Assembly: GCF_002001205.1 (NCBI RefSeq)
Contig: NZ_MUNZ01000055.1
Span: 1-64,000, forward strand
DNA from: Hydrogenophaga sp. A37
GTDB taxonomy: Bacteria; Pseudomonadota; Gammaproteobacteria; Burkholderiales; Burkholderiaceae_C
Length of the DNA: 64,000 nt
Direction: 5' to 3'
Both the position numbers and the translations under genes were made by a program. Shown here in pieces: positions 1 through 64,000 of this stretch. Positions within the stretch are counted from its first letter, which is position 1. Each line of letters starts with the position of its first letter. A model generated the notes under the pieces. It had not been told where the DNA came from. It saw only the letters and a program-made list of their open reading frames with translations, and did no database searches.

Positions 1-116
1 TCCCCGCGTCGATGGTGCTCCCGGCGTCCGGGCCCGGCCGGCTCCGCCGCCCTCGCCGCGACCGGAACGCACGCCGCTGCCGGGCCCGGACGCCGGGAGC
101 ACCATCGACGCGGGGA
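1..116. repeat. 38-bp perfect inverted repeat at window edge
   Basis: Bases 1-38 are the exact reverse complement of bases 79-116, with a 40-base GC-rich spacer between them. The structure sits inside the minus-strand membrane-protein reading frame, which stays open through it to base 1. It begins at the first base of the window, so it may be a real long hairpin cut by the window, or a fold-back artefact at a contig end. Confidence 0.85.
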
Positions 117-498
117 TGGGCGCCAGCCCAAGCTGGGTGCGCAGATCGAAACGCAACTCGTTGATCAATGATTGGTAGTCCACGGGCTCGCCCCGAGTGA
201 CCGCCAGCGCATAACCGGCGGCGAGCTCCACCTGCCGGAGGGAGCCAAACAGCACGATGTCGCCCAGCGCCTCTTCAATTTGCGACCGATGCTCGCCTGT
301 GGCCGGAGAAAATGAGCCCGCCAATGAACGATAGGCCGCCACCAGCGACTTGAGTCGCTCTGTTTCCTGGCGGTTCTCCCGCTGCCGCTGCTGCTGCATG
401 CGCTGCATGACAAAGATGCGGATGGCGAGCAGAAACACAGCCACGACCAGCGAGGCAATGATGGAAAGCGGCAGAGGACCCAGGTCAGAGAGTTGCAT
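1..498 (-). CDS. Membrane-anchored hypothetical protein, C-terminus missing
   Basis: The frame starts at an ATG at 498 (MQLSDLGPLP) and stays open to base 1, so the gene is cut by the window edge. The visible part has one hydrophobic membrane segment at about residues 11-30. A basic, Gln/Arg-rich stretch follows (QRMQQQRQRENRQE), which would stop transfer and may form a coiled coil. After that comes a soluble, mostly helical region to about residue 127. I do not recognise a family. From about residue 128 the frame runs through the window-edge inverted repeat and becomes Gly/Pro/Ala-rich, so that last part may not be authentic. No function is proposed. Confidence 0.6.
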   Translation of the reverse strand, partial: MQLSDLGPLPLSIIASLVVAVFLLAIRIFVMQRMQQQRQRENRQETERLKSLVAAYRSLAGSFSPATGEHRSQIEEALGDIVLFGSLRQVELAAGYALAVTRGEPVDYQSLINELRFDLRTQLGLAPIPASMVLPASGPGSGVRSGRGEGGGAGRARTPGAPSTRG

Positions 499-736
499 GA
501 TTCAAGCTCAGGAAAATGACCTGGCGCACCCTACAAAACAGATCGTTTTCACATCGGGCCCAAGCGGCGTTCAAGCGGGTTTGCGGGTGGTCATGTGAAG
601 CGGGTCAGGGCTGGCGAGCGCGGGATGGGCGCCAGCAACGCATCGTAGTGCGGTTTGTCGCGCCCGACGGTCCGGTACCGCAGCACCCGGTCCAAGTGGC
701 CTCGACCGCCGGCGAGGCCCGTGACACACTGCGCCG

Positions 737-1798
737 ATGAAAACCTTCCACAACCCCCACCACGCCCTGCACCAAGGGCACGAAGAGATGTTCCGTGGCC
801 GCATGGTGCCGTGCCACGAGGTGCCGGCGCGGCTGGACTATGTGCTGGCCGAGCTGCAGCGGCGCTCGCTGGGTGGCCTGCACACGCCCGAGATCGCCGA
901 CGCCGAGCTGGACACCGCCATCGGCCGCGTGCACGACGCGCGCTACACGGCGTTCCTCGCCAGCGCGTGGGACGAGTGGGTGGCGATGGACCCGGCGAAC
1001 GCGCAGCGCGACGCCCTGCCCTCGGTCTGGCCACTGGGCAACCCGCACGCCTTTCGCACCGACGTGCTGCCACAGAACTTCGCGGCGCGCCTCGGCCTGT
1101 TTTCGTACGACTCGGGTTCACCGCTGACGGCGGGCACCTGGATGGCGGCGCGCGGGGGCGCGGCCTGTGCGCTGGCGGCGGCGCGCGAGCTGCTGGCCGG
1201 CGAGCGCGCGGCGTTCGCGCTCACGCGCCCGCCCGGCCACCACGCGGGGCCGGACTTCTTTGGCGGCTACTGCTTTTTGAACAACTCGGCCATCGCGGCA
1301 CAGGCCCTGCGGGACGGCGGCAAACAGCGCGTGGCGGTGCTGGACGTGGACTACCACCACGGCAACGGCACACAAACCATCTTCTATGAGCGCGCCGACG
1401 TGTTCACCGCCTCGGTGCACGGCGACCCGGCGACCGAGTACCCCTTCTTTCTCGGCCATGCCGACGAACGCGGCGCGGGCGCGGGCTTGGGCTTCAACCT
1501 CAACCTGCCGCTGCCGCGCGGCACCGGTTTCGAAGCCTGGTGCGCGGCGCTGGACACCGCCATCGACGCGATCGACGACTTCAACGCCGACGCGCTGGTG
1601 GTGCCCATGGGGCTGGACACCTTCGAGGGCGACCCGATCTCGGGCTTCACCCTCAAGAGCGAAGACTACGACACCGTGGGCCGGCTGCTCGCCGCGGCCG
1701 GCGTGCCCACGGTCTTCGTCTTCGAAGGCGGTTACGCGGTGGCCGAGGTCGGTGTCAACGCGGTCAACCTGCTGGAAGGCTTCTGCCGCTCCATCTGA
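737..1798 (+). CDS. Histone deacetylase family / acetylpolyamine amidohydrolase-like protein
   Basis: The 353-residue protein belongs to the arginase/deacetylase fold family of zinc-dependent amidohydrolases. Visible signatures are RPPGHHAG at about 164-171, with the paired active-site histidines; DVDYHHGNGTQ at 203-213, supplying zinc ligands Asp205 and His207; and GLDTFEGDP, with the third ligand near Asp294. Length fits the bacterial class II/acetylpolyamine group, which removes acetyl groups from polyamines or other small acetylated amines; the substrate cannot be read from the sequence. No signal peptide is present, so it is cytoplasmic. It stands alone and ends in a palindromic repeat shared with a convergent gene. 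Confidence 0.9.
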   Translation: MKTFHNPHHALHQGHEEMFRGRMVPCHEVPARLDYVLAELQRRSLGGLHTPEIADAELDTAIGRVHDARYTAFLASAWDEWVAMDPANAQRDALPSVWPLGNPHAFRTDVLPQNFAARLGLFSYDSGSPLTAGTWMAARGGAACALAAARELLAGERAAFALTRPPGHHAGPDFFGGYCFLNNSAIAAQALRDGGKQRVAVLDVDYHHGNGTQTIFYERADVFTASVHGDPATEYPFFLGHADERGAGAGLGFNLNLPLPRGTGFEAWCAALDTAIDAIDDFNADALVVPMGLDTFEGDPISGFTLKSEDYDTVGRLLAAAGVPTVFVFEGGYAVAEVGVNAVNLLEGFCRSI

Positions 1799-1860
1799 GG
1801 TCAGACAGCCAGGGACCGCGCAGGCACCACACCTGCATGCATGCAGCAGCACCCACCCAG

Positions 1861-1941
1861 AGGCACCGCCGGGCCGGCTTTGCCGGACGGCCAGTGCCGC
1901 CCCCCTGAAGGGGGTGACGCGAAGCGGCGCGGGGGGTGTTC
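1861..1941 (+). repeat. Palindromic intergenic repeat, copy 1
   Basis: This GC-rich element has two stem-loops: a GCCGGCtttGCCGG-type stem and a CCCCCtgaaGGGGG stem, followed by GTGACGCGAAGCGGCGC. Related copies lie at 6570-6655, 17293-17379, 27191-27271 and 43631-43729. Here it fills the gap between two convergent genes and could act as a bidirectional terminator. Confidence 0.8.
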
Positions 1942-1945
1942 CGAA

Positions 1946-2515
1946 TTACACCGGCCGCCAGAAGATGTAGTCCGCCTGGTAGTTGACGACTTGCTTGCTG
2001 CCCATCGTGGCCGCGTCGCAGGCCATGGCGGGGGCCACGCCGCCCTTGGTGGCCACTCGCTGGATGTGGCTCACGCCCTGCATCGCGCCCATGCCCATGG
2101 CGGGGTTGGCTTTCACCAGTTGCAGCGGGATGCTGCCGGCCATGGCGGGCGCCACGGCGAGCTGGGTGGCGGTGAGCTTGGAGCCGTCCATGCTTTCCCA
2201 GGTGGCGGGCGGGCCGTAATACTTGCCGACCTGTTTGCCCATGCGGTCCATCAGCTTCGCGTCGGGGCCGACGAAGACCCACTCGAACTGGCCGGCCATG
2301 TCTTTCTTGGCGCGGCACTCGTAGGTGATCTGGCCCACGCCCACGGTTTCCATGGCGACCTTGTGGCCAGCGGGCACCTGCACGGCGGCGGGCAGGCCGT
2401 CCTGCGAGAAGGCGGCCATTTTTGGCGTCATGGCCGGGCCGCCGGTGGCGCAGGCGGAGAGGGCGAGCACGGCGCTGGTGGCGAGCGTGGTGAGCGTGAC
2501 AGTGCGGAGGGACAT
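1946..2515 (-). CDS. DUF3455-type lipoprotein
   Basis: The 189-residue protein starts at the ATG at 2515, which has an AGGAAA ribosome site just upstream; a longer in-frame start would bury the signal sequence. Residues 1-20 form a lipoprotein signal ending in LSAC, so it should be lipidated and sit in the cell envelope. The rest matches the DUF3455 pattern as I remember it (ITYEC near the start, FVGPDAKLMDR, YGPPATWE, then SHIQRV and a final ADYIFW). Function is unknown. It follows the cytochrome c gene with a short gap on the same strand, so it is probably the last gene of the left arm of the ECF-type regulon. Confidence 0.82.
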   Translation of the reverse strand: MSLRTVTLTTLATSAVLALSACATGGPAMTPKMAAFSQDGLPAAVQVPAGHKVAMETVGVGQITYECRAKKDMAGQFEWVFVGPDAKLMDRMGKQVGKYYGPPATWESMDGSKLTATQLAVAPAMAGSIPLQLVKANPAMGMGAMQGVSHIQRVATKGGVAPAMACDAATMGSKQVVNYQADYIFWRPV

Positions 2516-2561
2516 GGTGGTTTCCTTGGTGGTTGAAGAAAGGGAAGCACAGAAAAGACGG

Positions 2562-2954
2562 TCACTGGGCCGGGCGGGCCTGCGCCAGCGACTGGAGAAA
2601 AGCAACCACGTCGCGGCGGTCGTCCGCCTGCGACAGGCTGTAGCCCATGGCCTGGCCGGGCACCAGGGCTTCGGGGTCGGTGAGCCAGGCCCGCAGCTTG
2701 TCGCCGGTCCACACGTGGGTGGCCTGGCTCAGGGCAGGCGAGTAGGTGTAGCCCGGCGCCTTGCCGGCGGTGCGGCCCGCCACCGTGCCCAGCGCGGGGC
2801 CGACACGGTTTTGATCGAGGCTGTGGCAACCGACACAGCGCGACTCGAACAGCTGGCGGCCTTTGACGGCGTCACCGCCCTGGGCGTGGGCCAGCGGAGC
2901 GCCCGCGCCGACCAGCAGCGCGAGCGACCCAGCGGCCAGGGCACGGGCGAACAT
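2562..2954 (-). CDS. Periplasmic class I cytochrome c
   Basis: The 130-residue protein has a Sec signal peptide (cleavage after AHA, about residue 24) and one haem site, CVGCH at residues 40-44. A likely distal Met ligand lies in QAMGYSL near residue 102. It resembles small mitochondrial-type or c2-like cytochromes that shuttle electrons in the periplasm. Its ATG overlaps the TGA of the upstream ferritin-like gene by one base, so the two are translationally coupled. The pairing suggests it takes or gives electrons to the ferritin-like partner; that is inference. Confidence 0.88.
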   Translation of the reverse strand: MFARALAAGSLALLVGAGAPLAHAQGGDAVKGRQLFESRCVGCHSLDQNRVGPALGTVAGRTAGKAPGYTYSPALSQATHVWTGDKLRAWLTDPEALVPGQAMGYSLSQADDRRDVVAFLQSLAQARPAQ

Positions 2955-3550
2955 CACGCGCCGTAGGACAGAGCGCCGGCGGGCAACGGACGGCCCAGGG
3001 CGCTGGTCAGCACGGTGAAGTGCATGGTCTCGTCGGCGGCCAGACGCGCGGCCACCTTGGCCAGGTCCTTGCTGCCCAGCGAGGGGATCACGCCGAGGTA
3101 GGCGTTGGTGGCGCCCAGCTCCAGGCGGGCGGCAAGGTCGAGCACGTCGGCCTGGTTCTTGAGGGCGCCAGCGTTCAGCGCCTTGGCGTAGTCGTCGAGC
3201 TTCTTCTCGGCGACCGGGTTGCCGCCCAGTTTCTGGATGGTGGCGATCAACGCGTCGCGGTGCGCCTTGTGGTGGCCCTGGAACTGCACCGCGATGTCGA
3301 GCACCGGCTTTTGCAGCAGGCCGCTGCCGGCGCCGAGCTGGTAGGCGTTGATGGCCTCGTGCTCCAGGCCGAGCGCCACGTTGAGGATGGACACGTCTTT
3401 GGTGACATCGGCGCTCATGCCCTGGGCCAGGACGTCTTTGCCGGCGAGCAGGGCCACGGCCACGGCCGAGAGGGCGCCGCCGCTGCGCATGAAGCCTCGG
3501 CGCGAGGCGGGGGTGGCGATGATCGACGAGGGGGTGATGATGTTCGACAT
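2954..3550 (-). CDS. Tat-exported ferritin-like domain protein
   Basis: The 198-residue protein has a twin-arginine signal (SRRGFMR at about 17-23, then a hydrophobic stretch ending AVALLAGKDVLAQ). The mature part is a four-helix ferritin-like domain (Ferritin_2 type) with Glu/His residues spaced as in di-metal carboxylate proteins: LEHEAIN, HHKAHRD, LELGATN and ADETMH. Tat export suggests it folds with a cofactor before export. It is the first gene left of the divergent promoter region and is coupled to the cytochrome c gene. A periplasmic redox or peroxide-handling role is plausible but not shown. Confidence 0.85.
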   Translation of the reverse strand: MSNIITPSSIIATPASRRGFMRSGGALSAVAVALLAGKDVLAQGMSADVTKDVSILNVALGLEHEAINAYQLGAGSGLLQKPVLDIAVQFQGHHKAHRDALIATIQKLGGNPVAEKKLDDYAKALNAGALKNQADVLDLAARLELGATNAYLGVIPSLGSKDLAKVAARLAADETMHFTVLTSALGRPLPAGALSYGA

Positions 3551-3621
3551 GGCGTGGGATCCTTGGGTGTGTGTGAAGTGGGGCCAACAGCCGGTTCATG
3601 TTTTTTCTGCACCGACGAAAC

Positions 3622-3652
3622 GGATACGCAGCGCCGCCACGGTTCGGATTCA
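3622..3652 (-). promoter_or_regulatory. Putative ECF-type promoter, leftward
   Basis: Read on the minus strand this is TGAATCC, 17 bases, CGTATCC. It is about 72 bases upstream of the ferritin-like gene start. The same two boxes occur in the rightward promoter at 3688-3717. The form (GAATCC-like -35 and CGTA-type -10) is typical of ECF sigma factors, and an ECF sigma gene lies 2.3 kb away in the rightward operon. Confidence 0.6.
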
Positions 3653-3687
3653 GAAAACCACAGAAAACTGAAGGGATTGGTCTTGAC

Positions 3688-3717
3688 TGAATCCGCCGGT
3701 GAACGGGCTGCGTAATG
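3688..3717 (+). promoter_or_regulatory. Putative ECF-type promoter, rightward
   Basis: TGAATCC at 3688-3694, 16 bases, then CGTAATG at 3711-3717, about 67 bases upstream of the DUF3034 gene. It mirrors the leftward promoter at 3622-3652; the two -35 boxes are 35 bases apart. The operon it would drive contains an ECF sigma gene, which suggests autoregulation. Confidence 0.6.
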
Positions 3718-3783
3718 AGCTTGTCGGGTGCGGTGCATGCGCTCGGCCTGTTTCTTCCCACACCGCCCCACCGTCAAAACACC

Positions 3784-4743
3784 ATGAAAAAACACCCAGC
3801 CTCCCCACGCCCCACCCACCAGACCGGCCTGCTGGCGCTGGCCACCACGGCCACAGTGCTCGGCGCCCTGCTGGCCGCACCCGCCCACGCCGACACCGGC
3901 AAGCTGCTGCTCACCGGCGGCGTGAACACCATCGAAGGCGCGGCCGGCGGCGGCCTCTCGCCCTGGGCCGTGATCGGCAGCCAGGCCACCGGCGGTGAAA
4001 CCGGCGTCTCGGCCTACGCGAGCCGCGCCGAAACGCAGGACCACGGCCTGAGCGCCTATGGCGTGGCGGTGGGCATCAACGACCGCGTGGAACTGTCGGT
4101 CGGCCACCAGGACTTCAACACCGGCGTCACCGGCACGCTGCTGGGCCTGCCCGGCCTGCACCTGAAACAGAACATCGTGGGCGCCAAGCTCCGCGTGGCG
4201 GGCGACGCGATCCTCGACAGCGATTCGCTGATGCCGCAGATCGCCGTGGGCGTGCAGCACAAGCGCCTGGACTCCACCGGGCTGGACGCCACGCTGCAGG
4301 CGCTGGGCGCCAAGCGCTCGGGCACCGATGTGTACGTGAGCACAACCAAGCTGTTTCTCGCCCAGGGCGTTCTCGTGAACGGCACGCTGCGCGCCACCAA
4401 GGCCAACCAGGGTGGCCTGCTCGGCCACGGCGCCACACTGGGCGGCGCGGACAACGGCTATGAGTTCATGCCCGAGCTGTCAGTCGCCTACCTGCTGCGC
4501 AAGAACCTGGCGGTGGGCGTCGAGGTCCGCGCCATGCCGAACAAGCTGAAGAAGGCGGGCGCCGCCGCCGGCCTGGGCGACGGCCTGCGCGCCGGTGCCT
4601 GGAAAGACGTGTTCATCGCCTGGGCGCCGAGCAAAAACCTGTCACTGACCTTGGCCTACGTGGACCTCGGCACCGTCGTGCCCGCCACCACCCAGAACAA
4701 GAAGCAGACCGGCGCCTACCTCTCGGCCCAGATCGCGTTCTGA
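3784..4743 (+). CDS. DUF3034 family outer-membrane-type protein
   Basis: The 319-residue protein has a long Sec signal peptide (cleaved after APAHA, about residue 36). The mature sequence begins DTGKLLLTGGVNTIEGAAGG, which matches DUF3034 as I know it. It has many alternating short strands and ends in a C-terminal Phe (QIAF), as do outer-membrane beta-barrels. Function is unknown. The ATG at 3784 directly precedes the signal peptide; the first 23 codons of a longer frame lie over the promoter region and are unlikely to be translated. It heads the rightward arm of the divergent regulon. Confidence 0.8.
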   Translation: MKKHPASPRPTHQTGLLALATTATVLGALLAAPAHADTGKLLLTGGVNTIEGAAGGGLSPWAVIGSQATGGETGVSAYASRAETQDHGLSAYGVAVGINDRVELSVGHQDFNTGVTGTLLGLPGLHLKQNIVGAKLRVAGDAILDSDSLMPQIAVGVQHKRLDSTGLDATLQALGAKRSGTDVYVSTTKLFLAQGVLVNGTLRATKANQGGLLGHGATLGGADNGYEFMPELSVAYLLRKNLAVGVEVRAMPNKLKKAGAAAGLGDGLRAGAWKDVFIAWAPSKNLSLTLAYVDLGTVVPATTQNKKQTGAYLSAQIAF

Positions 4744-4783
4744 CCTCACCTCACATCGAACCCTCACCGACCCGATCACGATC

Positions 4784-5269
4784 ATGAAAAAACTCATCGC
4801 CCTCACCGCCTTCTCGCTGCTGTCCCTGGGCAGCGGCCTCGCCGCCGCACAGGCCATGGACCCCCCCATGAAAGCCGTCACGCCCGCCTCGGCCTACCCC
4901 GTGGCACCCGCCGTCGGCCTCTACCAGGCCTTCGGCGAGCAGGCCGGCATCCGCGCGCTCATGGACGACTTCGTGGTGCGCCTGAAAGCCGACGCGCGCT
5001 TGGCCGAGGCCTTCAAGGAAGCCAACCCCGCGAACCTCGCCAAGCAGCTGACCGACCAGGTCTGCCAGCTCTCCGGCGGCCCCTGCGTCTACAAAGGCCC
5101 GAACATGAAAGAGGCCCACGCCAGCATGGACATCACCCGCGGGAACTTCAACGCCCTGGTCGAGGTGCTGCAGCAGAGCATGGACGCAGGCGGAATTCCG
5201 TTTACCCGGCAGAATCAGCTGCTGGCCTTGCTGGCCCCGATGCACCGGGACGTGGTCAATGTCCGTTAA
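4784..5269 (+). CDS. Group 1 truncated haemoglobin with signal peptide
   Basis: The 161-residue protein has a Sec signal peptide (residues 1-23, MKKLIALTAFSLLSLGSGLA then AAQA). It is followed by a 2-on-2 globin domain: LYQAFGEQAGIRALMDDFV at the start, and KEAHASMDI, with the probable proximal haem His, in the F-helix region. Most truncated globins are cytoplasmic, so an exported one is unusual. Two Cys residues (VCQLSGGPC) lie between the E and F regions and could form a disulfide in the periplasm. It sits 40 bases after the DUF3034 gene and 18 before the cupredoxin gene, in one operon. A role in O2, NO or peroxide chemistry is inferred. Confidence 0.85.
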   Translation: MKKLIALTAFSLLSLGSGLAAAQAMDPPMKAVTPASAYPVAPAVGLYQAFGEQAGIRALMDDFVVRLKADARLAEAFKEANPANLAKQLTDQVCQLSGGPCVYKGPNMKEAHASMDITRGNFNALVEVLQQSMDAGGIPFTRQNQLLALLAPMHRDVVNVR

Positions 5270-5287
5270 CTGAACACTGGAGAACCC

Positions 5288-5956
5288 ATGCGCAAGCCCT
5301 TCCTCGTGGCCCTCTGCCTGGCGGCAGGCCTTCAAACGGCCCAGGCCGCCTCGGTGCAAGTCACTGTGCTGGCCCGCGACGGCACCCCCCTGCCCGATGC
5401 GGTGGTGGTGCTCGAACCGGCGGCCGGCCAAGCCATGCCGGCCCTGCAAGCCACCAGCCCCACCATCACGCAAGAGAAGATGCAGTTCCATCCGGCGGTG
5501 AGCGTGGTGCCGGTGGGCTCGCGCGTGAAGTTCGCCAACCTCGACCGCTGGGACCACCACGTGCGCGGCGGCCCCGCCGGCCTGGTGGCCAGCGGCACCT
5601 ACGGCTTCGAGTTCCGCCTGGCCGGCCGCGAGCCGGGGAAAAACCCGCCGGGCGGCGAAGTGACCCTGGACAAGGCCGGCCCGGTGCAGCTGGGCTGCCA
5701 CCTGCACGGCTCCATGCGCGGGTTTGTCTACGTCTCGCCCTCGCCCTGGGCCGTGAAGACCTCGGACACCGGCGTGGCCACACTGGCCGAGGTGCCCGAG
5801 GGCGCCATGAGCCTGCGCGTCTGGCACCCCGACCAGTTGATCGACCAAGCTGCCATCACCGTGCAGGTGCAGGCCGTCACCACCGTGAACGTGCCGACCC
5901 AGGTGCAGCCACGCAAGGCGCGGCGCGTGCAGTTTGAATCCGGCAGCACCTACTGA
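5288..5956 (+). CDS. Cupredoxin-like protein (methylamine utilization protein type)
   Basis: The 222-residue protein has a signal peptide (residues 1-20, ending QTAQA). Its first domain is a plastocyanin-like fold with candidate copper ligands: His in DRWDHHV and the cluster GCHLHGSM (Cys, His, Met). A second, carboxypeptidase-regulatory-like beta domain follows, with GVATLAEVPEG and LRVWHPDQL. Such proteins are often annotated as methylamine utilization protein, but no methylamine genes are nearby. It is more likely a periplasmic copper protein of the ECF regulon. An AACACTGGAGAA ribosome site precedes the ATG. Confidence 0.8.
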   Translation: MRKPFLVALCLAAGLQTAQAASVQVTVLARDGTPLPDAVVVLEPAAGQAMPALQATSPTITQEKMQFHPAVSVVPVGSRVKFANLDRWDHHVRGGPAGLVASGTYGFEFRLAGREPGKNPPGGEVTLDKAGPVQLGCHLHGSMRGFVYVSPSPWAVKTSDTGVATLAEVPEGAMSLRVWHPDQLIDQAAITVQVQAVTTVNVPTQVQPRKARRVQFESGSTY

Positions 5957-5998
5957 TCACCGACTCCACCCGGCCCGCCCAAGACCCCTCGATCTCCC

Positions 5999-6565
5999 AT
6001 GGACGCAGACCAGACCTTGATGATCCTGATCGACCGCGTCGCCCAGCGCGACGAGGTCGCCCTGAAGGCGCTCTACGACCTGACCTCGGGCAAGCTCTAC
6101 GGGCTGGCGCTGCGGGTGCTCGGCAAGAACGAGTGGGCCGAAGACGCGCTGCAGGACACCTTTCTGCAGGTCTGGCGCACCGCGCCCGACTACCGCGCCA
6201 GCCTGAGCCCGCCCATGGCCTGGCTCGGGCTGATCGTGCGCAGCCGCTCGCTCGACCTGCTGCGCCGACGCAAGGCCGACCGCGAACACCTGCGCGATGA
6301 AATCGACGATCACATGGCCGACACCCTCGAAGGCGATTCGCCCAACCCCATGGACACCAGCCTCGCGAGCCAGCAGGCCTGGGCGCTGCACCAGTGCCTG
6401 GGGCGCCTGGAGAACAAGCAGCGCGAGGTGGTGAGCCTGGCCTACCTGCGCGACCTCAGCCACGGCGAACTGTCCGAGCAGCTCAAGCTGCCGCTGGGCA
6501 CGGTCAAGACCTGGATTCGGCGCGGGCTGGACCAGCTGCGGGTCTGCATGGGACGCTTCGCTTGA
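5999..6565 (+). CDS. ECF (group 4) sigma-70 factor
   Basis: The 188-residue protein has a region 2 (ALKALYDLTSGKLYGLALRV, then WAEDALQDTFLQVW) and a region 4 helix-turn-helix (REVVSLAYLRDLSHGELSEQLKLPLGTVKTWIRRG split across about 140-180), with the short linker typical of ECF sigma factors. It directs RNA polymerase to a small regulon, and the paired TGAATCC...CGTA promoters at 3622-3717 are the obvious candidates. It is followed after a palindromic repeat by the gene for its probable anti-sigma factor. The start at 5999 fits the usual ECF N-terminus. Confidence 0.93.
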   Translation: MDADQTLMILIDRVAQRDEVALKALYDLTSGKLYGLALRVLGKNEWAEDALQDTFLQVWRTAPDYRASLSPPMAWLGLIVRSRSLDLLRRRKADREHLRDEIDDHMADTLEGDSPNPMDTSLASQQAWALHQCLGRLENKQREVVSLAYLRDLSHGELSEQLKLPLGTVKTWIRRGLDQLRVCMGRFA

Positions 6566-6569
6566 TATG

Positions 6570-6655
6570 AACACCCCCTGCGCCGCTTCGCGTCACCCCC
6601 CTCTAGGGGGGCGGCACCAGAGGCCCGGCAAAGCCGGTTCCTCGGTGCCCTTGGG
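6570..6655 (-). repeat. Palindromic intergenic repeat, copy 2
   Basis: This is a reverse-orientation member of the family seen at 1861-1941: CGCCGCTTCGCGTCACC, a CCCCCtctaGGGGG stem and a GGCaaaGCC-type stem. It lies between the sigma-factor and anti-sigma genes, so transcription of the pair passes through it or is attenuated by it. Confidence 0.78.
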
Positions 6656-6716
6656 TTGGACCGCTTCATTCGTCGTGATTGGTGCTCCGGCGCCGTGAAG
6701 AATTGAGAGCTTGTCC

Positions 6717-7493
6717 ATGAACCTGACCCAACACCCCGAACTGCTCGACCGCCTGGCGGCCGCCTACGCCATCGGCACGCTGCGCGGCGGCGCGCGCCGC
6801 CGGTTCGAGGCCCTGGCCCGCGAGCAGGCGCCCGTGCGGGCGGCGGCGCTGGTGTGGCAAAGCCGCGTGGCGAGCATGAACGAGCTGCAGACGGTGGCAG
6901 AGCCCTCGCCGGCCGTGTGGACCCGCATCCACAACCTGATCGTGGCCGAGCGCGAACAGACTGCGATGGCGGCCACGCGCAACGCCAAGACCGACCCTTC
7001 CGGCGGCTGGTTCCGCAACCTGGCCCTTTGGCGCGGTGCGGCCGGGGCGGGCGCGCTGGCGACCGTGCTGGCCTTGGTCACCGCCGTGGGCCTGCGCGAC
7101 GACCTGGGCGCGCAGATCGGCGAGCTGCAGGCGAGGCTCAGCGCCCAACCGCAGATTGAATACGTGGCCGTGCTCAACGACGAGCAGGCCAGCGCCTCGA
7201 TGCTGGTGACCTTCGACCCGAAAAACCGTAAGCTGACGCTGCAGCGCGTGGGCGGTTACCAGGAGGCGTCTGACAAGTCGCTGCAGCTCTGGGCCCTGCC
7301 GCCAAGCGCCGCGCCGCGTTCGCTGGGCGTGCTGAGCCAGGAGAAGCTGCTGCAGCTTGCGGCGGGTGAAGGCGATGTTCGCGAAGTGCCGGCACTCGCG
7401 ATCAGCCTGGAGCCCAAAGGCGGCGTGCCCAGCGAAACCGGCCCGACCGGGCCGGTGCTGTTCAAGGGCGCGCTGATCCAGAAGATGCTGTAG
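6717..7493 (+). CDS. RskA-type anti-sigma factor
   Basis: The 258-residue protein has an N-terminal cytoplasmic sigma-binding domain (LLDRLAAAYAIGTLRGGARRR split over about 10-30), one membrane helix near residues 104-123 (AAGAGALATVLALVTAVGL) and a C-terminal periplasmic RskA domain (LWALP, SLGVL, AISLEPKGG, PTGPVLFKG). It should hold the upstream sigma factor at the membrane until a periplasmic signal triggers release. The ATG at 6717 has GAGAG seven bases upstream; a TTG two codons earlier is less likely. Its last 32 bases overlap the end of the convergent LysR gene. Confidence 0.9.
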   Translation: MNLTQHPELLDRLAAAYAIGTLRGGARRRFEALAREQAPVRAAALVWQSRVASMNELQTVAEPSPAVWTRIHNLIVAEREQTAMAATRNAKTDPSGGWFRNLALWRGAAGAGALATVLALVTAVGLRDDLGAQIGELQARLSAQPQIEYVAVLNDEQASASMLVTFDPKNRKLTLQRVGGYQEASDKSLQLWALPPSAAPRSLGVLSQEKLLQLAAGEGDVREVPALAISLEPKGGVPSETGPTGPVLFKGALIQKML

Positions 7494-8445
7494 GCAACGG
7501 GGGCTTGGCCCGTTGCGCGCCATCGATCGAGCCTTGTGGGCCCAGGCGGGACACCAGGAAATCGATCACAGCCCTCACGCGCTGTGGCATGTGGCGGTTG
7601 CCGGGGTAGATGAGCGAGAACGGCCGGGACGCGCCCAGGCAATCGGGGAGCAGCTCCACCAGGCCGCCTTCGGCCAGATCGCGCTCCACCAGAAAGCGGT
7701 AGGTCTGCAACACACCGCCACCGGCCCGCGCCAGCGTGACCGGACCCAGGATGTCGTCCGAGCAGGAGAGCCGACCCAGCGTCACCACCTCTTCGATGCG
7801 CGCACCCACCTTGAGCAGCCAGGGCACGTTCTGCCCGGTGCTGGGCAGCACGAACTGGATGCATTCGTGCCCCGCCAGGTCTTCGACACGCAAAGGCCTG
7901 GGGTGACGACGCAGGTAGGCCGGTGACGCCACGACCACCAGCCCGGCGTCCTCCAGCTTGCGCGCCACCAGACCGGAATCGGGCGGCGCGCGCCCTCTCA
8001 CGGCGAGATCAAAACGCTCGTCGGCAAAGTCCACATTGCGGTTGGTCAGCTGAAGCTCCAGCTCGATGTGCGGACACAGCCTCATGAACTCCGGCAGCAC
8101 CGGCAGCACGCGGTGGTGCGCGTAGGAGGTGGGCAAGCTCAGCCGCACCAGGCCCGACGCCAGCTGCTGCTGTTCGGTGGCCTCCCGTTCCGCCTCCTGA
8201 AGCTGGTCCAGCGCCTCACGGCAACGGGCGTGGTAGCGCTGACCCGCTTCCGTCAGCCGCACGCGCCGTGTCGTTCGCGCCAGCAACTGCACACCGAGGC
8301 GCGCCTCCAGGCGGGCCACCGAACGGCTGACCGCGGCCGGGCTCATGCCGGTCACATGGGCCGCTGCCGTGAACCCCTCGTGCTCGGCGGTCAGGCAGAA
8401 CAACTCGATGCTGCCCAGCGCCACTTCGTCAAACAAACGGCTCAT
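7462..8445 (-). CDS. LysR family transcriptional regulator
   Basis: The 327-residue protein has an N-terminal winged helix-turn-helix (EGFTAAAHVTGMSPAAVSRS, residues about 23-42) and a type 2 periplasmic-binding-fold effector domain. It is about 25 residues longer than most LysR proteins, and the extra C-terminus runs over the end of the convergent anti-sigma gene. It is transcribed away from a glutathione S-transferase gene with a 102-base gap, the usual layout for a LysR protein controlling its neighbour. The inducer is unknown. Confidence 0.92.
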   Translation of the reverse strand: MSRLFDEVALGSIELFCLTAEHEGFTAAAHVTGMSPAAVSRSVARLEARLGVQLLARTTRRVRLTEAGQRYHARCREALDQLQEAEREATEQQQLASGLVRLSLPTSYAHHRVLPVLPEFMRLCPHIELELQLTNRNVDFADERFDLAVRGRAPPDSGLVARKLEDAGLVVVASPAYLRRHPRPLRVEDLAGHECIQFVLPSTGQNVPWLLKVGARIEEVVTLGRLSCSDDILGPVTLARAGGGVLQTYRFLVERDLAEGGLVELLPDCLGASRPFSLIYPGNRHMPQRVRAVIDFLVSRLGPQGSIDGAQRAKPPLPTASSGSARP

Positions 8446-8484
8446 TCACGATCTCCATGTAAACAGTCAATTGCACATCGACCC

Positions 8485-8509
8485 ATTTATTGCTTTGAAG
8501 ATCATAAAT
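8485..8509. promoter_or_regulatory. Candidate LysR operator between divergent genes
   Basis: ATTTAT at 8485-8490 and ATAAAT at 8504-8509 form an inverted repeat around 13 bases, in an AT-rich patch between the LysR and GST start codons. It fits the loose T-N11-A type LysR site and probably overlaps the GST promoter. Confidence 0.4.
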
Positions 8510-8547
8510 ACGATGCAGGCTCCGACGCACCCCCACCAGGAAAATCC

Positions 8548-9159
8548 ATGAAGCTGTACTTTTCGCCCGCTGCCTGCTCGCTGGCTCCCCACATCGTTCT
8601 GCGCGAGACCGGCACGCCGTTCACCGCGCTCAAAGTGGACACCGCCCAACACCTGACCGCCGACGGCGCGGACTACCACCACATCAATCCGAAAGGCCAG
8701 GTGCCCCTGCTGGAGCTGGACGACGGCACCCGGCTCACCGAGGGCCCGGTGATCGCGCAATACATCGCCGACCAGGCCGGCGCCACCACCATGCTGCCCA
8801 CCTCCGGCACCCTGGCGCGTTACCGCGTCATGGAATGGCAGAACTACATCACCTCAGAACTGCACAAGTCGTTCACCCCCTTGTTCCGGCCCGAGCTCGA
8901 CACCACCGCCAAGCAGTCGCTGGCGGGCCTGCTGCGTAAAAAGCTGGAATGGGTCAACACGAAACTGGAGGGGCAGTCATTCCTGACGGGAGACGCCTTC
9001 ACCGTGGCGGATGCCTACCTGTTTGTCGTCGCGAACTGGTCCAAATTCGTGCAGCTGGACATCAGCGACCTGACCCACCTTCAGGCCTTCATGGCGCGCG
9101 TGGCGCAACGCCCTGCCGTGCGCGCCGCCATGCAGGCCGAAGGCCTGCTGCCGGCCTGA
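8548..9159 (+). CDS. Glutathione S-transferase, beta class-like
   Basis: The 203-residue cytoplasmic enzyme has an N-terminal thioredoxin-fold domain beginning MKLYFSPAACSLAPH, with Cys10 and the following Ser as in bacterial beta-class GSTs. The glutathione-binding NPKGQVPLLEL loop has the cis-proline. The helical C-terminal domain includes FTVADAYLF. It conjugates or exchanges glutathione on electrophiles. A divergent LysR regulator is likely to control it. Confidence 0.92.
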   Translation: MKLYFSPAACSLAPHIVLRETGTPFTALKVDTAQHLTADGADYHHINPKGQVPLLELDDGTRLTEGPVIAQYIADQAGATTMLPTSGTLARYRVMEWQNYITSELHKSFTPLFRPELDTTAKQSLAGLLRKKLEWVNTKLEGQSFLTGDAFTVADAYLFVVANWSKFVQLDISDLTHLQAFMARVAQRPAVRAAMQAEGLLPA

Positions 9160-9190
9160 AGCCTCGTACGAGAGACAGCATGTACCCCCA

Positions 9191-9267
9191 CGTTCGACAC
9201 TTCGTGTTCTCTCTTCCCCCCAAGGGGGCGCAAGCCTCCCTTGAGGCGGCTCGGCGGAAGGCTTGAT
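9191..9267. repeat. Hairpin-rich intergenic element of a second type
   Basis: The gap between the GST and nitronate monooxygenase genes holds three small inverted repeats: ACACttcGTGT, CCCCCaaGGGGG near 9217-9228, and AAGCCT with GGCTT near 9231-9263. It resembles the CCCCC/GGGGG-AAGCCTCC-GGCGGCTCGGCGG elements common in Comamonadaceae. The last part supplies the GGAAG ribosome site of the next gene. Confidence 0.55.
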
Positions 9268-9268
9268 C

Positions 9269-10261
9269 ATGACGCCGCTCACCACCTTGCTCGGCATCCG
9301 CCACCCCCTGCTGCTCGCGCCGATGGCGGGCGTCAGTGGTGGGCGTCTCGCCGCGGCCACCAGCCGCGCCGGCGGCCTGGGCTTCGTGGGGGCGGGTTAC
9401 GGCGATCGAGACTGGCTTGCTTCGCAGCTGTCGGCCACCGAAGGCCAGCGCATCGGCGTGGGCTTCATCACCTGGTCCCTGCGCCGCCAGCCTGAGTTGC
9501 TGGACATGGCCTTGGCGTTCGCGCCCACCGCCATCCTGCTGTCGTTTGGCGACATGGGTGGTTTTGCCGACCAGGTGCGCCGGGCGGGGGTGACCCTGAT
9601 CGCCCAGGTGCAAATGGTGAAGCAGGCCCGCGAGGCCGCCGCCGCCGGCGCCGATGTGATCGTTGCCCAGGGGGGCGAAGCCGGCGGCCATGGCGGCCTG
9701 CGCGGCACCATGGCCCTGGTGCCAGCGGTGGTCGACGCCGTTGCCCCGTTGCCGGTGGTGGCCGCGGGTGGCATTGCCGACGGCCGCGGCATCGCTGCGG
9801 CGCTGATGCTCGGCGCCCAAGGGGTTTTGTGCGGCACCGCTTTCTACGCCTGCGACGAATCGCTCGCCCACCCCGAAGCCAAACGCCGGTTGGTCGCTGC
9901 CAGCGGGGACAACACCTTCAAGAGCCCCCTGTTCGACCAACTGCGCGGGCTGGACTGGCCCGAGGGGCCATGGGGACTGCGCGCACTGCGCAATGCGCTG
10001 TCCGAGCAACTGGGTGCACGCTGGGCCGCCGAGCCCCAGGCACAGCACGCCGAACTGGCCACACAACAAACCCGCCTGGCCCATGCCCGCGAGGCGGGTG
10101 ACTTCGACACGGCACCCGTGATCGCCGGTGAAGCGGCCGACCTGGTGCACGCCACGTCGCCCGCTTCGGCGGTGGTGCAAGCGCTCATGCAGGGTTGCGA
10201 CACCGCGCTGGGCCGGGCCGCCGCCATCACCAACCGCTTTCAAACACCACAGAGGAACTGA
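9269..10261 (+). CDS. Nitronate monooxygenase / NAD(P)H-dependent flavin oxidoreductase
   Basis: The 330-residue TIM-barrel flavoenzyme belongs to the 2-nitropropane dioxygenase family. Visible are the FMN-binding LLLAPMAGVSGG near residue 14, GGEAGGHGG with the catalytic His at about 141, and the phosphate-binding VVAAGGIADGRG and MLGAQGVLCGTAF. It oxidises nitronates or acts as an NADH:quinone-type reductase; the class is not certain from sequence. The ATG at 9269 has GGAAG eight bases upstream; an in-frame TTG two codons earlier is weaker. A tautomerase gene follows three bases after its stop. Confidence 0.88.
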   Translation: MTPLTTLLGIRHPLLLAPMAGVSGGRLAAATSRAGGLGFVGAGYGDRDWLASQLSATEGQRIGVGFITWSLRRQPELLDMALAFAPTAILLSFGDMGGFADQVRRAGVTLIAQVQMVKQAREAAAAGADVIVAQGGEAGGHGGLRGTMALVPAVVDAVAPLPVVAAGGIADGRGIAAALMLGAQGVLCGTAFYACDESLAHPEAKRRLVAASGDNTFKSPLFDQLRGLDWPEGPWGLRALRNALSEQLGARWAAEPQAQHAELATQQTRLAHAREAGDFDTAPVIAGEAADLVHATSPASAVVQALMQGCDTALGRAAAITNRFQTPQRN

Positions 10262-10264
10262 ACC

Positions 10265-10480
10265 ATGCCCTACGTCAACATCAAGATCACCAGGGAGGGG
10301 GCCACCCCCGAGCAGAAAGCCGAACTGATCCGCGGCACCACCGACCTGCTGGTGCGGGTGCTCCACAAGAACCCCGCCACCACCTTTGTCGTGATCGACG
10401 AGGTCGAGACCGGGGACTGGGGCATTGCCGGCGAGACCGTCGCGGTGCTGCGCCAGCGCAACGCGGAGAAGCCGGCATGA
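10265..10480 (+). CDS. 4-oxalocrotonate tautomerase family protein
   Basis: The 71-residue protein has Pro as residue 2 (MPYVNIKITREG), which becomes the N-terminal catalytic proline after Met removal. The size and the TTFVVIDEVETGDWGI segment are those of the 4-OT/MIF family. It would catalyse a keto-enol tautomerisation, probably alongside the preceding flavoenzyme. Its stop codon overlaps an ATG that begins the 66-bp coupling cassette before the next gene. Confidence 0.9.
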   Translation: MPYVNIKITREGATPEQKAELIRGTTDLLVRVLHKNPATTFVVIDEVETGDWGIAGETVAVLRQRNAEKPA

Positions 10481-10542
10481 GCGCCGCGCCGGGCCGTTCC
10501 CAAGCAAGCTCGCACCGCAGCCCGAAGGGCGAAGGTACTCCA
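10477..10542 (+). repeat. 66-bp gene-junction cassette, copy A
   Basis: It runs from the ATG that overlaps the tautomerase stop (ATGA) to the base before an in-frame GTG at 10543. A 14-base direct repeat (TGAGCGCCGCGCCG) occurs at 10478-10491 and again at 10544-10557, 66 bases apart. Copies of the same length and layout are at 37456-37521 and 45836-45901. This copy is the most diverged of the three and has GAAGGT as its ribosome-site-like end. Confidence 0.7.
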
Positions 10543-10962
10543 GTGAGCGCCGCGCCGAACCAGAGCGCCGCCACCTTCCAGGCGCTGCATGCGGTGCTGC
10601 AGAACTACTTCGATGGTCTCCACCACAGCGACACGCAGCGGCTGCGCCAGGTCTTTCACGAGGCCGCCGTGTACGCCTGCGCGACCGACACCCCCCCATT
10701 GATACGGCGCATGCCGGAGTATTTCGCTGTCGTCGACGCCAGACCCTCTCCTTACAGCCGGGGCGAGCAGCGCACCGACCGTGTGCTGTCCATCGAGCTG
10801 GTGGGCTCCAGCACCGCGCTGGCCCGGGTGGTGTGTTCGATCGGGCCGAAGCACTTCACCGACGTGCTCAGCTTCATTCACGCCGACGGTCGCTGGCAGA
10901 TCATTGCCAAGGTCTTTCACTACGAGCTGTCGGCGCCCGCCGCTGCCACCGTGCCGTCCTGA
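10543..10962 (+). CDS. NTF2-like family protein (SnoaL-type)
   Basis: A small alpha+beta protein of 139 residues from the GTG at 10543, or 161 from the ATG at 10477. The NTF2-like cone shows in ALHAVLQNYFDGLHHSD, LRQVFHEAAVYACA and DVLSFIHADGRWQIIAKVFH. Many such proteins are putative lyases or enzymes on small organic substrates; the activity here is unknown. The GTG start is preferred because the extra 22 residues come from the repeated cassette. It is translationally coupled to the tautomerase gene and may act on the same metabolite. Confidence 0.75.
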   Translation: MSAAPNQSAATFQALHAVLQNYFDGLHHSDTQRLRQVFHEAAVYACATDTPPLIRRMPEYFAVVDARPSPYSRGEQRTDRVLSIELVGSSTALARVVCSIGPKHFTDVLSFIHADGRWQIIAKVFHYELSAPAAATVPS

Positions 10963-10983
10963 TGTTTTGGGATACTGGGGTTC

Positions 10984-11901
10984 ATGCGTTTGAACTCCCT
11001 GCCCTGTCCGGTGCCTGCCGAAGCCTTGCTTCCATCCACCCTCACGCGGGCGGGCATTCAGCCCACGGCCCCGGTGGGGGTCTTTGACAGCGGCATTGGC
11101 GGCCTGAGCGTCCTGAAGGCGCTGCACGCCGAGCTGCCACTGGAGCACTTTGTCTACCTGGACGACAGCGGCTTCGCCCCCTACGGCGAGCGCGGCGATG
11201 CCTATGTGACAGAGCGCAGCCGGGTGGTCACTCAGCACTTGCGCCGCCACCACGGCATCAAGGCCCTGGTGATCGCCTGCAACACCGCCACCATGGCCGC
11301 CGTGGCGCAGCTGCGCACCGAGCACCCGGACCTGCCCATCATCGGCGTGGAGCCAGGCCTCAAGCCCGCTGCCGCCGCCAGCCACACCAAGCGTGTCGGT
11401 GTCATCGGCACGCGCGGCACCGTCACCAGCGCCAAGTTTCACGCCCTGCGGCGCAGCCTGCAGGACCAGGCCGAGTACGTCGTCCAGCCTTGCGACGGCC
11501 TGGCCGATGCCATCCACCGCAGCGTGGCGTCTGCCGATCTCTCAAACGCCATCGCACTCTGCCAAAAATACATCAGCACCATGGGCCGATTCGGCGCACA
11601 AGCGGGTGAGATCGACACCCTGGTGCTGGGTTGCACCCACTATGTGTTTGTCCAGGACCAGCTGGCCGCGCTGGTGGGGCCGCAGGTGCAGATCGTGTCC
11701 ACCGGCGAACCCGTGGCCCGTCACACCCGCCGACTGCTGGAAGCCGCCCAGACCCTGGCAAGCGCCGGCCCGGGGCGGGTTCAACTCACCACCACGGGCG
11801 ACCCTGCCCTGCTGCAGGCTGCGGCACGGTGCTGGCTGGGCTTTGCCACCGAGCCTGCCTTCGAGGTCCGCCCCGAGCAGGCCTTGCCGCTGGGGCTGTA
11901 G
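10984..11901 (+). CDS. murI: Glutamate racemase
   Basis: The 305-residue cytoplasmic enzyme converts L- to D-glutamate for peptidoglycan. It has the FDSGIGG motif (about 34-40), PYGER near 66, and the two catalytic cysteines in ACNTAT (Cys99) and GCTHY (Cys217). It carries an N-terminal extension of about 30 residues before the usual PVGVFDSG start, so an internal start is possible, but the ATG at 10984 follows a GATACT -10-like box by seven bases and may be leaderless. Confidence 0.95.
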   Translation: MRLNSLPCPVPAEALLPSTLTRAGIQPTAPVGVFDSGIGGLSVLKALHAELPLEHFVYLDDSGFAPYGERGDAYVTERSRVVTQHLRRHHGIKALVIACNTATMAAVAQLRTEHPDLPIIGVEPGLKPAAAASHTKRVGVIGTRGTVTSAKFHALRRSLQDQAEYVVQPCDGLADAIHRSVASADLSNAIALCQKYISTMGRFGAQAGEIDTLVLGCTHYVFVQDQLAALVGPQVQIVSTGEPVARHTRRLLEAAQTLASAGPGRVQLTTTGDPALLQAAARCWLGFATEPAFEVRPEQALPLGL

Positions 11902-11945
11902 CCGGAGGGCGGCTGCGCTGGGCTGCCAGCGGACCTCTCGCCTTG

Positions 11946-12788
11946 TTACTGCCGCGCCATGCGCACGTTGGCCGGGGGCAGCTGCGGGTGGCTGCTGCGC
12001 CAGGGGTTGATGTCGAGGCCGCCCCTTCGGGTGTAGCGCGCGTAGACCATCAGTTTGGCGGGCTTGCAGCGCGCCATGATGTCCATGTAGATGCGCTCCA
12101 CGCACTGCTCGTGGAACTCGTTGTGGTTGCGAAAACTCACGATGTACCGCAGCAGCCCGGCCTGGTCGATCTGCGGCCCGCTGTAGCGGATCTGCACGCT
12201 GCCCCAGTCGGGCTGGCCGGTGACGAGGCAGTTGCTCTTGAGCAGGTCGCTCACCAGGGTTTCTTCAACCGGCTTTTCATCCAGCGCAGCGCTCAGCAGC
12301 TCGGGCGCGGGCTGGTAGTGGTCGCAATCCACGTCGAGCCGGTCGATCGAGAAACCCTCCAGCTCCTTGACCGGTTCGCACTCGAACAGCTCGGGCAGCA
12401 GCAGGCGCACACCGGCGCCGGCCTTCACCGGTCCGCCGCTCCAGATGGCCGCGCTCACGTCGCTGCGGATGCGTTCGCGCACTTCGTCCGCGCTCCCCAG
12501 CCGGGTGTTGTTGAAGCTGTTGAGGTAGAGCTTGAACGACTTGCTCTCGACGATGTGCGTGCTCTCGCAGGGGATGGTGATGTGGGCGATGGCCACCTGT
12601 GGCTTGCCCTTCAGGTTGAGCCAGCTCAGCTCGAACGCGGTCCAGAGGTCGGCGCCAAGAAACGGCACGCTGCCGGTGATGCCGATCTCGATGCGCTTGG
12701 GTTCGCGCGGCAACGGGAACAGCAGCAAGGGGTCGTACTGGTCGGCGTAGGCCGAGGGCTTGCCCAGAGGTGAATGGTCGGGGGTCAT
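11946..12788 (-). CDS. queF: NADPH-dependent 7-cyano-7-deazaguanine reductase (QueF, long form)
   Basis: The 280-residue enzyme reduces preQ0 to preQ1 in queuosine tRNA modification. It is the bimodular type like that of E. coli. Visible are [13 protein letters not shown] (residues 81-93), the catalytic [12 protein letters not shown] with Cys187 and the Asp that assists it, and FHEQCVE. The start at 12788 ([14 protein letters not shown]) matches the family N-terminus; a longer frame upstream is not expected to be used. It stands between the convergent murI gene and the 2OG-oxygenase gene. Confidence 0.95.
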
Positions 12789-12864
12789 GCTCACGGGTTG
12801 TGGGTCTCGGCGTTCGGCGGTGGTGGAAAGAGGGTCTAGGGAGGGGATTCGGCCCGGGGCGCGT

Positions 12865-13743
12865 TCATTCAAAGACCCGTTCGCGCAGCCACTTGGTGGC
12901 CACCCACTTCTCGCCTTCGAGCACCGGCGCGCCGCCGTGCAGGCTCATGGTGCCGGGCTGCGGCCGGTTGTAGCTGAAGAACACCGCGCTGCCGCGCACG
13001 GGCGCCACCTCCAGCCCCACGTCGGGGAAGGTGGTGCCGCCGCCACGCGCCGGCTCGTTGAGGTACATCACGACCGTGCCCACGCGCTGGCCGCCGCGCT
13101 TGAGGATGGTCGGCGTGCCCGGTTCAGCCGGGTCGAAATAGTCGTAGTGCGGCTTGTACTCGGCGCCCACCTGGTAGTTGAGCACCTGAATGCCCTCGCC
13201 GTTCTCGACCGGCCAGTGCACCAGGTGCGCGATGCGCGCCTCGATGCGCTGGATCAGCTCGCTCTCGCCCCGGCTGAAAAACATGCCGTTGCTCGTGCGG
13301 TCGGGGTTCATCTCTTCGCCGCCGGTGGCGGTCTGCACCGTGAGCGAGCGCGCTAGGCGCGGGCGAGCGGCGGCGATCAGGCCGTCGCACTCTTCGTCGC
13401 TCAGCAAGCCGCCGAGCACCACCACACGCGGCTGGCTCATCGACACCACCACATCGACCATGCGGTCGCCCGCGTCGACGCGGCGCGGCGAACCGGTCAA
13501 CACCAGATCGGGCACCTTCACCCCCACCTGGTTGCGCACAGGCGTCACGGGCGCGGGGCTGGCCGCCCGGCCCGCGCCCAACTGCTGAAGGTGGTCGCGC
13601 AGCGTCTGCTCCAGCGCGGCCTCGGCCACGTCGGCCTGCCAGCCGGCCTGCACCATCGAGGCCAGCACGGCCTCGGGCAGGCAGCCGGCCGACGACTGTT
13701 CGATGATCCACTGGCGCAACTCGGGCGTGACGGTCTGGGTCAT
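12865..13743 (-). CDS. 2OG-Fe(II) oxygenase, prolyl 4-hydroxylase-like
   Basis: The 292-residue protein has an N-terminal helical part (residues 1-55, UBA-like) and a prolyl-4-hydroxylase alpha-subunit catalytic domain. The iron ligands are His and Asp in KPHYDYFD and the distal His in SLHGGAPV, with the 2-oxoglutarate-binding Lys in [10 protein letters not shown]. It would hydroxylate a protein or peptide prolyl residue; the target is unknown. Its ATG overlaps the stop of yaaA by four bases, so the two are co-translated. Confidence 0.88.
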
Positions 13744-14534
13744 GGCGCTGTGACTCCTGCGGGTTTTTGCTCACGGCGAAACACCAGCCGGTCGGGGTCG
13801 GACACGGCGGGCACGTAACGGTAACCCTCCAGGTCAAAACCCTGGAGCTGCTCGGGCTTCATGGCGCGTTGCTGCAGCGCGTAGCGCACCATCAGCCCCC
13901 GCGCGCGCTTGGCGAAGAAGCTGACGATCTTGTAGGCATCGCCCTTGCGCTCTTCGAACACACAGGTCACCACGCGCGGCTTCAACACCTGGCGGTCCAC
14001 CACCTTGAAATACTCATCACTCGCGAGGTTGATCACCACCGGGCTCTTGTCGGCCCGTGCGCGCTGGTTCAGGTAGTCCGAGACCTGGCTGCCCCAGAAG
14101 CGGTAGAGGTTGGCGCCCTTCTCTGTCTGCAGGCGCGTGCCCATCTCCAGCCGGTAGGGCTGCATGCGGTCCAGCGGGCGCAACACGCCGTACAGCCCGC
14201 TCAGGATGCACAGGTGTTGCTGCAGCCAGCCCAGATCGTCTTCGCTCAGGGTCTTGGCGTCCAGTCCGCCGTACACGTCGCCATCAAACGCCAGCACCGC
14301 CTGCTTCGAGTTCTTCGCAGTGAACTTGCGCGCCCACGCCTGGTAACGCGCCACATTGAGCCCCGCGAGTTGATCGGACAAATCCATCAACGCCGACACC
14401 TGCAACGGCGTCTGCTCGCGCAACACGGCGATCAGCGCCGCCGCCTGCTCAACGAACAGCGGCTGGGTGTGGGTCTTGGTGTGGGCCGGCGTCTCGAAGT
14501 CGAGGGCTTTGGCGGGGGACAATAGAAACAACAT
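13740..14534 (-). CDS. yaaA: Peroxide stress protein YaaA
   Basis: The 264-residue protein is the YaaA/DUF328 family, which in E. coli lowers free iron and protects DNA under peroxide stress. The N-terminus MLFLLSPAKALDFETP matches the E. coli start (MLILISPAKTLD), which fixes the ATG at 14534. Other conserved blocks are FDGDVYGGL, LSGLYGVLRPLD and FFAKRARGLM. An AGGA ribosome site lies eight bases upstream, inside the first codons of the divergent truC gene. Start codons of the two genes overlap. Confidence 0.95.
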   Translation of the reverse strand: MLFLLSPAKALDFETPAHTKTHTQPLFVEQAAALIAVLREQTPLQVSALMDLSDQLAGLNVARYQAWARKFTAKNSKQAVLAFDGDVYGGLDAKTLSEDDLGWLQQHLCILSGLYGVLRPLDRMQPYRLEMGTRLQTEKGANLYRFWGSQVSDYLNQRARADKSPVVINLASDEYFKVVDRQVLKPRVVTCVFEERKGDAYKIVSFFAKRARGLMVRYALQQRAMKPEQLQGFDLEGYRYVPAVSDPDRLVFRREQKPAGVTAP

Positions 14535-15234
14535 GCTGGAAATCCTGTATCGGGACGATTATCTTGCAGCCGTGCACAAACCCCCGGGTCTGCTGGTGCA
14601 CCGCACCGGCCTCGACGCGGGCGAGACCCGCTTTGCGGTGCAGATGCTGCGCGACCAGATCGGCCAACCGGTCTGGCCGGTACATCGGCTCGACAAAGGC
14701 ACCAGCGGCGTGCTGCTGTTCGCGCTGGACGCGGGCACCGCGGGCGTGCTCGGTCGTGCCTTTGAATCGGGCGACGGCATGCAGAAAACCTACCAGGCCA
14801 TCGTGCGCGGCTGGCCCTTGGATGAAGGCCTGATCGATCATCCGCTGAAGCGCATGCCCGACGACATGCGAGAGCAGCGCGAAGCGGTGCAGGACGCGCA
14901 GACGCATTACCGGACGCTGGAGCGCTTCGAGCTGCCCCTGCCCTTTGGCGGCTTCGAGAACTTGCGCTGCGCGCTGATGGAACTGCAACCGCTGACCGGC
15001 CGGCGCCACCAGTTGCGGCGGCACATGAAACACATTTCGCATCCGATCATCGGCGACTCGACCCACGGCAAAGGGCCGCTGAACCGGGCGGTGGCGGCGG
15101 GGCTGGGGGTGCAGCGGCTGTGGCTGCATGCGGCATCGCTGACGGTGGTCCACCCGCACTCCAGTCGACCCTTGTGCATCGAAGCCCCCACCAGCTCCGA
15201 CTGGGGCCGCTGGGGACTTCATCCCGCAGGCTGA
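14533..15234 (+). CDS. truC: RluA-family pseudouridine synthase (TruC-like)
   Basis: The 233-residue enzyme begins MLEILYRDDYLAAVHKPPGL, which matches TruC, the enzyme for pseudouridine 65 in certain tRNAs. The catalytic Asp is in HRLDKGTSGVLLF, and RRHQLRRHMKHI is a family block. The start at 14533 is supported by the family N-terminus. There is no Shine-Dalgarno; a GACAAT -10-like box lies nine bases before the ATG, so the transcript may be nearly leaderless. The ATG shares two bases with the yaaA start on the other strand. Confidence 0.92.
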   Translation: MLEILYRDDYLAAVHKPPGLLVHRTGLDAGETRFAVQMLRDQIGQPVWPVHRLDKGTSGVLLFALDAGTAGVLGRAFESGDGMQKTYQAIVRGWPLDEGLIDHPLKRMPDDMREQREAVQDAQTHYRTLERFELPLPFGGFENLRCALMELQPLTGRRHQLRRHMKHISHPIIGDSTHGKGPLNRAVAAGLGVQRLWLHAASLTVVHPHSSRPLCIEAPTSSDWGRWGLHPAG

Positions 15235-15240
15235 CGGCGC

Positions 15241-15831
15241 CTACTTCAAATCCCCCGCCAAACTCGCCAACGTCTCCGGCCCGATCTGCACATGCGCCGG
15301 GTAGTGGGTGTGGTCGCAGCCGAGCTTGACGGCCGCGCCGGCCTGGATGGCGGCGCGCATCGCGGGGGTGAACTCGAAGCGCACGAAGTGGACCGCACTG
15401 GTCTTCTCGTCGTTCTCGCGGTCGAGGTCTTCATCCGCAATCGCGTACACGCGGGCCATGCCTTCGACCTCGACGAACAGGCGGTCTTCCACGCCGATGA
15501 GGCGGGCCAGCTCGCGCTTGCGCTCGTTGACGTCGGTGTACTCGATCATCAACGTGCCTTTCCAGTTGCCGCCGTCGGGCACCAGCGGCGCGTAGGCGTC
15601 GATCTCCTGCTGGATGCCCTCTTCTTCAAAGATCTTCTCGATGCGCAGCATCTCCTGGATCTGGTAGCGGATGGTGGTCTCGCTCTCGAACTGCAGGTTG
15701 AGGTGTTCGCCGAGCTGCACGCTGCGTTGTTTGCGGTGGGTGATGACCTCGGGCTTGTGTTGCTTGCGCCACTTGCTGTAGGCCTCCAGGCCCATGAGGC
15801 TGTCGGGGGTGATGTGTCCGGTGAGTTGCAT
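15241..15831 (-). CDS. DUF3501 family protein
   Basis: The 196-residue protein starts MQLTGHITPDSLMGLEAYSK and carries the family blocks RKQRSVQLGEHLNLQFE and HFVRFEF. Function is unknown, but the family is regularly found with rubrerythrin and a GlpC-like Fe-S protein, the same order as here. It follows the Fe-S gene by 11 bases and is the last gene of this operon. A redox or peroxide-defence role is inferred from that context. Confidence 0.88.
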   Translation of the reverse strand: MQLTGHITPDSLMGLEAYSKWRKQHKPEVITHRKQRSVQLGEHLNLQFESETTIRYQIQEMLRIEKIFEEEGIQQEIDAYAPLVPDGGNWKGTLMIEYTDVNERKRELARLIGVEDRLFVEVEGMARVYAIADEDLDRENDEKTSAVHFVRFEFTPAMRAAIQAGAAVKLGCDHTHYPAHVQIGPETLASLAGDLK

Positions 15832-15842
15832 GGTGGTCTTTC

Positions 15843-17192
15843 TTATTTGAGGCCGTAGGCTTTGGCCACGAGGCTCAGCGGGTGCTGCAGCTCGGGCGCA
15901 CCGAGGCCGTTGACCTCGAAGCCTTGGGCGATGTGGTGGCCGCCAAGGGGGCAGTCGGAGCTGATGTAGTCGGGCTTCGCGCCGTCCTTCATGGTGGCCA
16001 TGGCCTTGAACACCGGCTTGCCGATCTTCATGGCCTGCTGGTGGTAGGCCTTTTTCACGCCGAAGGTGCCGGCGTGGCCGGAGCAGCGTTCGATGGTGTT
16101 GACGGTGGTGTCGGGGACCATCTTGAGCATTTCTTCGGTCTTGCGGCCGATGTTCTGCACCCGGCCGTGGCAGGGGATCTGGTAGCTCACGTTGCCCAGC
16201 TTCTGCGGGAACTCGGTCTTCAGTAGGCCGTCGCGCTTGCGCGCCATCAGGTACTCGAACGGGTCCCACATGTGTTCCTTGACGAGCTGCGCGTCGGCGT
16301 CGCCCGGGAACATGAGCGGGATTTCCTGCTTGAACATCAACGCACAGCTGGGCACGGCGGCGAGGATGGCGAAACCGTCTTTCGCGTATTTCGCCAGCAC
16401 CGGTATGTTGGCTTCTTTGCTGCTCTGCACCGAGTCCAGGTCGCCCAGCTCCAGCTTGGGCATGCCGCAGCATTTTTCCTTCTCCACCAGCGTGTACGGG
16501 ATCTCGTTGTGGTCGAGGATCTTGAGCAGGTCCAGGCCGATGCCGGGCTCGTTGTAGTTGATGTAGCAGGTGGAGAAGATCGCGACCTTGCCGGGCGTCT
16601 TGTCGCCGTCCACCACCCTTGATGCCTTGGCGGCCGGTGTGCCGGAGCGGAATTTCTTCGTCGCCAGCTCGGGCAGCCAGGCGTTCTTGTCGACGCCGAG
16701 CACGTTTTCCATCACGCCGCGCGCGACCTGGGTCTTGTTCACCGCGTTGGCGACCTGGACCACGATGGGGATGCCGGCGAAGCTGCCGTGCAGGTCGGTC
16801 GAGGCCAGCAGCCTCTCGCTGAGCTTGACCTCACCCTTCTTGAACTTGATCGCCTTGGCGCGCAACATGGTGTGCGGGAAGTCGAGGTTCCACTCGTGCG
16901 GCGGCGTGTAGGGGCACTTGGTCATGTAGCAGAGGTCGCACATGTAGCACTGGTCCACCACCTTCCAGTAGTCCTGCTTGGCCACGCCATCGACCTCCAG
17001 CGACTCACTGTTGTCCACCAGATCGAACAGCGTGGGGAACGAGCCGCAAAGGCTCACGCAGCGGCGGCAACCGTGGCAGATGTCGAAGATGCGCTCCAAC
17101 TCGTCAAAGCACTTCTCTTCGTCGTAGAACGCGGGGTTCTTCCAGTCGAGTGCATGGCGCGTGGGGGCCTGCAGGTTGCCTTCGGTGGCCAT
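15843..17192 (-). CDS. GlpC/heterodisulfide-reductase-like Fe-S oxidoreductase
   Basis: The 449-residue protein has two [4Fe-4S] ferredoxin-type motifs: CHGCRRCVSLCG at 39-50 and CYMCDLCYMTKCP at about 82-94. Two cysteine-rich domains of the CCG type follow, EKCCGMPKLE and RCSGHAGTFG. It resembles the GlpC subunit of anaerobic glycerol-3-phosphate dehydrogenase but is not next to glpA or glpB. With rubrerythrin upstream and DUF3501 downstream it is probably the electron carrier of a peroxide-reducing module. Confidence 0.88.
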   Translation of the reverse strand: MATEGNLQAPTRHALDWKNPAFYDEEKCFDELERIFDICHGCRRCVSLCGSFPTLFDLVDNSESLEVDGVAKQDYWKVVDQCYMCDLCYMTKCPYTPPHEWNLDFPHTMLRAKAIKFKKGEVKLSERLLASTDLHGSFAGIPIVVQVANAVNKTQVARGVMENVLGVDKNAWLPELATKKFRSGTPAAKASRVVDGDKTPGKVAIFSTCYINYNEPGIGLDLLKILDHNEIPYTLVEKEKCCGMPKLELGDLDSVQSSKEANIPVLAKYAKDGFAILAAVPSCALMFKQEIPLMFPGDADAQLVKEHMWDPFEYLMARKRDGLLKTEFPQKLGNVSYQIPCHGRVQNIGRKTEEMLKMVPDTTVNTIERCSGHAGTFGVKKAYHQQAMKIGKPVFKAMATMKDGAKPDYISSDCPLGGHHIAQGFEVNGLGAPELQHPLSLVAKAYGLK

Positions 17193-17228
17193 GTCTCGTC
17201 TCCTCGTCTGTGCGGGTTGGATCGTGGG

Positions 17229-17263
17229 TTTTTGAAAGCGCTCGGATACAGCGCTTTCAAAAA
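17229..17263. terminator. Perfect 14-bp hairpin in rubrerythrin-FeS gap
   Basis: TTTTTGAAAGCGCT at 17229-17242 pairs exactly with AGCGCTTTCAAAAA at 17250-17263 around a 7-base loop. A second stem, GCCCTTCgagaGAAGGGC, follows at 17266-17283. The T-rich end would make the first a terminator or attenuator between rubrerythrin and the Fe-S gene on the minus strand. Confidence 0.6.
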
Positions 17264-17292
17264 ACGCCCTTCGAGAGAAGGGCTGCTCAAAC

Positions 17293-17379
17293 CCAGGACA
17301 CCGCGGAACCGGCTTTGCCGGGCCGCAGGTGTCGCCCCCTGGGGGGTGACGCGCCCTTAGGCGCGGCGCGGGGGGGTCA
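17293..17379 (+). repeat. Palindromic intergenic repeat, copy 3
   Basis: The element has the same parts as copy 1: an ACCGGCtttGCCGG-type stem, CCCCCTggggGGGTGACGCG and GGCGCGGCGCGGGGGG. It lies just past the rubrerythrin stop, next to the 14-bp hairpin, so the operon gap carries three stem-loops in a row. Confidence 0.78.
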
Positions 17380-17381
17380 AT

Positions 17382-17804
17382 TCAATCCACCAATTCGTTC
17401 AGCGCTTTTTGATACCGGTTCGCGTGCGAGCGCTCGGCCTTGGCCAGGGTCTCGAACCAGTCGGCCACCTCGTCAAAACCTTCGTCGCGCGCGGTCTTGG
17501 CCATGCCGGGGTACATGTCGGTGTACTCGTGGGTTTCGCCAGCGACAGCGGAAGCGAGGTTGTTGCGGGTGGAGCCGATGGGCAGGCCGGTCGCGGGGTC
17601 GCCGGACTGCTCCAGGAACTCCAAGTGGCCGTGGGCGTGGCCGGTCTCGCCTTCGGCGGTGGAGCGGAACAGGGCCGCCACGTCGTTCTGGCCTTCGATG
17701 TCGGCCTTGTTCGCGAAATACAGGTAACGGCGGTTGGCCTGCGATTCGCCAGCGAAGGCGTCTTTCAGGCACTGCTCGGTCTTCGAGCCTTTCAATGCGG
17801 CCAT
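17382..17804 (-). CDS. rbr: Rubrerythrin family protein without rubredoxin domain
   Basis: The 140-residue protein is a four-helix di-iron domain with [33 protein letters not shown] and [10 protein letters not shown], giving the Glu and ExxH ligands. It stops before any CxxC rubredoxin module, so it needs a separate electron donor, plausibly the Fe-S protein encoded next. The start at 17804 has a strong AAGGAGATAG ribosome site. It would reduce hydrogen peroxide in the cytoplasm and is the first gene of the operon. Confidence 0.93.
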
Positions 17805-18033
17805 GTGTCTATCTCCTTGTCGTGGGTGGAAAAACGCCCAACGAGGCCGCCCAAAGACAGGCCGGACCCGCTGAGACAAGGGGCACCTTACGCCCGTTCT
17901 CGGAACATCGTCAATCGTTCTGGGCTATGCGCTGGATTGCGGCAGGCTATGGGCTTGGGCTCAGTGATAACCCTGACAAACCCCATCGACAGACCGGCTG
18001 GAAACCCTCAAGCTGGCGCGGACACCGGCATGG

Positions 18034-18060
18034 AACGAATTTCGTTTAGATAAATTCGTT
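18034..18060. promoter_or_regulatory. Candidate operator before VOC-monooxygenase operon
   Basis: AACGAATTT at 18034-18042 and AAATTCGTT at 18052-18060 form a perfect 9-bp inverted repeat around nine bases. It is AT-rich in a GC-rich genome and lies 30 bases upstream of the VOC gene start. It is probably the binding site of the aromatic operon regulator, which is not encoded nearby. Confidence 0.55.
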
Positions 18061-18089
18061 ATGCTCCGTTGAATCACAGGAGACTCGCC

Positions 18090-18695
18090 ATGAACACCGC
18101 CCTGCCCCCGCCCGCCGCCGTCCAGCAGCTGCACCATTACGCCTACCGGGCCAAGGACGCCGAGGAAACTCGCCGTTTTTACGAGGACATCCTGGGTCTG
18201 CCGCTGTACCACATCATCCAGAGCGACGTGGTGCCCAGCACGGGCGAGTACTGCCCGTACACGCACTTCTTTTTCCGCTTGCAAGATGGTTCGTTCATCG
18301 CCTTTTTCGATCTGGGTGACGACGAGGCCGCGCTGCCGAGCCCGAACACGCCGAAGTGGGTGAACCACATCAGCTTCCGGGTGAACACCGTCGAGGAGCT
18401 GGAGAACACCAAGGTGCGTTTGCAGGCGCACGGGTTCGAGGTGCTGGGGGTGACGGACCACCACATCTTCAAGAGCATCTATTTCTTCGACCCGAACGGC
18501 ATCCGGATGGAGTTGACTGCGCAGCTGGCCGATGAGTTTGAGATGTTGCAGGAGAGCAAGACGGCGCATGCGCGGCTGGCGGAGTGGAATGCACGCAAGG
18601 AGCAGTGGCGGCGTGAGCGTGCCGAGGGCAAGTTGTCTGCGCCTTTGAAGCCGCAGCAGAATGATCGGCCTGAGTTTGTGCCTGCCACTTCCTGA
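18090..18695 (+). CDS. VOC family (glyoxalase/extradiol dioxygenase-like) protein
   Basis: The 201-residue protein has the paired beta-alpha-beta-beta-beta modules of the vicinal oxygen chelate fold. Likely metal ligands are His in LHHYAYRAKD, His in WVNHISFRV and Glu in IRMELTAQ. The C-terminal 50 residues are charged and helical. It may be a ring-cleavage dioxygenase, isomerase or glyoxalase; co-transcription with a flavin monooxygenase favours aromatic breakdown. An ACAGGAGA ribosome site precedes the ATG. Confidence 0.85.
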   Translation: MNTALPPPAAVQQLHHYAYRAKDAEETRRFYEDILGLPLYHIIQSDVVPSTGEYCPYTHFFFRLQDGSFIAFFDLGDDEAALPSPNTPKWVNHISFRVNTVEELENTKVRLQAHGFEVLGVTDHHIFKSIYFFDPNGIRMELTAQLADEFEMLQESKTAHARLAEWNARKEQWRRERAEGKLSAPLKPQQNDRPEFVPATS

Positions 18696-18738
18696 GTTGG
18701 TTCTTGGGGGCTGTTGTGGCGTTGGCTTGGCTCCGGTC

Positions 18739-18838
18739 TTCTGCGCTGGGGGCGACCGGCTCCGCTCGTGTCCCCCGCCAACGGCTTCGCCGTTGTCTCC
18801 TCCTTTACCTCGCTGCGCCGGTCGCCCCCAGCGCAGAA
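18739..18838. repeat. Compound hairpin module 1
   Basis: Perfect 22-bp inverted arms at 18739-18760 and 18817-18838 enclose a 56-base core at 18761-18816 that holds its own stem, AACGGCttcGCCGTT. The core is homologous, in inverted orientation, to the core at 18916-18969, while the arms of the two modules are unrelated. Confidence 0.85.
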
Positions 18839-18890
18839 CACCTCGTTGGCGCGCACACAAGGGATACCTCTGCGCGCGCCCAGACCTGCT

Positions 18891-18994
18891 GGCTCAGAGG
18901 CGCGGCGTGTCCTGTGCAGCGAAGTAAAGGAGGAGGTCCGGCGCAGCCGGGCCGGGGGACATGAGCGGAACAGGGCACGCCGCGCCTCTGAGCC
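18891..18994. repeat. Compound hairpin module 2
   Basis: Arms of 25 bases at 18891-18915 and 18970-18994 are inverted copies with one mismatch. They enclose a 54-base core (18916-18969) which, on the minus strand, shares TCCGCTC-TGTCCCCCG at one end and TCCTCCTTTAC-TCGCTGC at the other with the core of module 1. The inner stem differs in bases but keeps its pairing (CCCGGCtgcGCCGG). Together the modules fill most of the 354-base gap between the VOC and monooxygenase genes; I see no gene there. Confidence 0.85.
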
Positions 18995-19049
18995 CGCGAG
19001 GAAGATGAGCGGAATCCGAGCCAACCAAAACAACAAGAGGACGACAAAG

Positions 19050-20780
19050 ATGCAGCACAGCACTTACAAAGAAGCAGCCCACACCAACAGCTACGAGTTC
19101 ACCCAGGGCAGCGGCTACGTGCTGCCCGAGTACCCGTTCATCGCCCCACCCGAACTCAACAGCGAGCCCATCACCAGACACCCGGTGGTCATCGTCGGCG
19201 GCGGCATCACCGGCCTCACCCTTGCCTGCTCACTCTCGCGCCTGGGCGTCAAGGCCGTGCTGCTCGACGAAGACAACACCGTCGGCGTCAAAGGCGCTTC
19301 TTCACGCGGCATCTGCTACACCCAGAAATCGCTCGAAATCTTCGAACGCCTCGGCATCTACGAGCGCATCGCCGCCAAAGGCATCCAGTGGAGCGTGGGC
19401 CGCACCTTCGCCGGCGACGACGAGGTCTACAGCTTCGACCTGCGTCAGCAAGGCAATTTCCACCTCTCCAGCCAGCCCGCCTTCACCAACATCCAGCAGT
19501 TCTACATTGAGGGTTACCTGGTCGACCGCATCCAGCAACTCGGCACCGTCGACCTGCGCTGGCAAAACCGCCTCACCGCCTTCGAGCAAAACGCCGAGTT
19601 CGCCACACTCACCGTCGACACCCCCGCCGGCAGCTACCGCATCGAAGCCGAACACGTGATCGACGCCACCGGCTCCAACAGCCCGCTGCGCAAGTGGCTG
19701 CAGATCCCCGCCGACTCCAAACGCGGCGACGACCGCTGGTGCATCGCCGACGTGCGCTTCACCAAACAACCGCCCGTCGAACGCCACACCTGGGTCGAAG
19801 CGCCGTTCAATGAGAACCGTGCCGTCTGGCAACACCTGATGGCCGACGACGTGTGGCGCATCGACTACCAGATGGCGCCCAACGCCGACCCCGAACACGT
19901 GAGCCGAGAAGACGTGGTGCGCGAGCGCCTCACGCGCCAGTTCGGCCCCGACGCCGGGGTCGAGATCGTCTGGGTCGGGCCCTACGCCTACCGCAGCGAG
20001 TGCGTGCACCGCATGCGCGAAGGCCGCGTGTTTTTCATGGGCGACTCGGCCAAGGTCGTCAGTCCCTTCGGCGCGCGCGGCGGCAACACCGGCGTGTCCG
20101 ACGCCGACAACCTGGCATGGAAGCTCGCCGCCGTGCTGCAGGGCAAGGCGCACCCCAGCCTGCTGGAGAGCTTCAACGATGAGCGGCTCGAAGCGGCCCG
20201 CGAGAACGTGCGCGTCACGCAGCGCACGGCGCGTTTCCTGCGCCCGGCCGATGGCATCGAGCGCGTGTTTCGTCACGCCGTGATCGGCCTGGCCAAACAG
20301 TTCCCCTTCGCTCGCCCCCTGGTCAACACCGGCCGCATGGCCGTGGCCAACCCCTACAGCGGCTCTGGCGCCTGCACCTATGCCGACAAAGGCAGCGGCG
20401 GCAGCTCGGCAGGCCAGAGCGTGCAAAACGTGCGCTTCACCTGGGCCGACGGCGGCGAAGGCACTGTCAACCGCCTGCTCGACTGGGCGCACGGCGACCT
20501 GCTGCTGCTGGTGTTCGGCAACCAGCCTGCCGCGGCACTGCAGCGCGTGCGCCGCCTGTGCGCCGACGCACCCTTGCGCGCGGTGCAGGTGGTGCCGGCC
20601 GAGGGCCGCGCGCAATGTGTGGAGCACGTGCACGACCCCAAGGGTCACCTGCAGGGCGCCTGCCAGGGGCAAGGCCACGCCTGGGCGCTGGTGCGGCCCG
20701 ACGGTTACCTGGCGGCCACGGGCGAAGCGGTGGACGGCCGGCTGGTCGCCGCCATCGAACGCTCGCTCGGCCTGCGCTGA
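19050..20780 (+). CDS. FAD-dependent aromatic-type monooxygenase (MhpA/PheA class)
   Basis: The 576-residue flavoprotein hydroxylase has the FAD-binding VVIVGGGITG at 46-55, the family DG-type region around VWRIDYQ, and the GD motif FMGDSAKVVSPFGARGG near 327-343. The C-terminal thioredoxin-like domain is typical of phenol and 3-hydroxyphenylpropionate hydroxylases. It would hydroxylate an aromatic ring with NAD(P)H and O2; the substrate is not clear. The ATG at 19050 has AGAGG nine bases upstream; the open frame before it crosses the hairpin modules and is not coding. Confidence 0.88.
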   Translation: MQHSTYKEAAHTNSYEFTQGSGYVLPEYPFIAPPELNSEPITRHPVVIVGGGITGLTLACSLSRLGVKAVLLDEDNTVGVKGASSRGICYTQKSLEIFERLGIYERIAAKGIQWSVGRTFAGDDEVYSFDLRQQGNFHLSSQPAFTNIQQFYIEGYLVDRIQQLGTVDLRWQNRLTAFEQNAEFATLTVDTPAGSYRIEAEHVIDATGSNSPLRKWLQIPADSKRGDDRWCIADVRFTKQPPVERHTWVEAPFNENRAVWQHLMADDVWRIDYQMAPNADPEHVSREDVVRERLTRQFGPDAGVEIVWVGPYAYRSECVHRMREGRVFFMGDSAKVVSPFGARGGNTGVSDADNLAWKLAAVLQGKAHPSLLESFNDERLEAARENVRVTQRTARFLRPADGIERVFRHAVIGLAKQFPFARPLVNTGRMAVANPYSGSGACTYADKGSGGSSAGQSVQNVRFTWADGGEGTVNRLLDWAHGDLLLLVFGNQPAAALQRVRRLCADAPLRAVQVVPAEGRAQCVEHVHDPKGHLQGACQGQGHAWALVRPDGYLAATGEAVDGRLVAAIERSLGLR

Positions 20781-20798
20781 CTCTCGTTGGAGAACCCC

Positions 20799-20993
20799 AT
20801 GAAGACCACACCCAACCTTCAAGACGCTGATGGCTTTTACGAGCAGTTGCTCGACGCCCACCAGGGCCTGAGCCGCGAATCGTCCGAGCTGCTCAATGCG
20901 CGTCTGATCCTGTTGCTGGCCAACCAGGTGGGCGACGCGCGCGTGCTGGGCGATTGCGTGGCAGCGGCGCGCGACACGGTGATGAGCGCCTGA
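20799..20993 (+). CDS. DUF2783 domain protein
   Basis: A 64-residue helical protein with FYEQLLDAHQGLSRESSELL and NARLILLLANQVGD, the pattern of DUF2783. Such small proteins regularly follow flavin monooxygenase genes and may be subunits or chaperones of them. It starts 18 bases after the monooxygenase stop, with a TTGGAG ribosome site. Function is unproven. Confidence 0.8.
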   Translation: MKTTPNLQDADGFYEQLLDAHQGLSRESSELLNARLILLLANQVGDARVLGDCVAAARDTVMSA

Positions 20994-21008
20994 TACGGCC
21001 GTTGTGCG

Positions 21009-22136
21009 TCAGCGCAGCCCTTCGGGTCGCGGCATCCAGCCCAACCCCCGGGCGTGCAGGCTGTGCACGTACACCCGGTCGGCGGTTTCGGTGACGGCGG
21101 TGGTCTCGGGGTAGGCGCCGCTCGGATCCTGCCAGTCGGCCACCACACGACCCGCTTCGGTGAATGCCACCACGTGGCCATAGGGCTGGGGGATGGGCCA
21201 CCAGGCGCGCGGCAGACGCAGGGTCATCTCGCGCAGCAGCGGCTGGTTGGCGAGGCGGTCGATCAGCGGCGAGCGGGGCTTGACCAGCCCGACCCAGATG
21301 CGGTCGCCCTGGCCGCGCATCAGGTTGTCCGGGTAACCGGGCAGGTTGTCGAGCAAGATGCGCGCGCCGCCCGTGGGGCCGGCCGACAGGTCCAGCCCGC
21401 GCGCCGTGGCGGGAATCGCCCAGACGCGGTACCGCCCGGTTTCGGCGACCAGCAGGGTCTGCTCGTCGGCCGAGAGCGCGATGCCGTTGGCGAACGACAG
21501 GCCGCGCGCCACCTCGACCGTGCTGCCAGCCGCCGGGTCGTGCACCAGCACCCGGCCCGTGGCCGACTGCTCCAGGATGTCGAGCACGCTGGCCTCGAAG
21601 GTGCCGCCCCAGGCCTTGGCGCCAAAGCGGGTGGAGGCGTCGGTGAAGAAATAGCGCTCGGGCGCGTCGGGGCGCCGGGTGGCCGCCACCGCGTCGGCGT
21701 AGGCGATGGGCTGATCGCCCACGCGGTCGGCCAGCACGCTCACGCGGCCATCGGCGCCGATGCGCAGCAGCCCGCGCATGGCGTCGGCCGCGATCAGGTC
21801 GCCCCGGCGGTCAAAGTCAAAGCCCAGCACCCGCCCGCCGGTTTCCGCGAACACCTCACGCCCCGCGCCATCGGGCGCCATGCGCAGCACACGGCCACTG
21901 GCCACGGTGGTGTAGAGCCGGCCATCGGGACCGATCTGCACATGCTCGGGCCCCGCTTCGTCGCCCAGGTCCAGGGTCTTCAGAGCAGCCAGGGCGGTGT
22001 TCGCCGTGTGCACGCCGGTGTAGCCCGGGGAGGCCGCAGCCTGCCAGCGCTGCGCCACGATCGGCACCGGCCACGTCAGCAGGTAGGCCGCCAGCAGCCC
22101 CAACCCACCCAATACCGTCATCCACCACCGCTTCAT
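21009..22136 (-). CDS. Strictosidine-synthase/SMP-30-like beta-propeller protein
   Basis: The 375-residue protein has an N-terminal membrane anchor or signal (residues 5-25, LGGLGLLAAYLLTWPVP). It is followed by a six-bladed beta-propeller with repeats such as EHVQIGPDGRLYTT, SFANGIALSADEQTLLVAETGRY (split) and LPGYPDNLMRGQG. These fit the strictosidine synthase-like lactonase/esterase family. It should be anchored in the inner membrane facing the periplasm. The ATG at 22136 is chosen because it begins the hydrophobic anchor. Substrate is unknown; it converges on the aromatic operon. Confidence 0.82.
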   Translation of the reverse strand: MKRWWMTVLGGLGLLAAYLLTWPVPIVAQRWQAAASPGYTGVHTANTALAALKTLDLGDEAGPEHVQIGPDGRLYTTVASGRVLRMAPDGAGREVFAETGGRVLGFDFDRRGDLIAADAMRGLLRIGADGRVSVLADRVGDQPIAYADAVAATRRPDAPERYFFTDASTRFGAKAWGGTFEASVLDILEQSATGRVLVHDPAAGSTVEVARGLSFANGIALSADEQTLLVAETGRYRVWAIPATARGLDLSAGPTGGARILLDNLPGYPDNLMRGQGDRIWVGLVKPRSPLIDRLANQPLLREMTLRLPRAWWPIPQPYGHVVAFTEAGRVVADWQDPSGAYPETTAVTETADRVYVHSLHARGLGWMPRPEGLR

Positions 22137-22270
22137 TGCACAGCTCCTGTTGAGCCGCGATTGTGCGGCGCCCGCTGCGGCGGCGCGGCGGGCGCCCCGT
22201 AAAATCAGGCGCTCACCCTCTGCCGGCCCACCCCGTGGCGGCCAGCGCGCCAACCTTCCCCGGAAACAGC

Positions 22271-25177
22271 ATGTCCACCCCCAGCGATCAACCCGGTCTC
22301 AACAGCCTGTCCAAATCCTTCGAGCCCGCCGCATTGGAGGCCCATTGGGGGCCGGAGTGGGAACAACGCGGCTACGGCGTGGCCGGTTTCCGGGGCACCT
22401 CTGCCCCCAGCGCCGAGGCCGCCGCGCAGGGCAAGAACTTCGCCATTCAGCTGCCGCCGCCCAACGTGACGGGCACGCTGCACATGGGCCACGCGTTCAA
22501 CCAGACCATCATGGACTCGCTGACGCGCTACCACCGCATGAGCGGTTTCAACACCGCCTGGGTGCCCGGCACCGACCACGCCGGCATCGCCACGCAGATC
22601 GTGGTGGAGCGCCAGCTGCAGGAACAGAAGCTCAGCCGCCACGACCTGGGCCGCAAGAACTTCGTCGCCAAGGTGTGGGAGTGGAAAGAGCAGAGCGGCA
22701 ACACCATCACCACGCAGATGCGCCGCATGGGCGACAGCGTGGACTGGAGCCGCGAGTACTTCACCATGGACGACAAACTGTCCACGGTGGTGACCGACAC
22801 CTTCGTGAAGCTCTACCAGCAGGGCCTGATCTACCGTGGCAAGCGACTGGTGAACTGGGACCCAGTGCTGCAATCCGCCGTGTCGGACCTGGAGGTGGAG
22901 AGTGAAGAGGAAGACGGCTCGCTCTGGCACATCCGCTACCCCATTGCAGGATCGGAAGAGTCGCTGGTGGTCGCCACCACGCGCCCCGAGACCATGCTCG
23001 GCGACACCGCCGTGATGGTGCACCCGGAAGACGAGCGCTACGCCCACCTGATCGGCCAGCAGGTCAAGCTGCCGATCACAGGCCGCCTCGTGCCCGTGAT
23101 CGCCGACGACTACGTGGACAAGGCCTTCGGCACCGGCGTGGTGAAGGTCACGCCCGCGCACGACCCGAACGACTACCAGGTGGGTCAGCGCCACGGCCTG
23201 GCCATGCTGACCATCTTCAGCCTGGAGGCCAAGGTGTCTGCGGCGGAAGCGTCTGACATCCCGACCGCCTACGTGGGCCTGGACCGCTTCGTCGCCCGCA
23301 AGCAGATCGTCGCCCAGCTGGAGGCTGAGGGCCTGCTGGTCGAGGTGAAGAAGCACAAGCTGATGGTGCCGCGCTGCGCCCGCACCGGCCAGGTGATCGA
23401 GCCCATGCTGACGGACCAGTGGTTCGTGGCGATGACCAGCAAGGGCAATGAACACAACACCAGCGGCACGTCCATTGCAGACAAGGCCGTTGCCGCCGTG
23501 CAGTCGGGCGAGGTGACGTTCGTGCCCGAGAACTGGGTCAACACCTACAACCAGTGGATGAACAACATCCAGGACTGGTGCATCAGCCGCCAGCTCTGGT
23601 GGGGCCACCAGATTCCGGCCTGGTACGACGAGCAGGGCCAGGTCTACGTGGCGCGCAACCTCGAAGAAGCACAAGCCCAGGCCGGTGCGGACAAGGTGCT
23701 CACACGCGACGAGGACGTGCTCGACACCTGGTACTCCAGCGCATTGGTGCCGTTCAGCACCATGGGCTGGCCCGAACAAGGCAGCGCCGCCACCGACGAC
23801 TACAACCTCTACCTGCCCAGCAGCGTGCTGGTGACAGGCTACGACATCATCTTCTTCTGGGTGGCCCGGATGATCATGATGACGACGCACTTCACCGGCC
23901 GCGTGCCGTTCAAGCACGTCTACATCCACGGACTGGTGCGCGACGCGCAGGGCCAGAAGATGAGCAAGTCCGAGGGCAACGTGCTCGACCCGGTCGACCT
24001 GATCGACGGTATCGCCCTGGCGCCCCTGCTGGACAAGCGCACGACAGGACTGCGCAAGCCCGAGACGGCGCCCAAGGTGCGCAAGCAGACCGAAAAGGAA
24101 TTCCCCGAAGGCATCCCGGCCTACGGTGCCGACGCGCTGCGCTTCACCTTCGCCGCGCTGGCCTCGCTGGGCCGCAGCATCAATTTCGACAGCAAACGCT
24201 GCGAGGGCTACCGCAACTTCTGCAACAAGCTCTGGAACGCCACGCGCTTCACGCTGATGAACTGCGAAGGCCAGGACTGCGGTCTGCTGGAGCACACCAA
24301 GGCCGACTGCGAAGTCGGTGGCCCGGCACACGGCTACATGAGCTTCTCGCAGGCCGACCGCTGGATCGTCTCCAAGCTGCAGCGCGTCGAGGCCGAGGTG
24401 GCCCAAGGCTTTGCCGAGTACCGGCTGGACAACGTCGCCAACACCATCTACGACTTCGTCTGGAATGAGTTCTGCGACTGGTACCTGGAGATCGCCAAGG
24501 TGCAGATCAACACCGGCAACGAGGCGCAGCAACGCGCCACGCGCCGCACCCTGATCCGCACGCTGGAAACCATCCTGCGTCTGGCGCACCCCGTCATTCC
24601 GTTCATCACCGAAGAGCTGTGGCAGAAGGTCGCGCCCGTGGCCGGCCGCGCAGGCGAGTCGGTGAGTGTGGCGGTCTACCCGGTGTGCCAGCCCGAGCGC
24701 ATCGACGCCGAAGCCGAAGCCCACGTGGCCAAGCTCAAGGGCCTGGTGGACGCCTGCCGCACGCTGCGAGGTGAAATGAACGTGTCGCCGGCCACGCGCC
24801 TGCCGCTCTATGTGCTGGGCGACACGGCCTTCATGCAGACCGCTGGCCCGGTGCTGCAGGCGCTGGCCAAACTCAACGAGGTGAAGGTGTTCGAAGACGA
24901 GGCCAGCTGGGCTGCGGCCGCGCAGGCTGCGCCGGTGGCGGTGGTGGGCGAAGCTCGCCTCTGCCTGTTCATGGAAATCGACGTGGAGGCCGAAAAGGCC
25001 CGTCTGAGCAAGGAAGCCACGCGCCTGGAAGGCGAGATCGCCAACGCTTCGGCCAAGCTGTCCAACGAGGCTTTCGTGGCCAAGGCCCCGGCGGCCGTGC
25101 TGGAACAGTTCAAGAAGCGCGTGGCCGACTTCACGGCCACCCTGACCAAGGTGCGCGAGCAACTCGCCCGCCTGTGA
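22271..25177 (+). CDS. valS: Valine--tRNA ligase
   Basis: The 968-residue class I synthetase charges tRNA-Val. It has the HIGH-type signature [15 protein letters not shown], the editing domain ([13 protein letters not shown]), the KMSKS signature [14 protein letters not shown] and the C-terminal coiled coil ([17 protein letters not shown]) typical of ValRS. The ATG at 22271 begins [10 protein letters not shown]; an upstream in-frame ATG lies over the start of the divergent gene and is unlikely to be used. A TAAAAT box near 22199 is a possible -10. Full length, no defects seen. Confidence 0.98.
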
Positions 25178-25200
25178 TCATCTCCCCCGGGGTGGGTGGC

Positions 25201-26250
25201 TCAGCGAGAGGCCGCGGGCGGGGCCATCTCGTTCCACTGTGATGGCGTCTCGATCATTGGCCACTCGGGGTCCGGTGTGCTGTCCAGGCTGTCCAGCATC
25301 GAAAAATCGCTCACGGGAACGTCGCTCCGTGCCACCGGTGGCGACAGCGATTCGTGAATGCGGTGCGCCACGTACCAGCTGGCGCGCAACTTGGCTTCCC
25401 GCGTGTGTGAGCCCAGCCGGGGCGTGAGGTGCAGATTGGGGATGTCGTACAGCGGCGTACCCGGCGCGGCCAGACCCGGATGGGCGCCGTCGAGCAGGCA
25501 GGCGTCAATTCGGCCATCGGTCAAAGCCAGCGCCAGCGCCTCGGGATCGAACAGCGAGCTGCGGCTGACACCCACCCAGAGTTGTCCCGGCTTGCAATGG
25601 TTGAGCAAGCGTTCGTTGATCCAGCCCCGGAAACGCGAGGCGTAGACCACCTGCAATGAGATGGCGTCGGAACGGGCCAGCAAATCATTGACTGGAGCGG
25701 GCTCGACGCCCAGTTTCTCCCAGATAGGCGCCGCGTGGTGCACCGCCGGGTCGTAACCCAGAAGACGCACACCGAGGCCCTTGAGCATGGGCGCCAACGT
25801 GTGCGCCACAGGGGCCAGGCCGAGCAGGCCCACGGTGCTGCCCGCCAGCTCGCGCCCCATGCGCACCTGTGCCAGCTTGCGGCCCAGCAAGGCACTCACC
25901 ATGCCCCGCCGGTACAACATCAGAAGGCCGTAGAGCAGGTATTCGGCGTTGGAGCGCACCGTGGCGCTGCGCGCCTGCACCACGCGCACCTGCCGCCTGG
26001 CGCAGGACTCCAGATCGGTGTTGTCGCTGGAAATCTGCATGCGAGCGACCACCTTGAGCAGCGGCGCAAAGTCCAGAAATTCGCTGGACACCACCACGTG
26101 AGGCGGCAACACGAGGGCGCGGGTCTTGTAGACCTGATTGCGCAGGGCCATGGGATCGTCACCCAGCTCGGGGCGAAAAGTCACGTCGTGTCGTTCCTGG
26201 AGCCAGCGGAGCGCCTCAGGAACCAGCGGGTCGAGCAGAAGGACTTCCAT
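25201..26250 (-). CDS. D-2-hydroxyacid dehydrogenase-like protein lacking catalytic residues
   Basis: The 349-residue protein aligns by eye with the NAD-binding D-isomer hydroxyacid dehydrogenases (VGLLGLAPVA, WVGVSRSSLFDPEAL, TPLYDIPNLHLTPRLG). However, the dinucleotide-binding glycines are reduced (GLAPVA where GLGxIG is usual). The catalytic His of TPH is Arg (TPR), and the active-site Glu region DVFExEP reads LDGAHPG. Only the substrate Arg remains. It is probably an inactive or regulatory paralogue. A C-terminal tail of about 35 residues is rich in Ser, Asp and Pro. It stands alone between valS and tusA. Confidence 0.75.
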   Translation of the reverse strand: MEVLLLDPLVPEALRWLQERHDVTFRPELGDDPMALRNQVYKTRALVLPPHVVVSSEFLDFAPLLKVVARMQISSDNTDLESCARRQVRVVQARSATVRSNAEYLLYGLLMLYRRGMVSALLGRKLAQVRMGRELAGSTVGLLGLAPVAHTLAPMLKGLGVRLLGYDPAVHHAAPIWEKLGVEPAPVNDLLARSDAISLQVVYASRFRGWINERLLNHCKPGQLWVGVSRSSLFDPEALALALTDGRIDACLLDGAHPGLAAPGTPLYDIPNLHLTPRLGSHTREAKLRASWYVAHRIHESLSPPVARSDVPVSDFSMLDSLDSTPDPEWPMIETPSQWNEMAPPAASR

Positions 26251-26302
26251 GGGGCAAGGATCGGTGGTGATAGCGGCTTCCGCAACCCCCGGAACCGATG
26301 TC

Positions 26303-26530
26303 TTAGCGGCGTTTGAGCACCGTGATGAAGTCGCTGCCCTCGGTGGCCTGCTCCACCAACTCGTTGCCGGTCTGCTTGGCAAAGGCCTGGAAGTCACGAA
26401 CCGATCCGGCGTCAGTGGCGATCACCTTCAACGTCTGGCCACTGGTCATGTCTGACAACGCTTTCTTGGCCTTCAGAATGGGCAACGGGCAGTTCAGGCC
26501 GCGGGCATCGAGTTCTTTGGTGGCGTTCAT
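26303..26530 (-). CDS. tusA: TusA-type sulfurtransferase
   Basis: The 75-residue protein has the sulfur-carrying Cys in LNCPLPILKAKKAL and the two-layer alpha/beta pattern of TusA/SirA. It passes persulfide sulfur, for example toward tRNA thiolation or other sulfur routes. It is a single gene with an AGGAACC-type site upstream of the ATG at 26530. Confidence 0.9.
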   Translation of the reverse strand: MNATKELDARGLNCPLPILKAKKALSDMTSGQTLKVIATDAGSVRDFQAFAKQTGNELVEQATEGSDFITVLKRR

Positions 26531-26628
26531 GAAGGGGTTCCTGTGAATGACAAATTTTAAACGGGCCAGCCGGGGAACCACCGAAAAGTATCAATTTGTA
26601 CACACTTCCGTCACGCTTCGGTGCGGTG

Positions 26629-27156
26629 TCAGCTCTGCGGCAGTTCCATGAACTGCGGCTCAATGCCCAACGAGCGCAGCCAATCGGCCATGGCGAGCCC
26701 CGTGCCCGCGGGCCAGCACTTGACCTGCTCGGGCGGCAGCAGCTTGTATTCGACCAGTTCGGGCGAGAGCCGGATCTCGCCCTCGGCCTGTGCGTGGTAG
26801 GTGATGAGCACCTGGTTCATGCGCTGAAAGTCGTGCACGCCCACCAGGCGCAGGGCCGTGACGGTCAGCCCCGTCTCTTCGGCGATCTCGCGCCGAATGC
26901 CCTCCTCCGGCGTCTCACCCGCCTCCATGAAACCGGTGATGAGGGCAAACATGCGGTTCTGCCAGGCCGCATTGCGCGCGAGCAGCACCTTGTCACCCAC
27001 CTGCACGATGGCGGCCAGCACGGGCGTGGGGTTGTTCCAGTGCGTGAAATCGCAGGCGGTGCAACGCAACCGCTCCTTGTAGCCACCGTCTTCCTCGCTG
27101 CCTACCAGGGCCAGTGGTGTGGCGCAGCGGGGGCAAAAGCGGTATGCGGTCTCCAT
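26629..27156 (-). CDS. Nudix hydrolase with zinc ribbon
   Basis: The 175-residue protein has an N-terminal zinc ribbon (CPRC at 8-11 and CTAC near 32-35). The Nudix box follows: GFMEAGETPEEGIRREIAEETG, residues about 74-95. This domain order resembles NudC-like pyrophosphohydrolases, but the N-terminal NudC domain is missing and the SQPWPFPxS signature is absent, so the substrate is open. The start is the ATG at 27156; a GTG one codon earlier is possible. Confidence 0.88.
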   Translation of the reverse strand: METAYRFCPRCATPLALVGSEEDGGYKERLRCTACDFTHWNNPTPVLAAIVQVGDKVLLARNAAWQNRMFALITGFMEAGETPEEGIRREIAEETGLTVTALRLVGVHDFQRMNQVLITYHAQAEGEIRLSPELVEYKLLPPEQVKCWPAGTGLAMADWLRSLGIEPQFMELPQS

Positions 27157-27190
27157 CACAGCGGCCCTCGGTCGCCACCGAACACGCCAA

Positions 27191-27271
27191 CCGAGGACAC
27201 CGCCGGGCCGGCTTTGCCGGACGGCTGGTGTCGCCCTGAGGGGAGGCGCCGCAGGCGCTTCGGGGCGAGCG
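27191..27271 (+). repeat. Palindromic intergenic repeat, copy 4
   Basis: This member of the copy-1 family has the GGCCGGCtttGCCGG stem and a GGTGTCGCCCTgaggGG segment. Its right end carries GGCGCCGCAGGCGCTTC. It lies between the cysM stop and the nudix start on the minus strand. Confidence 0.75.
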
Positions 27272-27276
27272 TCATA

Positions 27277-28179
27277 TCAAGCCGGGAACACGCCGGTGGA
27301 CAGGTACCGGTCGCCGCGGTCACAGACCACGAAAACGATGGTTGCGTTCTCGACTTGGGCCGCGATCTGCTGCGCCACCCAGCACGCACCGGCGGCCGAG
27401 ATGCCGGCGAAGATGCCCTCTTCGCGCGCCAGCCGGCGGCACATCTCTTCCGCATCGCTCTGGCTCACGAGCACCAACTCGTCCACGCCAGACGGGTCGT
27501 AGATCTTGGGCAGGTAGGCCTGCGGCCACTTGCGGATGCCGGGGATGCGCGAGCCCTCGCTGGGCTGCGCGCCGATGATGCGGATCGCCGGGTTTTTTTC
27601 TTTCAAGAAACGCGAGACGCCGGTGATGGTGCCGGTGGTGCCCATGGCGCTCACAAAGTGCGTGATGCGCCCGCCGGTCTGCTCCCAGAGCTCGGGGCCG
27701 GTGGTCTCGTAGTGGATGCGCGGGTTGTCGGCGTTGGCGAACTGGTCGAGCACCCGGCCCTTGCCCTCTTTCTCCATCTTGTCGGCCAGGTCGCGCGCGT
27801 ACTCCATGCCACCACTTTTGGGTGTGAGGATCAGTTCGGCGCCGAAGGCCTTCATGGTCTGGGCACGTTCGATCGACAGGTCCTCCGGCATGATCAACAC
27901 CATGCGGTAGCCCTTGATGGCAGCGGCCATCGCCAGGGCAATGCCGGTGTTGCCCGAAGTGGCTTCAATCAGCGTGTCACCGGGCTGGATCTCACCGCGC
28001 TTCTGGGCGCGCTGAATCATCGAGAGCGCCGGGCGGTCTTTCACCGAGCCGGCCGGGTTGTTGCCTTCGAGTTTGCCCAGCACCACGTTGCCACGGGCCT
28101 GGTGGTCGGCGGCGCCGATGCGCTGCAGCGCCACCAGCGGCGTGTGGCCGATGGCATCTTCAATCGTCGGATATTTCAT
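27277..28179 (-). CDS. cysM: Cysteine synthase B (CysM)
   Basis: The 300-residue PLP enzyme makes cysteine from O-acetylserine and sulfide or thiosulfate. The PLP Lys is in NPAGSVKDRPAL, the substrate loop is EATSGNTGIALA, and the phosphate-binding GTTGTITGVSRFL is intact. The length and the ISAAGACWVA segment favour CysM over CysK. The ATG at 28179 is 41 bases from the divergent tRNA-Leu gene. Confidence 0.94.
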   Translation of the reverse strand: MKYPTIEDAIGHTPLVALQRIGAADHQARGNVVLGKLEGNNPAGSVKDRPALSMIQRAQKRGEIQPGDTLIEATSGNTGIALAMAAAIKGYRMVLIMPEDLSIERAQTMKAFGAELILTPKSGGMEYARDLADKMEKEGKGRVLDQFANADNPRIHYETTGPELWEQTGGRITHFVSAMGTTGTITGVSRFLKEKNPAIRIIGAQPSEGSRIPGIRKWPQAYLPKIYDPSGVDELVLVSQSDAEEMCRRLAREEGIFAGISAAGACWVAQQIAAQVENATIVFVVCDRGDRYLSTGVFPA

Positions 28180-28220
28180 GTGCGCCACTGTGCCATAATT
28201 TCGCGCTCCACACATTCAAC

Positions 28221-28305
28221 GCCCGGGTGGTGAAATTGGTAGACGCAGGGGACTCAAAATCCCCCGCCGCAAGGCGTGCCGGTTCGATTCCGGCCCCGGG
28301 CACCA
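28221..28305 (+). tRNA. tRNA-Leu (anticodon CAA)
   Basis: This 85-base class II tRNA has acceptor arms GCCCGGG and CCCGGGC, a D-arm with GGTGAAATTGGTAGAC, and an anticodon stem GGGGA/TCCCC around CTCAAAA, giving anticodon CAA for TTG. It has a long variable arm, a TTCGATTC T-loop and an encoded CCA. A CCATAATT box at about 28193 may be its -10. The restriction island starts immediately downstream. Confidence 0.97.
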
Positions 28306-28306
28306 C
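28297..28306 (+). repeat. Putative island boundary repeat, left (tRNA 3' end)
   Basis: CGGGCACCAC covers the last acceptor bases and CCA of tRNA-Leu plus one base. The same ten bases recur at 38321-38330, at the other end of the restriction island. A ten-base match could be chance, and no integrase gene lies between. Confidence 0.4.
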
Positions 28307-28342
28307 GTGACAAAGTCAGACCGCATCACGAGGTCTCAAAAG

Positions 28343-28373
28343 CCCGCACGCTCCCCAGCGTCGCGGGTTTTTT
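28343..28373 (+). terminator. Rho-independent terminator after tRNA-Leu
   Basis: CCCGCACGCT, loop CCCC, AGCGTCGCGGG (one bulged base), then a run of six T. It lies 38 bases after the tRNA and should end its transcript. Confidence 0.8.
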
Positions 28374-28690
28374 CTTTTCTTGTCTCACGCCCTATTCGCC
28401 GGTAGTGGTGGCCGGGGCACTGCGTTTGCCATCACTGCTTCGGTCTCGCCTGTTGCAGTCAACGGGAAACCCAGACCGTTCTGGACCGAGGGGCGGCGCG
28501 TACTCCCGTTAGGTTCTGACTGGTCACCGCGTTGCCAAGAGCGCTGTCGTTCAGAAGGTCAGAACAAGCCTCTCCGACCACATCGGAGGTTGCTGATTTC
28601 GAGCCAGCTTCCTCGTGTAACCTCCCATCAATGCTTCTCAGAACAGCACGCGAAGTCACCGCACCCTGACTTGCACAAGATTCAAAAACA
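28374..28690. other. Island left flank, no gene recognised
   Basis: The stretch from the terminator to hsdM holds no convincing gene on either strand; the small open frames have no start context or family resemblance. Base composition is visibly less GC-rich than the chromosome around it, as expected for acquired DNA. It probably contains the hsd promoter. Confidence 0.5.
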
Positions 28691-31142
<2,452 letters not shown>

Positions 31143-31150
<8 letters not shown>

Positions 31151-32444
31151 CGTAGGCCAACCGAAGCCCTTTCCGACGCTCGCATTGGCGCAGATTGCCT
31201 CGCGAATCACTGATGGGTCACATTTCAGTCCCACACCTCAGATGCAAGGGCAACTCATTGCAAACGTGAAGGACATGAAGTCGGGCCGGATCGACTTCGA
31301 TAGTTGCACCCGAATCTCGACGCTAGCGTTTCGTGAGCTCAAGGCCACAGGCTGCGTCATCAAGAAGGGCAATGTCTTGCTGTCCAAGGACGGAACGGTC
31401 GGTCGCGTTGTCGTGTACGAGAGCGAGCAAGAGATCGGCGCACTTTCGTCCATTTGTCTCATCACGCCGCAAGTCGAACAGCATCCTCGCTTTTTGGGGC
31501 ATGCGCTGCAAAGTCATGACTGCGTTCGGCAATACGAGAACGCGATGTCGGGCAGCGCGCTTCGTCGGCTAGTCCTGCGAGACATACGCCAGATCCGCGT
31601 GCCGACGCCGGCAGTTGACGAGCAAGCGACAGTCGCCGAGATCCTCGACACCCTCGACACCACCATCCGCCAGACCGAGGCGATCATCGAGAAGCTCAAG
31701 CAGGTCAAGCAGGGGCTGCTGCACGACCTGCTGACCCGCGGCATCGACGCGAACGGCGAACTGCGCCCGCCGCAGAGCCGAGCGCCCCATCTCTACAAGC
31801 ACTCGCCGCTCGGGTGGATTCCGAATGAGTGGACCACTTCTAGCATTGACGTGGTTTGTTCGGACGTTGTCGATTGCCCGCACTCCACTCCCAGCTTTCA
31901 GGACGACGGGGTTTTGGTTGCCAGAACGATGCACATCAAGGCCGGCGTGTTTCTGGAGCGCCTTGCCTCCCGAGTTTCAGAAGCTGAGTACCGAGACCGA
32001 GTTGTGCGGTTGCGCCCTGAGCCGGGCGACGTAGTCTTCACGCGCGAGGCCCCCGTCGGCGAGGCTTTCGTGATTCCTGCTGGAATGCGGATCTGCTTGG
32101 GGCAGCGCGTCATGCTGCTGCGCCCACGATCCGAAGTGGCCCTAGGGCCGTTCTTGCTCGCTCAGATCTACTCCGGCGCCGTTGCGGACCGAATTGCGGC
32201 TTTGACTGCTGGCACGACGAACCCGCATCTCAATGTTGCTGAAGTGCGTCTGTTCATCTTGCCGCTACCGCCTGTGTCTGAGCAGACGCTGATTCAGCAG
32301 CAGTTGGGTGGCTTGGACCATCGCATCGCCGTCGAAAGTGCGGAGCGCGACAAGCTACTCACTTTAAAGTCCGGCCTCATGGACGACCTCCTCACCGGCC
32401 GCGTCCGCGTCACGCCCTTGCTGCAATCGGAAGCCGCACTATGA
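31143..32444 (+). CDS. hsdS: Type I restriction-modification specificity subunit
   Basis: The 433-residue protein has two target-recognition domains, roughly residues 10-170 and 215-380. They are separated by the conserved helix ([20 protein letters not shown]) and followed by a second one ([16 protein letters not shown]). The recognition sites cannot be predicted. Codon use in the two recognition domains is less GC-biased than in hsdM or hsdR, common for these fast-diverging parts. The start overlaps hsdM and the stop overlaps the next ATG, so the genes are co-translated. Confidence 0.94.
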
Positions 32445-33895
32445 ACCCCGTGCAACTCGACCGCCTGTTGACCAACCTGCGCCGTCTGCAGGGTGAGCGG
32501 GAGTGGGTAGAGTTCAAACGGAACAACGAGTCGCCCGACATGATCGGGCAGACCGTGTCTGCCCTGTCCAACGGCGCACGAATGCGCAACGAGCCCTTTG
32601 CCTACATGGTGTGGGGCGTGGAAGACGGCACCCATGCTGTGGTGGGCACCGCGTTCAAGCCGGCCGAGGCACGCAAGGGTGGCGAAGAACTGGAGCACTG
32701 GCTGGTGCGCATGCTCACGCCGCGGCTGGACCTGCGGTTTCACTCGCTGGAGAGTGCTGGCCAGCCCGTGGTGGTGCTGGAGATCCCGGCGGCGTTGCAC
32801 ACCCCGGTGCAGTTCTCGGGCACCGAGTACCTGCGCATAGGCAGCCTGAACAAGCCGCTGAAGGACTACCCGGAGAAGGAGCGCGAACTCTGGCAGGTGC
32901 TCAACGCCAGTCGGTTTGAGCAGGGCGTGGCCAAGGCCAGCGTGGATGCCGACGAGGTGCTGCGCCTGTTGGACTACCCGCGCTACTTTGAACTCACGGC
33001 GCAGCCGCTGCCCGCGAACAAAGAAGCCATTCTGGCCAAGCTGGTGGCGGACAACCTGGTGACCGATGGTTTGCAGGGGCTGTGCATCACCAACCTGGGC
33101 GCCATCTTGTTTGCCCGGAACTTGAGTGATTTCGGCGCGCTGGGGCGCAAGGGGCTTCGGGTCATCAAATACACCGGCAAGAACCGGGTGGCCGGTGGGC
33201 GCGAAGCCCCAGGCAATAAGGGCTATGCGGTGGGTTTTGAGGGGGCCATTGGCTACATCAACAACCTGCTGCCCGTGAGCGAAGAAATTGGGCAGGCGCT
33301 GCGGCGCGAGGTGCGCGCCTACCCCGAGCTGGCGATTCGCGAGCTGGTGGCCAACGCACTGATTCACCAGGATTTCACGGTGCCAGGCGCGGGGCCGACG
33401 GTGGAGCTGTTTGACGACCGCATCGAGATCACCAACCCCGGCAAACCCCTGGTGGACACGCTGCGCATGATGGACGAGCCGCCACGCTCTCGCAACGAGT
33501 CGCTGGCCCGGCTGATGCGCCGTATGAACATCTGCGAGGAGCGCGGCAGCGGCATTGACAAGGTGGTGCACCACGTGGAGCTGTACCAGTTGCCGGCGCC
33601 CAGCTTTGTGTTGAAAGACCAGTCCATGGTGGTGACGCTGTACAGCCGCCTGGCCTTGAAGGACATGAGCAAGGACGACCGGGTTCGGGCCTGCTACCAA
33701 CACGCGTGCTTGAAGTACGTGTCCAACGAGGTGCTGACCAATGCCAGCCTGCGCCAGCGGTTTCAGATCTCGGAAGGCAACTCGGCGCAGGCTTCGCGCA
33801 TCATTGCCGAGACGGTGGAGGCAGAGCTGATCAAGCCCACCGACCCGGACAACAAGTCGCGCAAGCTGATGCAGTACCACCCGTTTTGGGCTTAG
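32441..33895 (+). CDS. AlbA_2/Schlafen-type ATP-binding protein of the hsd operon
   Basis: The 484-residue protein has an N-terminal AlbA_2 domain (EREWVEFKRNNESPDMIGQT, FAYMVWGVED, YLRIGSLNKPL). A C-terminal GHKL-type ATPase-like part follows: ELVANALIHQDF near 302-313, FDDRIEITNPGKP and RGSGIDKVV. A short winged-helix-like tail ends it. This is the COG2865 arrangement, sometimes annotated as RecG-like or transcriptional regulator. Such genes are often found inside type I RM operons, where they may regulate the system or help defence. ATGA overlap with hsdS. Confidence 0.85.
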   Translation: MNPVQLDRLLTNLRRLQGEREWVEFKRNNESPDMIGQTVSALSNGARMRNEPFAYMVWGVEDGTHAVVGTAFKPAEARKGGEELEHWLVRMLTPRLDLRFHSLESAGQPVVVLEIPAALHTPVQFSGTEYLRIGSLNKPLKDYPEKERELWQVLNASRFEQGVAKASVDADEVLRLLDYPRYFELTAQPLPANKEAILAKLVADNLVTDGLQGLCITNLGAILFARNLSDFGALGRKGLRVIKYTGKNRVAGGREAPGNKGYAVGFEGAIGYINNLLPVSEEIGQALRREVRAYPELAIRELVANALIHQDFTVPGAGPTVELFDDRIEITNPGKPLVDTLRMMDEPPRSRNESLARLMRRMNICEERGSGIDKVVHHVELYQLPAPSFVLKDQSMVVTLYSRLALKDMSKDDRVRACYQHACLKYVSNEVLTNASLRQRFQISEGNSAQASRIIAETVEAELIKPTDPDNKSRKLMQYHPFWA

Positions 33896-34064
33896 CAAAT
33901 GGGGCTGAGCGCTGTTTGACGGGAAATGGTTCCCAGGCGGTTCCGGCGGCAGTTTTTTCGCGTAAGTGGTTGATTACAAATGGGTATTTCTATTTGATGG
34001 CTATTTGATCGGTGCACCTGGATTTGGCTGGTTCACGCCGGCCCTGGCTGCAGCAGGTGCCGGA

Positions 34065-34120
34065 TATGGGCTCTTATGGATTTCTATGGACTTTTATGGG
34101 CTTTCTATGAGCTGCTATGG
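34065..34120 (+). repeat. Six TATGR repeats on a 10-11 bp period before hsdR
   Basis: TATGG or TATGA starts at 34065, 34075, 34085, 34095, 34106 and 34116, each followed by a short pyrimidine-rich linker. The spacing of 10, 10, 10, 11 and 10 bases puts all six on one face of the helix. The rest of the 252-base gap (33896-34147) shows no gene. It ends 28 bases before the hsdR start. Confidence 0.75.
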
Positions 34121-34147
34121 GCTCCCGACACATAAAGCGAGGTAGGC

Positions 34148-37100
34148 ATGGGCTGGGAACTGGACGAGGTCGAACGACCCTTTGTCGAACAACTGCAGGC
34201 CATGGGCTGGCGGTATGTGGCCGGCCACCTGAACAACCCAGCCACCACGGGCCGGGCCAGCTTCACCGAAGTCATCCAGGAAGCCACGCTGCGCCGGCAG
34301 ATCCACGCGCTGAATCTGCGTGATGTGAATGGTCAAGACCAGCCCTGGCTGGACGAAGAGCGCCTGACCCAGGCCATTGGCGCACTGACCCGCATCCCGG
34401 CCCACCGGCTGATGGAAGCCAACCGCGCAGCGACCGATCTGCTGCTGGGAGGCCTCACGGTGGAGGGCTTGCCCGGCTGGGACGGCGGGCGCCACCAGAC
34501 CATCCACTACATCGACTGGGCGCACCCCGAGCGCAACGAGTTCACGGTGGTCAACCAGTACCGGGTGGACTGCCCGCCGGGCTACACGCGCGGCAAGGCC
34601 TTCATCGTGCCCGACCTGGTGCTGCTGGTGAACGGCATTCCGCTGGTGGTGGTGGAGTGCAAAAGCCCCAGCGTGCCCGAGCCCCTGGCCGAGGCGGTGG
34701 ACCAACTGCGCCGCTACAGCAACCAGCGGCGCGCCAGCGGTGAGGTGGACGACAACGAAGGCAACGAGCCGCTGTTCCACACCAACCAGTTGCTGATCGC
34801 GACCAGCTATGACGAAGCCCGAGTGGGCAGCGTGGGCGCGGCCTTCCAGCACTACGCCGCGTGGAAAACGGTGGCCGGCGCTGACGGTCAGGGCACCGAG
34901 GCCGACGTGGCAACCGCGCTGGGCAAAGCCCAACTCTCGGAGCAAGAGCGCCTGGTGGCCGGCCTGCTGCGCCCGGCGCACCTGTTGGACGTGGTGCAGC
35001 ACTTCACGCTGTTCATGGCGGCCGATGGCCAGACCTTCAAGTCGGTCTGCCGCTACCAGCAGTACCGGGCGGTGAACCGTGCCATCCACCGCTTGCGCAC
35101 CGGCCAGACGCGGCTGCAAGACGGCGAATTCGACCGGCGCGGTGGCATCGTCTGGCACACCCAGGGCTCCGGCAAGAGCCTGACCATGGTGTTCCTGATG
35201 CGCAAACTGCGCTCAGACCCGCAGCTGCGCCGCTTCAAGGTGGTGGTGGTAACCGACCGCAACGACCTGGAAGCGCAGCTCTCGGCCACCGCCACGCTGA
35301 CCGGCCAGAACGTGCTGCGCGCCACCTCGGCCGAAGACCTGAAGCGGCACCTGCGCCGCCAGGGGCCGGACATCGTGTTCGGCATGATCCAGAAGCAACG
35401 TGGCGGCGATGCCGCTGGCGAGCCGGGCCTGAAAGCGGAAGACCTGCCCCGGCTGGTGGCCCGCGAGGTGGCGCCCAAAGCCTACGAGCCCGAGGTGCTG
35501 AACGAGGACGAGCACATCCTGGTGATGGTGGACGAGGCCCACCGCGGCCAGGCGGGCGACCTGCACGCCGCGTTGCAGGTGGGCCTGCCCAACTGCGCCC
35601 GCATCGGTTTCACCGGCACGCCGATCTTGATGGGCGACAAGAAGCGCACCCACGAAATCTTCGGCGAATTCATCGACCGCTACACGATCCGCGAGGCCGA
35701 GGCAGACGGCGCCATCGTGCCCATCCTCTACGAGGGCCGCACGGCACACGGCGCGGTAAAGGACGGTGCCAATCTGGACGAGCTGTTTGAAGACCTGTTC
35801 CGTGAGCACACGCCCGAAGAGCTGGAAGCCATCAAGCAGAAGTACGCCACCCGGGGCCACATCTTCGAAGCGCCGGACCTGATTGCCGACAAGGCGCGCG
35901 ACATGCTGCGCCACTACGTGACACACATCTTGCCCAACGGCTTCAAGGCCCAGGTGGTGGCCTACAGCCGGCTGGCGGTGGTGCGCTACCTGGATGCGTT
36001 CATGGTCGCCCGCACCGAGCTGCTGGCCGAGGCCCACGCGCTGAGCCCGCAAGACAAGGCGCTGGACGACGAGGCCCTGTGCCAGCGGCCGGCGGGCGTG
36101 CAGGCCCAGGTGCAAGCCTGGCGCTACCGAGAGCTGCTGGCCAGGATCGAATTCGCCCCGGTGATCTCGGGCGGCAACAACGACGACCCGGCCTGGAAGC
36201 CATGGACCGACAGCGGTGCTCAGAAGGAGCGCATCGACCGCTTCAAGAAGCCGCTGCTGCACGCCAACCCGGCCAAGACCGACCCGCTGGCCTTCCTGGT
36301 GGTGAAGTCCATGCTGCTGACCGGTTTTGACGCCCCCATTGAGGGCGTGATGTACCTGGACAGGCCAATTCGCGAGGCGGAGCTGTTGCAGACCATCGCC
36401 CGGGTGAACCGCACCGGTTACGGCAAGAAGTTCGGCATCGTGGTGGACTACTTTGGCCTGGCCCACCACCTCAAAGAGGCACTGAACGTCTATGCCGATG
36501 AAGACATTGACGGTGCTTTGCAAAGCCTGAAAGACGAGGTGCCCGTGCTGCGCGACCGGCACCTGCGGGTGGTGGACCTGTTCCGCAGCCGCGGCATTGA
36601 AAACCTGTCCGACCACGAAGCCTGCGTGGAAGCCCTGGCCGACGAGCGTCTGCGAGCCGAATTCGCCGTGAAGCTCAAGGCCTTCCTGGACACGCTGGAC
36701 GTGGTGCTGCCGCGGCCCGAGGGCCTGCCGTTTTCGCCCGACGCCAAGCTGCTGGCCTTCATCTACGCCCGCGCCCGCAACCGCTACCGAGACACGCCCG
36801 TGCTGGGCAAGGACGTGGGCGCCAAGGTGCGCAAGCTGATTGACGACCACGTGGTGTCGATGGGCGTGGACCCGAAGATTCCGCCGGTGTCGCTGACCGA
36901 CGCCGACTTCGGCAACAAGGTGGCCCGCGAACCAAACGACCGCGCCAAGGCTTCGGAGATGGAGCACGCGATCCGCGCTCACATTCGCGAGCACATGGAC
37001 CAGGACCCAGTGGCCTACCGCAAGCTCAGTGATCGACTGCGCGATCTGCTGACCCAGATGGGCGAGCAGTGGAACGAGCTGGCGGCATCACTGCAAGTGC

Positions 37101-37459
37101 TGGTGGACGAGATCCGCAGCGGCCATGTGGGCGACGACGACCGCCTGCCGGACCTGCCCAAGCACTATGGGCCGTTCTTGCGCCTGGTGGTGGACACGGC
37201 TGCTGGTGCGCGCGAGCTGAGCGAGCCTGAGCAGAAGAAGCTGACCGACCTGACAGCGGAGGTGGTGGACACCATCGTGGCCGAGCTGGTGCCGAATTTC
37301 TGGCGCCCGAACCGGCAACCGGCTCAGGACGCACTGGGCACAAGGATCTTCTCGATCTTGATGGCTTCCCGCCTGATGCCCACACCGCAGATTGAGGCCT
37401 TGGTGGACAAGCTGATGGAGCTGGCGCGGGCCAACCACGACCGGTTGCTGAAGGTATGA
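34148..37459 (+). CDS. hsdR: Type I restriction endonuclease subunit R
   Basis: The 1103-residue ATP-dependent translocase and nuclease has an N-terminal PD-(D/E)xK nuclease (PDLVLLVNGIPLVVVECKSP, near 153-172), Walker A HTQGSGKS near 336-343, DEAH box VDEAHRG near 460, and helicase motif VI-like QTIARVNRTGYGKK. The C-terminal helical part is complete. It cuts unmodified DNA far from the HsdS site. It is separated from the rest of the operon by a 252-base gap with a phased repeat, so it may have separate control. Its stop is fused to the 66-bp junction cassette. Confidence 0.95.
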   Translation: MGWELDEVERPFVEQLQAMGWRYVAGHLNNPATTGRASFTEVIQEATLRRQIHALNLRDVNGQDQPWLDEERLTQAIGALTRIPAHRLMEANRAATDLLLGGLTVEGLPGWDGGRHQTIHYIDWAHPERNEFTVVNQYRVDCPPGYTRGKAFIVPDLVLLVNGIPLVVVECKSPSVPEPLAEAVDQLRRYSNQRRASGEVDDNEGNEPLFHTNQLLIATSYDEARVGSVGAAFQHYAAWKTVAGADGQGTEADVATALGKAQLSEQERLVAGLLRPAHLLDVVQHFTLFMAADGQTFKSVCRYQQYRAVNRAIHRLRTGQTRLQDGEFDRRGGIVWHTQGSGKSLTMVFLMRKLRSDPQLRRFKVVVVTDRNDLEAQLSATATLTGQNVLRATSAEDLKRHLRRQGPDIVFGMIQKQRGGDAAGEPGLKAEDLPRLVAREVAPKAYEPEVLNEDEHILVMVDEAHRGQAGDLHAALQVGLPNCARIGFTGTPILMGDKKRTHEIFGEFIDRYTIREAEADGAIVPILYEGRTAHGAVKDGANLDELFEDLFREHTPEELEAIKQKYATRGHIFEAPDLIADKARDMLRHYVTHILPNGFKAQVVAYSRLAVVRYLDAFMVARTELLAEAHALSPQDKALDDEALCQRPAGVQAQVQAWRYRELLARIEFAPVISGGNNDDPAWKPWTDSGAQKERIDRFKKPLLHANPAKTDPLAFLVVKSMLLTGFDAPIEGVMYLDRPIREAELLQTIARVNRTGYGKKFGIVVDYFGLAHHLKEALNVYADEDIDGALQSLKDEVPVLRDRHLRVVDLFRSRGIENLSDHEACVEALADERLRAEFAVKLKAFLDTLDVVLPRPEGLPFSPDAKLLAFIYARARNRYRDTPVLGKDVGAKVRKLIDDHVVSMGVDPKIPPVSLTDADFGNKVAREPNDRAKASEMEHAIRAHIREHMDQDPVAYRKLSDRLRDLLTQMGEQWNELAASLQVLVDEIRSGHVGDDDRLPDLPKHYGPFLRLVVDTAAGARELSEPEQKKLTDLTAEVVDTIVAELVPNFWRPNRQPAQDALGTRIFSILMASRLMPTPQIEALVDKLMELARANHDRLLKV

Positions 37460-37521
37460 GCAGCCGCCCGGCCGTTCTGAAGGCGCTCAGCCCCGCAGTG
37501 CGCAGCACGGAGGGTAGGCCC
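37456..37521 (+). repeat. 66-bp gene-junction cassette, copy B
   Basis: It runs from the ATG overlapping the hsdR stop (gtATGAgc) to the base before GTG at 37522. It contains CCCCGCAGTGCGCAGCACGG and ends in GGAGGGT eight bases before the GTG. It is 66 bases long, as are copies A and C, and is close to C in sequence. Translated it would read MSSRPAVLKALSPAVRSTEG followed by RP. Confidence 0.8.
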
Positions 37522-38217
37522 GTGAACACGTTGACGGTCAACGACTTGCGGTTCGAGGTGCGGCGCAGCGCCCAGCGGCGCGTGCTGGAGATCACCGTGG
37601 ACCGAGGTGGCGAACTGATCATGTCGGCACCGCCCGAAGTGCCCGACGCCCAGCTGCTCGAGTTCGCCCAACGCAAACGCATGTGGGTCTACAAGCAACT
37701 GGCGAAGAAGGAAGCATCGACCCACGAGGTGCGGCGCAAGCAGTTCACCGAAGGCGAGGGGTTCGCCTACCTGGGTCGCAACTACCGGCTGCGCCTGGTG
37801 CACGAGTCTGATGCGGCGGTGAAGCTGGTGAGCGGCCGGTTCGTCATGCCGAAGCTGCTGGCGCGTGATGGCCGGGAACATCTGATCCGGTGGTATTGCG
37901 AACGCGCCAAGCCGTGGCTCGCCGGCAAGGTGGAAGAGTACGCCGCCCGCATGGAGGTGAGCCCTGCCGGCGTGCGCGTGCAAGACCTGGGCTACCGCTG
38001 GGGCTCATGCGGCAAGGGTGACCTGCTGTACTTCCACTGGAAGACGATTTTGCTGCCCGCGCGCATCGCCGAATACGTGGTGGTGCACGAAATGGCCCAC
38101 CTGCATGAGCCGCACCACACGCCAGAATTTTGGCGCAGGGTGGAGCGGGCGATGCCGGACTACGAGCGGAGAAAGGACTGGCTGGCGGAGCGCGGGATGC
38201 AAGTCGAGGGACTGTGA
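37522..38217 (+). CDS. YgjP-like metallopeptidase (M48/DUF45 type)
   Basis: From the GTG at 37522 the protein has 231 residues; from the ATG at 37456 it has 253. The zinc site is VVHEMAHLHEPHHTPEFW (HExxH plus a distal His) with the preceding YRWGSCGKGDLLYFHW block, as in E. coli YgjP and archaeal relatives. Such proteases are common partners of type I RM operons, possibly in turnover of HsdR or in anti-phage function; that role is not proven. It is coupled to hsdR through cassette B. Confidence 0.88.
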   Translation: MNTLTVNDLRFEVRRSAQRRVLEITVDRGGELIMSAPPEVPDAQLLEFAQRKRMWVYKQLAKKEASTHEVRRKQFTEGEGFAYLGRNYRLRLVHESDAAVKLVSGRFVMPKLLARDGREHLIRWYCERAKPWLAGKVEEYAARMEVSPAGVRVQDLGYRWGSCGKGDLLYFHWKTILLPARIAEYVVVHEMAHLHEPHHTPEFWRRVERAMPDYERRKDWLAERGMQVEGL

Positions 38218-38320
38218 ACGCGCTCAATCTGCAAGCCACCGGTCAGCATGCCAAGGTGAAGGTGAAGTGGACCAAGTTTTCAGTGTTGCCGAAGAAATCT
38301 CTCACTTGGCGCTTGCCCCT

Positions 38321-38330
38321 CGGGCACCAC
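38321..38330 (+). repeat. Putative island boundary repeat, right
   Basis: This is a second copy of CGGGCACCAC, matching the 3' end of tRNA-Leu at 28297-28306. It lies about 100 bases past the last island gene and just before a strong terminator. Confidence 0.4.
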
Positions 38331-38334
38331 ACTC

Positions 38335-38367
38335 AAGGCCGCACAGTTTTCGCTGTGCGGCCTTTTT
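38335..38367 (+). terminator. Strong terminator at island right end
   Basis: AAGGCCGCACAG and CTGTGCGGCCTT form a perfect stem around six bases and run into five T. It ends transcription of the restriction operon before the convergent AraC gene. Confidence 0.88.
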
Positions 38368-38379
38368 GTTTTCACGGGG

Positions 38380-39369
38380 TCAGTGAGGCAGCGCCTCGCG
38401 TTGGCCACGCTGACCGTGCTGACGGCGCCAGGTGGCGGGCGGCTGTCCGAATTCGCGCCGGAAGGCACGGCTGAACGCGGTGTCGGTCTGGTAGCCGACC
38501 TCTTCGGCAATGCGGGCCAGGGGCGCGTTGCTGCGGCACAGCAGGTGGCTGGCCAGCAGCATGCGCCACTGCGCCAGGTAGTGCATGGGTGAGCTGCCCA
38601 CCAGTTGCTGGAACCGCTCGGCCAGCACCGAGCGCGAGGTGTTGGCCGAACGCGCAAGGGCTTCCAGGGTCCAGGCCTGCGCGGGGGCGGTGTGGATGGC
38701 CTTGAGCGCGGCACCGACGATGCGGTCGTTCACACCGGCCAGCCAGCCGGTGTGGTTGTCCGGGGTCGCTCGTTCGTTCATATAGATGCGCAGCACCTCG
38801 ATGAACAGCACCTCGGCCAGTTTGGCCAGCACGCCGGCGCCGCCCGGTCGTGGCGAGCGCGCCTCGGCCAAGGCATAGCGCAGTGAGGCTTCGAGCCAGG
38901 TGCCGGCGTTGGAACCGCGCACGTTGACGCGCAACAGCGGGGGCAAGCCGCTCAGCAACATGCGCGCGAGGCGGGCGTCGCAGGCCAGGTAGCCACAGAC
39001 CAGCCGGCAACCCGCCCCGCCGCCGCCATAGGCCAGCAGGCGCGGGCGCCGCGACAGCACCTCATCGAGCCGCGCGCCCGACGCGGGCGCCAGGCCGGGC
39101 TCGGAGGTCATGCGGTGCGCATGGCCCTGCGGAAACACCACAGCGTCGCCCGCGATCAGATGCACCGGCGGCTGGCCGTCGAGTTCGACCCAGCAATCGC
39201 CCTCGGTCATCAGGTGGAAGATCACCACCCGCTCGGCGTCGGGCTCCAGCAAGGGCGCGGCGGCGTCGGCATGGGGCGACTGGTAGCACCAGGGGGCGGT
39301 GAAGCGCCCGTGGATGAAGATCGCGCCGACCAAGCGCACCACCCGCAAGGTTTCCGACAAGGCGTCCAT
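38380..39369 (-). CDS. AraC family transcriptional regulator with cupin domain
   Basis: The 329-residue protein has an N-terminal cupin-type sensor (cupin_6 like, with AGDAVVFPQGHAHRM) and a C-terminal double helix-turn-helix (TLEALARSANTSRSVLAERF and ARIAEEVGYQTDTAFSRAFR). Its start overlaps the OsmC-like gene stop (ATGA), so the two are co-translated. Direct repeats GGACGATGG at 39997 and 40059 in the divergent gap are candidate binding sites. The effector is unknown. Confidence 0.9.
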   Translation of the reverse strand: MDALSETLRVVRLVGAIFIHGRFTAPWCYQSPHADAAAPLLEPDAERVVIFHLMTEGDCWVELDGQPPVHLIAGDAVVFPQGHAHRMTSEPGLAPASGARLDEVLSRRPRLLAYGGGGAGCRLVCGYLACDARLARMLLSGLPPLLRVNVRGSNAGTWLEASLRYALAEARSPRPGGAGVLAKLAEVLFIEVLRIYMNERATPDNHTGWLAGVNDRIVGAALKAIHTAPAQAWTLEALARSANTSRSVLAERFQQLVGSSPMHYLAQWRMLLASHLLCRSNAPLARIAEEVGYQTDTAFSRAFRREFGQPPATWRRQHGQRGQREALPH

Positions 39370-39908
39370 CAGTGGGCGAGCACGTCGATCTGCAGTTCGA
39401 TGGGCAAGGCGGTTTCGATGACGTCGCCCACCGGGGAGTGGTGGCAGCTCGCCTCGACCAGCGCACGCAGCCGGTCGGCCGCCACGCCACGGGCGGACAG
39501 CCGCACCCGCAAGCGCATGTCCAGCGGGCCGGCGGGCACCGGGCGCCCGTCGGTCTCGCTCATGCCGAGCAGGCCGCGGGCGTCGCTGCGGCTGCCCGCC
39601 TCGACCTCCAGCAGGTCGAGCACGATGCCTTCGGTGGCCGCCGACATGGCGATGCGCGTGGCGGTGCACGACGCCAGGCCCGCGCGCACCAGCCAGCCCG
39701 GGCTCACCTGGTCACCGCTGCCGCCGAGCTCCAGCGGCATGTCGGTGCTGATCTCGTGACCATCGGCGTGTTGTGTGACCACCCGCATGCCGCCGGTCCA
39801 GCGCGACAGCGCGGGCGCGTCCTCGTCCAGGGCCGCCTCGGGGCGGCGCTGGAAAACCGATTGCACCCGTTGCAGGGCGGCGGCGATGGAAGTAACGGTG
39901 GCGCTCAT
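39369..39908 (-). CDS. OsmC/Ohr-like family protein
   Basis: The 179-residue protein fits the OsmC family: SPGWLVRAGLASCTATRIAMSA (split) with one conserved Cys, and SCHHSPVGDVIETALPI with the second, the pair used in peroxidase members. It may reduce organic hydroperoxides. The start at 39908 (MSATVTSI) is the first ATG after a 242-base divergent gap; longer frames run into that gap. It is co-translated with the AraC regulator. Confidence 0.86.
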   Translation of the reverse strand: MSATVTSIAAALQRVQSVFQRRPEAALDEDAPALSRWTGGMRVVTQHADGHEISTDMPLELGGSGDQVSPGWLVRAGLASCTATRIAMSAATEGIVLDLLEVEAGSRSDARGLLGMSETDGRPVPAGPLDMRLRVRLSARGVAADRLRALVEASCHHSPVGDVIETALPIELQIDVLAH

Positions 39909-40150
39909 GGGGACGCTCCGGTGGATATGGACTCGTCGCATTGTGAAAGTTGTGGGCCGCGTTGACCAGTGGCGTGCGCCGCCCCGGGGCGCTGGCGGAC
40001 GATGGGACAAGGCGGCGGGACGCTGGGACAGGCTTGACCCAGGCAAAGCCGCCTGGCCGGACGATGGAGCAGCTGAGGCCGACGCCGGGGCAGGACATGG
40101 CGCAGCAAAAGACCCACAGTGCATCCACCCCCATCCACCGGAGACACCCC

Positions 40151-40963
40151 ATGAACGCACCCGTTGATTTCACCGCCCTCAAGACCCGGCAACAAGGCGC
40201 CTGGGCCAGCGGCGACTACGCCGTGATCGGCACCACGCTGCAGATCGTCGGCGAGCAACTGGCCGAGGCCTGCGACCTGCGCTGCGACGAGCGGGTGCTC
40301 GACGTGGCCGCCGGCAACGGCAACGCCACCCTGGCCGCGGCGCGCCGGGGTTGCCTCGTCACCTCCACCGACTATGTGAGCAGCCTGCTGGAACGCGGTG
40401 CCGAGCGGGCCCGCGCCGAGCGGCTCAATGTGCAGTTCCAGGTCGCCGATGTCGAGGCCCTGCCCTTCGCCGACGGCAGCTTTGACGCGGTGCTGTCGAC
40501 CTTCGGCGTCATGTTCGCGCCCGACCAGCGACGGGCGGCCGCCGAGATGGCCCGCGTCTGCCGTCCGGGCGGTCGCATCGGTCTGGCCAACTGGACGCCC
40601 GACAGCCTGGTGGGCCGCATGTTCAAGGTGCTGGGCCGCCACCTGCCACCGCCCGCCGGCGTGTCGCCGCCGTCCTTGTGGGGGGTGGAGTCCCACGTGG
40701 CAGACCTGTTCGGGGATCGCGCGGCAGGCATCCAGGTGACGCCGCGCCATTTCAACTTCCGCTACCGCTCCGCCGCCCATTTTGTCGAGGTGTTTCGCGA
40801 CTGGTACGGGCCGGTACACAAGGCCTTCGCCGCGCTGCCGGCCGAGCAGGCACAGACCCTGGAGCGGGAGCTGATCGAGCTGCTGGAGAGCCTGAACCGG
40901 GCGGGCGCCGCCTCGCTGGTCGTGCCCAGCGAGTACCTTGAAATCGTGATCACCGTGCGCTGA
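40151..40963 (+). CDS. Class I SAM-dependent methyltransferase
   Basis: The 270-residue protein has the SAM-binding motif VLDVAAGNGNATLAAARRG, motif II STD, and motif III FDAVLSTFGVMFAPDQ in the UbiE/ArsM-like arrangement. Substrate is unknown. It is transcribed away from the OsmC/AraC pair. A second methyltransferase gene starts three bases after its stop, so the two form an operon. Confidence 0.88.
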   Translation: MNAPVDFTALKTRQQGAWASGDYAVIGTTLQIVGEQLAEACDLRCDERVLDVAAGNGNATLAAARRGCLVTSTDYVSSLLERGAERARAERLNVQFQVADVEALPFADGSFDAVLSTFGVMFAPDQRRAAAEMARVCRPGGRIGLANWTPDSLVGRMFKVLGRHLPPPAGVSPPSLWGVESHVADLFGDRAAGIQVTPRHFNFRYRSAAHFVEVFRDWYGPVHKAFAALPAEQAQTLERELIELLESLNRAGAASLVVPSEYLEIVITVR

Positions 40964-40966
40964 ACC

Positions 40967-41815
40967 ATGGAACCGAGGCTGCAACGCCGTGTCCAGCGCT
41001 ACGGCTGGGACCTCGCGGCCCCGGGCTACGAAGGGCTGTGGGGCGCGCAGCTGGCCGGTGTGCAGGCGGCGCTGCTGGCCGGCGCGGCCCTGCGGCCGGG
41101 TGAACGGGTGCTGGACCTGGCCTGCGGCACGGGCCTGGTGACCCTCGCGGCGGCGCGGGCGGTGGCGCCGTCGGGCCATGCGCTGGGCACCGACCTGTCG
41201 GGCGAGATGGTCGCGCTGGCCGCGCAGCAGGCCCAACGACAGGGCGTGGACAACGCCAGCTTCACCCGCATGGATGCGGAGCAGCTGGCGGTGGCCGACG
41301 GCAGCGTGGACGTGGTGCTGTGTTCGCTGGGGCTCATGTACGTGCCCGACCCCGAGCGCGTGCTGAGCGAGGCCCGGCGCGTGCTGCGCCCGGGCGGCCG
41401 CCTGGTGGTGTCGGTGTGGGGCGAGCGCGCCCGCTGCGGCTGGGCCGGCGTGTTTGGCATCGTCGACGCCGAGGTGTCCAGCGAGGTCTGCCCGCTGTTT
41501 TTCCGCTTCGGGCAGGCGGGGGCGTTGGCGCTGCTGTGCGCCGAGGCCGGGTTGGCGCCCGTCGACGAGCGCCGCCTTCGCAGCACGCTGACGTATGAAG
41601 ATGGCGGGCAGGCCTGCGACGCGGCACTGGTCGGTGGCCCGGTGGCACTGGCCTGGTCGCGTTTTGATGAGGCCACGAGGGAACGGGTGCGGGGCCGCTA
41701 CCTGGCGTCGATCGCGCCGTGGCGCGTGGGCGCGGGTTACGCGGTGCCGGCCGAGTTTGTGGTGCTGGTGGCGCGGGCACCGGCTGCGCCCGAAGAGCCT
41801 GGGGTGGGCCCGTGA
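40967..41815 (+). CDS. Class I SAM-dependent methyltransferase, second of pair
   Basis: The 282-residue protein has VLDLACGTGLVTLAAARAV, ALGTDLSGEMVALA and VVLCSLGLMYVPDPERVL, the UbiE-type Methyltransf_11 pattern. It resembles its upstream neighbour in size and layout but not closely in sequence, so they may act in turn on one substrate. Function is otherwise open. Confidence 0.88.
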   Translation: MEPRLQRRVQRYGWDLAAPGYEGLWGAQLAGVQAALLAGAALRPGERVLDLACGTGLVTLAAARAVAPSGHALGTDLSGEMVALAAQQAQRQGVDNASFTRMDAEQLAVADGSVDVVLCSLGLMYVPDPERVLSEARRVLRPGGRLVVSVWGERARCGWAGVFGIVDAEVSSEVCPLFFRFGQAGALALLCAEAGLAPVDERRLRSTLTYEDGGQACDAALVGGPVALAWSRFDEATRERVRGRYLASIAPWRVGAGYAVPAEFVVLVARAPAAPEEPGVGP

Positions 41816-41834
41816 AGGGCTGAAAGCGGGGCCC

Positions 41835-42590
41835 TCAGCTCCGGTCGGTTTTCACCGTGCGGGCTTTGGGCGGTTCCTTGACTGGGCGGCGCTCGACCGA
41901 GTCTGCGCGCGCCAGTTCGTCCTTCACGAGGCTCTGGTACACCTTGGGCAGCTCGCGGCTCATGCTGTTGTTCTCGATGCCGTAGCCCAGGCTGGTCCAG
42001 GTGCCCGAGAGGCGCCGCAACACGGGCTGGATGCGCCCCTGGCGCAACTGGGCCGGCAGGTTGCCCCAGCGAGACTCGGACAGCCAGGCGTGGATCACCT
42101 CGTCCTGGTACACCGGGGCAAAGCTCAGCCCCACGGCGTCCAGGGCGTCGTCGGTGCGTTGGGGGTGGTACTTGGCGGCCAGCTCCAGCCAGGTGCTGTA
42201 GAGCAGTTGGTAGCGCCCGGCGGCGGTGGAGCAGTTGCCCCGGTTCGGCCCCTGGCCAATCGACTCACAGCGGTTGGGGTGCCGGTCCAGCGTGCCCACG
42301 TAGTCGCCGCCGTACATCACGTGGTAGGGCCGGAGCACGTTGGATTCGCTGGCCGAAATGGTGCGCATCAGCGCACGCAGGTACGGGTCGCCGCCTTCCA
42401 TCACCAGCGGCTGTGTGCCCGGCAACAACAGCCAGGGGCGCCACAACCACAGCATCAAGAGCATCACCAGCACCGCCGCCAGCGTGAGCCCGACGCGGGC
42501 GCGCCAGGGAGAATCCCAGAAGCTGGGCAGCGGGACCGGAAGAACCGGCGTGTCGGCGTGCGGAGGCAAGGTGGCAGGCATGCGAAGCAT
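41835..42590 (-). CDS. Membrane-anchored lambda-R-type lysozyme (GH104-like)
   Basis: The protein (about 251 residues) has a Pro-rich cytoplasmic start, one membrane helix (VGLTLAAVLVMLLMLWLW, about 35-52) and a domain like the lambda endolysin R. It has SASESNVLRP with the probable catalytic Glu, HPNRCESIGQG, STAAGRYQLLYSTW and SGTWTSLGYG. Lambda R is a lytic transglycosylase. The C-terminus is charged. No phage genes are near, so this is a cellular enzyme, probably for periplasmic cell-wall remodelling. The exact start is uncertain (42581, 42590 or 42626). Confidence 0.8.
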   Translation of the reverse strand: MLRMPATLPPHADTPVLPVPLPSFWDSPWRARVGLTLAAVLVMLLMLWLWRPWLLLPGTQPLVMEGGDPYLRALMRTISASESNVLRPYHVMYGGDYVGTLDRHPNRCESIGQGPNRGNCSTAAGRYQLLYSTWLELAAKYHPQRTDDALDAVGLSFAPVYQDEVIHAWLSESRWGNLPAQLRQGRIQPVLRRLSGTWTSLGYGIENNSMSRELPKVYQSLVKDELARADSVERRPVKEPPKARTVKTDRS

Positions 42591-42613
42591 CAGGCGGCCA
42601 GCGCGGCGCTGAC

Positions 42614-42629
42614 ACAATGGAACCATTGT
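42614..42629. promoter_or_regulatory. Palindrome in divergent promoter gap
   Basis: ACAATGGaaCCATTGT is a perfect 7-bp inverted repeat between the lysozyme and antiporter genes. Each half contains an ACAAT-type -10 for one direction, so it may be a symmetric double promoter or an operator. Confidence 0.4.
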
Positions 42630-42653
42630 CCAACAACCCGTGAGCCCCGCGCC

Positions 42654-43625
42654 ATGCTGCTGTCCATCCCTGCCCTGCTGGCCGGCCTGATCCTGCTGGT
42701 GTGGGGCGCCGAACGGCTGGTGGAAGGTGCCGCAGCGCTGGCCCAGCGCGCTGGGTGGTCGCCGTTGTTGGTGGGGCTGGTGGTGGTGGGCTTCGGCTCG
42801 TCAGCGTCCGAACTGGCGGTGGCGGTGACAGCGGCACTGCAGGACCACCCGGCGCTGGCGCTGGGCAGCGCCTGGGGATCGAACATCGTGAGCATGTCGC
42901 TGGTGCTGGGTGTAACGGTGCTGGTGGCGCCCATCAAGGCGCGCTCGCCGGTGCTGCACCGCGAGTTGCCGCTGCTCTTGGCGGCCATTGTGCTGACCGC
43001 GCTGTTGGTGGCCGACGGTGTGCTCTCCCGGCTGGACGCCGCCCTGCTGTTGGCGGGTTTCGTGGGGCTGCTGATCTGGTCGTGGCGGCAGTCGCGCCGC
43101 AGCGAACCTGACGAACTGGCGCGCGAGACCGCGCAAGAAATGCCCATGCTCCCGCTGCCACGGGGGCAGGCGGTGCGCCGGGTCCTGCTGGCCTTGCTGG
43201 TGCTGGCGGGCGGATCGGCCCTGCTGGTGTGGGGCGCGGTGGACGTGGCACACGGGCTGGGCGTGAGCGACCTGACACTGGGCTTCACCGTGGTGGCGCT
43301 GGGCACCACCCTGCCCTCGCTGGCCACCTGCATCGCTGCGGCACGCAAGGGCGAAGACGACATCGCGCTGGGCCATGTGCTGGGCGCCGGCCTGTTCAAC
43401 ACGCTGGCCGTGGCCGGACTGGCGGGCTTGATCGAGCCGCTGGACGTGGAGACCACGGTGCTGGTGCGCGATCTGGCGGTGATGGCCGCGCTGGCGCTGG
43501 GTCTCTACTGGGTGGGGCGCGATCCGAAGCAACCGACCCAGCTCGGCACCCAGGCGGGCCGGGTGCTGGTGGCGGTGTACCTGCTGCACACCGCCGCGCT
43601 GATCATCACTTCGGGACCGGGCTGA
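42654..43625 (+). CDS. Calcium/sodium antiporter (CaCA family, YrbG-like)
   Basis: The 323-residue inner-membrane protein has about ten hydrophobic helices in two homologous halves. The alpha repeats are GFGSSASELAVAVTAAL and ALGTTLPSLATCIAAARKGEDDIALG, each followed by the GS/GA-N stretch (GSAWGSNIVSM and GAGLFNTLAVAG). It exchanges cations across the membrane. The ATG at 42654 matches the start of the first helix. Confidence 0.93.
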   Translation: MLLSIPALLAGLILLVWGAERLVEGAAALAQRAGWSPLLVGLVVVGFGSSASELAVAVTAALQDHPALALGSAWGSNIVSMSLVLGVTVLVAPIKARSPVLHRELPLLLAAIVLTALLVADGVLSRLDAALLLAGFVGLLIWSWRQSRRSEPDELARETAQEMPMLPLPRGQAVRRVLLALLVLAGGSALLVWGAVDVAHGLGVSDLTLGFTVVALGTTLPSLATCIAAARKGEDDIALGHVLGAGLFNTLAVAGLAGLIEPLDVETTVLVRDLAVMAALALGLYWVGRDPKQPTQLGTQAGRVLVAVYLLHTAALIITSGPG

Positions 43626-43630
43626 AGTGA

Positions 43631-43729
43631 AACACCCCCCGCGCCGTTTTGCGTCACCCCCCTCTCTCGCCTTCGGCGGGAGGGGGACGGCACTGGCCGT
43701 CCGGCAAAGCCGGCCCGGCGGTGCCCTTG
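43631..43729 (-). repeat. Palindromic intergenic repeat, copy 5
   Basis: Reverse-orientation copy: CCGCGCCGTTTTGCGTCACC, a CCCCCtctctcgccttcggcggGAGGGGG stem and a CCGGCaaaGCCGG stem. It lies between two convergent genes, as copy 1 does, and could terminate both. Confidence 0.78.
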
Positions 43730-43792
43730 GGTTGCACCGTTTCATGCATCGGTGTGACGCTCCGGAGCCATGAAAAACCGTTTAGAGCGCCT

Positions 43793-44713
43793 TCAGCCCC
43801 GCAGCCCTTCGTTCACCGTCGGGTAGCGCAGGCTCAGGCGCAGTTCGGCCTTCATGCGCTGGTTGTGCAGCCGGCGCGACTCGCTCATGAAGCTCAGTAG
43901 CACCAAGGGCAGCTGGTCGCCCGCCGCGTCGCGGGCGATGCGTGGCGGGCGCGGCAGGCCATACAGATCGGCCGCGAGATCGAAGTAGTCGCCCATCAGG
44001 AGCTGGCTGTCGTCCACCACGTTGACGTTGCGCTGCGGCCGGCCACGCCAGAGCGCGAGCGCACAGGCGCGCCCCAGGTCGTCGGCGTGGATGTGGTTGG
44101 TGTAGACATCGTCTTGTGCGAGCAGCACCGGCGTGCCGCGCTGCAGACGCTCGCGCGGCGTGCCGCCGGCGCGGTCGGGCGCGTAGATGCCGGGAATGCG
44201 CAGCACCGAGGTGCGCACGCCCAGCGCGCGACCGAGCCAGTGCACCGAGGCCTCGGCATCCACGCGCCGCCAGGCCCGGGGCGTCTGGGGCTGTGTGGGC
44301 GTGGCTTCATTCACCCAGCGGCCCTGGCTGTCGCCGTACACGCCAGTCGTGGAGCCATAGACCAGCGACACCGGCACCGAGCGCCGGGCCAGGGCGTGCA
44401 CCAGGTTGCGCGTGCGGGGATCGAACCGCCAGTCGGCCTGGTTTTCAGAGGGCGGCGGCGCGAGGTGCAGCACCCGCGTGGCCAGGCCAGCCAGCCGCTG
44501 CAGGCTGCGCGGATCGTCGAGGTTGCCTTGCAGCGGCGTGATGCCCTGGGCACGCAGATCGGCGTTGCGCTCGGGCGACGACGTGAGGGCCAGCAGGCGG
44601 GCCCGCCGTCCCGAACCCAGCGCACGTGCCGCGCGTTGGCCCACGTCGCCGCAGCCGATGATGAGCACCCGCTCGCGGCGGAAGCGTGCGGGGAGAGCGC
44701 CAGAAGGGTTCAT
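43793..44713 (-). CDS. YeeZ-like NAD(P)-binding SDR family protein
   Basis: The 306-residue protein has the Rossmann motif VLIIGCGDVGQRAARAL near residue 16, YGSTTGVYGDSQG, IPGIYAPDR and HIHADDLGRA. The layout is that of atypical short-chain epimerases such as E. coli YeeZ, whose reaction is unknown. The start at 44713 follows the family; a longer frame overlaps the promoter of the divergent ferredoxin reductase. Confidence 0.88.
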   Translation of the reverse strand: MNPSGALPARFRRERVLIIGCGDVGQRAARALGSGRRARLLALTSSPERNADLRAQGITPLQGNLDDPRSLQRLAGLATRVLHLAPPPSENQADWRFDPRTRNLVHALARRSVPVSLVYGSTTGVYGDSQGRWVNEATPTQPQTPRAWRRVDAEASVHWLGRALGVRTSVLRIPGIYAPDRAGGTPRERLQRGTPVLLAQDDVYTNHIHADDLGRACALALWRGRPQRNVNVVDDSQLLMGDYFDLAADLYGLPRPPRIARDAAGDQLPLVLLSFMSESRRLHNQRMKAELRLSLRYPTVNEGLRG

Positions 44714-44807
44714 GCCAGGCCAGATTTGCGAGAATGACGGGTTGTTTGGCCGGCGACTCCGCCGCCATGCACTGCCCACAGACAACCACTTTAGCCCTTT
44801 TCAAACC

Positions 44808-45839
44808 ATGACCTTCACCATCACCGTCGAGCCCAGCGGCCGTGTCTTCAGCGCCGAGTCCGGCGAAGCCATCCTCGCCGCGGGCATCCGCCAGGGCATT
44901 GGCCTGCCCTACGGCTGCAAGGACGGCGCTTGCGGCTCGTGCAAATGCAAGTTGGTGAGCGGCAGCGTGGCCCACGGCCCGCACCAGGCCAAGGCGCTGA
45001 GCGCGGAGGAAGAAGCGGCGGGTTACGTGCTGACCTGCTGCGGCGTGGCGCAATCGGACGTGACGCTGGAGTCGCGCCAGGTCACCGAAGCCGGCGCCTT
45101 CCCGATCAAGAAGATGCCGGTGCGCGTGAGCAGCCTGGAGCGCGCGTCGCACGACGTGATCGTGCTCAAGCTGCAACTGCCGGCGGCCGACGCCTTCCAG
45201 TACCACGCGGGCCAATACGTCGAGTTTCTGCTGCGCGACGGCGACCGCCGCAGCTATTCCATGGCCAACGCGCCCCACACCCAGGCCAGCGGCAACTGGG
45301 TCGAGCTGCACCTGCGCCACATGCCCGGCGGCAAGTTCACCGACCACGCGTTCGCCACGATGAAGGAGAAAGACATCCTGCGCATTGAGGGGCCTTACGG
45401 CAGCTTCTTCCTGCGCGAAGACAGCGACAAGCCCCTCGTGCTGCTGGCCTCGGGCACGGGTTTCGCGCCGATCAAGGCGCTGATCGAACACATGCAGCAC
45501 AAGGGCATCACCCGCCCGGCCACGCTGTACTGGGGCGGCCGCCGCCCGTCCGATCTGTACCAGAACGCCTGGGTCGAGGCCCAGCTGGCCACCATGCCCA
45601 ACCTGCGCTACGTGCCGGTGATCTCGGACGCCTTGCCCGAAGACGCCTGGACCGGCCGCACCGGCTTCGTGCACAGCGCGGTGCTGCAAGACTTCCCCGA
45701 TCTCTCGGGCCACCAGGTCTACGCCTGTGGTGCGCCCATCGTGGTGGATTCGGCCCGCGCGCAATACACCGCCTTGGCCGGCCTGCCGCCCGAAGAGTTC
45801 TACGCGGACTCCTTCACCAGCGCGAAAGACAAGGTATGA
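44808..45839 (+). CDS. Ferredoxin-type NAD(P)H oxidoreductase (CDP-6-deoxy-delta-3,4-glucoseen reductase-like)
   Basis: The 343-residue protein has an N-terminal plant-type [2Fe-2S] domain (CKDGACGSCKCKL with Cys37, 42 and 45, and a fourth Cys in LTCCG). It is followed by an FAD domain (RRSYSMANAP) and an NAD-binding domain (LLASGTGFAPIKALIEH). It moves electrons from NAD(P)H through FAD to the iron-sulfur centre for a partner oxygenase or dehydratase, not identified here. In Burkholderiales this type is usually named as above. The stop is fused to cassette C. Confidence 0.88.
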   Translation: MTFTITVEPSGRVFSAESGEAILAAGIRQGIGLPYGCKDGACGSCKCKLVSGSVAHGPHQAKALSAEEEAAGYVLTCCGVAQSDVTLESRQVTEAGAFPIKKMPVRVSSLERASHDVIVLKLQLPAADAFQYHAGQYVEFLLRDGDRRSYSMANAPHTQASGNWVELHLRHMPGGKFTDHAFATMKEKDILRIEGPYGSFFLREDSDKPLVLLASGTGFAPIKALIEHMQHKGITRPATLYWGGRRPSDLYQNAWVEAQLATMPNLRYVPVISDALPEDAWTGRTGFVHSAVLQDFPDLSGHQVYACGAPIVVDSARAQYTALAGLPPEEFYADSFTSAKDKV

Positions 45840-45901
45840 GCGCCCGCCCGGCCGCTCCGAAGGGCGCTCGCCCCGCAGTGCGCAGCACGGAGGGTCTTCC
45901 A
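45836..45901 (+). repeat. 66-bp gene-junction cassette, copy C
   Basis: It runs from the ATG overlapping the reductase stop (gtATGAgc) to the base before GTG at 45902, 66 bases as in copies A and B. CTCCG near its 20th base can pair with the CGGAG of the ribosome site GGAGGGT near its end, which would hide that site. Here the cassette cannot be part of the mature protein, because a signal peptide starts at the GTG. Confidence 0.8.
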
Positions 45902-46882
45902 GTGAACACCCGCCGCCAGCTGATCGCCCGCACGGCCTTGACCCTCGCAGCGGTCGTGGCTCCTGGCCTCGTCTGGGCCCAGGCCGACAAGGTCACGCGC
46001 ATCGTCGTGCCCTTCGCTGCCGGCGGACCGATCGACGTGACGGCGCGCATTCTGGCCGAAGCGGTGAAGGCGTCGCTGGGCACGGTGATCGTGGAGAACA
46101 AGCCGGGCGCCGGCGGCAACATCGGGGTGGCGGCAGTGGCGAAGTCCGCGCCCGACGGCCTGACGCTGGGCATCGCGACCACCGCGTCGCACGGCATCAA
46201 CCCCTGGCTGTTCTCCAAACTGCCCTACGACCCGGTGAAAGACTTCGCGCCGGTCACGCAGATGCTGCGCGTGCCCAATGTGCTGGTGATGAACGCCGAG
46301 GCGGCACAGCGCCTGAACATCGCCACGCTGGCCGACCTGATCCGCTACGCCAAGGCGAACCCCGGCAAGCTCAACTACGGCTCGGGCGGCAACGGCAGCG
46401 CGGGCCACCTGGCGGGCGAGATGTTCAAGCACCAGGCCGGTGTGTTCGCGGTGCACATCCCCTACAACGGTGGCAACCCGGCCCAGCTCGGGCTGCTCTC
46501 GGGTCAGGTCGATTTCAACTTCGACAACCTGGCCACCGCCTCGGCCAACATCCGCGCCGGCAAGCTGAGGGCACTCGCCGTGACCACGGCGCAACGCAGC
46601 GCGGCGATGCCCGAGGTGCCAGCTGTGGCCGAAACACTGAAGGGTCTCGAGATCGACACCTGGTGGGGGTTGGTCGCGCCCGCCGGCACACCGGCCGACA
46701 CCGTGCGCAAGCTCAACGCCACGTTCACCGAGGCGTTGAGATCACCCGACGTCAAGAACCGTTTTGCCGCCTTGATGGCCGAACCCGCACCGAGCTCGCC
46801 CGAAGCCTTCGCCGGCTTTCTGAACAGCGAGCGCGCCAAGTACGAGCGCGCGGTCAAGCTCAGCGGGGCGAAGGTGGATTGA
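45902..46882 (+). CDS. Bug-type tripartite tricarboxylate transporter binding protein
   Basis: The 326-residue periplasmic binding protein (TctC/Bug family) has a signal peptide starting exactly at the GTG (VNTRRQLIARTALTLAAVV, cleaved after VWA). The mature part has IVVPFAAGGPIDVTAR, ENKPGAGGNIG, PYNGGNPAQ and DTWWGLVAPAGTP. Its ligand is an organic acid of unknown type. No TctA or TctB genes are nearby, as is usual for the many orphan Bug proteins of Burkholderiales. The signal peptide argues for GTG 45902 over ATG 45836. Confidence 0.92.
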   Translation: MNTRRQLIARTALTLAAVVAPGLVWAQADKVTRIVVPFAAGGPIDVTARILAEAVKASLGTVIVENKPGAGGNIGVAAVAKSAPDGLTLGIATTASHGINPWLFSKLPYDPVKDFAPVTQMLRVPNVLVMNAEAAQRLNIATLADLIRYAKANPGKLNYGSGGNGSAGHLAGEMFKHQAGVFAVHIPYNGGNPAQLGLLSGQVDFNFDNLATASANIRAGKLRALAVTTAQRSAAMPEVPAVAETLKGLEIDTWWGLVAPAGTPADTVRKLNATFTEALRSPDVKNRFAALMAEPAPSSPEAFAGFLNSERAKYERAVKLSGAKVD

Positions 46883-46897
46883 GCAGCGCTGCGTGGC

Positions 46898-47455
46898 TCA
46901 GCGCTTGATGGCCGCCAGGTCCTCAGCCAACTCTTCGGTGGTGTCTCCCAGCGTCTCGGCCGCATCTTCGTAGAAGTTGCCCCCGAACGCGCCACCTCGC
47001 TTGGAGTCACTCTCCTGCTTCGATGCGACCACCTTGCCAGAGCTCGCATCGGTGGCCTCCAGGGTGATGTCCACCGTGGCTTTGCCCGCGCCCACAATGC
47101 CTCCGACCCAGCGCAACGCCCGATTCCCCGGGTCGTAGCTGAGCTTGGCCTGGATCACGACCGCGCCTTCACGCTGTCCCGGGTGTTCGCTCAGCACCTG
47201 AAGGCCGTTTTCTTTCAAGGCGGCCTGGATCACGCTAGGGAGCGTCTTTTCAAACACCTGTTTGTCCTCAAGCCGCTTGCTGTCAGGTGCAGCGTCCACC
47301 AGTGTGACCGAGACCGTTGAGACATAGGCCTGCGTGTACTTGCTGGGCGCTTCGGGTACCGAGGACGCAGCGGATTTTTCGGGACTGGCACCACAGGCGG
47401 CCAACACCACCGCCACCAGACTGCATGCAGCGGCTTGAACGAACGAACGAGACAT
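46898..47455 (-). CDS. DUF4410-like lipoprotein
   Basis: The 185-residue protein has a lipoprotein signal (VVLAAC near residue 21). Its envelope domain resembles DUF4410: AYVSTVSVTLVDA, VVIQAKLSYDPGNRALRW and GKATVDITLEATDASSGKVV. Function is unknown. AGGGAG seven bases before the ATG at 47455 decides the start. A terminator for the sco gene lies between the two. Confidence 0.78.
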   Translation of the reverse strand: MSRSFVQAAACSLVAVVLAACGASPEKSAASSVPEAPSKYTQAYVSTVSVTLVDAAPDSKRLEDKQVFEKTLPSVIQAALKENGLQVLSEHPGQREGAVVIQAKLSYDPGNRALRWVGGIVGAGKATVDITLEATDASSGKVVASKQESDSKRGGAFGGNFYEDAAETLGDTTEELAEDLAAIKR

Positions 47456-47473
47456 CAACAACTCCCTGAACAT

Positions 47474-47498
47474 AAAAAAGGCACCCCCCATGGGTGCC
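47474..47498 (-). terminator. Terminator after sco
   Basis: GGCACCC and GGGTGCC pair around five bases; on the minus strand this is followed by six T. It ends the ctaA-ctaB-sco transcript just before the DUF4410 gene. Confidence 0.8.
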
Positions 47499-47541
47499 CG
47501 CAGGGATTCTACCGACGGCGCTGTTGCTGAAGTCTCAGCGT

Positions 47542-48147
47542 TCACTCCGCCAGCAGCTTCTTCACATCGTCGGCCAGCGCCTGGGCGCCATCGCCGTAGC
47601 GGGTGTACAGGCGCACGCGGCCCTGCGTGTCGTACACGTAGCTGCCCGCCGAGTGGTCCATGGTGTAGCTGGTGGGTGTCTTGCCCTCGACCTTTTTGTA
47701 GTAGATGCGGAAGCTTTTGGTGAGCTCGGGCAAGGCATTGGGTGCGGCGTAAAGCGCCAGGAAACCCGGGTCGAAATTCGCCATGTAGGCCTTCATGATC
47801 TCGGGCGTGTCGCGCTCGGGGTCGACGCTGACGAACAGGCCCTGCAGCTTGTCGCCGTCCGTCCCGAGCAACTGCTTGGCCTGCGCCAGTTCGCTCATCG
47901 AGGTGGGGCACACGTCGGGGCATTGCGTGTACCCAAAGAAGATCACCACCACCTTGCCCTTGAAATCCGCGAGCGTGCGCGCCTGGCCGTTGTGGTCGGT
48001 GAGCGAAAAGCCGGTGGCGTAGTCGGCACCGGTGATGTCCACGGCGCTGAAGCTGGGCGCGTCTTTGCAGCCCGCAAGACCCAGTCCGGCCGCGACCAGG
48101 CACAGCGAAAGGAAATGGCGGCGGAGGCCAAGGGTGGAACGGGTCAT
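47542..48147 (-). CDS. sco: SCO family copper chaperone for cytochrome oxidase
   Basis: The 201-residue lipoprotein-like protein (signal with LAGC near residue 27) has a thioredoxin fold with the copper-binding CPDVC and the distal His in TMDHSAGSY. It delivers copper to the CuA centre of subunit II. Its start overlaps the ctaB stop by four bases, so it is part of the assembly operon. Confidence 0.93.
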
Positions 48148-49049
48148 GGCAGGTAGTGGTCGATGAGCAGCGCGGCAAACAGCAGCGACAGGTGGATGAG
48201 CGAGAAACGGAAGGTCTTGCGGGCCAGCGCATCGGAGTAGTGGCGCCACAGCGCGATGGCGTAGCCACAGAACCCGATGCTGAGCAACACGGCCACCGCA
48301 AGGTAGAACCAACCGCTCATGCGCATGATGAAGGGCATCAGGCAGGCGGCGAACAGCACGAAGGTGTAGAGCAGGATCTGCAACCGCGTGAACTCGGAAC
48401 CGTGCGTGACCGGCAGCATGGGCAAACCGGACTTGCGGTAGTCCTCCACGCGGTACAGCGCGAGCGCCCAGAAGTGCGGTGGCGTCCAGAGGAAGATGAT
48501 GAGAAACAGAATCAGCGCCTCGGGCGCGACCACACCGGTCATGGCGGCCCAGCCCAGCACCGGTGGCATGGCACCTGAAGCGCCGCCGATCACGATGTTT
48601 TGCGGCGTCAGCGGCTTGAGGATCACGGTGTAGACCACCGCGTAGCCGACGAAGGTGGCGAACGTCAGCCACATGGTCAGCGGATTGACCAGGAAGTACA
48701 GGATGGCCGAACCCAGCGCGCAGAGCCCGGCCGAAAAACTCAGGGTCTGCAGGTTGCCCAGCTCGCCCTTGGCCGTGGGCCGCCAGGCAGTGCGCCGCAT
48801 CTTGGCGTCGATCTGCTGCTCAACCACGCAGTTGAAGGCCGCCGCCGCCCCCGCCACCAACCAGATGCCCAGCGAAGCCCAGGCCGCCAGCTGCACCTGC
48901 GCCCAGTTGGGCACGCCGGGCACGGCGAGCACCATGCCGATCAGCGCACAGAACACGATCAGCTGGATCACGCGTGGCTTGGTCAGCGCATGGAACTGGC
49001 GCCACACGGACAGTGGCGCGGGAATGGTGGAAGGATTCGCGGTGCTCAT
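48144..49049 (-). CDS. ctaB: Protohaem IX farnesyltransferase (haem O synthase)
   Basis: The 301-residue membrane enzyme of the UbiA superfamily attaches farnesyl to haem B to make haem O. It has the Asp-rich [15 protein letters not shown] motif, a second motif in [16 protein letters not shown], and nine or so helices. Its ATG overlaps the ctaA stop by one base. Confidence 0.96.
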
Positions 49050-50206
49050 CAGGTCGATCGGGAAACGTTGAATCGGGGTGCGCTCACGGTGCCGTGGGCG
49101 CTGCGGGTGCCGAACACGGCGCCGGTGAGCACGATCACCAGACCCGCAGCGCCGGCCGTGTGGCCCACGGCGGCCAGCAGGGGCCAGTCAAACACCACGT
49201 TGGTGAGGCCGCTGGCGAACTGCCACAGCAACAGCGCCAGCACCCAGCGCGCGGTGGTCCGCATCGTGGGCACCGACCACAGGCGCCACACCAGCCAGGC
49301 CAACGCGGCCAGCACGGCATAGGCCGCCAGCCGGTGCATGTAGTGGATGGCGGTGAGCGCGGCGAAGGTGATGGGTTGGCCCTCGGCGTTCATGCCCAGT
49401 GCTCGCCACAGCGTGAAGCCCTCGCGCAGGTCCATCGGCGGCCACCAGCCGCCCTGGCAGGTGGGGAACTCGCCGCAGGCCAGCACCGCGTAGTTGGTGC
49501 TGACCCAGCCGCCGAGCGCGATCTGTATCCACACCAAGGCATACACCAGCACCAACGCCACGCGGGTCGGGTGGCCCAGTGAAACCCTTCCGACGCTGTC
49601 TGGCGCGGTCACTTGATACGACACCGCCTGCGTGCGCAGCAGCGCCAGCAGCACCAGCCCACCGAGCAGGTGCAGAGTGACGATGGCGGGGAAGAGCTTC
49701 ATGGTGACCGTGAGGGCGCCGAAAGCGCCTTGAAGGCAGACCCAGAAAAGCGTGAGCAGCGGCCAGCCAAACGACACGCTCAAGCGCCGCCGCTCCACCC
49801 AGCTCACGGCGGCCAGCACCAGGATCAACACGCCGACGGCCGTGGCCAGGTAGCGGTGGATCATCTCGACCCAGGCTTTGGAGAACGTGACCGGGCCAGT
49901 GGGCATGGCCTCCTGTGCGGCGGAGATGGCGGCGCTGGCGCCCACCGGGCTCACGCTGCCGTAACACCCAGGCCAGTCGGGACACCCCAGCCCGGAGTCG
50001 GTCAGGCGGGTGAAGGCGCCGAACAGCACCAGGTCAAAGGTAAGAAACAGCGTGAGCAGTGTGAGCACCTGCAGCCGGTGCGCCACGCTCGCCTGCCGGT
50101 TGCGCAGCCACACCCAGGCCAGCGGGGCCAAGGCGATCACCACGCCAAGCAGCATCAGGCGGGCGACCGGCGCGAAGTCGTACAGGGCGTGCGTGTTCAT
50201 GGACAT
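49049..50206 (-). CDS. ctaA: Haem A synthase (COX15/CtaA)
   Basis: The 385-residue membrane protein converts haem O to haem A. It has [21 protein letters not shown], the conserved loop with two Cys residues, [24 protein letters not shown] and HYMHRLAAY, which give the haem-ligand histidines. Start is at 50206 or two codons later. It lies a few bases after the preceding gene in the operon. Confidence 0.95.
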
Positions 50207-50209
50207 GCA

Positions 50210-50902
50210 TCAACCGCCGTTCACGGCCGCCACACCCACGCGACCGCCCTTGTCCCAGAACGCGGACGCGCGCAGCAAACGGTCGAGGTCGCGTTTGATC
50301 TGTTTCGGGTCGGCCTGCGCGGGGAAACGCATCATCCAGTTGCCGATGGGGTCGACCACGTACAGGTGGTCCTCCAGCCGGTGGCCGGCGGCGGGGGTGA
50401 GCCAGGTGGCCAATTGCTTCGCATCCACGTGCAACACGGTGGCGTCGGTGGTGGCCTTTTTCAGGGGTTCGGCGAGTTCGGCCGACCCGGTGCGAAGCCA
50501 GACCCAGTCCAGGCGATCTTTGTCTTTGCCCAGGCCCTCACGCAGCTGGTGCTGCATATACAGGTGTTTCTGGCAGGCGTCGTCGCAAGCCGAATCCGCG
50601 ACGCTGATGAAGAGCCACTGGTCTTTCAGCTGGGTCAACGGCACTGTGCGGCCGTTCGTGTCCACGCCGGTGAATGCGGGCAGGGGCAATTGAGGGTCAA
50701 TGAGTTCGCCGTAGTTGCGTCGGCCTTCCGGTCGGATCACGTAGTAGGTGAAGTACGAGGCGATCACTGGCGCCGCACTCGCCAGCAACAGCAGAAGCAT
50801 CTTCCAGCGTCCAGAACGCGTCATGGCCGCCGTGTCGGAAACGTCCGCACGCGGCAGGCTGTGGACCGTGAGGGTCAGGGGTTCATCGGGGGTCTGGGCC
50901 AT
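50210..50902 (-). CDS. SCO-like thioredoxin-fold membrane protein of cox operon
   Basis: The 230-residue protein has one membrane helix (MLLLLLASAAPVIASYFTYY, about 35-54). The periplasmic thioredoxin-like domain has a CDDAC motif in the place of the SCO CxxxC site. No clear SCO-type distal His is seen. It overlaps the surf1 gene by 20 bases and precedes ctaA. Such proteins are usually annotated only as hypothetical in this operon. A role in copper or thiol handling for the oxidase is inferred. Confidence 0.78.
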   Translation of the reverse strand: MAQTPDEPLTLTVHSLPRADVSDTAAMTRSGRWKMLLLLLASAAPVIASYFTYYVIRPEGRRNYGELIDPQLPLPAFTGVDTNGRTVPLTQLKDQWLFISVADSACDDACQKHLYMQHQLREGLGKDKDRLDWVWLRTGSAELAEPLKKATTDATVLHVDAKQLATWLTPAAGHRLEDHLYVVDPIGNWMMRFPAQADPKQIKRDLDRLLRASAFWDKGGRVGVAAVNGG

Positions 50903-51629
50903 GGGGGGAGTGTGATCGACGGGGAGAAATCAGTTGGAACCAGACATACAGGCCAGCGATGACCGCGCACATCGCAAACCACTGGAACGCGTAACCATGG
51001 TGCTTTTGCACCGCTGCTTCAAAGCGGGGCCAGTCGCGCAGCAGGCCTTCCGGCGATGCGCCGGTCTGCAACACCGACGCCGGCATCAACGACAAACCGG
51101 TGTCCCGGGACATGCCGTCGATGCTGAGATTTTGCCGGATGGGCCCGCGCTCCGCTTCGCCCAGCTCGAACAGCTGGCTCGGCGGCGGGGCCAATCGCCC
51201 GGCCACCTCGACCCAACCCTCAGGCGTGGGCACCGCCGGCACCTTGCTGCGGTCGGTGAAGTCGCGCGGCACCCAGCCTCGCTGCACCAGCAGCGAACGC
51301 TCACTGCCCTTGAGCCGCAAAGGCGTGACGAGGATGAACCCGCTGCGCCCACCCATGGGGCGGTTGTCCAGAAACACGCTCGCTTCGGGCACCCATTCAC
51401 CGCGCAACAGCACAGGGCGATGCAATGCCCCGTCAAGGGCAGGGCCGTCCGGCAGCCCGGTTTCATTCAAAGGCGATAACGCGGCTCGTTCGTTGATGCG
51501 GTCCTGCAGCGCCTGCTTCTGGGCCGCACGCGACAGCTGCCAGACACCCAAAGACGCGGTCAACCCCGCGCTCAGCACGGCGGCCACCGTGATGAGCCAG
51601 AAGCGAAGGTGGGGGTTCTTGGAACGCAT
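50883..51629 (-). CDS. SURF1 family cytochrome oxidase assembly protein
   Basis: The 248-residue protein has the SURF1 layout: an N-terminal helix (FWLITVAAVLSAGLTASLGVWQL split), LGVWQLSRAAQKQALQDR, DNRPMGGRSGFILVTPL, QRGWVPRD and a C-terminal helix with HHGYAFQWFAMCAVI. It helps insert haem A into subunit I. It begins the second cox assembly transcript on the minus strand. Confidence 0.93.
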   Translation of the reverse strand: MRSKNPHLRFWLITVAAVLSAGLTASLGVWQLSRAAQKQALQDRINERAALSPLNETGLPDGPALDGALHRPVLLRGEWVPEASVFLDNRPMGGRSGFILVTPLRLKGSERSLLVQRGWVPRDFTDRSKVPAVPTPEGWVEVAGRLAPPPSQLFELGEAERGPIRQNLSIDGMSRDTGLSLMPASVLQTGASPEGLLRDWPRFEAAVQKHHGYAFQWFAMCAVIAGLYVWFQLISPRRSHSPHGPDPR

Positions 51630-51694
51630 GCGAGGGCAATGGATGATGGGAGCAGCGGCACGGCCGAGGTGATCAATGCACCGATAATCCGGCC

Positions 51695-51931
51695 ATGACC
51701 TACATCGTGATTGTGGCCTTTGTGGCCATCCTGGGCAGTCTGGCGGCGGCGCTGGTGTTCATGATGCGCGGCGGTTCGACCTCGGACAATCCCGCAGAGC
51801 CCCCGCGCAAGAACCACATGGCGCGCGCGCTCGCGTTCCGGGTGGGGTTTTCCATCCTGCTGTTCCTGGTCGTGCTCATCAGCTACTGGATGGGCTGGAT
51901 TGAGCCCACCGGTTTGCCCCTCAAGGGTTGA
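51695..51931 (+). CDS. DUF2909 twin-transmembrane protein
   Basis: The 78-residue protein has two membrane helices (about 3-24 and 47-67) joined by a short polar loop, the pattern of DUF2909. It is on the plus strand in the middle of the minus-strand cox cluster, divergent from surf1 and convergent with coxC. A GATAAT box ends seven bases before the ATG and there is no Shine-Dalgarno, so the transcript is probably leaderless. Function is unknown. Confidence 0.82.
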   Translation: MTYIVIVAFVAILGSLAAALVFMMRGGSTSDNPAEPPRKNHMARALAFRVGFSILLFLVVLISYWMGWIEPTGLPLKG

Positions 51932-51934
51932 AAC

Positions 51935-51961
51935 AAAAAAAGCGCCTCCTGGCGCTTCTTT
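51935..51961. terminator. Bidirectional terminator between DUF2909 and coxC
   Basis: AGCGCC and GGCGCT pair around TCCT, with seven A before and TTCTTTT after, so it can end transcripts from both sides. It divides the cytochrome oxidase cluster into two minus-strand units. Confidence 0.85.
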
Positions 51962-51998
51962 TGAGCCGGTTCCTGGCGTTCTGCCCGGAACCAGGCAT

Positions 51999-52880
51999 TC
52001 ACATCCAGTACACGAGGATGTACAGGCCGAGCCAGACCACATCCACAAAGTGCCAGTACCAGGCCGCGCCTTCGAAACCGAAGTGGCGTTGGGCCGTGAA
52101 GTGGCCTTTCTGGAGCCGCAGCGTGATGAACAGCAGCATCAGCATGCCCACGAACACGTGGAAGCCGTGGAAACCAGTGAGCATGAAGAAGGTGGATCCG
52201 AAGATGCCTGAAGACAACTTGAGGTTCAGATCGGCGTAGGCATGTGCGTACTCGTAGCCCTGAACGAACAGGAACACGATGCCCAGGATGACCGTCATCC
52301 ACATGAATGCGATGGTCTTGCCACGGTTGCCGGCCTGCAGCGCATGGTGGGCAATGGTCAGCGTCACGCCCGAGGTCAGCAGCAGCGCGGTGTTGATGGT
52401 GGGCAGCCAGAAAGGCCCCATGGTCTGGAACGGCTCCACGATCCCGGCGGGTGAGGCGGTGGCACCGGCCTGCAGGGTCGGCCACACCGAGGTGAAATCG
52501 GGCCAGATCAGCGCGTTTTCGATGTTGCCGAGCGCGGGCACCGAGTGGACGCGGGCCCACCAGAGCGCGGTGAAGAAAGCGCCGAAGAACATGACCTCGG
52601 AAAAGATGAACCAACTCATGCTCCAGCGGTACGAAAGGTCGATCTTGTGACCGTACATGCCACCTTCGCTCTCGGACACCGACTCACGGAACCACTGGAA
52701 CAGCACGATCAGCCAGAAAGCCATGCCAAAGGCCAGCGAATACTTGCCCCAATCGGCGCCGTTGACCCACTGGCCCGCACCCAGGATCACGAAAAACAGG
52801 CCAATGGCTGCCATCACCGGGTGCCGCGAGGGGCCCGGAACGTAGTAGTAGGGCGTCGTGCCGTGTGTTGCTGCTGACAT
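51999..52880 (-). CDS. coxC: Cytochrome c oxidase subunit III
   Basis: The 293-residue inner-membrane protein has seven helices, with SEVMFFGAFFTALWW, NTALLLTSGVTLTIAHHAL, YEYAHAYADL and the C-terminal TGFHGFHVFVG and WHFVDVVWLGLYI. It stabilises the catalytic core of the aa3 oxidase. AGGAG five bases before 52880 supports that ATG over a GTG two codons upstream. Confidence 0.97.
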   Translation of the reverse strand: MSAATHGTTPYYYVPGPSRHPVMAAIGLFFVILGAGQWVNGADWGKYSLAFGMAFWLIVLFQWFRESVSESEGGMYGHKIDLSYRWSMSWFIFSEVMFFGAFFTALWWARVHSVPALGNIENALIWPDFTSVWPTLQAGATASPAGIVEPFQTMGPFWLPTINTALLLTSGVTLTIAHHALQAGNRGKTIAFMWMTVILGIVFLFVQGYEYAHAYADLNLKLSSGIFGSTFFMLTGFHGFHVFVGMLMLLFITLRLQKGHFTAQRHFGFEGAAWYWHFVDVVWLGLYILVYWM

Positions 52881-52943
52881 GTTCACTCCTAAGTGCTTTC
52901 GCTTGTATGAAATTCGGAAATCAATGAAAAACCGGTGCCGGGT

Positions 52944-53150
52944 TCAACCCACCACCCAGTTGACAATCAGGATCAGGGACAGGACAAAAACCAGCGCCAT
53001 CACGATCCCCACCACGATGAGGTGGATCGGATTGAGACGCGCCACATCGTTCTGGTAGTCCGCATTGCGACGCACACCCAGGAAACCCCAGAGCACGGCC
53101 TTGACCGTGCCCAGCACCGAACCCTTGCGCTGATGAACGGGAGTGTTCAT
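52944..53150 (-). CDS. DUF2970 protein of cox operon
   Basis: The 68-residue protein has KGSVLGTVKAVLWGFLGVRR and one membrane helix (HLIVVGIVMALVFVLSLILI). This is the DUF2970 pattern, regularly found between ctaG and coxC. It is probably a small assembly or structural factor for the oxidase. Overlaps the ctaG stop by four bases. Confidence 0.85.
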   Translation of the reverse strand: MNTPVHQRKGSVLGTVKAVLWGFLGVRRNADYQNDVARLNPIHLIVVGIVMALVFVLSLILIVNWVVG

Positions 53151-53761
53151 ACCGCGCCTTCTGTCCGGGCGACGGGGGCCACCACCGGCACCCGCGCAAC
53201 ATCCTGAGGTGCCTGGGGCACCTTGCCACCCACCTCGAAAAAGGTGTACGACAGCGTGATCGTGGACACGTCCTTGGGCAGGCGCGGATCAATCACAAAC
53301 GCAACCGGCCAGGCTTTTTTCTCCCCCGGCGCGAGCGTGTACTGCGTGAAGCAGAAACACTCCAGCTTGTTGAAATGCGAAGCGGCCTGCATCGGTGCGT
53401 AGCTCGGGATCGCCTGCGCGGCCATGGTGCGGTTCTGGATGTTCTGGAACTCGTACATCACGGTGGTCAGTTCACCGGGGTGAACCTGCAACGAGCGCAC
53501 TGCAGGCTTGAAATGCCAGGGGCCACGGGCATTGACATCGAATTCCACCGTGATCGTGCGCGAGGTGTCCACCTGGGTATTGAGCGCGGCCTTCGGCTTC
53601 GTACCAGGCACCTCACGCTCGGCCAGCGCCAGGACATTGATGCCGGTGGCCTCACAGATGGCTTTGTAAATAGGCACGAGCGCGTAACCAAAGGCGAACA
53701 TGCCCAGCGCGATCACGCCGAGCTTGCCCACCATTTTGAAGTTTTCGCGACGCAGTCCCAT
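53147..53761 (-). CDS. ctaG: Cytochrome c oxidase assembly protein CtaG/Cox11
   Basis: The 204-residue protein has one N-terminal membrane helix and a periplasmic immunoglobulin-like domain with the copper-binding CFCFTQ motif. FNKLECF and DPRLPKDVSTITLSYTFF are further family blocks. It delivers copper to CuB of subunit I. It lies ten bases after the small assembly protein gene. Confidence 0.95.
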   Translation of the reverse strand: MGLRRENFKMVGKLGVIALGMFAFGYALVPIYKAICEATGINVLALAEREVPGTKPKAALNTQVDTSRTITVEFDVNARGPWHFKPAVRSLQVHPGELTTVMYEFQNIQNRTMAAQAIPSYAPMQAASHFNKLECFCFTQYTLAPGEKKAWPVAFVIDPRLPKDVSTITLSYTFFEVGGKVPQAPQDVARVPVVAPVARTEGAV

Positions 53762-53770
53762 ACAAGCCGA

Positions 53771-53881
53771 TCAGCCGCCCAGCAGCACCATCTTGCCCAC
53801 GAAGCCGAGGAAAAAGACCACGGCCACGGACGCGAGGATCAACCCCAGGCGGGTGTTCTGTTTCTTTCGGTCGGAAGTCAT
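53771..53881 (-). CDS. Cytochrome oxidase small assembly protein
   Basis: A 36-residue peptide: a basic start (MTSDRKKQNTR) and one membrane helix (LGLILASVAVVFFLGFVGKM), then MVLLGG and a stop. It lies between ctaD and ctaG, the position where this tiny conserved protein is normally found in betaproteobacteria. An in-frame ATG two codons upstream (53887) is an alternative start. Its exact job is not known. Confidence 0.8.
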   Translation of the reverse strand: MTSDRKKQNTRLGLILASVAVVFFLGFVGKMVLLGG

Positions 53882-53912
53882 GGTCATTTCAACTCGGATC
53901 GTGGAGGACAAA

Positions 53913-55538
53913 TCAGCCGATCACCTTGGTGGCGGTCACGTCCAGCTTGGGAGGGGTTTCAAAGGTGTGGAACGGTGCGGGCGAAGGCACTTCCCACTCC
54001 AGCCCTTCAGCGCCTTCCCAGGGTTTCTGCGATGCCTTGGGTCCCTGACCGCGCATGGCCGGAATCGCCACAGCGATGAAGAAGTACACCTGTGCAAAGC
54101 CAAAGAAGAAGCCTCCCACCGACGCGATGGCGTTGAAGTCGGCGAACTGCATGGGGTAGTCGGCGTAACGACGGGGCATGCCGGCCAAGCCCAGGAAGTG
54201 CATCGGGAAGAAAGTGATGTTGAAGGAAATCATCGACCACCAGAAGTGGATCTTGCCCTTGGTCTCGCTGTACATGACGCCAGTCCACTTGGGCAGCCAG
54301 TAGTAGATGCCGGCAAACATGGCGAACAACGATCCGGCCACCAGCACGTAGTGGAAGTGCGCCACCACGTAGTACGTGTCCTGGAAGTTGATGTCGATCG
54401 GCGCCATGGACAGAATCAGGCCCGTGAAGCCACCGATGGTGAACACGAAGATGAAGCCCACGGCCCACAGCATCGGGGTTTCGAAGGTCATCGAACCCTT
54501 CCACATGGTCGCGATCCAGTTGAAGATCTTCACGCCCGTGGGCACGGCGATCAGCATGGTCGAATACATGAAGAACAGTTGGCCCGTCACCGGCATGCCG
54601 GTGGTGAACATGTGGTGCGCCCACACCACAAAGGACAGGATGGCGATGGAGCCGGTGGCGTACACCATGGAGGCGTAACCAAACAGCTTTTTGCGCGCGA
54701 ACGCGGGGACGACTTGGCTCACGATGCCGAAGGCCGGCAAGATCATGATGTACACCTCGGGGTGGCCGAAGAACCAGAAGATGTGCTGGTACATCACCGG
54801 GTCACCACCACCGGCGGGGTTGAAGAAGCTGGTGCCGAAGTGGCGGTCGGTCAGCGTCATGGTGATGGCGCCGGCCAGCACGGGCATCACGGCGATCAGC
54901 AGGTAGGCGGTGATGAGCCAGGTCCAGCAGAACATCGGCATCTTCATCAGTGTCATGCCAGGCGCGCGCATGTTGAGGATGGTCACGATGATGTTGATCG
55001 AACCCATGATGGAAGACGCGCCCAGGATGTGCATCGCGAAGATGCCGGCGTCCATCGAAGGGCCCATCTGCAGGGTCAGCGGTGCATACAGCGTCCAGCC
55101 GGCAGCGGGGGCGCCGCCGGGCATGAAGAACGACGACACCAGCATCAGCGCGGCCGGGATCATCAGCCAGAAGCTGAAGTTGTTCATGCGCGCGAACGCC
55201 ATGTCACCGGCACCGATTTGCAGCGGGATCATCCAGTTCGCGAAGCCCACGAAGGCCGGCATGATGGCGCCGAACACCATGATCAGTCCGTGCATGGTGG
55301 TGAGCTGGTTGAACAGCTCGGGGTTGACCAGTTGCAGGCCCGGCTGGAACAGTTCGGCGCGGATCAGCAGCGCGAGCACGCCGCCCACCATGAGCATGGT
55401 GAAGGCGAACAGCAAGTACAGCGTGCCGATGTCTTTGTGGTTGGTGGCATAGACCCATCGGCGCCACCCTGCGGGAGCGTGGTGATCGTGGTGGTCGTCG
55501 TGCGCGTGAGCGTCATGGGGGTCGAGTACTGCACTCAT
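53913..55538 (-). CDS. ctaD: Cytochrome c oxidase subunit I
   Basis: The 541-residue catalytic subunit has twelve helices. Haem a and a3/CuB ligands lie in MHGLIMVFGAIMP, FWFFGHPEVYIMILPAFG (the cross-linked His-Tyr), VWAHHMFTTGMP and VAHFHYVLVAGS. The K- and D-channel regions look complete. A His/Asp-rich N-terminus (HDAHAHDDHHDHHAPAG) is unusual and could bind metal. AAGGAAACG precedes two adjacent ATGs at 55541 and 55538. Confidence 0.98.
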   Translation of the reverse strand: MSAVLDPHDAHAHDDHHDHHAPAGWRRWVYATNHKDIGTLYLLFAFTMLMVGGVLALLIRAELFQPGLQLVNPELFNQLTTMHGLIMVFGAIMPAFVGFANWMIPLQIGAGDMAFARMNNFSFWLMIPAALMLVSSFFMPGGAPAAGWTLYAPLTLQMGPSMDAGIFAMHILGASSIMGSINIIVTILNMRAPGMTLMKMPMFCWTWLITAYLLIAVMPVLAGAITMTLTDRHFGTSFFNPAGGGDPVMYQHIFWFFGHPEVYIMILPAFGIVSQVVPAFARKKLFGYASMVYATGSIAILSFVVWAHHMFTTGMPVTGQLFFMYSTMLIAVPTGVKIFNWIATMWKGSMTFETPMLWAVGFIFVFTIGGFTGLILSMAPIDINFQDTYYVVAHFHYVLVAGSLFAMFAGIYYWLPKWTGVMYSETKGKIHFWWSMISFNITFFPMHFLGLAGMPRRYADYPMQFADFNAIASVGGFFFGFAQVYFFIAVAIPAMRGQGPKASQKPWEGAEGLEWEVPSPAPFHTFETPPKLDVTATKVIG

Positions 55539-55579
55539 CATCGTTTCCTTTGGAATTCAAATAGCTAACAGTGCCCGGC

Positions 55580-56779
55580 TCACTTGCGCGCAGCCACCAC
55601 TTCGGCAGGCTGCACGATTTGTTCGGTTTTGTTGGACCAGTTGTTCTTGGTGTAAGTGATCACGGCAGCGATCTCGGTGTCGGACAGCTGCTTCCATGCA
55701 GGCATCGCACCGTTGTTTTGACCATTGAGGAGGACCGCAATCTGCTTGGACTTGTCGGCGTCGAGCACCACGGCAGAGCCATCCAGCGGCTTGATGGGGC
55801 CAGCGCCCTTGCCGTTGGCCTGATGGCAAGCAGCGCAGTTGGCGGCGTACACCGACTCGCCGCGCTTGGACAGATCGGCCAGGGTCCACACCTTGGAGGG
55901 ATCGTCGGCCAGCGCTGCCATCTTCTTGTTCTCGCCGTCCACCCACTTGGTGTAGTCCTCGGCCGACACCACTTTCACGTGGATGGGCATGTAGGCGTGC
56001 TCCTTGCCACACAGCTCGGCACATTGACCGTAGAAATCACCGGTTTTCTCGGCACGGAACCAGGTGTCGCGCACGAAGCCGGGAATCGCATCCTGCTTGA
56101 TGCCAAAGGCCGGCACCATGAAAGCGTGGATCACATCGTTGGCTGTGGTGATGATGCGCACCTTTTTTCCCACGGGCACCACCATCGGGTTGTCCACCTT
56201 GAGCAGGTAGTCGTCGGTGGCGGGCGGGTTGCCGCTGTTGGACATTTCGCGGTGGCTCACGTCGAGCGTTGAGAGGAAACCAATGCCCTCGCCCTCGCCT
56301 TTGATGTAGTCATAGCCCCACTTCCACTGCATGCCAGTGGCCTTGATGGTGATGTCGCTGTTGGTGGTGTCCTTCTGGGCCACCAGCACCTTGGTGGCCG
56401 GCAGGGCCATGCCGATCACAATGAGCAGCGGGACGATGGTCCAACCGAGTTCGACCCAGATCGGCTCGGGCAACACCTGCGCCTTGTGGCCGACAGACTT
56501 GCGGTGCTTGACGATGGAATAGAACATCACCCCGAACACAATCACAAAGATCACGGTGCAGATGATCATCATGAACCAGTGCAACCAGTGCTGCTCTTCT
56601 GCGATCTTGGTGGCAGCGGGGGCGAAATTGAGCTGATTGACCGCCGGTCCACCGGGCAGATCGTTCACTGCATGCGCCGCTTCGGTCACCCAGACCGCAG
56701 AGCCGAGGGTCAGCGATGCGGCCGATGTGCGCAAGCCACCCAGTCGATCAAGCAAGGAATCACCCGTCTGTTTTGTCAT
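55580..56779 (-). CDS. coxB: Cytochrome c oxidase subunit II with fused cytochrome c domain
   Basis: The 399-residue protein has a signal, two membrane helices and the CuA domain (GQCAELCGKEHAYMPIHV with the Cys, His and Met ligands). A C-terminal class I cytochrome c domain follows, with CAACH near residue 320 and a likely Met ligand in GAMPAWKQL. This is the caa3-type fusion, which lets the oxidase take electrons from soluble or membrane cytochromes through its own haem c. First gene of the operon; a perfect FNR-type box lies 30 bases upstream. Confidence 0.97.
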   Translation of the reverse strand: MTKQTGDSLLDRLGGLRTSAASLTLGSAVWVTEAAHAVNDLPGGPAVNQLNFAPAATKIAEEQHWLHWFMMIICTVIFVIVFGVMFYSIVKHRKSVGHKAQVLPEPIWVELGWTIVPLLIVIGMALPATKVLVAQKDTTNSDITIKATGMQWKWGYDYIKGEGEGIGFLSTLDVSHREMSNSGNPPATDDYLLKVDNPMVVPVGKKVRIITTANDVIHAFMVPAFGIKQDAIPGFVRDTWFRAEKTGDFYGQCAELCGKEHAYMPIHVKVVSAEDYTKWVDGENKKMAALADDPSKVWTLADLSKRGESVYAANCAACHQANGKGAGPIKPLDGSAVVLDADKSKQIAVLLNGQNNGAMPAWKQLSDTEIAAVITYTKNNWSNKTEQIVQPAEVVAARK

Positions 56780-56808
56780 ACTCACGTTTATCGCCTCAAA
56801 TATAAGTA

Positions 56809-56822
56809 TTGATTTATATCAA
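56809..56822. promoter_or_regulatory. Perfect FNR/ANR-type box upstream of coxB
   Basis: TTGATTTATATCAA matches the TTGAT-N4-ATCAA consensus exactly. Its near edge is 30 bases before the coxB start codon, a position from which an oxygen-sensing FNR/ANR protein would block transcription. It would lower aa3 oxidase when oxygen falls. Confidence 0.65.
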
Positions 56823-57146
56823 TGCTGATTAGAACAAAATTTCCGGGGACCGCCCACTCAGGGAATACCCAACACCCACTCAAACACGCTTCAGCGCAAG
56901 CCTCTGTTCACCGGCCAGCCGAGGACGTTGACCGGGATGACCGGCGACTCCAAGGCTGAAAGCGCCACGCCATCCAGCGCCCTGGATCCAGAACGATCCG
57001 GCAGCTGTCAGAACCAGCGCGCACAACAAACGAGCGTTGAGTCGCAGGATCCAATGCGCGCAGTCCCGGTTCTTGCCGCCCGAAAAACGTGGGCCAGACA
57101 GCCACACAGAGGCGAACAGATGTGGCGAAAAAATCGCCAAAACGGT

Positions 57147-57160
57147 TTGATTTATGTCAA
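57147..57160. promoter_or_regulatory. Second FNR-like box
   Basis: TTGATTTATGTCAA differs from the FNR consensus at one base (G for A). It lies 325 bases from the first box, past the end of the methyltransferase gene. It could serve a distal cox promoter or be fortuitous. Confidence 0.45.
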
Positions 57161-57228
57161 TTGTAGCTGTCGGAAACAGCGATTTGACTGACGAGACCCG
57201 GTGCTTGCCGTGCCAGGAGGCGTCCAGC

Positions 57229-58113
57229 TCAGGTGCGCCGCCCGCGCAACATGGCGCGCATCTCATCCATCGACACCGACTGGCTGTCACCCCGCTGTGG
57301 GCGAGGAGCCGCTTTGAATGCATGGCCATAGATGACCTCAAACGTCAGCAGCAAGCGGCCGTCTTCAGACCTCGGTAAGCCTTGATCAATGGCACGCTCC
57401 AACTCTTGCCGCCAGGCCCGTCCTCGAAGTGCACCGAAGCGGGCAACGTTGAGGTTGCGCCCGAGTGATCGAAGCTCGTTCAGCAAGGAGGGGGCGCCAC
57501 TGTAGGACAGCGAGATGCGTTCCATGTCCATCACGGGCTCAGCAAAACCGTTGTGCACCAGCATGTCGCCCCAGTCATGCATGTCGGTGAAGGCGTGCGT
57601 GGGCTCGGGCCAACCGACCCGCGCATAGACCGCACGCAACTCTCGAAGACTGTCGGGGCCCAGACAGGAGAACATCAGAAAACCATCGGTCTGTATCTGC
57701 CGATGCCATTGCCGAAGCAAGGGTTGCGGGCGTGCCACCTGATGCAAAGCCATGTTGGCCCACAGCATCGCGACCTGCGTGTCTGCACCGGCGGCCGATG
57801 GACCGTGGCCACGCCCCCATTGCAGGGGATTCCAGGTGCGTCGGGACGACTCCTTGGTCGCCGCCAGCGCTTGAGGCATGTCGTGCGCTTCCACATGGCA
57901 ACGGGCTGCGGGGAGCCGCTCCACCAGACTGCGATGGGTCTGCAGGCCACCGAGCACCGGCTCCCAATGCAGCCAGCTGGAGGGCGGATCTCGAAACCAT
58001 TGCAGCCTGTCGATCATGCGGCGCGCCACCTCTTCATGCAGCCAGGGGCTCTGATCGCGAGGGCGGGTCAACCAGCGCTGCGCGGCCACGGGGTCGAGGC
58101 CGGGCACAGGCAT
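57229..58113 (-). CDS. BioC-like methyltransferase
   Basis: The 294-residue protein resembles the BioC/malonyl-ACP methyltransferase group: ARRMIDRLQWFRDPPSSWLH near the start, GFLMFSCLGPDSLRELR and DMHDWGDMLVHNGFAEPVMD. The glycine-rich SAM loop is weak (WEPVLGGLQTH). No biotin genes are next to it, so a biotin role is not certain. The start at 58113 (MPVPGLDPVAAQRW) is the best match; the frame is open further toward comF. Confidence 0.75.
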   Translation of the reverse strand: MPVPGLDPVAAQRWLTRPRDQSPWLHEEVARRMIDRLQWFRDPPSSWLHWEPVLGGLQTHRSLVERLPAARCHVEAHDMPQALAATKESSRRTWNPLQWGRGHGPSAAGADTQVAMLWANMALHQVARPQPLLRQWHRQIQTDGFLMFSCLGPDSLRELRAVYARVGWPEPTHAFTDMHDWGDMLVHNGFAEPVMDMERISLSYSGAPSLLNELRSLGRNLNVARFGALRGRAWRQELERAIDQGLPRSEDGRLLLTFEVIYGHAFKAAPRPQRGDSQSVSMDEMRAMLRGRRT

Positions 58114-58172
58114 GTCTTCGGGTTCGTGGTTCAACGGGAATGCAGATGGACGTGAAGGCCCTTTCGGGGCTG

Positions 58173-58192
58173 GGCGCCAGTATATTGGCGCC
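58173..58192. promoter_or_regulatory. Palindrome at comF start
   Basis: GGCGCCA and TGGCGCC form an inverted repeat around GTATAT. The centre overlaps a TATATT -10-like box whose end is nine bases from the comF ATG, so a protein bound here would block comF. Confidence 0.45.
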
Positions 58193-58195
58193 ACC

Positions 58196-58915
58196 ATGAC
58201 CCACGCACACACGCCATTTGAACGAGTGCCATCGCTCCCTGGCACCTGCCAGGTGTGCGGTCGGTGGCCAGCGCAGCCCGTGTGTTCTGCCTGCATGCTG
58301 CGCTTTGCGCAACAGGTCCCGCGATGCCAGGTGTGTGCGTGCCCGGTACCAACCGGCTTGGGGTTTTGTGGGCGTTGTCTGGCCAGTGCGCAACCGCCGT
58401 TGATCCGTCGTTGCGTCGCGGCGGTGGACTATGGCTACCCGTGGGACGCGCTGATCGCGCGGTTCAAGTTCCGGGGGGAACCCGGCTGGGCCGCCGTGCT
58501 GGCCGAGCCGATGCTGGAGCAGGCCTTGGCCCACGATCTGCTGCATGCCAACGTGCTCCTGGTGCCCATTCCCGTGACATCCAACCGCTTGGCCGAGCGC
58601 GGGTACAACCAGGCTTGGGAACTCACCAAGGTGTTGCGGCGCCGCACCGGCCGGGCCGCACTGGCCGACGCGCTGGTGCGCGTGATCCACGCCCCAGATC
58701 AGCACCAGTTGTCGAAGGCACAGCGGCTGAACAACCTGCGCGGTGCTTTCGCGGCCCACCCCGATCACGTCCCACGCTTGGCAGGTGCGCACGTGGTGCT
58801 CGTGGACGATGTGCGCACCACGGGCGCCACGTTGAACAGCGCGGCGCTGGCCCTGCAACAGGTGGGCGTGGCCGACATCGCTGCGCTGGTGCTCGCGCGC
58901 ACGCCGTCGGATTGA
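58196..58915 (+). CDS. comF: ComF family phosphoribosyltransferase-like protein
   Basis: The 239-residue protein has two zinc-binding cysteine clusters (CQVCGRWPAQPVCSAC and CQVCACPVPTGLGFCGRC). The phosphoribosyltransferase domain has the PRPP loop VVLVDDVRTTGATLN. ComF proteins take part in DNA uptake or recycling of DNA products in competent bacteria; the precise reaction is unknown. It is divergent from the BioC-like gene, and no Shine-Dalgarno is visible before its ATG. Confidence 0.92.
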   Translation: MTHAHTPFERVPSLPGTCQVCGRWPAQPVCSACMLRFAQQVPRCQVCACPVPTGLGFCGRCLASAQPPLIRRCVAAVDYGYPWDALIARFKFRGEPGWAAVLAEPMLEQALAHDLLHANVLLVPIPVTSNRLAERGYNQAWELTKVLRRRTGRAALADALVRVIHAPDQHQLSKAQRLNNLRGAFAAHPDHVPRLAGAHVVLVDDVRTTGATLNSAALALQQVGVADIAALVLARTPSD

Positions 58916-59044
58916 ATTGAATTCAGCGCCCGGCGCTCGGTACATCGCTGTCAGCAAACAATGCGCTTATCATCGCGGCGTCGCAGGGGGACCACCACAG
59001 CGCCAGACCACTGGCTGACACGTTCTTCCCGCGCCTTCCACCCC

Positions 59045-59518
59045 ATGTACCGCATTGTTCTGGTTGCACCACAGATCCCTCCCAACACCGGGAACGTGAT
59101 TCGCCTGTGCGCCAACACCGGTTGTGATCTGCACCTCATCGAACCGCTGGGTTTTTCCATGGACGATAAGCAGATGCGACGTGCCGGCCTCGATTACCAC
59201 GAATACGCTCGCGTGCAGCGCCACACCAACTGGTCCGCCTTCATTGAAGCCGAACAGCCCGACCCGCACCGGATGTACGCCATGACCACCCGAGGCCAGG
59301 GCAATGCCTACGGACAGCGTTATATGCCCGGCGACTGGCTGGTCTTTGGATCGGAGACGGATGGCCTGCCGGGCGAGGTGCGCGAACACATCCCCACCAA
59401 ACAGCATCTGCGCTTGCCCATGCTGGATGGCCAGCGCAGTCTGAACCTGTCCAATGCCGTGGCGGTGCTCGTCTACGAAGCCTGGCGGCAACAGAGCTTT
59501 GGGGCGGCACAACCGTGA
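59045..59518 (+). CDS. trmL: tRNA (cytidine/uridine-2'-O-)-methyltransferase TrmL
   Basis: The 157-residue SPOUT enzyme methylates the wobble ribose of tRNA-Leu isoacceptors. It has MYRIVLVAPQIPPNTGNVIR, ANTGCDLHLIEPLGF, the knot region LVFGSETDGLP and MLDGQRSLNLSNAVAV. The start at 59045 follows the family; the earlier frame is not coding. Its known substrate tRNA-Leu(CAA) is encoded in this window, but the genes are not linked. Confidence 0.94.
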   Translation: MYRIVLVAPQIPPNTGNVIRLCANTGCDLHLIEPLGFSMDDKQMRRAGLDYHEYARVQRHTNWSAFIEAEQPDPHRMYAMTTRGQGNAYGQRYMPGDWLVFGSETDGLPGEVREHIPTKQHLRLPMLDGQRSLNLSNAVAVLVYEAWRQQSFGAAQP

Positions 59519-59666
59519 TGCAGTTCACCAAAGAGCGAAGGTACCCACCTTCCATGGACCTCACACTGGGCCACACAATACGGCACTGCCATCGCCCACT
59601 GCGATGCATCACAGCCTGCCCATGCCACCGACTCGATTTTTCCCATCAGGCATCCCGGAGATTCGT

Positions 59667-59990
59667 TTGATTCTGACACTCACCAGACTTATCAAGGGCA
59701 AATTGGCGCCACGCAAACCCGCGGGTCCAGCGGCCAGCCTGAAAGACCTTCAAGCCATTCGCACCGCTCTGCTGCAATGCTTGAACGATTGCGACAGCGC
59801 GCAGGCGCAACGCTTGCGGGGCAAGATCTCCCAAGCGAAAACGGCCCAAGAACTCTGGATGTTGCGCAACGACGCCTATCAACTCATCTCGCAACAAACC
59901 AGCCAGACGGTCGCCGCCGAACGCATCAACAACCTGATCTCGGTGTTTGACGGTTGGCTCGAACCCCGCCAACTCGTGCGCATCAAATAG
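59667..59990 (+). CDS. Small helical hypothetical protein
   Basis: From a TTG at 59667 with CCGGAG six bases upstream the protein has 107 residues; ATGs at 59604 and 59622 would give longer forms without a ribosome site. The sequence has a basic start (LTRLIKGKLAPRKPAG), then amphipathic helices (LKDLQAIRTALLQCLNDCDS, AKTAQELWMLRNDAYQLISQ). I do not recognise the family. Codon use is normal for the genome, so it is probably real. Confidence 0.6.
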   Translation: MILTLTRLIKGKLAPRKPAGPAASLKDLQAIRTALLQCLNDCDSAQAQRLRGKISQAKTAQELWMLRNDAYQLISQQTSQTVAAERINNLISVFDGWLEPRQLVRIK

Positions 59991-60008
59991 GCAGAGCCCC
60001 TTGATCGC

Positions 60009-60464
60009 TCAAGGGTAGCTGCGCACCAGCGCCTCGGCGATACACACCGGTTTGTCCACCCCTTCTCGCTCGACCGAAACGCCCCAGGTCATCTGAAAAC
60101 CGTGGTGCTCGATCGGCATGGCCGCCATCAGGGTCATGCGCGCGCGCAGCCGGCTGCCCACCGGAACAGGGGCCGTGAAACGCACCTTGTTCAATCCGTA
60201 GTTCACGCCCATGCCCGACTGACGGATGTCAAACGCGGTGTCGAAGAACACGGGAATCAGGGACAAGGTCAGGAAGCCATGCGCGATCGGCGACCCAAAA
60301 GGGCCCGCCTTGGCGCGCTCCACGTCCACATGGATCCACTGGTGATCGCCGGTCGCATCGGCAAAACGGTTGACCTGGTCCTGCGTCACGGTGATCCAGT
60401 CGCTCACGGCGACCTCTTCACCCACGCAAGCCACCAGATCGTTCAATGTGTCAAAACTTCTCAT
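60009..60464 (-). CDS. MaoC-like hot-dog dehydratase
   Basis: The 151-residue protein has the (R)-hydratase signature FADATGDHQWIHVD, with the catalytic Asp and His, and SPIAHGFLTLSLIP. It would hydrate enoyl-CoA esters in fatty-acid or polyhydroxyalkanoate metabolism. It stands alone, converging on the small hypothetical gene. Confidence 0.93.
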   Translation of the reverse strand: MRSFDTLNDLVACVGEEVAVSDWITVTQDQVNRFADATGDHQWIHVDVERAKAGPFGSPIAHGFLTLSLIPVFFDTAFDIRQSGMGVNYGLNKVRFTAPVPVGSRLRARMTLMAAMPIEHHGFQMTWGVSVEREGVDKPVCIAEALVRSYP

Positions 60465-60537
60465 GGTCGCCGACTCTAGCCGGCCCAGCCAGGCATCGCT
60501 GTCGGCACCGCGACAACCTGCACAACGCGCCGCACGG

Positions 60538-61155
60538 TCAGCGTTCCAGCCAGTCGCAGATGCCCTGCCACTGCTCCAGATCTTTCTCTACCCGGCTGGG
60601 GGCCACGTCGAACAGCGTCAGGCCGCGCGCTGCGAGGTGGATGTAGTTCTGCGTGTCGCGCAGGAACCCCAGCACCGGCAAGCCCAGGCCACCCACGAAC
60701 TCGTGCAGCTTCTCGGCCGCAATGGTGCGCGCGTCCACGCGCATGCCGACGATGCCCACCTCCAGCTTGTCAGCCCGCCGTGACTCGGCCAGCTCGTCCA
60801 GAAACGCCCGCGTGGCATAGATGTCGAAGATGCTGGGTTGCAGGGGCACCAGCACCTTGTCGGCCAGCTTGAGCGCATCCTTGAAAAGACCACCGTGCAA
60901 GCCCGCCGGCGTGTCCAGCACCACATGGCTGATGCCTTTGGGCGGTCGGGCAATCTGATCGCCCGAGATGTCCCAAGTCTGGATGGGTCGGGCAGCTGGA
61001 GGGCGCAGACGCAGCCACAACGCCGAGGACTGCTGGCGATCGGCATCACCCAGCATCACCGAATGCCCCCGGCTCGCGAAGAAACCGGCCACATTGGTCG
61101 ACAGGGTGGACTTGCCCACACCCCCTTTGGGATTCGCGATCACCACCACCGGCAT
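60538..61155 (-). CDS. Orphan ParA-family ATPase
   Basis: The 205-residue protein has the deviant Walker A motif NPKGGVGKSTLS at about 9-20, the Walker A' region LGDADRQQSS and Walker B VVLDTPAGLHG. There is no ParB gene or visible parS near it. Orphan ParA/MinD-like proteins position other cargoes such as chemoreceptor or pilus clusters; the cargo here is unknown. The start at 61155 (MPVVVIANPKGG) is the family start. Confidence 0.9.
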   Translation of the reverse strand: MPVVVIANPKGGVGKSTLSTNVAGFFASRGHSVMLGDADRQQSSALWLRLRPPAARPIQTWDISGDQIARPPKGISHVVLDTPAGLHGGLFKDALKLADKVLVPLQPSIFDIYATRAFLDELAESRRADKLEVGIVGMRVDARTIAAEKLHEFVGGLGLPVLGFLRDTQNYIHLAARGLTLFDVAPSRVEKDLEQWQGICDWLER

Positions 61156-61188
61156 ATCCAGCCTCCTTGGCCGCAAGACAAACGGCTG

Positions 61189-61944
61189 CTATGTTAACGG
61201 CCAGCTGTCCCAGACCAGCTTGACCCCGGTCAGGAACATGCCGGTATACACCAGCCGATAGAACCACACAGGGTCAATGCGGTGCGCGATGCGCACACCC
61301 ACCCAGACGCCGACGGGCGCGAACGGCAACAGCGCCAGCGAGGTCGTCATGTTGCGCCAGTCCAGCAAGCCCAGCCAGGCGTAGGGAATCCACTTGGCGA
61401 TATTGATGAAGAAAAAGAAGAACGCCATCGTGCCGGTGAACAGCACAGGTTTGAGCCGCAAGGGAATGACGTAGGCGTTGATCGGCGGACCTCCCGCGTG
61501 CGCAATGAAGCTGGTGAACCCCGAGGTCGTGGTCAGCAGCGCACCCAGCCACCGTGGTGGAGGCGGGCTGTCGGGCTTGGGCGGAAACAGCAGGCGCTGC
61601 GCGAGAAACAACAGGGTGAAACCGCCGACGATACCCGCCACCACCTTCGGGTCCAGCACCTTGAACAACAGCGTGCCGATCACGATGCCGAGCAGGCCGA
61701 AGGGCAACAGAAAACGCAACAACGTGCGGTCCACGTTGTTTCGAAACGCAGCCATGCCCAGCAGATCCATGAGCAGCAACACCGGCATCAGGATGGCTGC
61801 GGCCTGTGGCACCGTGACCGCCAGCGCCATCATCGGCACGGCGAGGGAACCGAAACCGGCCCCAAAGCCGCTCTTGCTCACGCCCAGGAGCAAGACCGCT
61901 GGAATCGCCACGGCGTAGAAAAAAGGATCGGTGATCAGTGGCAC
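61189..61944 (-). CDS. TauE/SafE family sulfite/organic-anion exporter
   Basis: The 251-residue membrane protein has about eight helices and the two family repeats around GVSKSGFGAGFGSLAVPMMA and TSGFTSFIAHAGGPPINAY. It exports sulfite, sulfoacetate or similar anions. It lies 33 bases upstream of parA on the same strand and 43 from the thiolase. Confidence 0.9.
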   Translation of the reverse strand: MPLITDPFFYAVAIPAVLLLGVSKSGFGAGFGSLAVPMMALAVTVPQAAAILMPVLLLMDLLGMAAFRNNVDRTLLRFLLPFGLLGIVIGTLLFKVLDPKVVAGIVGGFTLLFLAQRLLFPPKPDSPPPPRWLGALLTTTSGFTSFIAHAGGPPINAYVIPLRLKPVLFTGTMAFFFFFINIAKWIPYAWLGLLDWRNMTTSLALLPFAPVGVWVGVRIAHRIDPVWFYRLVYTGMFLTGVKLVWDSWPLT

Positions 61945-61987
61945 GGCACAGCCCGCTCGGTGCTCACCCGCACAGGCCGGAGGACCC

Positions 61988-63190
61988 TCACACCCGCTCG
62001 ATGATCAGTGCAATACCCTGCCCGACCCCAATGCACATGGTGCACAGCGCGTAGCGCCCGCCGGTGGCGTGCAGCCGGTTCACCGCCGTGGTGACCAGCC
62101 GCGCGCCACTGGCGCCCAGCGGGTGACCCAGCGCGATGGCGCCGCCCCAGGCGTTGACGCGTGCGTCGTCGTCTTGCAGGCCCAGGGTGCGCAGCACGGC
62201 CAGGCCCTGGGCGGCGAAGGCTTCGTTGAGTTCGATCACGTCGAGCTGTTCCAGCGTGAGCCCGGTGAGCGCCAGCACCTTTTGCGTGGCCGGTGCCGGG
62301 CCCATGCCCATGATGCGCGGGGCCACGCCGGCCGTGGCCATGCCGACGATGCGGGCCTTCGGTGTGAGGCCGTTCTTCGCGGCCGTGGCTTCGTCGGCCA
62401 GCAGCAGCGCGCAGGCGCCGTCGTTCACGCCGCTGGCGTTGCCCGCCGTCACCGTGCCGTCGGGGCGCACCACGCCTTTGAGCTTGGCCAGCGTTTCCAG
62501 GCTGGTCTCGCGCGGGTGTTCGTCGGTGTCCACGATGAGGGCATCGCCCTTCTTCTGCGCGATGCTCACGGCGCAGATCTCGCGCGCCAGGTGACCGGCT
62601 TTGATGGCCGCCACGGCTTTCATCTGGCTGGCCAGGGCCATGCGGTCCTGCGCTTCGCGCTCGATCCCGTAGTCGGTCGCCACGTTTTCGGCCGTCTCGG
62701 GCATGGAGTCCACGCCGTACTTTTCTTTCATCAGCTTGTTGACGAAGCGCCAGCCGATGGTGGTGTCGTGGACCGCGTTGTTGCGGCTGAAAGCGCTTTC
62801 CGCCTTGGGCATCACGAAAGGCGCGCGGCTCATGCTTTCCACGCCGCCGGCAATCATCAACCCCGCTTCACCGGCCTTGATGGCCCGGGCCGCCGTGCCC
62901 ACGGCGTCCAGGCCCGAGCCACACAGGCGGTTGATGGTGGCGCCGGGCACGTCCAGCGGCAAACCGGCGAGCAGGCTGCTCATGTGGGCGACGTTGCGGT
63001 TGTCTTCACCGGCCTGGTTGGCGCAGCCGAAGAGCACGTCGGTGATGGCGGCCCAGTCCACGTTCGGGTTGCGCGCCATCAGGGCGCGCAAGGGGATGGC
63101 GCCGAGGTCGTCGGTGCGCACGCTGCTGAGCGCGCCGCCGTAGCGGCCGAAGGGGGTGCGGATCGCGTCGCAGATGTAGGCCTGGGTCAT
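61988..63190 (-). CDS. Acetyl-CoA C-acyltransferase (3-oxoadipyl-CoA thiolase type)
   Basis: The 400-residue thiolase has the acylated Cys90 in NRLCGSGLDAVG, the His in GHPLGASGARL and the second Cys in CTMCIGVGQG. The N-terminus TQAYICDAIRTPFGRYGGAL and the 400-residue length match PcaF/PaaJ, which cleave 3-oxoadipyl-CoA in beta-ketoadipate or phenylacetate breakdown. No other pathway genes are adjacent, so the exact substrate is open. Confidence 0.92.
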   Translation of the reverse strand: MTQAYICDAIRTPFGRYGGALSSVRTDDLGAIPLRALMARNPNVDWAAITDVLFGCANQAGEDNRNVAHMSSLLAGLPLDVPGATINRLCGSGLDAVGTAARAIKAGEAGLMIAGGVESMSRAPFVMPKAESAFSRNNAVHDTTIGWRFVNKLMKEKYGVDSMPETAENVATDYGIEREAQDRMALASQMKAVAAIKAGHLAREICAVSIAQKKGDALIVDTDEHPRETSLETLAKLKGVVRPDGTVTAGNASGVNDGACALLLADEATAAKNGLTPKARIVGMATAGVAPRIMGMGPAPATQKVLALTGLTLEQLDVIELNEAFAAQGLAVLRTLGLQDDDARVNAWGGAIALGHPLGASGARLVTTAVNRLHATGGRYALCTMCIGVGQGIALIIERV

Positions 63191-63268
63191 CGAGTGTCTC
63201 CTGAATGCTGGGCGCTACTGTACCCAAGCGCAGGGTCAGGCGCGGTTGCTTGAGGGACAATCGCGGGC

Positions 63269-63706
63269 ATGTTCAGCCCTTCCCAAGCCGATGTGCGGCG
63301 CTTTTTCTGTTCGGTCCACGCCAAGCGCCTGGACGGGCAAACCATGGAGGCCATCGAAACGCTGGCCGGCCAGTGGATCGCCGAGCACCCCGAATACGAC
63401 GCAGAGCTGTCCGACTTGGACGCTGCGCTGGCCCGCCTGGGAGAGCCCGGCAGCGCCACCGCCGAGAACCCGTTCCTGCACCTGTCCATGCACCTCTCCA
63501 TCAGCGAGCAGTGCAGCATCGACCAGCCCCCCGGCATTCGCCAGGCGGTGGAGCTGCTGGCGGCGCGCCGGGGCGACTTGCACGCCGCGCACCACGAGGT
63601 GATGGAATGCCTGGGCACCATGCTATGGGAAAGCCAGCGGGCCGCCCGCCCGCCCGACGGTCAGGCCTACATCGATCAGGTGCGGCGCCGGGCCACACAG
63701 GACTGA
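63269..63706 (+). CDS. DUF1841 family protein
   Basis: The 145-residue protein matches DUF1841: MFSPSQADVRRFF, ENPFLHLSMHLSISEQ and HEVMECLGTMLWESQR. Function is unknown. A GACAAT box ends seven bases before the ATG with no good Shine-Dalgarno, suggesting a leaderless transcript. A terminator follows. Confidence 0.88.
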   Translation: MFSPSQADVRRFFCSVHAKRLDGQTMEAIETLAGQWIAEHPEYDAELSDLDAALARLGEPGSATAENPFLHLSMHLSISEQCSIDQPPGIRQAVELLAARRGDLHAAHHEVMECLGTMLWESQRAARPPDGQAYIDQVRRRATQD

Positions 63707-63715
63707 AAAACAAAA

Positions 63716-63737
63716 GCCGCTCGGTGAGCGGCTTTTT
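63716..63737. terminator. Terminator between DUF1841 and cytochrome c
   Basis: GCCGCT and AGCGGC pair around CGGTG, with AAAA before and TTTTT after, so it can serve both convergent genes. Confidence 0.85.
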
Positions 63738-63755
63738 GACGGGAGCGTGCAGCGA

Positions 63756-64000
63756 TCAGCGGAAGCGCGACTGCGGCACGGTCTGCAGGTCGCCATCCAA
63801 AGAGCCGAGGTACTTGGCGATCTCGCGCATTTCTGCGGGTTTAAACTGCTTGGCGATGCCGGCCATGATGCCGTTGGAGCGGCCGACCATGTTGTTGCCT
63901 TCCACGGAGTAAGCCTTGAGCGCCACATACAGGTAGTCGGCGTGTTGGCCGGCGATCTTGGGGTAGGTCGGGTCGATGGGTTTGGCGAAGTTGGCGCCGT
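63756..64000 (-). CDS. Class I cytochrome c, N-terminus beyond window
   Basis: Only the last 81 residues are visible, to the stop at 63756. They contain YPKIAGQHADYLYVALKAYS, GRSNGIMAGIAKQF with a likely Met haem ligand, and the C-terminal helix MREIAKYLGSL, typical of cytochrome c4/c553 domains. The CxxCH motif must lie past the right edge, so a diheme form cannot be excluded. Confidence 0.85.
   Translation of the reverse strand, partial: GANFAKPIDPTYPKIAGQHADYLYVALKAYSVEGNNMVGRSNGIMAGIAKQFKPAEMREIAKYLGSLDGDLQTVPQSRFR

Follow-up and report, generated by a model that had tools for sequence, protein, structure and literature searches.

A short dispersed repeat found at stop/start overlaps in Hydrogenophaga and its relatives

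Mobile DNA inside operons is normally harmful. The nearest published repeat to the element described here is the BRE repeat of betaproteobacteria, to which it may be related. As described in the available part of its source, BRE measures 75-91 bp at full length in Bordetella, has partial copies of 40-60 bp, occurs in tandem and is also found in the Comamonadaceae (PMC3110155). Rickettsia palindromic elements (RPE) and MITE-like repeats allow a broad comparison, within the parts of their accounts that were available (PMC2229807, PMC2759123). For the junctions themselves, the accessible part of a study of gene overlaps in E. coli reports many pairs at which Shine-Dalgarno (SD) motifs within the upstream gene are important for reinitiation (PMC6728339). 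A literature search over titles and abstracts, which took in few subscription papers, found no repeat at stop/start overlaps among the matches listed, and neither that search nor Rfam gave the element a name.

Here we describe a repeat with a unit of 65-66 bp that came to attention in a window of 64,000 nucleotides from Hydrogenophaga sp. A37, the whole stretch of DNA that was analysed. With a probability of roughly two in three, it is in our reading a small mobile repeat, interspersed and non-autonomous, that inserts where a stop codon and a start codon overlap in a four-base NTGA, and that supplies its own SD. The initial annotation had proposed a mobile translational-coupling or attenuation element; the repetition and the insertion at coupled junctions stood up, and attenuation is not supported.

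Copies, anatomy and spread of the repeat

The unit has a regular order: an NTGA that ends the upstream gene, two small hairpins, GGAGG or GAAGG, and a start codon that mostly lies 65 or 66 bases on. Three copies, A, B and C, lie in the window, and all features given for them are on the plus strand. Copy A, a type I copy with a 66-base unit, spans 10477-10545 from its NTGA to the start codon. The gene upstream of it belongs to the tautomerase family (71 aa, 10265-10480; Pfam PF01361) and has its TGA stop (10478-10480) inside the ATGA of the copy; the gene downstream belongs to a putative lumazine-binding family (139 aa, 10543-10962; PF12893) and has its GTG start (10543-10545) 66 bases from the ATG at 10477. 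In the consensus structure of an alignment of copies, A4, hairpin 1 of copy A falls at 10486-10505 and hairpin 2, ACC...GCCC-GAA-GGGC...GGT, at 10514-10536, where it overlaps the SD-like GAAGG at 10531-10535. Copy B (type II, 37456-37524) separates the gene for an HsdR-like type I restriction enzyme (1103 aa, 34148-37459; PF04313, PF18766) from that for a YgjP-like metallopeptidase (231 aa, 37522-38217; PF01863); the A4 consensus places its hairpins at 37464-37483 and 37492-37514 (GTGC-GCA-GCAC), with an SD-like GGAGG at 37509-37513. Copy C (45836-45904) lies between the gene for a Fer2/FAD/NAD-binding oxidoreductase (477 aa, 44406-45839; PF00111, PF00970, PF00175) and that for a TctC tricarboxylate transporter receptor (326 aa, 45902-46882; PF03401), with A4 hairpins at 45844-45863 and 45872-45894 (GTGC-GCA-GCAC) and an SD-like GGAGG at 45889-45893.

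This layout agrees with what had been annotated from the letters. The distance from ATG to GTG is exactly 66 bases in all three copies (10477 to 10543, 37456 to 37522 and 45836 to 45902), the TGA within each ATGA is the stop of the upstream reading frame, and the host genes are unrelated as claimed, the Pfam families of the flanking genes all being different. A covariance model, R1, was built from A, C and four other copies of the same genome, with B not among them. It scores A at 86.8, C at 76.6 and B at 52.2 bits, and the next-best match in the window reaches 17.7 bits. The three copies are of equal length, yet one-base indels separate A from both others. Judged by these scores, the assignment of A, B and C to one dispersed repeat family holds.

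At the Rfam gathering threshold the window returned a tRNA alone and nothing at the element, and a search of five loci at E<=5 gave four weak matches, none on the element. The tRNA, a tRNA-Leu (CAA) at 28221-28305, was the sole match in the window to Rfam (gathering) or ARAGORN.

Further copies, which the initial annotation had proposed to look for, are abundant. The strain's own genome (5.55 Mb in 195 contigs) has 74 R1 matches at 40 bits or more and 99 at E<=1, the weakest of which include relatives of another repeat; the 9 weakest were removed before counting. Within the genus, 32 of 36 genomes (this one included) match at 1e-6, with a patchy count of 0 to 87 per genome; none of 24 genomes from other families, part of 60 drawn as relatives, matches R1 at that threshold. 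Across the whole family the element occurs in at least 134 of 299 genomes and at least 78 of 141 genera, both lower bounds that result from stricter filters and from the scoring of 17 candidates per genome. An order-wide draw gave matches in 12 of 399 genomes. Four of the 12 belong to other families and have 1 to 5 matches apiece, and tandem units occur among these order-wide loci too (L424, L425, L427, L430). A pattern scan of named genomes yielded at least 110 stretches, and the 80 that were used come mostly from Variovorax, Hydrogenophaga, Rhodoferax and Comamonadaceae; fewer of those listed come from elsewhere (two Acidovorax, one Giesbergeria, one Pseudorhodoferax). Four plasmid records carry the element, three of which were inspected, and phage records gave no match to it.

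These observations describe a small interspersed non-autonomous repeat in the broad sense, with dispersed related copies that are present or absent at orthologous sites. A unit of 65-66 bp has no coding capacity for its own mobilisation, and the three subtypes encode three unrelated peptides. No mobilising enzyme was found: Y1 transposases are present in 15 of 18 genomes with no visible relation to copy number, two genomes with zero copies have a Y1 match, and a genome with 15 copies, 64% complete, has none. No terminal inverted repeats were seen by eye; the unit opens with NTGAGCGCC and closes with GGAGG, a spacer and NTGA.

The hairpins were assessed in A4, which holds 68 copies, 67 of them distinct, three of 71 reference copies having been left out. 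Hairpin 1 pairs columns 10-11 with 28-29 and 15-17 with 23-25, and hairpin 2 pairs columns 38-40 with 59-61 and 44-47 with 52-55. Pairing is intact in 95.9% of cells, against 80.2% in shuffles and 23-44% in slid controls. Cells changed on both sides number 120, against 45.6 in shuffles that ignore kinship; those at 10/29, 15/25 and 38/61 mainly split subtypes I and II. Two other measures in A4 are not above the shuffles, namely pairs with both-side change (5 versus 5.1) and further pair types (16 versus 16.1). The stem of hairpin 2 appears as GCCC/GGGC, GTGC/GCAC, GCTC/GAGC, GTCC/GGAC and GCGC/GCGC; its ACC pairs with GGT at the SD end, where both A-U and C-G are found. Among 137 copies in which a start codon comes behind the SD, 104 have an SD-to-start spacing of 7 nt and 124 have the start at an offset of 65 or 66.

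Such an arrangement might belong to a cis-regulatory RNA recruited by the host, in which the hairpins would hold the SD and tune or couple translation of the second gene, and copies at junctions would be kept for that regulation. The covarying hairpin 2, with its ACC-GGT pairing at the SD end, and the rather constant position and SD spacing fit this idea. Hairpins are, however, equally expected if structure in DNA or RNA serves mobility; the genes flanking A, B and C are unrelated, and copy number runs from 0 to 87 within one genus. Moreover, masking the hairpin's 5' side barely shifts predicted SD accessibility, from 0.42 to 0.45, with a rise in 34 of 59 copies (those below 40 bits excluded), so an SD switch in hairpin 2 is not supported. 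The same result gives the attenuation part of the initial proposal no support, and a regulatory RNA strikes us as improbable.

Position at stop/start overlaps and empty sites

Coding frames around the copies were called by a codon-usage score trained on the window, without annotation, and copies below 45 bits were excluded from these position counts and from the offset counts on 137 copies. The upstream frame stops at the element's own TGA (+1) in 41 of 59 arrays in the strain's own genome and in 55 of 77 named copies; of 80 control ATGAGC sites that lack the element, 1 has such a stop. This bears out the annotated position at stop/start overlaps. A start codon for the downstream gene stands at +65 or +66 in 37 of 57 own arrays and 51 of 77 named copies. 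These are not counts of independent events, since the copies are related and the named ones, picked by exact pattern, often come from one and the same genome; one own copy without enough flank was dropped from the position count, and four named copies without a recognisable NTGA were kept in the 77 with their position assumed. The codon score finds no clear upstream coding frame in 10 of the 59 own arrays and in 16 of the 77 named copies.

Deposited annotation of the plasmid copies gives a similar picture. In two, from Variovorax and Diaphorobacter, the upstream CDS ends at element base 4 and the downstream CDS starts at base 66, which is offset +65. The downstream CDS of a third plasmid copy, H3, also starts at +65; upstream, the annotation of H3 shows an IS110 transposase gene in antisense orientation as the neighbour, and none of its listed CDSs ends at the element.

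Two own copies (2 of 59 arrays) are in frame within one long reading frame, away from any junction. One, at L031 1504-1569 (C155:2373), forms a 22-residue linker with no stop of the upstream frame at the element, in what we take from the residues to be an apparent ModB-ModC fusion. The other, on the minus strand at L018 1497-1562 (C33:41428), follows the residues GLLADR in a frame that presumably, again from its residues, encodes a transporter-like protein.

Nine sites were compared with congeners in the search for empty sites that the initial annotation had suggested. Five show a clean empty site, each of them a four-base NTGA overlap, and the gain there is about 65-66 bases per unit. At the site of copy C, 25 of 30 loci have both flanks resolved (its own included) and 5 do not; 2 of the 25 are occupied, its own and that of G025 (94% identity), 20 have other spacers, and 3 are empty, with a GTGA overlap and a like downstream N-terminus (L303, L304, L308). 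The site C113:31377 is empty, as ATGA, in G025, G035 and G003, and C195:47409 is empty in G035. The two-unit array C139:11516 is empty in G025, with unrelated non-overlapping spacers in its place in G027 and G035. The site of copy A is an empty ATGA in G029 and is occupied in G035. No orthologous junction for site B was present among the loci compared, and C113:17367, C195:30578 and C139:5545 gave no information, as the corresponding region in congeners is either rearranged or lacks an NTGA overlap. Related strains with empty sites imply that the element was inserted, and by this comparison of orthologous sequence both its insertion and its junction position are established.

A separate observation comes from another genus (G147), where L432 661-734 is a junction resembling C113:31377 that carries a different variant of the element; with three congeners of the window strain empty there, either independent insertion or loss could account for it.

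We propose that the element enters the four-base NTGA at which the upstream stop overlaps the downstream start. After insertion the upstream gene would still end, at the TGA on the left edge of the element, and the downstream gene would start 65 or 66 bases later behind an SD borne by the element. At empty sites an SD-like stretch is visible in the upstream gene, for example GAGGAG ahead of ATGA in L398. The element's SD would replace this original one in the end of the upstream gene, by then too distant, and would keep the downstream gene translated.

The preference for such sites could instead reflect selection after random insertion. The element would then land widely, and only copies at NTGA junctions would survive, being harmless there; the stop, SD and start of the unit are just the features that would make a junction copy harmless, and both intragenic copies that were read are in frame. 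General reasoning says that non-coding DNA should tolerate copies too, yet most sit at junctions, and five of five clean empty sites are NTGA overlaps. We consider untargeted insertion doubtful on these grounds, and think it more likely that the element seeks out its site than that selection alone placed it there.

Ends, arrays and reading through the unit

At copy A the 14-base stretch TGAGCGCCGCGCCG occurs twice, at 10478 and 10544, as had been annotated. The left occurrence equals the consensus 5' end of the element; the right one has the look of a native MSAA-type start of the downstream gene, such as G029 has at the empty site. Direct repeats of 14 bp proved real at copy A and not general. 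Starting at the T of NTGA, the left and right ends are identical over at most 3 bases in 54 of the 137 copies and over 4 to 10 bases in 72; the identity extends to exactly 14, the length in copy A, in just 1, which led us to reject a 14-bp target duplication as a general rule, and to 18 or more in 10, as would be predicted when another unit lies behind. The right end carries TGA in 123 of 137 copies, and its NTGA is identical to the left one in only 66, so plain target duplication is not shown. A short duplication, from TGA to TGAGC, is possible, and genes starting ATGAGC would mimic it.

Units within arrays are spaced 60-68 bases apart, spacings of 52 (a cut copy) and 87 (a BRE-like pair) not being counted as arrays of the element. 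Subtypes are mixed in 6 of 10 own arrays by script, and in 7 when C40:4354 is counted, on inspection by eye, as type II. Slippage would hardly yield mixed arrays, which are what one would expect if each insertion leaves an NTGA at either end. With an NTGA at each end again, more copies could insert beside the first, and repeated insertion would build tandem arrays with a unit of about 65-66 bases.

Ribosomes restarting at the element's ATG could translate across the unit and pass to the next gene where it ends. The frame that begins there ends in the TGA of the downstream NTGA in 78 of the 137 copies and is in frame with the downstream start in 44, mostly at offset 66; among the remainder 7 overrun, 4 stop early and 4 are without a 5' start codon. 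The description of the unit as an in-frame cassette is thus right for the 44 and wrong for the 78. A second set of 76, from which 9 matches without NTGA were left out, gave 25 ending in the downstream TGA, 45 in frame, 3 overrunning and 3 stopping early.

The open frame in those 44 copies would also be expected if the unit simply coded for a conserved N-terminus of the downstream proteins. Orthologues at five sites are without the unit, and with it without the 22 residues whose presence in homologues would, by the initial annotation, have spoken against an inserted element; the three downstream genes in the window are unrelated, and the 78 copies end their frame at the downstream NTGA. With empty sites in hand and a frame that differs between subtypes, we rejected this explanation, which we regard as close to impossible. 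A leader peptide of conserved sequence was likewise rejected: indels between subtypes shift the frame and change the peptide, and three subtypes with three different peptides leave no conserved one.

Other measures of translation across the unit are mixed. In 25 of 28 arrays a relay that sets out at the first ATG arrives at the downstream start; about two thirds are expected from frame alone. Offsets other than 65 and 66 fit by remainder in 14 of 22 cases (9 of 13 and 5 of 9), again with about two thirds expected; the 65/66 rule was accordingly dropped as proof of a frame constraint, and since copies of other lengths fit at about chance, the dominance of 65 and 66 may simply reflect inherited length. 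The 189 distinct copies of at least 40 bits contain 14 internal stops, 1 of them in the relay frame (share expected by opportunity 0.35, P=0.02, with relatedness ignored). The copy at site A in G035 has no start codon at the usual distance behind its SD; the element's ATG is in frame there, and after it the frame offers no start before a GTG at offset 93. In a three-unit array from another family (L424 692-890, G720) both inner start codons are lost, and the frame stays open for 197 bases to an NTGA overlap.

On this evidence the element might be a transposable mini-cistron that targets coupled stop/start overlaps, is translated as a relay of about 22 codons and multiplies inside operons, a more specific proposal that we put forward tentatively and think has distinctly less than an even chance of being right. 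Each unit of about 22 codons would begin at the upstream NTGA and end in, or run in frame into, the downstream one; a relay that bridges NTGA to NTGA would multiply inside operons without uncoupling them, and each insertion would renew the target on either side.

As an inserted repeat, the element suggests a way round the harm that mobile DNA does in operons, namely insertion at a stop/start overlap together with a replacement stop, ribosome-binding site and start. The family offers natural matched junctions, with and without the unit, for testing termination-reinitiation. It can also mislead gene-start prediction by a false or real extension of 22 residues, and it supplies in-frame linkers, as in the apparent ModB-ModC fusion.

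Other repeats and comparison with known systems

A second abundant repeat met in these searches (L072 1540-1740, L076, L080, L317 15660-15745) has an element-like 5' half, GCAGGGCCGYCCCAAGCAAGC or close to it. Its 3' half differs, with a C-run, a G-run and GCAGCGA, and its period in L072 is 87. This second repeat with the 87-base period may be BRE. More short repeat families, for example with GGCCCGGCAAAGCCGGTTCC cores, have many congener matches; they lie at L317 4110-4345, 829-941, 15244-15347, 16805-16912 and 7875-7975 and at L318 3140-3300.

BRE resembles the element as a short, dispersed, GC-rich repeat of Burkholderiales that is tandem at some loci and variable in copy number between strains, in the part of its description available (PMC3110155). 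The element might then be a member of that published family, with nothing special about its junctions: copies of BRE are scattered, and also stand in tandem, in Comamonadaceae and Bordetella (PMC3110155), and weak R1 matches in the own genome share the 5' half of the element and repeat every 87 bases (L072). Going by these BRE-like matches, the two possibly have their 5' half in common. Full-length BRE, however, is 75-91 bp in Bordetella and usually intergenic, and the description available gives it no role at junctions and none for an SD or for stops and starts (PMC3110155); the unit here is 65-66 bp and mostly bound to junctions, with the offset of 65 or 66 in 124 of 137 copies lying below the range of full-length BRE. 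Membership in BRE is a rather remote prospect in our judgement.

The mobile repeat that we favour has more distant parallels as well. RPE is likewise a small non-autonomous repeat with an open frame that can add a peptide within genes, but it is 105-146 bp long and, in the available part of its account, has no tie to stop/start overlaps (PMC2229807), and copies of the element that read through a gene are only 2 of 59 own arrays. ERIC, RUP, Correia/NEMIS and other MITE-like repeats are also non-autonomous, interspersed and present in many copies, some with structure at the RNA level; the account available gives them mostly terminal inverted repeats, TA ends and A+T-richness, none of which is seen in the element, and does not describe for them the insertion at NTGA overlaps that marks it (PMC2229807). 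REP sequences with their Y1 (RAYT) transposases share hairpins and high copy number, but measure 20-40 bp in the part of the source available (PMC3733652), and Y1 genes do not track the copy number of the element. Termination-reinitiation coupling at ATGA, as far as its available account goes, concerns the same type of junction that the element invades, with the difference that the SD lies inside the upstream gene and the junction holds no mobile insert (PMC6728339).
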